DNA from: a virus
Strand: one strand, 5' to 3'
DNA: 24,399 bases
Virus record (IMG/VR): IMGVR_UViG_3300025108_000376
Span: 1 to 24,399 of that record
In this document: positions 1 through 24,399 of the stretch, piece after piece
Position numbering within the stretch: position 1 is the first letter of the stretch
Layout of the letters: every line of letters starts with the position of its first letter
The notes under the pieces: model-generated
What the model saw: only the letters and a program-made list of their open reading frames with translations
What the model was told of the DNA's origin: nothing
Databases searched by the model: none
Program-made: the position numbers and the translations under genes

Positions 1-163
1 CAAAAGGTATTGAGCCAGCCAAGCGCATGTCAGACTTCTTATTGTGACCGTCAATGTTGCGCTCTTTGTTAAAGTCCAAAATGCTTTGAATATCTTGGCT
101 ACGCTTTACAACAACCTTGTCGTCTTCTGTGTGCCACTCAGTGTTTAGAATAGTGTCAGACAT
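1..163 (-). CDS. Hypothetical phage protein, N-terminal part, runs off the window
   Basis: An ATG at 163 opens a frame with no stop through base 1, giving about 54 residues that begin MSDTILNTEW and contain a charged stretch DDKVVVKRSQD followed by ILDFNKERN. The start overlaps the stop of the preceding AT-hook gene by 8 bases, as at several other junctions here, which supports it as real. I see no catalytic motif, signal peptide or membrane segment in the visible part. Position just after the capsid gene suggests a head-completion or minor virion role, but this is inference from place only. Short proteins of this general look occur downstream of capsid genes in marine phages. Function is unknown. 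Confidence 0.72.
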   Translation of the reverse strand, partial: MSDTILNTEWHTEDDKVVVKRSQDIQSILDFNKERNIDGHNKKSDMRLAGSIPF

Positions 164-422
164 TCTTCTTTGGCCTTCCTCGTTTCTTAGGTGCTTTCCC
201 GCCTTCCCACGCCTCATTTACATCTGGCGTAGAAGGGTCATCAGCTTTTAGCTTTCCCTTGGCATCACGCGCTCGTTTTGGCGCTGCCTTTTTAATTTCT
301 TCACCGAACCCGTTAGCAACAAGGATATTAGCTTCCTCTGCCGTGACCTCGTAAGTCTGGCCCTTTTCAGCTCTCTTACCGCCTACCCAAGTTCTGTCTG
401 TTGTAATCTTAATTTTTTTCAT
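156..422 (-). CDS. Small basic protein with C-terminal AT-hook-like motif
   Basis: An 88-residue protein follows the capsid gene. The first 45 residues (KKIKITTDRTWVGGKRAEKG, then a V-T-A-E-E-A stretch and NGFGEE) look like a small beta fold in which a value is set for a 'required' residue and ends in an acidic turn. I associate this arrangement with small DUF7210-like phage proteins, without certainty. Residues about 46-88 are Lys/Pro-rich and probably disordered, ending in KKRGRPKK, a match to the Arg-Gly-Arg-Pro core of AT-hook minor-groove binders. The start at 422 has an AGAGGTGG ribosome site just upstream. Role unknown; head-associated DNA contact is possible but unproven. Confidence 0.7.
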   Translation of the reverse strand: MKKIKITTDRTWVGGKRAEKGQTYEVTAEEANILVANGFGEEIKKAAPKRARDAKGKLKADDPSTPDVNEAWEGGKAPKKRGRPKKNV

Positions 423-442
423 ACTGCCACCTCTGGGAGAAA

Positions 443-458
443 GGGGGCCGTAGCCCCC
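443..458 (-). terminator. GC hairpin with UNCG tetraloop after the capsid gene
   Basis: On the minus strand GGGGGC-TACG-GCCCCC forms a perfect 6-bp G/C stem closed by C-G around a UACG loop, a member of the very stable cUNCGg tetraloop class. It begins 7 bases after the capsid stop and is followed by TTTCTCCC, so the T-tract is short and interrupted. It may be a weak intrinsic terminator, a partial attenuator, or a 3'-end stabiliser that keeps capsid mRNA abundant relative to the genes after it. It also lies just upstream of the next gene's ribosome site. Confidence 0.6.
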
Positions 459-464
459 AATCTA

Positions 465-1430
465 TTATGATGTTGTACAGTCTGCTACGAAACCGTGTGC
501 CTTCTGTGAAGTGACCTGTAGGCCATATTCAGCAGAGATCAGACGGCGTTCTGACAAACCAGTTTTTGCAAGAGGTTCTTGCTTTGCTGTCTGCAAGTAA
601 GCAACCGATGCATAGTTTGGATCAAGAACGAACACATCACGCGCACGAATGTGACGCGCCGGAACGATCTGAAGCTCACCGAAATCAGAGATATATACGT
701 CAATCGCTGCGTTCAGTTTACTGTCTTCTGCTTCTTTGTAACGTGTCGCGTTACCTGTGAAGCCAGAGATAGTTTGCTTGTTGAACGATCCACATAGAAC
801 AACTGAAGGTTCTGCACCTTCATCCCAGCATGCCGCGATAACGTCTTTTAGGATGTCTTCTGTGATTGCACGTTGTGTACCATCTGTTGCTGCTGCGTCA
901 GGATAACCTGCTTCACCAGAACCAGATGTTGTACCCGCAGAACCGCCTGTGCCGAATGAAGTGTTTGTTGTCAAAAATGCACCTAGACCCGCAGTTTGAC
1001 GCGCTGTGCCTGATGCACCCGCTGACGCTGCTACGTTGTCCAACAACATTTTTTCCATGTCGCGTTTCATTTCAGACAGTTTGTAAGCAACTTGCTTTGC
1101 AACTGTTTGAGCATCTGCAACACCGTTTACCGCTTGGTTTGTTGATGATACTTCAACAACTTTTGCAGAAATCTGTGTGTAGTTACCCTTGCGAACCGCG
1201 TTTGTTGGTGCAGTGTTAGCAATGCCAACATCACCCTCAATCTGACGGTTTGCGCCAGCCGCTGCAAGATCAACTTCACTCCACTCAAAGTAAGTGTTGT
1301 CTACGTTGCGTGTGCCGATTGTTGACATGAAAATAGTTTCAGTCGGGCTAATTGAAGCCAGCGCTGGGGCTAGGTCTTCCCGAATTGTAGAGACATCATA
1401 TGTCTCATTGGTGTTTGCTGTTACAGCCAT
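465..1430 (-). CDS. Major capsid protein, SU10/DUF5309 type
   Basis: A 321-residue protein that fits the SU10 major capsid family (DUF5309, HK97 fold), which builds the icosahedral shell. The N-terminus carries the family-like arm (DVSTIREDLAPALASISPTE, then IFMSTIG). A central helix (about residues 109-130, KLSEMKRDMEKMLLDN) fits the HK97 spine helix. A Gly/Ser/Thr-rich loop at about 138-180 is likely a surface-exposed or flexible segment. The C-terminal half has AEPSVVLCGS, FGELQIVPARHI and a closing LISAEYGLQV strand, all typical of the family. It directly follows the scaffold gene, with an AAGGAAT ribosome site before the ATG at 1430. No prohead protease is visible, so a separate N-terminal cleavage step is not indicated. 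Confidence 0.93.
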   Translation of the reverse strand: MAVTANTNETYDVSTIREDLAPALASISPTETIFMSTIGTRNVDNTYFEWSEVDLAAAGANRQIEGDVGIANTAPTNAVRKGNYTQISAKVVEVSSTNQAVNGVADAQTVAKQVAYKLSEMKRDMEKMLLDNVAASAGASGTARQTAGLGAFLTTNTSFGTGGSAGTTSGSGEAGYPDAAATDGTQRAITEDILKDVIAACWDEGAEPSVVLCGSFNKQTISGFTGNATRYKEAEDSKLNAAIDVYISDFGELQIVPARHIRARDVFVLDPNYASVAYLQTAKQEPLAKTGLSERRLISAEYGLQVTSQKAHGFVADCTTS

Positions 1431-1453
1431 TGTCTTATTCCTTTAGACAAAAG

Positions 1454-2437
1454 TTAAGAGGTGAGCCAGTTGGCAACGTCATCAATGCCGCCTGACCGCT
1501 TCATAGCCTGTGATGCTTTCTTAGCCTTTGACGCCTTACCAGCCGTTGCCGCTCTCTTAGCTGCTGGCTTAACTACTGGACGCGCACCCTCTGCCTTTTT
1601 CTGGGCATTGGACTTGGTAGTCTGTAGCTCTCGCCATTTCAGCGCATCATTCAGGATCATAACTTCTTCTGCTGTACGCACTGTGCTGATTTGCTCATCT
1701 GTCAAATCATAGTGCTTTTTAGCTTTAGAAGACATCTCCTGCACGAACACTGTGCGCTTCTCAGGGTCAGCAAATTCAGGCATCCATTCAGACAAGCGTT
1801 GAGCCTGCTGTTCTAAATACTGATTATGCTGCTGTTCCTCATAAGCGCGTTGCTGCTGCGTAACGTAGGAAACTTGCTGTTCCCACTGTTGACGCTGCTC
1901 TACGGCGCGGCGATATTCTTCTGCTTGTAGCTGAAATCCAAGAGGGTCACTGTCTTTCAGTTCCTCAGAAGGGTATTCAGGCACAACAGGAATAGCGCCC
2001 TGCTGGGCTTGGTTAATCAAATGCTGTAGCATCTGGCGTTCTTGGGCGACTTGCTGAGTAAACTGATCTAAATTCTTCTTAGTTTCAGCGTTCTCTGCCA
2101 TGCCCTTTTGGATGTACTTTTGCCCTGAGTAACCACGAGTAAGCTCATTTAGGTCTACCTGACGCTCCTCACCATCAATCTTAACAGTGAAATATGTCGG
2201 CTCCTCTTGAACTGCGGGTTCATCAACCTCAACATCCTCATCATATGTCTCTGTGTCGTCATATGATACGTCATCATCCCGATCTTGTGCTTCAATCTCT
2301 ACCATTTCAGGCTGGGTGTCCCCAGTTACCTCAACAGCTTCATCTGATGCATCATCAGAATTATTAGGCGTTTCTAAAATCAAGTTTTCGGTAACCGCCT
2401 CTAAATCGTTACCGTTGATTGGGTTAGTCGTTTCCAC
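1454..2437 (-). CDS. Capsid assembly scaffolding protein
   Basis: A 327-residue protein between portal and capsid genes. Residues about 25-80 are strongly acidic (clusters of Asp and Glu). Next comes a short conserved-looking segment, YFTVKIDGEERQVDLNEL and RGYSGQKYIQKG (about 82-112), which is a common feature of scaffolds in marine podoviruses. A long Gln/Glu-rich predicted coiled coil spans about 115-225. The end (about 285-327) is Lys/Ala-rich and finishes in a short helix, fitting the basic C-terminal capsid-binding hook of P22-type scaffolds. Scaffold would direct procapsid assembly and then leave. The start is GTG at 2437 behind GGAAGGGAAA; the next in-frame ATG is 44 codons later and would remove the acidic part. 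It overlaps the upstream gene by 14 bases. Confidence 0.87.
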   Translation of the reverse strand: METTNPINGNDLEAVTENLILETPNNSDDASDEAVEVTGDTQPEMVEIEAQDRDDDVSYDDTETYDEDVEVDEPAVQEEPTYFTVKIDGEERQVDLNELTRGYSGQKYIQKGMAENAETKKNLDQFTQQVAQERQMLQHLINQAQQGAIPVVPEYPSEELKDSDPLGFQLQAEEYRRAVEQRQQWEQQVSYVTQQQRAYEEQQHNQYLEQQAQRLSEWMPEFADPEKRTVFVQEMSSKAKKHYDLTDEQISTVRTAEEVMILNDALKWRELQTTKSNAQKKAEGARPVVKPAAKRAATAGKASKAKKASQAMKRSGGIDDVANWLTS

Positions 2438-2672
2438 GGTGCTTTCCCTTCCGTTGTACTAGCGCCAAGGCATCTACATCTGCCTGTAATTGACGCTCTA
2501 TTGCTGTTAATGCCCTCAAAATGGCGTGAGCATCCTCACGTTTCTCCACCTCTGGGGCGCTGCTATCTGCGAAAGTCCTCATTTGGGTGTCCCGCAAATC
2601 CTTTATGGTTTCCATGAACCATTCATTCTCTAACAGTGATTTTGAGCGTTTAGCTCTTTGCTCAATATCCAC
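2424..2672 (-). CDS. Small charged helical protein between portal and scaffold
   Basis: An 82-residue protein, almost entirely charged and helical by appearance (MDIEQRAKRSKSLLENEWFM, later HAILRALTAIERQLQADVDA). It has no recognisable catalytic motif. It starts with GTG at 2672, overlapping the portal stop by 11 bases, and overlaps the scaffold start by 14 bases, so it is tightly coupled into the head-assembly cluster. Short helical proteins in this slot are common in podoviruses and may assist the portal or the scaffold. The start is not certain: the next in-frame ATG is at residue 20. Function unknown. Confidence 0.75.
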   Translation of the reverse strand: MDIEQRAKRSKSLLENEWFMETIKDLRDTQMRTFADSSAPEVEKREDAHAILRALTAIERQLQADVDALALVQRKGKHRGND

Positions 2673-4773
2673 CTTGCATTCCCATCATCTGCGCGTTGTG
2701 TTCGCGTACCGCGTCTTGCTCTGCTTTCACACTGGCAACATCAACCGCTGTTCCGTACTTGCCAAGTATCTCAGCAACCTTGACCGCCAAGTCTTGAACC
2801 ATGTCATCACGCGCCAAGTCATCATCCATGCCCAGCTTGTGCATCTTGTACTGATAATCCATCTGCGCCTTGGTCATGTCTACCTGCGCCCGTGTCTGCG
2901 CTTTCATTTGTTCAGCTTGCATAAACGCTGCGTTTGGATCAGGCTGTTGAGCGGCCATAGCCTGCTGCTCTTGCGCTTGCTGTTGTTGCTGCATCATCAT
3001 CTGCTGTTCAATCTCTGGGGTCATTGGCATGAAGTAACGATCCGCGTTCCGCAGGCCACCAATCGCCAACAAGTCTGCCAAAGTGTTCCGCATCTGCGTT
3101 AGAGTAACCACGCCATTCATTGGGCCATACTGCGCATATATCTGCTGCTGTATCTGTAAGGCTTGCTGTAGGGCCGCTGCACGTTCATTTTCACGTCCAG
3201 TGCCAATACCCACGTTGACAATCAAATCCATGTCTGTGTCCCACGCTCTGGGGTCTACAGGCACAAATGAACCGTTGAGGCGCATGATTTCTTCATTGTC
3301 GGTGTTCTTAACCATCAAATCCAACATTAAGCGGAACAACTGGCGCATACCACCTTCTGCAAAGTTACGCGCAATCACCTCTGCTTGGCCCGTCTGACCT
3401 TCCATAGAGGCTGCAACCGCTGTTGCTGTAGAAGACTTTAGAACATCTGGATCAAGACCTTGCGCCATCTTAGAAACGCCTGTCTTGTTATCTACCAACT
3501 GGTCAAAGTATTGCAGTGCTGGAAGTGTCTGACCCGCTGTGAAAGGTACTGCCATCTCCATGACGCTGTTGGGTGCTTTCACCCGCACAATGCGTCCAAT
3601 CTCGTTGTTCAGCAAATCGTCAATCGCAACCTGACCATCAACAATCTGCAATGCTGGGTTATTGGTCAATGCCACGTTGTCCAGAACACCGCGCAGCATC
3701 GCTGTAGCTGCATCCTGATCGTCCATCACCAAATCAACCAATGATGAGCCAAAGAAAGCATGTGGCTCTGGATCACACTCAAAAATTGCGTATGGCGCAC
3801 AATCTGCTTCGTAGAAGTTTAACAGCTTGAACGTAGAACCAGCACACAAGAACTGGTACAGACGCGGTACACCTGTACCCTCTATGTCCAATTCCATGTA
3901 GGCATTTGTGACTGTGATTTTCTTAGAAGCGGCAGTGATGTTTTCATCCTCACCCTCATCTACTGCATAACCACGGCGCTCAAATTCAGCTTCATCATCT
4001 ACAACGCTATATTCTGTGCTATCTAAGCCCACAAGATCGTCTGGGCTAAATCCCATCGCAATCAAGTCAGACACGCGCATTTCTGTGCTGTGACCACAGA
4101 TGTAGTAATTATCTATGCTACGCGCATTGCGATCTACAAAGAAATCCTCTGGGGGAACGCTCTCAATGCAGATGTCACCGTGAGGAATAGACCGCGCAAT
4201 CTTTACGTCATGCTCTGGTACTTCAATCTCCATACCCATCTGATCCATTGAAATGCTCATGCGCATCTCATGTTCAAGAACTTCTACATCATCATCTTCA
4301 ATGATAACCGCAAATTCTTCATCGGATAGCTGGGTAAAGGTATGGATTTCTGTTTCCATTTCCTCATTGAAATAAACGTATGCAATGCCAGCTTTCTTCA
4401 CCATCGCATCTTGGAATACATCGTTTAGTACGCGGTATCCGTCATGCTGCTGGAATTTATATGAAACGTAGCTAGTAGCTTGCTCTGCAATCGCAACATC
4501 CTCTGGGCCACGCGGCACAAACTCTACAGGCTTTTCGCTAGTGAGGAATATACGCTGAATGCTTGGCTTTAGACCGCGAACAACCTCACGGCATTTTGTT
4601 GCCACAACTCTGCTGCGACCTTCCTCATAGCCAATGTCTACCTCACCATCAAAGTAGCGCTGGGCCTTGATCCGCTGTGGTGCAATCTCGCTGTCTACAA
4701 AGTCCACCGCGTCTTGGATTGCTTTGGAAACAATGCTTTCAATCTGTGTCTGATCTAGTGGTTCAAGTCTCAT
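2662..4773 (-). CDS. Portal protein, P22 type
   Basis: A 703-residue protein, the length expected for P22-type portals, which form the dodecameric vertex ring through which DNA is packaged and ejected. The N-terminal part has the usual opening helix and acidic patch (AQRYFDGEVDIGYEEGRSRV, about 38-57), then SIQRIFLTSEKPVEF. The middle includes a long beta-rich clip/wing (residues about 130-330) and the stem helices around PALQYFDQLVDNKTG and a GLDPD turn. From about residue 584 it is Met/Gln-rich (a run of M and Q) and then an extended helix, which fits the C-terminal barrel/crown. Its start overlaps the stop of the preceding ejection gene by ATGA. The terminase lies about 19 kb away rather than next to it. 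Confidence 0.93.
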   Translation of the reverse strand: MRLEPLDQTQIESIVSKAIQDAVDFVDSEIAPQRIKAQRYFDGEVDIGYEEGRSRVVATKCREVVRGLKPSIQRIFLTSEKPVEFVPRGPEDVAIAEQATSYVSYKFQQHDGYRVLNDVFQDAMVKKAGIAYVYFNEEMETEIHTFTQLSDEEFAVIIEDDDVEVLEHEMRMSISMDQMGMEIEVPEHDVKIARSIPHGDICIESVPPEDFFVDRNARSIDNYYICGHSTEMRVSDLIAMGFSPDDLVGLDSTEYSVVDDEAEFERRGYAVDEGEDENITAASKKITVTNAYMELDIEGTGVPRLYQFLCAGSTFKLLNFYEADCAPYAIFECDPEPHAFFGSSLVDLVMDDQDAATAMLRGVLDNVALTNNPALQIVDGQVAIDDLLNNEIGRIVRVKAPNSVMEMAVPFTAGQTLPALQYFDQLVDNKTGVSKMAQGLDPDVLKSSTATAVAASMEGQTGQAEVIARNFAEGGMRQLFRLMLDLMVKNTDNEEIMRLNGSFVPVDPRAWDTDMDLIVNVGIGTGRENERAAALQQALQIQQQIYAQYGPMNGVVTLTQMRNTLADLLAIGGLRNADRYFMPMTPEIEQQMMMQQQQQAQEQQAMAAQQPDPNAAFMQAEQMKAQTRAQVDMTKAQMDYQYKMHKLGMDDDLARDDMVQDLAVKVAEILGKYGTAVDVASVKAEQDAVREHNAQMMGMQGGY

Positions 4774-6689
4774 TGATTGATTGCTCCTATAGCGTCTTGT
4801 AAGAACGGTGCTGCCATTGGCCCTAATAAATCTGCTGATGGCCCAGCCGCTTCCCTAGTGCCAAATGTTGCGCCTGATCTTGCCACAAACGGCGCGATAG
4901 TGGCTATGAATTGCTGTGCTTGCGCAATGGCGCGTTCATCAGTAATGGCCCTGCGAACAAGGTCTGGATTTTCCGAAACCAAAATATCAGCAATTTTACT
5001 ACGCTCTGCCGCAGACAAATCACGGCTAAAGCTATCAACAAACTTGCGAGAAATAGACAGCAAGGCGTTTACATCACCCGTGGCTGCTGCAACACCTTCC
5101 GCAGCAGTTACACCTGCGTTTTGCGCTTTCGCCGCCATCATTGTTTCAGCAGTTTGTGTATTGCGTAAAACTGTCTGCGCTACATCTTCTGCCTCTGTTG
5201 CTATATCTAGCTTACGCAACACTGCTGCTTGGTCTTGTGGGTCAGGAATTAAGGCCCGTAACAACATTCCCTCTTTCTGACCTTCTTCAAGCATTCTGCG
5301 CAGAGCTGTACGCTCTTGACCTGTAGCAAATCTACCCTGCAATGCAGCTAAGAAACCTGAACGATAGCTTGCTAGTGTAGCAGGGTCTTTAGCCCACTTG
5401 TCTTCTAGTTCCACCATGACTTCATTTACGTCACCTGCAAGAGCCTTGCGACCAGCTTGAAATGCATCACGATTAGTTCTTACGGCTGCCGCTTGCGCTC
5501 TTGTTGACATCAAATCAGGGACATCAACGTCCAGCACAGACCGTAAAGACTTTTCTATATCTGTAGTTGCAATAGACAAATCAATGTCACCAGCTTTGCT
5601 TTCTTTACGCGCAGTTTGCTGTAGAACTCTGCGGATTTTTTCAGCTTCCTCTACGGTTGGCCTACGCGCAAACCGAACCACCCCATCATCAGCTACGGCA
5701 TACAAATCTGCCATGCCTTGACGTTGTGCGATTTTATTAAGGCTCTCACCAACATCAGGTGCAGTCTCTAATACTCGCGCTAACTCCATGAAGACATCGT
5801 TTGTTACTGGCTCTGTCTTAAATGGTGCATACGCTGCGCGTTCTGCGGCAACTGTTTCAGCTTCACTCGTAGCACGACGACGAACTGCACTCACCGCTGG
5901 ATCAGCGCTTACATCGTCAAGATATTCTGCAATCTGCTGCTGCGCAGCGCTTCGTAATCTACGGGGTCTTTGCTCCAAAGCCGTTTGGATTGTCGCCGCT
6001 GCTGGGCCACCTTGACCACGCAACGCCTTAACAGATGCTGCAATCGTGCGGTTCTCAGCTAATATCTTACCGTCCATAATATCTTGAACGATCTCATCTG
6101 GTGTCTTTCCAGTTTGCTCAACAAGGCGCTGTATTTCGTTTTCTACTACAGATGCACCTCTGCGACCCGTAGTTCGTCTGGCTGCATCCACAAGAGCTTC
6201 CACACTACGAACAGCACCCCTTGCAACCTTTTCGCCAACTACTCCACCAGCAGCGCCACCTAATGCACCAAACGGAACACGCGCTGCTCGTTCTGCTGCG
6301 CCACCTTCACCAGTGCCAAAAGCGTAAACAGCACCTTCTGCTGCACCACGAGCCGCTAAACGCCCCATCGTTGGAACCGCAGCACCACCACCTGTGAATA
6401 TCATAGGAGCAACCGCACCACCTAGCTCATAGGCCATTGCTTCTGTAGGACGCGCTTCTTGGTATGCCTTAATGCCACTACGGATTTTATCCAGCGCTTC
6501 TTCATAAGTCTCGCCTGTCGCAAGCGCCCTTGCTCTTGCCTCTATTTCATCCGCAAAGCCTAACGTCAGACCCTGCATTGCCGTCCGAGTTCTTTGCGTA
6601 GGAACTAAAGATTGCTCCCGTTGGCGTTCTTCCTCTTTCGCTAACGTGCGGTCTAAGATTTTGCGTTGCGCTTCCGTCAAATCAGCCAT
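4770..6689 (-). CDS. Putative ejected internal virion protein with glycine-zipper segment
   Basis: A 639-residue protein just before the portal gene, the place of ejection proteins in P22-like phages. The N-terminal 90 residues hold a motif seen at the start of many phage internal proteins: LTLGFADEIEARARAL at about 41-56, then TYEEALDKIR and a YQEARP turn. Residues about 87-160 are Gly/Ala-rich and hydrophobic (VAPMIFTGGG, GALGGAAGGVVGE), a glycine-zipper pattern that could insert in or cross the host inner membrane. The rest is a long charged helical body. No enzyme motif is seen. It is likely packaged and injected with DNA to help build the channel; this is an inference from position and composition. 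Function is otherwise unknown. Confidence 0.72.
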   Translation of the reverse strand: MADLTEAQRKILDRTLAKEEERQREQSLVPTQRTRTAMQGLTLGFADEIEARARALATGETYEEALDKIRSGIKAYQEARPTEAMAYELGGAVAPMIFTGGGAAVPTMGRLAARGAAEGAVYAFGTGEGGAAERAARVPFGALGGAAGGVVGEKVARGAVRSVEALVDAARRTTGRRGASVVENEIQRLVEQTGKTPDEIVQDIMDGKILAENRTIAASVKALRGQGGPAAATIQTALEQRPRRLRSAAQQQIAEYLDDVSADPAVSAVRRRATSEAETVAAERAAYAPFKTEPVTNDVFMELARVLETAPDVGESLNKIAQRQGMADLYAVADDGVVRFARRPTVEEAEKIRRVLQQTARKESKAGDIDLSIATTDIEKSLRSVLDVDVPDLMSTRAQAAAVRTNRDAFQAGRKALAGDVNEVMVELEDKWAKDPATLASYRSGFLAALQGRFATGQERTALRRMLEEGQKEGMLLRALIPDPQDQAAVLRKLDIATEAEDVAQTVLRNTQTAETMMAAKAQNAGVTAAEGVAAATGDVNALLSISRKFVDSFSRDLSAAERSKIADILVSENPDLVRRAITDERAIAQAQQFIATIAPFVARSGATFGTREAAGPSADLLGPMAAPFLQDAIGAINQ

Positions 6690-6690
6690 C

Positions 6691-8019
6691 TTAGCCTCCT
6701 AGAAATTCTTTACGTTCTTCTTCCGACATCACATTCTGCCAGTGGTTTTTCCAATCCGCATCAGTCAGGAACCGATCTGGCATTGGATTTGGCGGCACTT
6801 GTAAGATAGTGGGCTTTTCAGGAACTGTACCTTTAAAGCTAAAGTCTGGAATAACCAACTGAGGATCAAGACCAGCTTGCCTTGCAAATTCTGTGTATTG
6901 ATTGGCAATGGATTGGTATTGCTCTTGTGCGCCACCATACAGGCGACCCGCGCGATCTACAAAGTCTGCTCTTTGTGTCTCCGTTAGGCGCGTCCCTTCC
7001 CTTACTTGATTGTAAAGACTTCTTACGCGCTCATCTACACCACCAGAATTTTGCGCTGTAGCAAACTCACCTTCACGCACAACAGACCCGGGATCAAGCA
7101 CCTTCATAAAGTTAAAGATCAAAGCCAAATCACCCGCAGGTGATGGGTCATCCGCTGACCGTACCACGCGCGAATAAGCAAAACTAACATCTGAGAAATC
7201 TTTTACGGGAGCTAGTCCTGTAAACTCTTTACGCGCATCAACAACCATCTTGTTCATGTCAGACTTGGAAACGCCGCCCTTCATCATCTCTTGCATATAC
7301 AAAGACATTGCGGTTTTTGCGTCATATGCACCTGTTTGCAACCCTTGCAGCACCATTGCCGCAACACGGTCACCAGCACCTGCGCGCTTTGTCAGTGTAT
7401 CAATTGTTTTATTCTTTGACTGCGTCTGTAAACGTCTAGCACCAGATGCTCTCAACTGCTCACCCATGCGCTGGTTAGGAGCCAACAAAGGATCAAGTGC
7501 AGCGCCGAAACGCTCCATTGCTGTCATCCCTGTTTCTTCGTCTGGTCTGCGCATGATGTCCATGAAACCTAGTAGGCCAGTGCGTTGGGGTGCATTTGGG
7601 TTCATACTCATGTTCATATCCTTTGGCTTTGATTGTGGCCCTTTATAGCCCTGCCATGCGCCAGTGCCTTGTGTCTGGTAAATCCACTGACCAACCTTGT
7701 CTTGTGTCGCCTTATCAAACTTCTGATTTGGGTCTAAATTCAGCGCCTTTACTGCGTCACGCAGCGTTGAACCAACAACCTGATAAGCACCTACTGGTGT
7801 CGCAACGCCCATCTCTGGGTCTGGTCTAGCTGATGCAACATACTGTCCGTATTCACCGCGAGGGTCTGTAAACCCCAATACATCCGCGATGCTCATATCA
7901 GTTACCCGAACATCAGAGAATATACCACTAGGACGGTTTTGATAGTTAAACAGAGCGTTGTAATCACCCCCGCTCTCACCTGCGAAAATACCGCGCTGTA
8001 TGTCAGACCAGCTTGCCAT
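6691..8019 (-). CDS. Internal virion protein with N-terminal lysozyme/transglycosylase-like domain
   Basis: A 442-residue protein. The first 130 residues have a lysozyme-fold signature: IFAGESGGDYNALFNYQN at 11-28 with Glu15 as the likely general acid, a glycine-containing ATPVGAYQVVGSTL at 73-86, FDKATQDKVGQWIY at 101-114, and GAWQGYKG. This pattern is that of muramidase-like domains found on many phage virion proteins. It would locally open peptidoglycan during entry. The remaining 310 residues are helical and charged without a recognised domain, which fits a structural ejection part. It lies between the Ala/Gln-rich repeat protein and the glycine-zipper protein, with stops and starts one or two bases apart. 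It is unlikely to be the lysis endolysin, since no holin is nearby and the domain is embedded in the virion cluster. Confidence 0.82.
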   Translation of the reverse strand: MASWSDIQRGIFAGESGGDYNALFNYQNRPSGIFSDVRVTDMSIADVLGFTDPRGEYGQYVASARPDPEMGVATPVGAYQVVGSTLRDAVKALNLDPNQKFDKATQDKVGQWIYQTQGTGAWQGYKGPQSKPKDMNMSMNPNAPQRTGLLGFMDIMRRPDEETGMTAMERFGAALDPLLAPNQRMGEQLRASGARRLQTQSKNKTIDTLTKRAGAGDRVAAMVLQGLQTGAYDAKTAMSLYMQEMMKGGVSKSDMNKMVVDARKEFTGLAPVKDFSDVSFAYSRVVRSADDPSPAGDLALIFNFMKVLDPGSVVREGEFATAQNSGGVDERVRSLYNQVREGTRLTETQRADFVDRAGRLYGGAQEQYQSIANQYTEFARQAGLDPQLVIPDFSFKGTVPEKPTILQVPPNPMPDRFLTDADWKNHWQNVMSEEERKEFLGG

Positions 8020-9681
8020 TTATCTTCCAAACATTGCTGCGGTTTGTAAGTAGTTCAGGAAGCCCGGCTGGAATGAGCTAGTCTGACCTGATGGAACGCC
8101 TGCGCCAGTAAGTGCGCCTAGAAACGTATTCAAGCCACCTGTTGGTGCGCCTGTATATTGACCAAAGTTCTGCTGACCTGCACCAATTAAGCCTTGCATG
8201 ATGCCACGCTGCATTGCGCCTTGCTGCATTTGCTGCTGCTGAATTGATTGGCCCATGTTGAACTGCTGCTGACCCAAACCTGCTAAACCACTTGCCGCGC
8301 CTTGGCGAACGCCTGCGCCAGTAAACTGGCCTTGGAAGTTAGCTTGGTTTGCTGCTTGCTGGCGACCCGCTTGAGCTTGAAGCGCTTGGTTGATTGCAGC
8401 TTGGTTTGATAGACCCGCAGCCTGCGTTAGGCCAGCCTGTTGAGCGGCTCGTGCTGCGTCTTGTTGCGCTGCCGTTATACCTGTTGCTTGCGTTAGACCA
8501 GCTTGCTGTGCCGCCCTTGCCGCATCTTGTTGTGCTGCGGTTATACCTGCCGCTTGCGTCAATCCAGCCTGCTGTGCTGCTGCTGCATTTTGCGCTGCAA
8601 TGCTTGATAGACCAGCTTGCTGGGTCAAGTTCGCTTGTTGTGCTGTTGCTGCGTTTAATGCAGCCATGTTTGCTTGACCTGCTTGCTGCTCAAGTTGCGC
8701 TTGCGTCTGTGCAAACTGATTGGCGGCTTGCATATTGCCAGATCGTGCTGCCTGCTCACGAGCCGCTGCCGCTTCACGAGCCTGCTGACCAAGTTGGCTT
8801 GCTTCAAAACCTTGCTGAGATGCAAGTGTGCGAGCCGCTTGCGTTTGACCAATATCAAACTTGCCGCTCTCAACGGCTTGCTGGAACCCTGCTTGGCGCT
8901 GCTGCGCTGATAGCTGACCCGCTTGACGTAAAGCCTCACCAGCCAAAACACCTTCTTGCACAGCTTGACGCGATCCGCCAAACGCACCCGCTTTTTGCGC
9001 CTGTGATGCAAGGTTTTCAGATGCCATTTGTCTTTGACGCTCAATGTCGGCCTGACCCGCCTCTATCACTTGCTGCTGATAGGGGTTCATGTATGTGGAT
9101 ATGTCTTGCGTCTGCAAGCGATCCACAGCGATTTGATCAGGCGCTTGTGCCGCTTGTACAGCCCCAACAGATTGCATTCTTTCTGCTGGGCTTAGTTGTG
9201 CAGCTTGCATCTGTGAGGTTGGGCCAACCTGCGCTCCACCAAAAGTCACAGCAGGGGCTACAGTAGCTCCGCCATATGCTTGCGTTTTCTCAACTGTTGC
9301 ACCGCCATATGCAGGCGTTCTCTGAACCGTTGCGCCACCGTATGTTGCCGTTGGGCCTGCCCGTGCAGCTTGCATCTGCTGTGGAGTAAATTGCGATAAA
9401 CCACCCATCGTTTGTTGCGCCTGACCTATAGACTGCGCAGACTGCTGATAGATGTTAGGTTGAGTTTGAGATTGTGGGCGAGAAAGAGGAGTATTGGCGG
9501 GATTACGCGGCATAACCGCTCGCTGTGCGCCCATGCCGCCATAACCTGTACCCATGGTTGGATTGTATACATTTTCTGGGCCTAAGTTTGTGGGCCTTTG
9601 CACACTTCCTGTTGGTGTGCTTCCACCTTGTCCCGCTAAACCGCCGCTTGGAAGTCTTTGTCCACCTGCTGATGCACCCAT
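8020..9681 (-). CDS. Ala/Gln-rich virion protein with tandem repeats, candidate ejection protein
   Basis: A 553-residue protein of very low complexity. Residues 1-110 are Gly/Pro/Gln-rich and probably disordered. Residues 114-157 are four 11-residue YGGATV units. Residues 196-240 hold a motif I recognise from many marine phage virion proteins: YMNPYQQQVIEAG, DIERQRQMASENL, then AGAFGGSRQAV. The stretch 250-440 is an Ala/Gln helix with 22-residue repeats at 350-437. The end has GFLNYLQTAAMFG. Its helical, repeat-rich nature fits a protein that unfolds or stretches during DNA delivery, but no activity is shown. It starts behind a good AGGAG site, and is followed immediately by the lysozyme-domain gene. 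Confidence 0.75.
   Translation of the reverse strand: MGASAGGQRLPSGGLAGQGGSTPTGSVQRPTNLGPENVYNPTMGTGYGGMGAQRAVMPRNPANTPLSRPQSQTQPNIYQQSAQSIGQAQQTMGGLSQFTPQQMQAARAGPTATYGGATVQRTPAYGGATVEKTQAYGGATVAPAVTFGGAQVGPTSQMQAAQLSPAERMQSVGAVQAAQAPDQIAVDRLQTQDISTYMNPYQQQVIEAGQADIERQRQMASENLASQAQKAGAFGGSRQAVQEGVLAGEALRQAGQLSAQQRQAGFQQAVESGKFDIGQTQAARTLASQQGFEASQLGQQAREAAAAREQAARSGNMQAANQFAQTQAQLEQQAGQANMAALNAATAQQANLTQQAGLSSIAAQNAAAAQQAGLTQAAGITAAQQDAARAAQQAGLTQATGITAAQQDAARAAQQAGLTQAAGLSNQAAINQALQAQAGRQQAANQANFQGQFTGAGVRQGAASGLAGLGQQQFNMGQSIQQQQMQQGAMQRGIMQGLIGAGQQNFGQYTGAPTGGLNTFLGALTGAGVPSGQTSSFQPGFLNYLQTAAMFGR
8371..8634 (-). repeat. Four 22-residue (66-bp) coding repeats
   Basis: Residues 350-437 of the Ala/Gln-rich protein are four units of 22 residues. 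The middle two (372-393, 394-415) are nearly identical, reading AGLTQA[A/T]GITAAQQDAARAAQQ in two pieces with only residue 7 changed; the outer two are degenerate. A 22-residue period equals six helical turns, so the units can stack as a long continuous helix. The near identity of the inner pair suggests recent unequal duplication. Confidence 0.85.
9211..9342 (-). repeat. Four 11-residue (33-bp) YGGATV repeats
   Basis: Residues 114-157 consist of four units starting at residues 114, 125, 136 and 147, each Y/F-G-G-A-T/Q-V followed by a variable five-residue tail. The exact 11-residue spacing and the fixed aromatic-Gly-Gly core suggest a repeated turn-strand element. The DNA copies have diverged at third positions, so the repeat is kept at protein level. 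Confidence 0.83.
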
Positions 9682-9691
9682 GTCTTTTCTC

Positions 9692-10141
9692 CTATTTGCC
9701 GCCGCCGCCGCCCTGTAGCTCTAACTCTACAGGTTGGTTCTGTGGTGCGCGTGATCCAACTTCACCAGAAACAGGATCAATTCCGAAACTTTCACGATAT
9801 TTCGCTTGCTCTGGGCGCTCTGCTTGAAACTGGCTAATCATCCCCTCAACCATTGGACGCGCTGAATAGCCTTGAATGCCACCCTCATACGTCTGCGCTT
9901 GCGGTAAGTATTGCTGACCACCAGTTGAAGGCATCCCAAATGCACCTGCCATCATGTCTGTGCCTTGCATCCCAGCCTGCTCCATTGGAGACAAAGCTGC
10001 CACTTGAGGCCCATACAGAGGTGTGTAAGTATCTTGCAAAGGGGCAAGGTCTGTTCCCATGCCAATACCCTGCTGCATTGCTGTTTCAGCAAACTTAGGA
10101 ACATATGGCTTCTGTGTTGTGCTACCGCCGCCGCCTGACAT
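9692..10141 (-). CDS. Glycine-rich small virion protein
   Basis: A 149-residue protein with a Gly-rich start (SGGGGSTTQKPYVPKF) and a Gly5-Lys end. The middle holds YGPQVAALSPMEQAGM and a MAGAFGMPSTGG segment. The 'x-P-x-V-A-x-[FL]-S-P' type motif is one I associate with the N-terminal part of larger marine phage virion proteins that also carry the YMNPY/GAFGGSR segment; here that segment is in the next gene. The two may therefore be two halves of one ancestral gene. The ATG at 10141 overlaps the previous stop by one base (TAATG). No enzyme motif is visible. Probably virion-associated, function unknown. Confidence 0.68.
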   Translation of the reverse strand: MSGGGGSTTQKPYVPKFAETAMQQGIGMGTDLAPLQDTYTPLYGPQVAALSPMEQAGMQGTDMMAGAFGMPSTGGQQYLPQAQTYEGGIQGYSARPMVEGMISQFQAERPEQAKYRESFGIDPVSGEVGSRAPQNQPVELELQGGGGGK

Positions 10142-10545
10142 TATTCTGTCTCCTTAACAAAATGGGAATGTGCTAACTTCCATCCCATTGGCTCTAATAC
10201 TTTTTTCCATCCTACACGACCTGTGAGGCTACCGCCAGTGCATCCTTGCTCTATGGCCCATGCATTTATCGCATCATTCATATCCTTTAACTGATCCAAA
10301 TCACCGCCTGCTAAGAAAATGTTTAGAACCTTCTTTCTAGGATATACCACAATTTCCGTTACCATGCACCCCCTTGGTGCAGGCCAGAACTGCATCTTAC
10401 TCTCCGCAATGCCTTTTACAATGTCCTCAAACTCGTGCGTACCGTTGCAATATTCCAATGCATCCTCAATGTACGGCCTGCAACGCGCTAAGTCATCACT
10501 TAGAACAAATTCGCCAACTACCATCTTTTGAGACATGTCATTCAT
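10141..10545 (-). CDS. GNAT-like protein of the phage tail cluster
   Basis: A 134-residue protein with the outline of an acyl-CoA N-acyltransferase fold: an N-terminal helix pair, a central strand RGCMVTEIVVYP, KKVLNIFLAGG, a long helix LDQLKDMNDAINAWAIEQG and a terminal GWKKVLEPMGWKL, which resembles the last strand and loop of GNAT proteins. The usual R/Q-x-x-G-x-G/A acetyl-CoA loop is not obvious, so it may be a degenerate, non-enzymatic member. An alternative start at codon 4 (MSQKM) is possible. Its ATG overlaps the preceding stop as ATGA. Proteins of this type are frequent beside tail genes in marine podoviruses; the role is unknown. Confidence 0.6.
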   Translation of the reverse strand: MNDMSQKMVVGEFVLSDDLARCRPYIEDALEYCNGTHEFEDIVKGIAESKMQFWPAPRGCMVTEIVVYPRKKVLNIFLAGGDLDQLKDMNDAINAWAIEQGCTGGSLTGRVGWKKVLEPMGWKLAHSHFVKETE

Positions 10546-11201
10546 CCGTGCATCCTCGTGATGTGCAGCGTAGTCGCTGGTGCCGCTGGGCTAAATGAAG
10601 TTGCCGCAGACGCATCCAAGAAGCCTGACGTGCCATCCACCGCCCACATGACCTGTAATTCATCGCCAGCCGCCACATCAAACTTGGCAGAACGCGAAAC
10701 AACCACTGTCGCGTCATTCTGGTGTAGCGAATAGATGATCGTATTGTTTGGCGCATCCGTGCCGTTCAGGCGAGGCCAGAAGTAAAACCTCACCGTGCTA
10801 GATGACGTTGACGAAATCTGCGCTGAAAACATCAGTAGATACTCGCCAGCCTCGCTAAACACGATCTTGCTGTTGTCTGTCGCATCCCGATCTATGCCAA
10901 CATTGCCGCTTGGCGCATCGTACGTTATTGCGTACGCCGTATCTGCTGCTGCAGCAGTAACATCCGTTGTGCGGTAAAACGAGGCGTGACCGTCCTCTAA
11001 GACGATCTGCACAAACGCACCATCCTTGGATACAACAGGATACTTGTATTCACGATCCCATAAGATAACGCCATCTTCTGCCGCGCTGTCATAATCGCGT
11101 CTGTGCGTAAGAAAAGAGCGTGTCCTCATAAGCCACGCACTAAACTTCTCTGCCCATACCTTAAAATCTGGGCCTATTGGGGGCGCACCATAGAAACTCA
11201 T
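10542..11201 (-). CDS. C1q/TNF-like jelly-roll virion protein
   Basis: A 219-residue protein. Residues 1-75 form a linker with a helix (FKVWAEKFSAWLMRTRSFL). Residues about 75-215 read as alternating beta strands of a C1q/TNF-like jelly roll: SKIVFSEAGEYLLMFSAQIS, VRFYFWPRLNG, NTIIYSLHQND, KFDVAAGDELQVMWAVDG and a last strand ATTLHITRM. The pairing of 'F-x-x-x-G-x-Y-L-L-M-F-S-A' with 'V-x-x-G-D-x-L-x-V' is the classic C1q-like layout. Such domains trimerise and bind surface ligands, so a receptor-binding or fibre-attachment role next to the nozzle is plausible. It overlaps both neighbours by 4 bases. Confidence 0.66.
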   Translation of the reverse strand: MSFYGAPPIGPDFKVWAEKFSAWLMRTRSFLTHRRDYDSAAEDGVILWDREYKYPVVSKDGAFVQIVLEDGHASFYRTTDVTAAAADTAYAITYDAPSGNVGIDRDATDNSKIVFSEAGEYLLMFSAQISSTSSSTVRFYFWPRLNGTDAPNNTIIYSLHQNDATVVVSRSAKFDVAAGDELQVMWAVDGTSGFLDASAATSFSPAAPATTLHITRMHG

Positions 11202-12706
11202 CGTTTGCTACCCTGCCGCGCATCAAGACGCATGACACCCACACGCCAATCCGCTGCCTCTGCACCCTCAACGCGCATTCTAACCTGACGACCTTGGAAG
11301 CGTACAGATGTTGGGTTTGCCGTGTTAAATGGCCCCTTTTCTGTTTCCGTTGCATTCGGGTAGTTGCGCACCTTAAACTTCAAATCCACATCGCCCTGCG
11401 TTTTTTCATCAGGTATGACGTTGGTGACTTTCATCAGACGCTCACCAGTGCCAATGGCAATTGGGCCTGTCTCTGCGTATGGTGTCGCCCCATCATAATC
11501 AAAACCAACTTCATGCTCATACACAACGCCATCTGATTTAACCAAGAACGGCAAGCGGAATACGCCGCGATCCACACCCGCAGTGCGATCCATGTCGCCA
11601 GTTGACCAGATGTTTTCAACGTAATCATATGCAACGTACTTGTCGCATTCATCGCTATCCTGTGATTGATACACCCACCAGACTTCATTCCACTGGCTGT
11701 TGACCATAGCCTGCACCTTAGATGCTTGGTCATAATTGATATTACTAAATACCAGATCAGCGACCTCGCACGGTATTTCGCGCACTTGACCGCCAGAATA
11801 GATGAAGAAGCCACGACGACCCATCCAGATCACGCCAGCGTCAACAGATGCATATGCACCCGCCGCAATCAATCCACACGCCGTACCGACACGCTCAAAG
11901 CCGTATACAAACGGTGGGCCTTGGTATGTCATTGTATGCGCGTCTTGGTCTGTAAGGATCAAAGACTGACCGCGTGTGCGTACACCCGCTAGGATCGTGC
12001 CGTTGGTTTGCAGTTCAATGTCACCAGCTTGGTTTGTCGCCGCCGCTGTCCATGTGTTGTAATCTTCCTGATCTGACCATGCCACACGCTTTGAAGATGA
12101 CTGAGACACGCTGTAATCCGCTGCAAGAGCCACCAAGAAGCGTTCCTCTGTTACGAATGTCGCTGTGCAGCCCGTAGGCGCGTTTGTGACCGCCGTTAGA
12201 TCGTTGGCTGTTTCCAAGTCCCATGAGTAGATAACGCCATCGTCAGACGAACATGCGATTAGTTCCTCACCCCAGTTATCTAGTGACCATGTAGTTGCGC
12301 GTAGAATAGAACCTAAGTCTGGACGCGCTACGCCCCAACCAAACAAGCCCCAGCCACCTGAACCCCAGCCAGTGTTGACCGTTGCATCTACGCGGCCCGT
12401 TGTAAGTGCGCTGGGTGTAATGTCTGCCGTAATAGAGCTTTCCAGCATAGCTGTCACAGTGTCGTGCGATCCGAATGCAGCGAAACGCTCACCGTCATTG
12501 TCTACCCAACAATGGACACCGCGAACAACACCGCCAGCATCTACTGGGCTATTATCGGACTGTGCGCGTGGCCTCCAACCGCCAATCGGACGCAAGGCAT
12601 CCTCATGCCAACGCACTAGGTTTACGTCACGCCAGCGACCCTGAGATTGATACTCTGTGCCGTTTGCGTACTGCCCCTTGGGGATGTTTAGCGGGACTAA
12701 AGACAT
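11198..12706 (-). CDS. Tail nozzle protein, P22 gp10-like
   Basis: A 502-residue protein whose length and composition match the P22 gp10-type nozzle that stacks under the adaptor and closes the portal channel. It has many beta blades: GGVVRGVHCWVD, FAAFGSHDTV, the tryptophan-glycine segment at 113-125 (GWGSGGWGLFGWG), KRVAWSDQEDYNTW at 206-219, and QSLILTDQDAHTM. Further on are GVIWMGRRGFFIYSGG and DKYVAYDYVENIWS. This order is typical of the propeller-like nozzle family in marine podoviruses. The first codons overlap the end of the kinase/nucleotidyltransferase gene by 10 bases. It is placed between that enzyme and the C1q-like gene, supporting a tail-tip location. Confidence 0.78.
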   Translation of the reverse strand: MSLVPLNIPKGQYANGTEYQSQGRWRDVNLVRWHEDALRPIGGWRPRAQSDNSPVDAGGVVRGVHCWVDNDGERFAAFGSHDTVTAMLESSITADITPSALTTGRVDATVNTGWGSGGWGLFGWGVARPDLGSILRATTWSLDNWGEELIACSSDDGVIYSWDLETANDLTAVTNAPTGCTATFVTEERFLVALAADYSVSQSSSKRVAWSDQEDYNTWTAAATNQAGDIELQTNGTILAGVRTRGQSLILTDQDAHTMTYQGPPFVYGFERVGTACGLIAAGAYASVDAGVIWMGRRGFFIYSGGQVREIPCEVADLVFSNINYDQASKVQAMVNSQWNEVWWVYQSQDSDECDKYVAYDYVENIWSTGDMDRTAGVDRGVFRLPFLVKSDGVVYEHEVGFDYDGATPYAETGPIAIGTGERLMKVTNVIPDEKTQGDVDLKFKVRNYPNATETEKGPFNTANPTSVRFQGRQVRMRVEGAEAADWRVGVMRLDARQGSKR

Positions 12707-13479
12707 ATAGAAACTCCCATTGATTTACGAATTTCCGTTCCAGACACAGATTGTATATCTTCATTGAAAAACTCTTGCTCAATAGTATACCCTACTTTTC
12801 TGCCATATGTAATATTTGTTACATTAGGAACACGTTGGACAACGTATTGACCTTGGTAGAACGGCTCTAAATCACGGTCTATAAAATCTTTTACAGTTTT
12901 AAAATCAAAGGGATTGTTAGAGTTGGTGCCGCAGCAACCACGAACTTGTATCACAACCTGCCCTGTCTTTTGAACGGCTCTATCAAATAAAGCCCTGTGA
13001 CCTGTATGCCAAGGTTGCCATCTACCAAGCATTTGAACAGTGTCTTTAGTCCAATCAAACTCAGGTCTGCGCTTGTTTTCTTTAATATAGCTTGCAATAA
13101 ATAACGCCCATTTTTCAGCGTTTTTTTCTGTAATCCTAAAGTCGTAATGAGAAGGCTTAGTGAACATTTTATTCGTGTCTTCAAAACGACTTTCAAGTAA
13201 CGTGTCTACCCAAACGATCCAATCTGCTGAAAACAAATTTCTAAACTCGTCAAGAGGTGCAACAAAATCGGCAATGACGTAGTTAGCACTGGAAGACTTG
13301 CATAAGTCTCTCATGCGTTTCGCTTGACGCAATCTGCCGCTATAAGAAAAGTCCCAATCATTAGCCATTTCTCGCACAACATCTGCATTATATAGCTGTG
13401 CGCCTAAATGCCCCTGCAGAGCTTTAGCTAAAGTTGTCTTCCCTGAATTGGGAAGCCCCATGATAAGAACGCTAACCAT
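12697..13479 (-). CDS. APS-kinase-like plus HxGH nucleotidyltransferase two-domain protein
   Basis: A 260-residue fusion. Residues 1-130 are an APS-kinase-like P-loop domain: Walker A GLPNSGKTT (8-16), YNADVVRE in the place of the kinase D-G-D-x-V-R, DWDFSYSGRL matching the 'DLGFS' region, DFVAPLDEFRNLF matching the 'SFISPxxxDR' strand, and a WVDTLLE strand (90-96). Residues about 146-255 are a nucleotidyltransferase: GRWQPWHTGH with His158/His161, NNPFDF, and SGTEIR at 246-251. The first motif resembles NMN adenylyltransferase (GRFQPFHxGH) more than ATP sulfurylase (QTRNPxHRAH), while the kinase-then-transferase order matches animal PAPS synthase. Likely makes an activated nucleotide such as PAPS, possibly for the nearby sulfotransferase. 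The precise substrate is unresolved. NadR-type NAD salvage is the main alternative, although NadR has the domains reversed. Confidence 0.75.
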   Translation of the reverse strand: MVSVLIMGLPNSGKTTLAKALQGHLGAQLYNADVVREMANDWDFSYSGRLRQAKRMRDLCKSSSANYVIADFVAPLDEFRNLFSADWIVWVDTLLESRFEDTNKMFTKPSHYDFRITEKNAEKWALFIASYIKENKRRPEFDWTKDTVQMLGRWQPWHTGHRALFDRAVQKTGQVVIQVRGCCGTNSNNPFDFKTVKDFIDRDLEPFYQGQYVVQRVPNVTNITYGRKVGYTIEQEFFNEDIQSVSGTEIRKSMGVSICL

Positions 13480-13484
13480 TTAAA

Positions 13485-13967
13485 TTAAGGCTTTGTAGGC
13501 CAGTCAGCATCTTCCAAATTGGGCCAGTTGGCGTGTGTGGTTATGTCACGCAATGCTTGGCGGTAATCTGCCCATTCAGAAGATAGAGTGTTATCACTCA
13601 ACGCCATCCAATCAGTTTCAGCTAAAAGCGCATCTCGCTTTTCACGACCAGCACTTTCAGCAGCAGCAGCCGCTTTTACTGCAAGCTCCGCGATTAAGGC
13701 TTCTTTTTCTTCAGGAGTATATTTCTGCACAATTTCCCATTGCTGCACAAAAACACCGTTATTCTCAACAGGGGGTAGCTCCCTAGCTTCCTCAAACTGA
13801 GAGTTATATTCCTCTGGGTCAGCCAACTGAAAGGGTGCAAATCCGTACTCCCTAACGTTTACGTTAGACATATCTGCGGGAAAGCTGACGTTTTTATTTT
13901 CAAAACGTATGCGCTGAACCGCGAGAGGCCATTCTATCGGCGTATCGTTTTCTAATTTAACATACAT
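13485..13967 (-). CDS. Tail-fibre assembly chaperone-like protein
   Basis: A 160-residue protein. The N-terminal half is a short 'MYVKLENDTPIEWPL' lead with RENK-type charged strands and ADPEEY. The C-terminal half has the family hallmark KRDALLAETDW (about 109-119), then ALSDNTLSSEW, ADYRQALRDI, and WPTKP at the end. The 'R-x-x-L-L-x-x-T-D-W ... Y-R-Q-A-L-R-D' pattern marks phage tail assembly chaperones (PF16778-like). These help trimerise or fold a fibre, usually encoded next to it. Here it lies between the sulfotransferase and the kinase gene, near the glycine-rich adhesin, which may be its client. An Ala-rich helix at about 95-108 is a likely linker. Confidence 0.8.
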   Translation of the reverse strand: MYVKLENDTPIEWPLAVQRIRFENKNVSFPADMSNVNVREYGFAPFQLADPEEYNSQFEEARELPPVENNGVFVQQWEIVQKYTPEEKEALIAELAVKAAAAAESAGREKRDALLAETDWMALSDNTLSSEWADYRQALRDITTHANWPNLEDADWPTKP

Positions 13968-13979
13968 AGTGCTTTTCTC

Positions 13980-14756
13980 CTATATCACACGCAAACCATC
14001 ATACAACGCATTCGTCATTTCGTCACTTATTTGCTGAATATTTTGGGGCAGGCCAATATTATTCTCACGAAACTTTATTTCTTGCCTAACCTCATGCATA
14101 CCGACAAGGCCGTACACATCATCATTTTCAACAAATACCTGCTTTATCGTATCAAAGTCGTGCGCAAAGGGATCAATCTCACAATGCTCATATATTTTCT
14201 CTAATACCATAGAAGGATTTTCTACAAGTGATTTGTATGTCACAAACAAAAACCCCTCATCACGAATGTATTTGGCATATTTAATGCCTTCAAGAGGCAA
14301 GGTAAGCGGGTCTGTATTTGGCAAAAGAAGGTCTGTATACACATCACCGACCCAACCGTTATCTAACCTAAGTTTTGCAAAAGACCTTACAATTTCATCT
14401 ACGGGACGAATTAAAACAACCACTTTTGGATTTTCATCTATGTAACGCTTTATCATCTGATGGTTTTCATAGAGCGTCCAAGTACGACATTTATCAAAGA
14501 CAATATCCTTGCTGACAGACTTATAATACAAAGCGGGAAGCTCTGTCATAATATCCTTGCTAGTTTCCTCTAATCTGCGACTTGCCTTTAAAGCGTCTTC
14601 TGCTGGGCCATTTATTGAACACTGCATATCCCACATCATCTGACATAAAGCAGAACGCCCCTCTGAGTACACAGAAGGGTTCTGCATCAAAATGTTTGAA
14701 AGCAGCGTAGAGCCTGTTCGCGGCAGTCCACTTATATAGCAAAGTCTTTGCTTCAT
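13980..14756 (-). CDS. PAPS-dependent sulfotransferase
   Basis: A 258-residue protein with the standard sulfotransferase motifs. Residues 10-19 (GLPRTGSTLL) form the 5'-phosphosulfate-binding loop. Residues 113-126 (VVLIRPVDEIVRSF) form the 3'-phosphate site with Arg117 and Ser125. Residues 171-194 contain FVTYKSLVENPSMVLEKIYE, the conserved helix near the C-terminus. It would move a sulfo group from PAPS to a hydroxyl or amino acceptor in the infected cell's cytoplasm. The acceptor cannot be read from sequence: a fibre, the glycine-rich adhesin, or a host polysaccharide are all possible. It is preceded directly by the glycine-rich adhesin gene (stop and start share a base, TAATG) and followed by the chaperone gene. 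No signal peptide or membrane segment is seen. Confidence 0.88.
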   Translation of the reverse strand: MKQRLCYISGLPRTGSTLLSNILMQNPSVYSEGRSALCQMMWDMQCSINGPAEDALKASRRLEETSKDIMTELPALYYKSVSKDIVFDKCRTWTLYENHQMIKRYIDENPKVVVLIRPVDEIVRSFAKLRLDNGWVGDVYTDLLLPNTDPLTLPLEGIKYAKYIRDEGFLFVTYKSLVENPSMVLEKIYEHCEIDPFAHDFDTIKQVFVENDDVYGLVGMHEVRQEIKFRENNIGLPQNIQQISDEMTNALYDGLRVI

Positions 14757-15565
14757 TACGGAGTGCCAACATCCGTAGTTGGAAACTGGCGTGTATCGCC
14801 CGGGAAAATTATCCGCACGGCACCATTCGCTCCCGCCGCGTTCCCTGCTCCGTTGGCTTGCGTTGACTGTCCACCTTTGCCAACAACTACTGTGTAAGAT
14901 GTGCCGGGGCTAACCGTTATGTTGTTTTTATAAGCTAATCCGCCGCCGCCGCCACTTTTATAGCTTGTAGAGCCGAATGCCCCACCGCCACCGCCAAAGT
15001 AGCCCGGTGAGCCGTATTTTGCAAAAGTGCCGCCGCTACCGTCACTACCGCCGCCACCGCCGTTGACACTAGCTGCCGTACCACCAGCACCGCTAGTGCC
15101 TTCTCCAAAAACATTAACACCGCCACCAGCAGACCATCCAAGGCCACCGCCGCCGCCACCACCAGCACCGCCGCCGGAACCTGCTGTTCCCGCAACATAA
15201 CTGCCACCGCCGCCGCCGCCGTTACCAGAGTAGCCTGCCGCACCGCCGCCACCACGGCTTCCGCCTTGACCGCCACTGTTGTTAGCATCACCGCCAGATG
15301 CAGTGCCGCCAGCATTGGTTGCATTGTTGCCAGCCGCGCCGCCATTAGCCTGAACGACTGTGCCTCCCACCGTTATTTTAGATAAACCACCAGCTTCTGA
15401 TCCAACAACATGACCTGAACCTCCTGCACCAACAACAACAACGCTAATAGACGTTACTCCATCGGGGCATGTCCAAGAATATGTCCCTGGAACTGCAAAT
15501 AAACTTTCACCTCTAGGCACTTCGTCTACTCCTCCTACCATTAAAGTTTTTTTCCAACTACTCAT
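14756..15565 (-). CDS. Glycine-rich tail-tip adhesin
   Basis: A 269-residue protein. The N-terminal 60 residues are a small beta domain (SLFAVPGTYSWTCPDGV, TSISVVVVGAGGSG) typical of phage glycine-rich domains. Residues about 70-210 are a glycine-dominated region with runs of five to seven Gly separated by Ser, Asn, Tyr and Phe. This resembles the polyglycine-II sandwich of T-even type gp38 adhesins, where glycine helices support variable loops that recognise receptors. The end (NGAVRIIFPG, RQFPTTDVG) is a marine-phage terminal signature. It has an AGGAGA site before the ATG at 15565. Receptor recognition is inferred from fold similarity. GCC/GGC codon richness makes this region GC-heavy compared with its neighbours. 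Confidence 0.82.
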   Translation of the reverse strand: MSSWKKTLMVGGVDEVPRGESLFAVPGTYSWTCPDGVTSISVVVVGAGGSGHVVGSEAGGLSKITVGGTVVQANGGAAGNNATNAGGTASGGDANNSGGQGGSRGGGGAAGYSGNGGGGGGSYVAGTAGSGGGAGGGGGGGLGWSAGGGVNVFGEGTSGAGGTAASVNGGGGGSDGSGGTFAKYGSPGYFGGGGGAFGSTSYKSGGGGGLAYKNNITVSPGTSYTVVVGKGGQSTQANGAGNAAGANGAVRIIFPGDTRQFPTTDVGTP

Positions 15566-15589
15566 TAGAAAAGTCTCCTAAGTCATCTG

Positions 15590-16555
15590 TTACGACGGCG
15601 TTTTCAAATCTTTACCCGCAGTAAAACCGTACCAAGTGGTGCCGCCATCATGCGTGTAAAAAACAAACTGATCTACTGCTGAAGCGGTATCGGTAAGGGT
15701 GGGGGCGGTGCCGCTAGGAAAGTCTACCGATGCAGGCCACGCAATAGTGTAACCGCTGGCACTCGCATCCTGTATTACCTTGAGAGAAAACCCATAAGCC
15801 GTACCACTTGCGGGGGGATTACTCCATGTAAACGTACTTACATTCTCGCTCAGAGTTAGTGAAAATACGTTACCCGTTTCACAGTTAAGTGTGGCCGTAC
15901 CGCTAGATGAAGTAATTGCAGAAAACGTATCGTTATAGCTTTTTGCTTTTAGCTCTTCTGATATATTAACATCGCCATTCGCATCCGCAGTTACCACTTT
16001 GCTTGCTTCTGTAAGGCCAAGCGTTGTGATGTCATTGTAGTTTAGCTCCGCAGTCGTCGCTGTAACGCCTTCTAGAATATTTAACTCCGCTGCCGATGCT
16101 GTAATACCCAGCGTGGTTAGCGTTGTCGCGTCAATAATTGCCCTGACGTTCGCCGCAGCACCAGAGCCATCGCAGTAGATGATACCAGTTGATCCATTGG
16201 CTACAGTGACATTATCACCAGTGCCTTGCGTAAATGTGCAGTCATATCCGCTATTGTTATCTACAAGGTAAAACTTAGTTGCATCGTTTGGACTTACTGT
16301 GATCGTGCAATCCTCTGTCGCGCCAGATAGCACAAGAACTTTATACATCCCGTCATCCAAGCTGTCGCCTGTCGTACCGTCTGTTGTGCTTAGAGTGTGT
16401 GCCGCAGCAGAGGATGATAGATCAATCGTGCCAACGCCAGATGCTGCACGATCTAAGATGTCAAAGTTACGGTTTGTAATCTGACCCCATGTATCTGTCT
16501 TTTCACCGTCAGCGATTTTTTCAACCGCGTTGTTAAGTGTCCAAGTGCTTGCCAT
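15590..16555 (-). CDS. Tail fibre protein (shorter paralogue)
   Basis: A 321-residue fibre. The N-terminus (TWTLNNAVEKIADGEKTDTW, then GQITNRNFDIL) matches the attachment domain common to phage fibres. Residues 145-175 carry LGITASAAELNILEGVTAT and AELNYND, a repeat well known in marine phage fibres that probably forms a trimeric beta/coiled shaft. Residues 222-310 are the C-terminal module shared with the upstream fibre (NCETGNVFSLTLSEN ... THDGGTTWYGF). It ends FTAGKDLKTPS. Likely trimeric and involved in host contact. The gene is separated from the glycine-rich adhesin by a 24-base gap. Confidence 0.83.
   Translation of the reverse strand: MASTWTLNNAVEKIADGEKTDTWGQITNRNFDILDRAASGVGTIDLSSSAAAHTLSTTDGTTGDSLDDGMYKVLVLSGATEDCTITVSPNDATKFYLVDNNSGYDCTFTQGTGDNVTVANGSTGIIYCDGSGAAANVRAIIDATTLTTLGITASAAELNILEGVTATTAELNYNDITTLGLTEASKVVTADANGDVNISEELKAKSYNDTFSAITSSSGTATLNCETGNVFSLTLSENVSTFTWSNPPASGTAYGFSLKVIQDASASGYTIAWPASVDFPSGTAPTLTDTASAVDQFVFYTHDGGTTWYGFTAGKDLKTPS
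15626..15892 (-). repeat. Shared C-terminal fibre module, copy 2
   Basis: Residues 222-310 of the shorter fibre align with residues 516-596 of the longer one. Common features are an N-C-[ED]-T start, FSLT, a WP-x-SVD-[FW] core and the end DGGTTWYG. The copies have diverged at DNA level, so the duplication is old or they were acquired separately. Confidence 0.8.
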
Positions 16556-16590
16556 ATCAAATTCCTTTGCTTATCGGCATCTTACCGCTT

Positions 16591-18405
16591 TTATGCCGCA
16601 GCGTCTACGGATAGTACGCCGTACCATGTTGTTCCGCCATCTCTTGTCCAGAATACGTAAATGTCAGTTTCACCACTTGCGGGTGCATCAGGTGCAGTAC
16701 CACCCGCCCAATCTACTGAGGTAGGCCATGTGACTGTGCCACCGTTGCCTGTTAGCTCTAGGACAAAACCAGTAGACCATGCGTTAGTCACACTGTTAAA
16801 TGTAAACGTAGTATTGCCTGTCATCGTTAAGCTAAATGCTTGGGCAGTGTCGCAGTTTACCGTGACAGATGTGCCTGATAATGCGTCATAATCTTCGTAG
16901 TATACGTTATAATTATATGTACCAGTATTCCAAACCTCTAGTATCTCAGTTCCACCAGCATAAAAATTAATGTGGTTGGTTCCAAAGTTAATGCGAGTAT
17001 CAGTATCACCTTCATGGTAAATGTTATCTGCAACATAGATATTATCTACAGCATTGAGATCGCCCTGTATGTTTGCGCCAGTACTATTAGTATTAAACTT
17101 GTATGTCCCATTGTAGTAAAGATAAGTTTCGCCGTTGTGGGTACAATTTAGTAACCATTCATTATCTACGTCGTTATAAATGCCAGTAGTAGTGCTATTA
17201 TTATGCATAAACACAGCACGACCACCAATGCTATAACCTTCCCAACCAGTATGCGCACCACCATCAATCTGTATAGAGCCATAGTTGCCAGAGACAGGTT
17301 GGAAGTAGCCGTTGCCTGTGTCGCCTAGTTGAACGCCTGTTGGGGTGACTGTTATTTCTTGTGATCCACCTGCGCCTATCGCAACACTATTAGTTCCAAA
17401 TGATAGGAAAGTATCGGTGTCACCTTCGTGGTAAAGACTTCCAGCAATATAAATATTATCGGCAGCATTTAGGTTGCCGTTGATGTTTAGCCCTGCAAAC
17501 GAGGGGCTGTCACCCGTACCTAAACCTAGTGAGTTCTTAAAGCCTGTCGCATTGTTTTTGCGGATATAGTTGTCACCTGATGAATAGAATGTGGTATCAG
17601 AATCTCGCTGATATGTCGTGTGCGACATACTGAGATAAGCGGAAATGCCATACCTCATATAAAGATCGCCACTACTGTTTCTCGCAGCTAGAGTGCTTCC
17701 CGTACTGCTTTCACTTGCATGATACCCATCCAACAAGTCAGCATCTAGGCCAGAGCCAGAGCCATCGTTGCCAGAGTGCCAGATTGAGTGCGCACTATTT
17801 CCAACAGTAGGCCATTGATCAGGGTAAACGGTTAATGAGTATACAGAGTTATTGCCACCACCCCTAATATGAACATCAGAACCACTCTTTGCAGAAACGT
17901 AAGTGTTCCCATCGTTGGTGCCGCTGATGATCATATAATCAGTAGTGTTTGACATAAATGACGTTTTCATGCCTACATATGATGTGCTTGTAGAATATGC
18001 GTCATCTCCGATGATGAGGTTGCCGCCGTCAGCTTTTAGGTTTTCGCTAACGGTTAAGTCACCTGTCATTGTATCCGATTGATCACTTCGTAGGAAGCTG
18101 CTTGCATGTAGGCTGTCTACTGTGTCAGCATCAATATTCAGTGCATCAATGTCAGCCTTGGTTTGATCAGCAGTAGCACCGCTCTCAATGCCATCCAGCT
18201 TTGTGCCATCCGCAGCAATATCACGCCCATCAACATTCCCGCCAACCGTAATATTACCAGTGACGTTGATTGCGGTCAGCGCAGTCGTACCCTTCAACAA
18301 GCTCTCAAGCGTGTCAAAGTTACCATTTAAGTAGCCGCCCCAGACATCCTCATCATCTCCGACTGTCGGCTTTGCAAAACTATATGTTGTTGTATAAGCA
18401 ACCAT
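16591..18405 (-). CDS. Tail fibre protein (longer paralogue)
   Basis: A 604-residue fibre. Residues 1-40 include a fibre-type attachment segment (DVWGGYLNGNFDTLESLL). Residues about 58-125 hold a marine fibre shaft (DGTKLDGIESGATAD, ADTVDSLHAS, DTMTGDLTVSENL). A DADLLDGYHAS motif at 221-231 is of the kind seen in many fibres. Two copies of a N-x-x-A-x-DNIY-x-A ... YHEGDTDT element lie at 311-339 and 449-477, spaced 138 residues apart. Residues 516-596 are the C-terminal module shared with the shorter fibre. It is likely trimeric and distal parts probably touch the receptor. The ribosome site is weak, and no chaperone domain is seen at the end. Confidence 0.85.
   Translation of the reverse strand: MVAYTTTYSFAKPTVGDDEDVWGGYLNGNFDTLESLLKGTTALTAINVTGNITVGGNVDGRDIAADGTKLDGIESGATADQTKADIDALNIDADTVDSLHASSFLRSDQSDTMTGDLTVSENLKADGGNLIIGDDAYSTSTSYVGMKTSFMSNTTDYMIISGTNDGNTYVSAKSGSDVHIRGGGNNSVYSLTVYPDQWPTVGNSAHSIWHSGNDGSGSGLDADLLDGYHASESSTGSTLAARNSSGDLYMRYGISAYLSMSHTTYQRDSDTTFYSSGDNYIRKNNATGFKNSLGLGTGDSPSFAGLNINGNLNAADNIYIAGSLYHEGDTDTFLSFGTNSVAIGAGGSQEITVTPTGVQLGDTGNGYFQPVSGNYGSIQIDGGAHTGWEGYSIGGRAVFMHNNSTTTGIYNDVDNEWLLNCTHNGETYLYYNGTYKFNTNSTGANIQGDLNAVDNIYVADNIYHEGDTDTRINFGTNHINFYAGGTEILEVWNTGTYNYNVYYEDYDALSGTSVTVNCDTAQAFSLTMTGNTTFTFNSVTNAWSTGFVLELTGNGGTVTWPTSVDWAGGTAPDAPASGETDIYVFWTRDGGTTWYGVLSVDAAA
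16618..16860 (-). repeat. Shared C-terminal fibre module, copy 1
   Basis: Residues 516-596 of the longer fibre (TVNCDTAQAFSLTM ... TRDGGTTWYG) match residues 222-310 of the shorter fibre. It is likely a small beta-rich tip or head domain that has been moved between fibres. Confidence 0.8.
16975..17061 (-). repeat. Internal fibre repeat, unit 2
   Basis: Residues 449-477 (DLNAVDNIYVADNIYHEGD, then TDTRINFGTN) repeat residues 311-339 with the same DNIY and YHEGDTDT landmarks. Confidence 0.78.
17389..17475 (-). repeat. Internal fibre repeat, unit 1
   Basis: Residues 311-339 (NLNAADNIYIAGSLYHEGD, then TDTFLSFGTN) are the first copy; it lies 138 residues before the second, indicating an internal shaft-domain duplication. 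Confidence 0.78.
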
Positions 18406-18415
18406 TTTTCAATCC

Positions 18416-19375
18416 TTATGCCGCTCTCGTTGGTAACTCTGTCCAAGTTACGCTGTCGTCAGATAGTGGTGTCCAAGTATCACTGGGATCAGCTTGCTGC
18501 GTCCAAGTATCGGTAACGTCCGCATCTTCTTCCCACTTCAATCGTGCGTTTGCACTTACAGATGATAACATAGAAAGTGAGCTTGATGTAGACACAACCT
18601 TGCTGCCAACCACAGCCACAGATGAAGCAGGCGCAATCAAAGACGAGGCGTTCGCAGTGATTGCAACAGTTGGCGTAAATAATGCTTCAGCCTCTACAGT
18701 TGGCGCTGCCTCACGAACCCTTTGCACCGCGTCCGTGATACTAAGCGCTGGGCTAACAGTAACGCTGCTTGTTGCAACACGAACTACATCCGCAGAAACT
18801 GTGAGGTTTGGAGACACGATGACAACGGCACTCGCAGTCTTAAATCCAAGCGTGTCAATACTTGACGCTGCCGTGACCGCAGCACTGTCCTCACGCACAC
18901 GCTCCATCGTTGAGATTACGCTTGAAGACGATGAAGCAGTACCACTAGCGTTACGAGCGCGTTCTACAGTCGCAACAAGCTCACCAACGCAATCCTCGCT
19001 CACTGCGCCTTGATGTATGCGCTCCGCACCACAACTAGACCCACTAGACGCTGATGACGTTGCTGACGTGCTTCTTATAGCGCCAACTGATGTTGATACT
19101 GTAAGCTGTGGAAAGACAACTGTGGATGCGCCTGCGGTGCGGAAACCAAAAGTATCAACTGATGACGTAGCACTAACGGCAGAACCAGTTGTGCGATCTC
19201 TTTCATACCCTACCGCAACAGAGGCTGTTGAAGTGACTGATGCCGACCCAATTAACGTAACACGACCAGATGCTGTTACAGAAGCAGAGGCACTTACTGT
19301 AGCAGACGCATCTTGAACTGTGCCATCATAGCCATAAAGACTGCGACCGTATAAACTGGAGCCGTAACCAGCCAT
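18416..19375 (-). CDS. Ser/Ala/Thr/Val-rich repeat virion protein
   Basis: A 319-residue protein of low complexity. The start has a tandem SLYG/SLYGY element (GSSLYGRSLYGYDG) seen in marine phage tail proteins. The body alternates Ser/Thr/Ala/Val, as expected of long beta stacks or fibrils. A segment at 71-97 (SSVDTFGFRTAG ...) is repeated at 171-197 (SSIDTLGFKTAS ...), giving a 100-residue period, and an ER-[AV]-R motif also recurs. The last 35 residues have three ten-residue units with a D-T-W-T or V-T-W-T core. It is likely an extended fibre or tail shaft, or a decoration; the function is not known. Confidence 0.7.
   Translation of the reverse strand: MAGYGSSLYGRSLYGYDGTVQDASATVSASASVTASGRVTLIGSASVTSTASVAVGYERDRTTGSAVSATSSVDTFGFRTAGASTVVFPQLTVSTSVGAIRSTSATSSASSGSSCGAERIHQGAVSEDCVGELVATVERARNASGTASSSSSVISTMERVREDSAAVTAASSIDTLGFKTASAVVIVSPNLTVSADVVRVATSSVTVSPALSITDAVQRVREAAPTVEAEALFTPTVAITANASSLIAPASSVAVVGSKVVSTSSSLSMLSSVSANARLKWEEDADVTDTWTQQADPSDTWTPLSDDSVTWTELPTRAA
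18431..18520 (-). repeat. Three 10-residue DTWT units
   Basis: Residues 286-315 comprise DVTDTWTQQA, DPSDTWTPLS and DDSVTWTELP. The spacing of the Trp is exactly ten residues, so the aromatic rings could line up on one face. Confidence 0.78.
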
Positions 19376-19379
19376 TCAA

Positions 19380-19760
19380 TTAATCCAGTGTTATATCTAA
19401 ATCTCCACTAGGAACACGGAATACGTCACCAGTTTCAATTGTTTTGCTTGTCGTTAGCGCAGCGTGTGCCAACAAGTTACCAGAAGATGACGCATCAAAC
19501 ACGCCGATATGCGTTACTGTGCCATAATTCGCAGTCGCTGTTGGGTATTCAATCGCAGCATTATTAGACGCTGTATTGCCGCTTACAGTAAACGTAACAG
19601 ACTGACGCGCATATGCACCGCCCGATACCTCTGTGCCGCCACCTGTATCAGATGGTGCAGCCGTAAACAGTGCTAAGTACCACACAGTCGGGCGCGTACC
19701 GCCAGAACCAGTAAATGCCCATTCAAGCACTTCTGTTTCTAAGTAGTTAGAAAAACTCAT
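19380..19760 (-). CDS. Small beta-rich phage tail/fibre protein
   Basis: A 126-residue protein with a pattern common in tailed phages: VWYLALFTAAPSDTGGGTEV, then SGGAYARQSVTF, a NYGTVTHIGVFDAS strand, and GNLLAHAALT. The 'LFTA-P-x-D-x-GGGTEVSGG-x-YARQ' signature marks a widespread beta-sandwich family often annotated as phage tail fibre. It may decorate the tail or support the nearby repeat protein. It has a good AGGAGATC site. It sits in the fibre cluster between the adaptor and the repeat protein. Function is inferred by family only. Confidence 0.76.
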   Translation of the reverse strand: MSFSNYLETEVLEWAFTGSGGTRPTVWYLALFTAAPSDTGGGTEVSGGAYARQSVTFTVSGNTASNNAAIEYPTATANYGTVTHIGVFDASSSGNLLAHAALTTSKTIETGDVFRVPSGDLDITLD

Positions 19761-19809
19761 GTTGATCTCCTAGATATATCTGATCTCGTTATACACTATT
19801 TTACAGCGT

Positions 19810-20430
19810 TTAGTAAGTGTTGACCTGTATTCTCATGCCGCTACTTGATTGGCTTGTTTTCAGGCTTACACGATTAATGTCTGCAACTGCTTTTGCATAG
19901 AGGCTTGACCATACCGCTACACGCTCATCCTCGCCAAGATATGGCGCTGCTTGCATCAGTGATCCATACAAGTATGCATCTGGCGCATCCCCCAGCAACC
20001 AGTTGGTTGTTTGGCTTGCTGATAGCTTGGGAATTTCTTGGTAGTAAATCAGTTCCATTGTGTATGTCTGATCTGGCGTTGGGAATAGCTCAAATGTCTC
20101 GCCAATGTGGGCATACAGTGTTGGGCGACCTTGCGTGTTCTGATTGCTTTCGCGCCGCGTCATCATGTCGTTGAGCGTCGTCATCTCCAGCTTAAACGTG
20201 TCACCCGTTGTGATGCCGAAACGTACTGTCTCCAACCAATCAGCAGGGACTGCGCTGTATTGGCTATCCAATGCGCCTGATGACCGCTCAATCATCTTGT
20301 AGTGACGTATCTCACGCTCCATTTGCTTTTCTGCAATGGTGATGAAATCAGGTATGACTGACGTTAGATCATCCCGATCTAGCCAGTTTGCTACCGCTGT
20401 TTTTAGCTCTGAGTATCTTGTTATAGCCAT
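19810..20430 (-). CDS. Head-tail adaptor (SU10-type, P22 gp4-like)
   Basis: A 206-residue protein from the ATG at 20430. The open frame extends 18 codons upstream (to 20484), but those codons overlap the preceding gene, and the chosen ATG shares one base with its stop (TAATG). The pattern ITRYSELKTAVANWLDRDDL, then IPDFITIAEKQMEREIRH, PADWLETVRF, GRPTLYAHIGETFELFPTPD, LIYYQEIPKL and NWLLGDAPDAYLYGSL is characteristic of podovirus adaptor rings. These bind under the portal and connect to the nozzle. Many copies of such proteins pair with SU10-type capsids, which fits the capsid gene here. Confidence 0.86.
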   Translation of the reverse strand: MAITRYSELKTAVANWLDRDDLTSVIPDFITIAEKQMEREIRHYKMIERSSGALDSQYSAVPADWLETVRFGITTGDTFKLEMTTLNDMMTRRESNQNTQGRPTLYAHIGETFELFPTPDQTYTMELIYYQEIPKLSASQTTNWLLGDAPDAYLYGSLMQAAPYLGEDERVAVWSSLYAKAVADINRVSLKTSQSSSGMRIQVNTY

Positions 20431-22364
20431 TATTGCTCGCTTTCTTGCATAGCTGCCATCGGAACCATCGCAGCAATCACCCAATTAGGCGCGTTTAGCT
20501 TTCTAGCCTTTTCTATCATTTTACCAGTGACTTTTCCACCAGATAGAAGGTCTTGCGCAAATCGCATCGCCGCTTCCCGACCAAATCTACGCTCTACCTC
20601 TAAGAAACTATCAACTGTCTCTACGTCTATATCTTCAATACGCTGCTTGGCGCGTTTTGGGCTGGCCTCATACACTTTGTAATCCGCACTGTTCATCAAC
20701 AATCCACCACCTGTACCTTTGGCGCGTTGTTCTTCTGCCAAGTTACGGAACAATAGGTTTGCTGGGATGCCACGCGATCCCGACAAGTAAGTATCTGAAC
20801 GATCCTCTAATTTGTCATATCCATATCCGTAAGTTGTAGACTGATCTGGGCGCGTTTCTAATACGCCTTTCTGCACATCAGGTGTAAACCCTCGGTATCC
20901 TGTCGTACCCCAATCCATACCTAACTGCGCAGCATCTGCCACCGCCAGACGCGCATCTTGTACTTTCGGTATGCCTAGCTTGTGCAGCGTTGCTTTATCC
21001 AAGCCCTTCAAGAAGTAAGCCCGATGTGTACCGCTAGGAAGATTTGCAATGTATTCTTGCATTGCGCGAGGATCAGATACGCTCGGCGTATCAACATAAG
21101 GCTTTGTCGCTACAGATTGCGTTTTCTTAGAGCCGTCTTTATTCAAGATTGGGTTGCCATCTGCGTCACGCTTTACAATAACTTCTGGCTTACTGATGTT
21201 GCGGATCATTTCATCAGCTTTTGCCACATCGCTCGGCTCAATCTGCGCTGACTTCATCATTTCACCGAAAACCATGCCCTCATGCAATGAAAAGTCGGAT
21301 GATTTCTCACCCATCAAAACACTCATGACATATGGATCAACGCTGCGCTTTGCTTCTTTTAGCTTACTCTGCGTTGCACTCAGTGCGCCTGCATAGCCCT
21401 GACCGGGGATGTCTGTAAACTCAAATCCAGCTAGACTTTTTTGCGGTGTCTCAAAAACCATGTCATTCACTGAGGTGATCGTATGTCTGCCTGATTGATC
21501 TCCTACAATGCTCATCACGTCACGCCCTAACAGACCTGCGATTGTGCCGCGCTCTACAGGATCAAGACGCTCATCTGACAAAATACCTGAGCTTCTGTGC
21601 TGAGAAAGTGCCACTGGTTTTTGCGTTGTGATGTTTGTGACGTTTGACATTGGAACGACAGGTTCACCTTTTACAATTTCCTCTGCTGAAGGAAACTGAG
21701 AAAGATATTCTGCAATATTTGCTCCGCTACGCTCATAATCTGTGCCAGCAGCACTTAAAGAACGTACTGGTCTGCTGCGCGTAAAAGTATCGCTGATGCC
21801 CTCTAAGTCACCCGACAACAGGCTGCGAGTTAATCCAATGGCATCCGCTGATGTCTTTGGCGCTACACGACTTGCTGTTTTTAATGCACCACCAACTACA
21901 GGTACAGCCGCAAGCAATCCCTCTGCTACGCCCATAGCTGTGTTAAAACCCTCTATGCCAGCACTTTTATAATCACCTTCTCGGACGTAAGGCATGATCT
22001 CTTGGCTGGCAATTTTAGCTTCTTCTAAACCAATAGCCGTTCCCAACGCAGGCGTATAATCTGCTGCTGTTGCCGCATCTGTAGCTTTGCGCAAATCACC
22101 AGTTTTATCCAAAACGTAGTTAAAAATACCCTCGCGGATTGCACTACGAGATGCATTTGCTTCTAACGCTGCTTCTAAATCATCCGCTGAATAGCGATCA
22201 ACTGGCATCGCGTGAAAGTCCCGGCGCTGACCATCTGGCGTGTAAATTGTATCAATACCGCCATATTGACCAAAGTTGACATCACCAAAAGTCGCCGCCG
22301 CTTCTTCACGCAACAACGCTTCTTCTTCTGGTGTTCTGCCGCCTAAAACTTGAAACAGGTTCAT
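20430..22364 (-). CDS. Large putative ejected protein with polyvalent-protein-like segment
   Basis: A 644-residue protein from the ATG at 22364, which shares a base with the previous stop; a GTG two codons earlier (22370) is less likely. The N-terminal 100 residues are charged and helical. Residues about 140-162 are hydrophobic and Gly/Ala-rich (VAEGLLAAVPVVGG), a possible membrane insertion. Residues about 434-496 (AMQEYIANLPSGTHRAYFLK, GLDKATLHKLGIPKVQDA, then TTGYRGF) resemble a segment of phage large polyvalent proteins. The C-terminus is helical. It has no clear catalytic motif. By size and composition it is a candidate for injection with DNA, yet it lies apart from the other ejection genes near the portal. 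Function unknown. Confidence 0.68.
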   Translation of the reverse strand: MNLFQVLGGRTPEEEALLREEAAATFGDVNFGQYGGIDTIYTPDGQRRDFHAMPVDRYSADDLEAALEANASRSAIREGIFNYVLDKTGDLRKATDAATAADYTPALGTAIGLEEAKIASQEIMPYVREGDYKSAGIEGFNTAMGVAEGLLAAVPVVGGALKTASRVAPKTSADAIGLTRSLLSGDLEGISDTFTRSRPVRSLSAAGTDYERSGANIAEYLSQFPSAEEIVKGEPVVPMSNVTNITTQKPVALSQHRSSGILSDERLDPVERGTIAGLLGRDVMSIVGDQSGRHTITSVNDMVFETPQKSLAGFEFTDIPGQGYAGALSATQSKLKEAKRSVDPYVMSVLMGEKSSDFSLHEGMVFGEMMKSAQIEPSDVAKADEMIRNISKPEVIVKRDADGNPILNKDGSKKTQSVATKPYVDTPSVSDPRAMQEYIANLPSGTHRAYFLKGLDKATLHKLGIPKVQDARLAVADAAQLGMDWGTTGYRGFTPDVQKGVLETRPDQSTTYGYGYDKLEDRSDTYLSGSRGIPANLLFRNLAEEQRAKGTGGGLLMNSADYKVYEASPKRAKQRIEDIDVETVDSFLEVERRFGREAAMRFAQDLLSGGKVTGKMIEKARKLNAPNWVIAAMVPMAAMQESEQ

Positions 22365-22624
22365 TACCACTTAACCTTGTTCGCCCAGTATGCCGCACTC
22401 ATCTTGCCCTTGGAAATGTTCTTGGCATGTCTTGCTTTGAATGATTTGGCACGTTTTGTCATTGTTTTATCGCCTGTCTTACCCTGCTGACCAAAGCGGA
22501 TCGTCTTAACCTTGTCACCTTCCTTTGCCACAACAACGTGTGACTTGGTTTTGTGACTAGGTGTGCGTTTGGGCTTGTTGTAGCCACTAACGCCTGCTCT
22601 GGCTAATCTGGGGTCTTTAGGCAT
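22364..22624 (-). CDS. Small basic phage protein (DUF6321-like)
   Basis: An 86-residue protein rich in Lys. The pattern KPKRTPSHKTKSHVVVAKEG, TIRFGQQGKTGDKT, then SFKARHAKNISKGKMSAAYW and the ending ANKVKW is a family I recognise as DUF6321 in marine phages and some bacteria. It has a compact head and a basic tail, so nucleic acid contact is plausible. It overlaps both neighbours by one base (TAATG). Biochemical role unknown. Confidence 0.84.
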   Translation of the reverse strand: MPKDPRLARAGVSGYNKPKRTPSHKTKSHVVVAKEGDKVKTIRFGQQGKTGDKTMTKRAKSFKARHAKNISKGKMSAAYWANKVKW

Positions 22625-23418
22625 TACAATCCCATCGCCTCAATAAATGTCTGCAACTCCAATGGGCCAAGACCTGTCGGATCATATCCAGCATTACGCA
22701 TTCTTTGACGCATCGCTTCCTCTGATCCACCAACTGCACCCATTTCTGGTACGCCCTGCGCAGGTGCTGCGGAAGGTATAGTTAGACCTGTTGCAGCTTG
22801 TGCCATTGGTGCAGGTGGTGCTGCTGGTGTATTTTGTGCATATGCTGGATAATCATACCCATAATCTTGCGCAGGCGTTGGAGTAGGCGCGTTATGACCT
22901 GCCATTACTGGCCCCGGTACGTTTAAATTATCTGGACGCAGCATAGGACGCAGGCCTGATAAAGCATTGCGTGTAGCCTCTGGAACCGCACCATTTGTGC
23001 TTTTGACTGATGCCTCTGCTTTGATCTTTTCGTAAGGTGTACGCTCGCCAAACTCTTGACCGCTTAAAGCATGTGCCAAGTTAGCCATTAAACTATAGCC
23101 GCCAGCGCCACGATACATCCCCCCAGATGCATGACGCCCACCACGGTCAAACATATCCTCATAATCACGATAACCTAGAAGTTGGGCTAAGAAAGGACGA
23201 TCCGCGTCTCCTTGCCCGCTAGAACCACCATCTGATCCACCACCGAACCCAGACAAAAGGCCACGCCGTCCTGTCTGACCAAAACCTCTTGATTGACGAT
23301 ATTGCGCCTCACGGCCTGCGCCTTGTGTGCGACCTAGTGTTTTTGCTGTGCGATCGTAATAATCATCGTCGCGTTCTTTCAGGCCAAGGCCCATTGATAG
23401 ATCATCAAGTAGTCCCAT
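22624..23418 (-). CDS. Low-complexity Gly/Ala/Pro-rich protein, unknown
   Basis: A 264-residue protein. Residues 1-75 are charged then Gly/Ser-rich (RRGLLSGFGGGSDGGSSGQG). Residues 76-135 hold a more ordered part, PFLAQLLGYRDYEDMFDRGG and ANLAHALSG. Residues 150-230 are Pro/Ala-rich and probably disordered. The last 35 residues (EEAMRQRMRNAGYDPTGLGP, then LELQTFIEAMGL) look like a short helical domain. I do not recognise the family. Position just after the terminase cluster and before the DUF6321-like gene suggests a virion or head role. The ATG at 23418 follows three bases after the preceding stop. Confidence 0.68.
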   Translation of the reverse strand: MGLLDDLSMGLGLKERDDDYYDRTAKTLGRTQGAGREAQYRQSRGFGQTGRRGLLSGFGGGSDGGSSGQGDADRPFLAQLLGYRDYEDMFDRGGRHASGGMYRGAGGYSLMANLAHALSGQEFGERTPYEKIKAEASVKSTNGAVPEATRNALSGLRPMLRPDNLNVPGPVMAGHNAPTPTPAQDYGYDYPAYAQNTPAAPPAPMAQAATGLTIPSAAPAQGVPEMGAVGGSEEAMRQRMRNAGYDPTGLGPLELQTFIEAMGL

Positions 23419-23421
23419 TAC

Positions 23422-23526
23422 TTACCCCTTTGCTAAACACTTACCAGCCATTGCGCATTTGCTAGGCGTTGGGCAATTTGCACAAGGTTTAAACTTCGCG
23501 GATGATCCGTATTTTCCTGTTCTCAT
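23422..23526 (-). CDS. 34-residue four-Cys mini-protein
   Basis: A very small gene, 34 residues, MRTGKYGSSAKFKPCANCPT followed by PSKCAMAGKCLAKG. Cys sit at residues 15, 18, 24 and 30, so C-x2-C-x5-C-x5-C, a spacing compatible with a zinc knuckle. The ATG at 23526 overlaps the stop of the 51-residue gene by ATGA, and the next gene starts three bases after its stop. The overlap and the compact fit argue it is translated. Similar short peptides occur next to terminase genes in marine phages, from memory only. It could bind metal or nucleic acid. Function unknown. Confidence 0.68.
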   Translation of the reverse strand: MRTGKYGSSAKFKPCANCPTPSKCAMAGKCLAKG

Positions 23527-23678
23527 TTCTTTTTCTTCTTTGCTGTTTTGGCTGCTGCTTTAAACGCCTTGGCAGTAGGCGCACCTTTGGAGCCAGCCTT
23601 GCGCATTTTCTCGCCAGAACCAGCCTTGATCCGCTTGCGTTTAGCGTGAATGTTGGAATACAAACCTTTTTTGGGCAT
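23523..23678 (-). CDS. 51-residue Lys-rich basic protein
   Basis: A short gene read from ATG 23678 (MPKKGLYSNIHAKRKRIKAG, SGEKMRKAGS, KGAPTAKAF and a Lys5 end). Codons are coherent and an AGGAG ribosome site lies just upstream. The small basic 'GLYSNIHAKRKRI' pattern is one I recognise as common in marine phages beside terminase or portal genes. Nearly half of the chain is Lys/Arg/Ala. It probably contacts DNA or RNA or the capsid interior, without direct evidence. The four-Cys gene begins inside its stop codon. Confidence 0.8.
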   Translation of the reverse strand: MPKKGLYSNIHAKRKRIKAGSGEKMRKAGSKGAPTAKAFKAAAKTAKKKKK

Positions 23679-23711
23679 AGGCAACTCCTGTGTTAGCTGC
23701 ACCTTACCACA

Positions 23712-24399
23712 CTAGGCTATGCCGCGCAAATTCCTTCTGATTGGCTCACCCCAATCGCTTTCCCTGCGATAACCTACCGCAAGATACCTAAACGCATCTG
23801 CGCCGTGTGATGTCCAATCGTGTAGCGGTCTACCTCGCCAAGTCTTCAGCTTTTCATCAAAGTCTCTGCGATACTGCCGTAAAGCCTCTATGCCTCTGGT
23901 GCAGTTATCAGCATCAAACCAGCATTTAGGGATCATGGTACGCGCAGCCTGTATGCCATCCTCTACCGCTAGTTTCGGCGCAATCTCAATGTTCCGTATG
24001 CCCAGCGCGTCAAGCGTTTCAAGCCTGCTTTTCCCTGTTCCCAGTTCCTTGACTTGTACATCATGCGGCAGAATGTGTTGCTCGTATTGATATTCTTTGT
24101 CCAAGAGAACTTTTGCATAGTGATCTAATCCTACTCCGCTGTTTTCGTAATAGTCTATAATCCTGATTTCTTGGCCTACGAACTGAGCAAACCATATCGC
24201 TGTACTATCGCCTATGCCCAAGTCCCATGCTGTGATGACAGATGCTGCACGATCATACGGCACACGGGTAATACGCCCATCCTCTGTGGCCTCTTTCATT
24301 TCTTTTGCGTAGAAAGCCCCTTGGATTGCCGCTTCAAAGCTGCACTCAAATTCTTGCTCGTAGCGGTCATCGCCCATTGTACGTCTTGCCTCATCAAGT
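23712..24399 (-). CDS. terL: Terminase large subunit, C-terminal nuclease part
   Basis: The frame is open to the right edge and ends at 23712, so only the last 229 or so residues are seen. It enters with LDEARRTMGDDRYEQEFECS, the normal link between ATPase and nuclease. The nuclease has ITAWDLGIGDSTAIWF with the first metal-binding Asp, IIDYYENSGVGL, HILPHDVQVKELGTG, and the terminal DWTSHGADAFRYLAVG with the last acidic residue. This is an RNase H-like fold of the P22/Sf6 class. It cuts concatemeric DNA during packaging into the head. The ATP-binding domain lies outside the window. The downstream basic gene follows after 33 bases. Confidence 0.93.
   Translation of the reverse strand, partial: LDEARRTMGDDRYEQEFECSFEAAIQGAFYAKEMKEATEDGRITRVPYDRAASVITAWDLGIGDSTAIWFAQFVGQEIRIIDYYENSGVGLDHYAKVLLDKEYQYEQHILPHDVQVKELGTGKSRLETLDALGIRNIEIAPKLAVEDGIQAARTMIPKCWFDADNCTRGIEALRQYRRDFDEKLKTWRGRPLHDWTSHGADAFRYLAVGYRRESDWGEPIRRNLRGIA

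Follow-up and report, generated by a model that had tools for sequence, protein, structure and literature searches.

A DNA stretch of 24,399 nucleotides from a marine phage (positions 1 to 24,399 of IMG/VR record IMGVR_UViG_3300025108_000376, hereafter "the window") carries, in the midst of its tail genes, a sulfotransferase and a two-domain kinase-nucleotidyltransferase fusion. In our view this fusion is probably a compact bifunctional PAPS synthase that feeds the neighbouring sulfotransferase one gene away, the acceptor being most likely a tail adhesin or fibre. An earlier note, drawn from the sequence of the window, had suggested that these two enzymes together might both produce PAPS and consume it in the infected cell. 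The class of the kinase, the apr operons of SAR11 bacteria and the recurrence of the gene order in phage L012 all support that idea, the joint function being something we infer.

The tail locus

The setting of the locus among tail genes is given by tail-fibre and nozzle PHROGs found in the profile search of the window (Table 1). According to the ORF listing, 5 bases separate the fusion from the chaperone gene and 12 bases separate the latter from the sulfotransferase gene. There are also two overlaps, of 10 bases between the fusion and nozzle genes and of 1 base between the sulfotransferase and Gly-rich genes. The two enzymes had been placed one gene apart, between the Gly-rich tail protein and the nozzle, and three complete ORFs bear this out. 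Two genes for tail-fibre proteins lie upstream.

Table 1. Genes and domains of the tail locus, in coordinates of the window.
Feature	Position	Strand	Basis
Nozzle-like virion protein, directly downstream of the fusion	11198..12706	-	phrog_3287
Two-domain kinase-nucleotidyltransferase fusion, 260 aa, candidate PAPS synthase	12697..13479	-	phrog_10255, 163.9 bits
Fusion, nucleotidyltransferase half, residues 140-260	12697..13062	-	GRWQPWHTGH, VRG, NPF, YGRKVGY, SGTEIR
Fusion, kinase half, residues 1-136	13072..13479	-	GLPNSGKTT P-loop, NADVVR, DWDFSYSGR, DFVAP, RFEDTNKMF
Tail-fibre assembly chaperone (Phage_tail_APC), 160 aa, between both enzymes	13485..13967	-	Phage_tail_APC, 50.2 bits
Sulfotransferase (Sulfotransfer_3), 258 aa	13980..14756	-	ORF and profile match; complete ORF
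Gly-rich tail protein/adhesin, possible sulfation acceptor	14756..15565	-	phrog_4474
Tail-fibre protein, other possible sulfation acceptor	15590-16555	-	PHROG match
Tail-fibre protein, other possible sulfation acceptor	16591-18405	-	PHROG match

Among IMG/VR relatives, two contigs carry the same genes at 100% and a third at 94-96%, and the retained genes have dN/dS values of about 0.23 and 0.12, calculated from few substitutions. The fusion belongs to a family with at least hundreds of viral members among the matches listed. Because they are retained in these relatives at low dN/dS, and because the fusion family is so large, the genes are more than a chance occurrence.

The kinase half is related to APS kinases

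In the fusion of the window, residues 3-82 match the APS_kinase profile with 24.8 bits (cut-off 21.1), a score near the curated Pfam cut-off and far under that of the NCBIfam apsK equivalog. Taken alone this copy is ambiguous, AAA_18 and KTI12 scoring similarly. Across the fusion family, the APS_kinase profile matches 24/24 members. When a family profile of 24 homologues was compared with the PDB, the 20 best matches were APS kinases, headed by 2yvu (E 5e-15), and shikimate and seryl-tRNA kinases reached only ~1e-5 in the same search. The AlphaFold model (pLDDT 89.5) finds its best PDB fold matches in the APS-bound APS kinases 3uie and 1m7g.

In the CysC protein of M. tuberculosis, APS is held by residues K456, D480, R483, F492, and R497 (PMC4373884). 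These map to K14, D33, R36, F44, and R49 of the fusion, each of which is invariant or at least 90% conserved in the family alignment. The kinase half thus resembles CysC and the APS kinases (PF01583) in its P-loop GLPxSGKTT, in the DxxR, F and R positions that contact APS, and in its best profile and fold matches, but it differs by its shorter lid. This lid is reduced to RFEDTNKMF, with conserved K104 and F106 as putative counterparts of CysC K562 and F576; since it is shorter than in APS kinases, these Lys/Phe contacts are unproven. Judged by sequence and predicted structure, the kinase half belongs with the APS kinases. The APS-kinase landmarks reported earlier are therefore upheld by the family profile, the fold and five APS-contact positions, and the closest relatives of this kinase family, by profile as by fold, are APS kinases and not non-sulfur kinases only.

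A shortened NMNAT-type domain at the C-terminus

The earlier note had also called for profile searches of the fusion for APS kinase and ATP sulfurylase; the first was recovered, but the canonical Sat (PF01747) was not. No ATP sulfurylase appeared among the C-half matches in sequence-profile and fold searches, no similarity to PF01747 was found, and the C-half does not contain the sulfate-binding RNP loop of Sat (QTRNP). On the evidence of sequence and model, it is not a classical ATP sulfurylase. In the window copy, residues 152-179 match CTP_transf_like, under the cut-off. The fold is that of a shortened NMN-adenylyltransferase, with NMNATs as the closest relatives by sequence and structure comparison, and the domain carries the HxGH ... 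S(G/A)TxxR motifs of NadM. GRxQPxHxGH, NPF, and S(G/A)TxxR are all shared with NadM-type NMN adenylyltransferases (2qjt, 1f9a, 1ej2). However, the C-half counts 121 aa versus ~168 aa for NadM, and in the aligned family these missing 45 or so residues correspond to the segment from NPF to the end motif SGTEIR. It also has an additional invariant GRxVGY and a conserved VR, and the genomic context of the domain is APS reductase, not NAD synthesis.

Could the fusion then be a NadR-kind enzyme of NAD salvage, directed for example against NAD-depleting defences, with the sulfotransferase adjacent by coincidence? The kinase would phosphorylate nicotinamide riboside and the NMNAT half would make NAD, in keeping with the NMNAT likeness of the C-half, with the NADAR and MazG genes that adjoin or lie near the fusion homologues of Sanovirus and Salvovirus, and with the NadM/NadR-type NAD synthesis that occurs in phages (PMC9503650). 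We consider this very unlikely, as the kinase half is APS-kinase-like rather than riboside-kinase-like, the two domains come in the opposite order from those of NadR, the C-half of ~120 aa is devoid of the stretch that NadM has from NPF to SGTEIR, NadV occurs in 0/50 fusion-bearing records, and SAR11 puts the nucleotidyltransferase (NTase) domain in apr operons.

The same domain accompanies APS reductase in SAR11

SAR11 are the commonest bacteria in the ocean, and in these the same NTase domain is encoded by a separate gene, with no kinase attached. Among 198 SAR11 genomes, the NTase and AprB co-occur (107/131 versus 8/67 without; odds ratio 33, p 4e-22, statistics that ignore the phylogeny of the genomes), and in 44 of the genomes the NTase lies within 4 kb of aprB. 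The order NTase - membrane protein - aprB - aprA is seen in four SAR11 loci (L307, L308, L315, and L316). The NTase thereby occupies the sat slot ahead of an AprM-like gene and aprBA, as in the sat-aprMBA operon of Allochromatium (PMC3779200), a placement that argues for working like Sat and not for membership of the Sat family. Besides this position, the NTase shares HxxH, GRx, and SGTxxR-like motifs with the dissimilatory Sat of Allochromatium vinosum, but it has no detectable PF01747 similarity or RNP loop and is about one third the size. It is because of these apr operons that we tie the NTase domain to APS metabolism. P. ubique has AprBA and neither sat nor cysDNCHIJ (PMC5069961), most SAR11 are reported to be without ATP sulfurylase (PMC10356861), and CysD and AprB were found together in 0/7 within the same genome set. 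The domain of the C-half may account for the ATP sulfurylase missing from SAR11.

It is conceivable that only the kinase half is sulfur-related, turning host APS into PAPS, and that the C-half activates a different substrate by adenylylation or cytidylylation, for example a sugar or an anionic acceptor employed for glycan decoration near the tail genes. The kinase evidence is indeed stronger than the NTase evidence, CTP_transf_like is among the domain matches, and glycosyltransferase, carbamoyltransferase, and methyltransferase genes adjoin several fusion genes. We nevertheless find this unlikely, given that SAR11 has a kinase-free NTase in the place of sat, ahead of the AprM-like gene and aprBA, and that the strength of its co-occurrence with AprB points to APS itself.

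Sulfotransferases were also surveyed in SAR11, where 14 genomes have Sulfotransfer_3 matches but neither NTase nor CysD. The sulfotransferase/NTase association (p 1e-4 with all matches) counts as weak support, since it is lost with strong matches alone (p 0.24) and genome size is a confounder. The pair has an osmolyte/C1 neighbourhood in many SAR11 genomes, which by itself suggests no function.

The sulfotransferase and its pairing with the fusion

The sulfotransferase of the window matches Sulfotransfer_3 with 49.5 bits, above the curated cut-off of 27, and the two PAPS-binding motifs previously read in it, 5'-PSB GLPRTGSTLL and 3'-PB LIRPVDEIVRSF, are both present in the ORF. It shares this family and both motifs with other marine phage sulfotransferases, including those of Synechococcus phages S-SKS1 and S-SRM01 (27-30% identity to the window copy), but no fusion was detected in these cyanophages.

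The order Gly-rich - sulfotransferase - small gene - fusion recurs in L012, a structurally unrelated phage, with 54% identity for the sulfotransferase, whose 5' PAPS motif is kept, and 62% for the fusion. The Gly-rich, small-gene, and nozzle proteins of L012 have no significant match to their window counterparts, the Gly-rich position being held by a Gly_rich_2 protein. Related phages were fetched with the nozzle-like protein (phrog_3287) as query: in 80 such relatives, both genes are absent outside the window's own lineage, and Sulfotransfer_3 occurs in 0/50. One sulfotransferase match in nozzle relatives L228 and L229 was rejected, as it stems from the portion of the L011 fusion that resembles a glycosyltransferase. 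The two genes thus do not simply occur independently of each other, as the order returns in L012 and the nozzle relatives are without both.

In six tail-locus lineages, a sulfotransferase is found at most 5 genes from the fusion. Overall, 12/79 loci have one within 6 genes and 67/79 have none in that range, and of 50 records with the fusion, 6 further ones pass the Sulfotransfer_2 cut-off. In the tree of the fusion, sulfotransferases recur on 8 or more separate branches, and the label is not clustered. In L098, a tail-type locus, the 4 upstream genes visible include no sulfotransferase. The loci L030, L046, L051, and several of L079-L087 have DUF2061, a domain linked to cys genes, next to the fusion; this domain was dismissed as a sulfur clue, an APS-kinase motif being nearby in just 1/20 alphaproteobacterial DUF2061 loci.

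Both genes might also be passengers of a hypervariable tail slot with no joint action, the sulfotransferase using host PAPS and the fusion serving general nucleotide metabolism. Such a reading would suit the slot that separates tail fibre from nozzle, which varies strongly among the 80 relatives, the location of most fusion homologues in replication-type regions without a sulfotransferase, and the existence of phage sulfotransferases without the fusion, as in cyanophages. It is unlikely in view of L012, where the pair has the same order and spacing despite unmatched neighbours, of the six tail-locus lineages that hold both kinds of gene, and of the lack of Sulfotransfer_3 in the 50 nozzle relatives.

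A compact PAPS synthase?

We read the phage fusion as a PAPS synthase because the SAR11 context, with its APS reductase and sat slot, suggests the job of the C-half. The C-terminal NMNAT-type domain would make adenosine 5'-phosphosulfate (APS) from ATP and sulfate, replacing ATP sulfurylase, and R153, R180 and R227 are predicted to contact APS or sulfate in it. The N-terminal APS-kinase domain would convert APS into PAPS by phosphorylation, and the Sulfotransfer_3 enzyme nearby would then use this donor for sulfation. The likeliest acceptor is the tail adhesin or fibre of the same operon, modified either directly or on a glycan that it carries; a host surface sugar is a less likely acceptor. 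Like PAPSS1/2 and the Aquifex SAT/APS kinase (2gks), the fusion is a single chain in which an APS kinase is joined to an adenylyltransferase that depends on ATP and belongs to the HxGH superfamily, and as in PAPSS the kinase is N-terminal and the transferase C-terminal. Unlike PAPSS, it has 260 aa instead of ~620, a shortened NMNAT-type domain in place of PF01747, and a reduced kinase lid.

Significance

Two kinds of ATP sulfurylase are generally held responsible for sulfate activation. The balance seems to us about even as to whether the C-half is a third kind, of NMNAT fold and neither Sat nor CysDN, that would partner APS reductase in SAR11 and, fused to APS kinase in phages, form an unusually small PAPS synthase which works with a sulfotransferase to sulfate the tail adhesin of the virion itself. 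Our search of the open-access literature turned up no account of the fusion, of any PAPS synthase from phages, or of a substitute for sat in SAR11. If these proposals are true, the gap in SAR11 sulfur metabolism, an APS reductase reported mostly without ATP sulfurylase (PMC5069961; PMC10356861), gains an expressible candidate of ~125 residues. Some phages would bring both the synthesis of the sulfation donor and the transferase, encoded among their tail-adhesin genes. Finally, the sulfotransferases of marine phages, including those in OM43-phage genomes, whose role is stated to be unclear (PMC10580990), would receive a testable one.

The tail cassette

The window, a virus record of 24,399 bases, carries a podovirus-type structural module, recognized by ORF calling and PHROG profiles and read leftwards, in the order terminase end, adaptor, tail fibres, nozzle, portal, scaffold and capsid. 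Among isolates, Octadecabacter Antarctic DB virus 2 comes closest, with 48-50% identity in portal and nozzle. Two large ORFs of the module (646 and 553 aa) lack any PHROG match. The slot between tail fibres and nozzle holds four genes that overlap or lie 5 to 12 bases apart, so they likely share one transcript. ORFs and profiles confirm what the earlier note had observed here, a sulfotransferase one gene away from a kinase-nucleotidyltransferase fusion. In profile search this sulfotransferase is an ordinary Sulfotransfer_3 member (49.5 bits) with both motifs for the sulfate donor PAPS. Its phage relatives, at 26-31% identity, belong to cyanophages and single-cell marine viruses, and a pattern scan of IMG/VR finds it only within the window's own lineage.

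Table. Coordinates of features in the window and in compared database loci (L-numbers)
Feature	Locus	Coordinates	Strand	Remark
Gly-rich protein	window	15565-14756	-	first in transcription order of the slot
Sulfotransferase	window	14756-13980	-	second in slot
Tail-fibre chaperone	window	13967-13485	-	third in slot
Kinase-nucleotidyltransferase fusion	window	13479-12697	-	fourth in slot; 260 aa
Large ORF	window	20430-22370	-	646 aa
Large ORF	window	8020-9681	-	553 aa
Sulfotransferase with C-terminal extension	L011	3364-5217	+
Sulfotransferase with C-terminal extension	L019	2881-4650	+
Two sulfotransferase-like genes	L055	5298-6984	+	immediately ahead of fusion

The kinase half

Taken by itself, the window's kinase half scores barely above the APS_kinase cut-off in profile search, and other P-loop families score similarly. 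Unlike this single copy, the homologue family settles the choice, and the domain is therefore assigned to the APS kinases: all 24 aligned homologues match APS_kinase, and when their profile is compared with all PDB chains, places 1-20 go to APS kinases, with shikimate and seryl-tRNA kinases trailing by about ten orders of magnitude. Structure prediction, which the earlier note had proposed for the enzyme pair, agrees (pLDDT 89.5), its best matches being APS kinases with bound APS. The residues holding APS in M. tuberculosis CysC, K456, D480, R483, F492 and R497 (PMC4373884), align with K14, D33, R36, F44 and R49 of the fusion, which are invariant or nearly so among homologues. Compared with known APS kinases, the lid is shorter.

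The nucleotidyltransferase half

The second domain, a candidate third kind of ATP sulfurylase, is the unexpected part. By profile and fold it is an NMN adenylyltransferase of the NadM type, and it is not a canonical ATP sulfurylase; of the two profile matches that the earlier note had suggested looking for, APS kinase is upheld by the family profile and ATP sulfurylase is not. The domain also differs from NadM: it has only ~120 residues, lacks the segment that leads from NPF to the SGTxxR-type motif, and shows a conserved VR and GRxVGY of its own. In ATP sulfurylase, a GRD loop and an SGTxxR motif surround APS and pyrophosphate (PMC3779200). The window's copy carries YGRKVGY and SGTEIR, and most relatives GRDVGY or GRGVGY plus ISATxIR. 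This likeness at the level of sequence motifs is suggestive only.

Being NMNAT-like, the C-terminal half could instead make the fusion an NAD enzyme, and in Stenotrophomonas and Xanthomonas phages the gene does lie near NADAR and MazG genes; the kinase type, the domain order and the missing NadM segment all argue against this. Moreover, NadV, described as an invariable companion of NadM in phages (PMC9503650), occurs in 0 of 50 fusion records, among them records as long as 236 and 321 kb. In the Sanovirus/Salvovirus loci L002, L003 and L005 the fusion follows an NADAR-annotated gene (L002; a same-length gene elsewhere), near a MazG-like gene and with no sulfotransferase nearby. The best-supported reading, and a probable one, is still that of the earlier note, in which donor-making and donor-using enzymes would sit in one tail cassette; the kinase family, the SAR11 apr context and the recurrence of the pair in the phage locus L012 point to it.

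Recurrence of the pair

Relatives of the fusion are encoded on more than 598 IMG/VR stretches, and a Sulfotransfer_3 gene lies at most five genes away in six tail-locus lineages (window/L008-L010, L011, L012, L015/L016, L019 and L021). The best case is L012, in the order Gly-rich protein, sulfotransferase (54% identity), small gene, fusion (62%); for the Gly-rich protein, the small-gene product and the nozzle, BLAST finds no significant similarity between this phage and the window. Six of 50 fusion records carry a Sulfotransfer_2 match above cut-off, and the two adjacent sulfotransferase-like genes of L055 have PRSGST/NRSGST starts and no Pfam match. At L098, where the fusion stands beside tail genes, no sulfotransferase is found among the four upstream genes available. 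The slot is highly variable across 80 nozzle relatives, where neither gene occurs outside the window's lineage, and Sulfotransfer_3 is found in 0 of 50 nozzle-relative records examined.

Mapping the sulfotransferase label onto the fusion tree takes eight changes or more, which means repeated association rather than a single inherited block. Co-occurrence, which the earlier note had proposed to survey, holds for these lineages but not generally: no sulfotransferase lies six or fewer genes away at 67 of the 79 fusion loci, many of which belong to replication-type regions. The use of the fusion is therefore broader, unless its partners are transferases encoded farther away or by the host. Between the window and its sister phage L010, synonymous divergence is 0.08 for the fusion gene and 0.44 for the nozzle, as if the former had been recently exchanged. 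DUF2061-type small membrane proteins are encoded a few genes from the fusion in L030, L046, L051 and several of L079-L087; a cys-gene link was not confirmed for them.

Candidate sulfate acceptors

Glycosyltransferases, a carbamoyltransferase, methyltransferases and RCC1-repeat adhesins are encoded at several fusion loci. In L011 and L019 the sulfotransferase forms the N-terminal part of a ~600-residue protein, and the L011 extension is related to a lone 333-aa glycosyltransferase-like protein that comes next after an RCC1 adhesin in L228. These neighbours and architectures favour the tail adhesin as acceptor; a host surface glycan is possible.

The nucleotidyltransferase in SAR11

A scan of bacterial genomes shows that SAR11 chromosomes hold both fusion domains, mostly as two neighbouring genes. 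In L165 they lie near aprB and aprA, both recognized by NCBIfam models above cut-off, and near an incomplete gene with a match to xsc; in L105, L117, L133, L142, L153, L160 and L164, one or two unrelated ORFs (~600-780 aa) are inserted exactly between them. Among 198 SAR11 genomes, 131 have the nucleotidyltransferase (E < 1e-20) and 115 AprB, the latter present in 107 of the 131 bearing the nucleotidyltransferase vs 8 of the 67 free of it (odds ratio 33, p 4e-22, uncorrected for kinship and genome completeness). Unlike these statistics, gene adjacency stands regardless of such correction: the nucleotidyltransferase lies within 4 kb of aprB in 44 genomes. Lone genes of this type, with no kinase adjoining, stand in or beside aprMBA operons on the contigs L307-L310, L315 and L316. 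The order in L307, L308, L315 and L316 is nucleotidyltransferase, membrane protein, aprB, aprA, with a TauE-like sulfite-exporter gene next in three of the four; in Allochromatium the operon reads sat-aprM-aprB-aprA (PMC3779200).

ATP sulfurylase is absent from most SAR11 (PMC10356861), and Pelagibacter ubique reportedly encodes AprBA while lacking both sat and cysDNCHIJ (PMC5069961). PF01747 was found in 1 of 21 SAR11 genomes tested and CysD in 7 of the 198, none of these 7 also having AprB. That the nucleotidyltransferase substitutes for ATP sulfurylase is the economical reading, and the lone genes of the six contigs are candidates for the missing SAR11 enzyme. If this domain is indeed a third kind of ATP sulfurylase, it would also close the recorded gap in SAR11 sulfite oxidation.

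Follow-up and report, generated by a model that had tools for sequence, protein, structure and literature searches.

Which nucleotide does a phage enzyme make when its kinase half and its nucleotidyltransferase (NTase) half appear to point to different substrates? The question is raised by a gene at positions 12697 to 13479 of a phage contig whose whole 24,399-nt stretch (IMGVR_UViG_3300025108_000376, positions 1 to 24,399) is the window analyzed here. An earlier sequence-only reading of the window had described the first half as similar to APS kinase and the second as NMN type, and had left three options: a divergent PAPS synthase, an enzyme that restores NAD against NAD-depleting immunity, or a source of a new activated nucleotide. 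The evidence collected below favors a PAPS synthase of unusual ancestry.

A kinase-NTase gene in a phage late operon

The open reading frame lies on the minus strand, begins with ATG, and encodes a product of 260 amino acids (Table 1). Its neighbors are tail-fiber, tail-assembly, and structural genes. The gene starts 5 bases past the tail chaperone gene, and this short gap, together with the 10-base overlap with the structural gene at its other end, places it in a tight late operon. The motifs GRWQPWHTGH and SGTEIR, on which the sequence-only reading was built, were verified on the DNA exactly where it had put them.

Table 1. Features of the kinase-NTase gene and of its neighbors in the window
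Feature	Coordinates	Strand	Basis or remark
Predicted PAPS synthase: N-terminal APS kinase (aa 1-138) and NMNAT-type HxGH NTase (aa ~146-256, candidate sulfurylase)	12697..13479	-	Pfam, PDB profile, AlphaFold model, structure comparison
P-loop GLPNSGKT, aa 8-15	13435..13458	-	ORF translation, member alignment, DNA check
NADVVR, aa 31-36	13372..13389	-	Invariant across 31 members; D33 and R36 correspond to M. tuberculosis CysC D480 and R483; N31 in place of D478
DFVAP, aa 71-75, equivalent to the FISP motif of APS kinases	13255..13269	-	Alignment with 2yvu and PAPSS1; F72 and P75 invariant
Lid motif SRFEDTNKMF, aa 97-106	13162..13191	-	Shorter than CysC lid; R98 and K104 invariant
GRWQPWHTGH, aa 152-161, NMNAT-type HxGH signature	12997..13026	-	DNA check, PDB matches, member alignment
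Arg180, candidate anion (sulfate) ligand	12940..12942	-	Invariant; stands where NadM has a Gly-rich "GSxx" turn
YGRKVGY, aa 225-231, family hallmark that follows the deletion of the NMNAT segment	12787..12807	-	R227 invariant
SGTEIR, aa 246-251, SxTxxR motif	12727..12744	-	SATxIR in most members
Sulfotransferase, 258 aa, presumed PAPS user	13980..14756	-	Sulfotransfer_3, PF13469, E 8.4e-13; two genes upstream of the 12697-13479 gene
Tail-fiber assembly chaperone (Phage_tail_APC), between sulfotransferase and 12697-13479 gene	13485..13967	-	Present in sibling phages without both sulfur genes
Glycine-rich tail/fiber protein, directly upstream of sulfotransferase; speculatively, a sulfation target	14756..15565	-	
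Virion structural protein, downstream; overlaps the end of the predicted PAPS-synthase gene by 10 bases	11198..12706	-	phrog_3287, E 1.3e-81

Full-length proteins with the same kinase-then-NTase order are encoded by five isolated phages (Stenotrophomonas phages Suzuki, Bhz60, and DLP_6, Xanthomonas phage AhaSv, and Clavibacter phage 33), and at least 598 IMG/VR stretches carry relatives, indicating that the pairing of the two domains is not due to chance. A search of the open-access literature found no paper on this family.

The kinase half is related to APS kinases

The N-terminal half matches the Pfam family APS_kinase (PF01583; E = 2.5e-5, 24.8 bits against a cutoff of 21.1), as do all 35 aligned members, and its best sequence match in the PDB is APS kinase 2yvu. 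When the family profile is compared with the PDB, APS kinases come first for this half (2yvu, 1.6e-14; human PAPSS1, 4e-13). The full-length AlphaFold model, with a mean pLDDT of 87, likewise resembles APS kinases most closely in structure (4fxp, Z 17.6, rmsd 2.2, 138 aligned), the best match of another kind being gluconate kinase 1ko1 (Z 15.1). Profile and structural matches together bear out the earlier assignment of this half.

In Mycobacterium tuberculosis CysC, Asp480 contacts the ribose of APS, Arg483 the phosphate and sulfate, Phe492 the adenine, and Arg497 the sulfate and adenine (PMC4373884). The counterparts of these residues, which we mapped from motifs, are D33, R36, F44, and R49, and all four are invariant in 31 members of the family. 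The phage kinase thus has the fold, the P-loop, and the APS-contacting residues of CysC but differs from it in a DGD motif that reads NAD (the first Asp replaced by Asn, the second kept), in a short lid, and in a score below the cutoff of the CysC equivalog TIGR00455 (19.2 versus 138.7 bits).

The NTase half is NadM/NMNAT-like in descent

The C-terminal half gives a weak match to CTP_transf_like in Pfam, and its best PDB sequence match is the NMN adenylyltransferase (NMNAT) 2qjt. Sequence profiles of this half also retrieve NMNATs from the PDB (2qjt, 7.5e-10; 1f9a, 1.5e-9), and the same search returned no ATP sulfurylase at E ≤ 1; in Pfam, the ATP sulfurylase family PF01747 gave no match. Profile-profile alignment with hhalign yields 98.9% against six phage NadM proteins and 30.8% against 14 ATP sulfurylases. 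Neither approach puts the domain inside the ATP sulfurylases, an outcome that would have removed the conflict between the halves, and the NMN-type reading holds: judged from its sequence, the NTase is NadM/NMNAT-like in descent and not ATP-sulfurylase-like. It scores far below the equivalog cutoffs for NadM (TIGR01527, 22.9 versus 181.2 bits) and for NadR (TIGR01526, 23.0 versus 341.15 bits), whose domain order is the reverse.

The NadM/NMNAT signatures GRFQPFHxGH and SxTxxR are present in the NTase, the former as GR[WFY]QP[WF]HxGH in all family members aligned, and the QxRNPxHxxH motif of ATP sulfurylases is absent. Only the first of these signatures is informative here. GRxQPxHxGH discriminates NMNATs from ATP sulfurylases, as had been argued, whereas the C-terminal SGTxxR-type motif, cited in the same argument, is found in both families.

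Because the structural search with the full-length model covered only the kinase, the C-terminal domain was modeled alone (pLDDT 89). The model aligns with NMNAT 1ej2 (Z 11.5, rmsd 2.6, 111 aligned), with CoaD within about one Z unit. NMNAT and CoaD are on the list of structural matches and ATP sulfurylase is not, although absence from this list does not exclude a family.

NadM and archaeal NMNAT are the closest relatives of the NTase in both fold and sequence, but the family differs from them in its acceptor region. The domain is short, and strands usual for the fold are missing from it; 16 residues separate strand 3 from the GYxV segment compared with 41 in 1f9a, a loss of about 25. The deleted segment contains a Trp that all six phage NadM proteins have; of 40 family members, 39 lack it, and in the remaining one it falls within the YGR motif. 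In archaeal NMNAT this Trp stacks on the nicotinamide. The acceptor site of the family should be smaller. Eleven positions of the NTase half are invariant in 31 diverse members (G152, R153, Q155, P156, H158, G160, H161, R180, G226, R227, and R251). R180 and the YGRxVGY motif set the family apart from NadM, and R180 and R227 are candidate anion ligands. Further, the family differs from NadM in having neither a Nudix nor an NAMPT partner.

Sulfotransferase genes lie close to the family gene in phages

A sulfotransferase gene occurs within 3 kb of the family gene in 11 of 69 nonredundant phage loci. The density is 0.029 per kb near the family gene and 0.002 per kb at 3 to 8 kb (p = 6e-4), and the positional signal persists after stricter dereplication (p = 0.005 at 75% and p = 0.03 at 60%). 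As a control, 75 loci around a portal-adaptor gene (640 kb) contained one sulfotransferase. The partners are of several kinds: a 258-aa protein, a 242-aa protein whose gene overlaps the gene start, a Sulfotransfer_4 protein in Casjensviridae, and a 717-aa protein in a Bradyrhizobium MAG. PF13469 exceeded its cutoff in 3 of 41 large-phage records carrying the family; most large phages are without such a gene, and a sulfotransferase partner is therefore not universal. A general rule on sulfotransferases in phages is unsupported by this whole-large-phage frequency, the signal being one of position.

Siblings of the window phage within its genus show how the two genes travel. Some of them (among them L290, L285, and L286) keep the fiber, tail chaperone, and structural proteins, the downstream structural protein of L290 being 98% identical to that of the window phage, and lack both the sulfotransferase and the family gene. 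Since these two genes flank the chaperone, they were probably gained or lost together at two sites. Another sibling, L300, has a sulfotransferase (7948-8754) at the same site and no PAPS-synthase-like gene in the stretch examined; this phage may rely on host PAPS. In three Casjensviridae loci (L001, L003, and L004), the family gene is immediately preceded by a NADAR gene and a Sulfotransfer_4-like gene.

The NTase takes the place of sat in SAR11 aprBA operons

"Candidatus Pelagibacter ubique" has AprBA, cysC, and cysQ and is missing sat and cysDN, and SAR11 bacteria have been described as having APS reductase but no sat or cysDNCHIJ, the fate of APS being left unclear (PMC5069961). The text of that paper lists cysC as missing and its Table 3 shows it as present; the gene counted there may be the kinase of this family. 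A genome scan found the family to be widespread in SAR11 (Pelagibacteraceae). There, adjacent separate genes usually encode the kinase (~135 aa) and the NTase (~124-125 aa), and the two are sometimes fused.

In 17 SAR11-family genomes that were read, the NTase gene is inside a QmoC-like-aprB-aprA operon, with no kinase gene alongside in 12 of them. AprA and AprB were assigned by NCBIfam equivalogs, with scores well above the cutoffs (1000 versus 642 bits and 194 versus 136 bits, respectively). Four other alphaproteobacterial loci (L423, L425, L426, and L427) have the canonical order sat-QmoC-like-aprB-aprA. The NTase therefore takes the place of sat, beside the enzyme by which sulfite is converted to APS.

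Co-occurrence across genomes points the same way. Among 118 SAR11-family genomes, 47 have both aprA and the NTase, 7 have aprA only, 13 have the NTase only, and 51 have neither (p = 1e-13, with kinship of the genomes ignored). When the genomes are split into three size bands, the association is significant in every band (p = 8e-5, 3e-4, and 3e-5), so genome incompleteness does not explain it. A canonical ATP sulfurylase (Sat or CysD) was found in 13 of the 118 genomes; only 3 of these are among the 54 that carry aprA, leaving 51 aprA-carrying genomes in which none was detected, in agreement with the published gene content of "Ca. P. ubique."

The canonical and NMNAT-like enzymes also interchange elsewhere. 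A pyruvate-kinase-like gene adjoins a canonical ATP sulfurylase in L347 (with APS kinase) and L351 and directly adjoins the NMNAT-like family in L344, L352, and L354. The SAR11 locus L342 has a phage-type sulfotransferase ahead of canonical CysD-CysNC, and in phages such sulfotransferases accompany the NMNAT-like family. All five loci with the pyruvate-kinase-like gene are SAR11 surface-glycan islands, and the substrate of its product may be a sulfur compound.

Other SAR11 observations are less favorable. Many SAR11 genomes have the kinase/NTase pair away from aprBA, in a methyl/C1 gene region. The association of sulfotransferases with the pair in SAR11 is modest (p = 0.0007). Incomplete genomes confound it, and the aprA test is much stronger. 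In a tree of the NTase, the SAR11 sequences fall into a single clade (100/99) that also includes one phage sequence; the window NTase clusters with sequences from phages (100/98) and shares 50 to 53% identity with the NTases of apr operons. Any function assigned in SAR11 would thus be carried to the phage protein at ~50% identity, and this distance is the chief gap in the argument.

SAR11 aprBA operons (L356, L359, L361, and L368-L391) regularly include genes for a QmoC-like membrane protein and a CADD-like protein (TIGR04305), the latter present also in the 17 genomes described above. A GD_AH-family gene pair, possibly encoding sulfolactate lyase SuyAB, is found beside the aprBA-NTase operon of L356 (150-1612) and suggests a source of sulfite. 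One or two large genes (~700-780 aa) stand between kinase and NTase in L386 (6428-11730), L102, L115, L140, and L152.

A compact PAPS synthase is the favored reading

We propose that the protein encoded at 12697-13479 is a compact PAPS synthase whose sulfurylase half comes from an NMNAT-type ancestor, and we put the probability of this reading at about 0.78. The analysis shows domain ancestry, conserved residues, operon positions, co-occurrence, and co-acquisition; catalysis at each step, the way each reaction runs, and what is sulfated are inferred. Operon position and co-occurrence are what suggest a sulfurylase function for the NTase. In the proposed route, the C-terminal NTase would adenylate sulfate (ATP + sulfate → APS + PPi), and the N-terminal APS kinase would phosphorylate the 3'-OH (APS + ATP → PAPS + ADP), PAPS formation by the kinase pulling the unfavorable sulfate adenylation. 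The sulfotransferase encoded two genes upstream would then use PAPS on a target in the virion (tail fiber) or on the cell surface. In SAR11, AprBA would form APS from sulfite and AMP, and the sulfurylase reaction of the aprBA operon, from APS and PPi to ATP and sulfate, would fall to the NTase, with or without the kinase.

The earlier option of a divergent PAPS synthase survives in part: genomic context favors a PAPS synthase, but not one with a divergent ATP sulfurylase, as an NMNAT-type fold appears to do the sulfurylase step. With somewhat less confidence, we lean toward the wider proposal that the NTases are a third, NMNAT-derived family of ATP sulfurylases, which completes SAR11 sulfite oxidation via APS, and that phages carry a fused minimal PAPS synthase for sulfation of their own virions or of the host surface. 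New here would be the enzyme family for the first step; the reaction itself is known.

The protein combines features of several known systems. Like metazoan PAPS synthases (PAPSS1/2), it has APS kinase first and an HxGH adenylyltransferase second in one chain, and the sequence-only reading was right that this order is the reverse of that in NadR. Unlike PAPSS, in which the second domain is a PF01747 ATP sulfurylase with an N-terminal PUA-like domain, the phage protein has an NMNAT-type domain of ~115 aa and a total length of 260 aa. With Sat (PF01747) and CysDN, the NTase shares the predicted reaction and the position next to QmoC-like-aprBA but no detectable sequence match, and it would be a non-orthologous replacement. 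NadR also joins a kinase to an HxGH NTase, but its kinase is RNK and that of the phage is an APS kinase.

If the proposal is true, a new ATP sulfurylase family arose from NAD-biosynthesis enzymes, and many phages encode their own PAPS supply, which with adjacent sulfotransferases would make a complete sulfation route. A role in PAPS synthesis would replace the role in NAD restoration that automatic annotation would suggest. SAR11 bacteria rank with the ocean's most abundant cells, and an NTase in the sat position offers a direct and testable answer to what becomes of APS in the absence of sat and cysDN.

Alternative readings explain less of the evidence

The best-surviving alternative, which we nonetheless regard as improbable, is that the NTase adenylates a different small acid, such as a phosphonate, sulfonate, or carboxylate, and that the kinase adds a 3'-phosphate to give a PAPS analogue. 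Adenylation followed by 3'-phosphorylation is a general scheme, also used by CoA synthase, and sequence inspection places the family gene near a PEP-mutase-like gene in one SAR11 island. The kinase keeps its contacts to the sulfate of APS as invariant residues, however; AprBA and sulfotransferases are APS and PAPS enzymes; and the equivalent PEP-mutase island (L350) and the pyruvate-kinase-like islands contain canonical ATP sulfurylase and APS kinase. A new activated nucleotide is superfluous for explaining the data.

Less probable again is NAD salvage by a NadR with swapped domains, in which the kinase would phosphorylate nicotinamide riboside and the NTase adenylate NMN, restoring NAD against NAD-depleting defenses. 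This would agree with the nearness of NadM in sequence and fold, with the GRxQPxHxGH signature, and with the NADAR-domain gene that precedes the family gene in Casjensviridae phages, but NADAR is limited to the three loci named above and the kinase is not RNK-like. Partial N-terminal queries, able to detect one another at 39% identity, picked up no NAMPT in 163 phage loci (1.86 Mb), whereas an NAMPT- or NAPRT-annotated gene is next to or near three of the six phage NadM genes that were read. Since the Trp segment is deleted, the search of the 163 loci gave no NAMPT partner, and the partners found are sulfotransferases and APS reductase, the NAD-restoring, anti-defense option is disfavored.

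FAD synthetases also belong among the HxGH enzymes, and AprA is a flavoprotein; an NTase that supplies AprA with FAD or another cofactor, apart from any sulfate activation, is nevertheless very unlikely, for it leaves the fused APS kinase, the sulfotransferase partners, and the sat position in related operons unexplained. Least credible of all is a protein in which the kinase alone matters, acting on host APS, and the short, strand-deficient NTase is vestigial or regulatory, because HxGH and SxTxxR are kept throughout and 12 aprBA operons have the NTase but no kinase gene beside it.

Further observations on the phage loci

A short membrane protein gene resembling DUF2061, recognized by motif and not by profile, adjoins the family gene in about 12 loci, including L027, L043, and L048 from marine phages. 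A link between DUF2061-like genes and cysC was suspected, and a literature search gave it no support. The homologue in Clavibacter phage 33 (OR548257.1) matches with the identity, and at the place, seen for Stenotrophomonas phage Bhz60, and the two genomes are similar in size; Clavibacter may have been recorded as the host in error.
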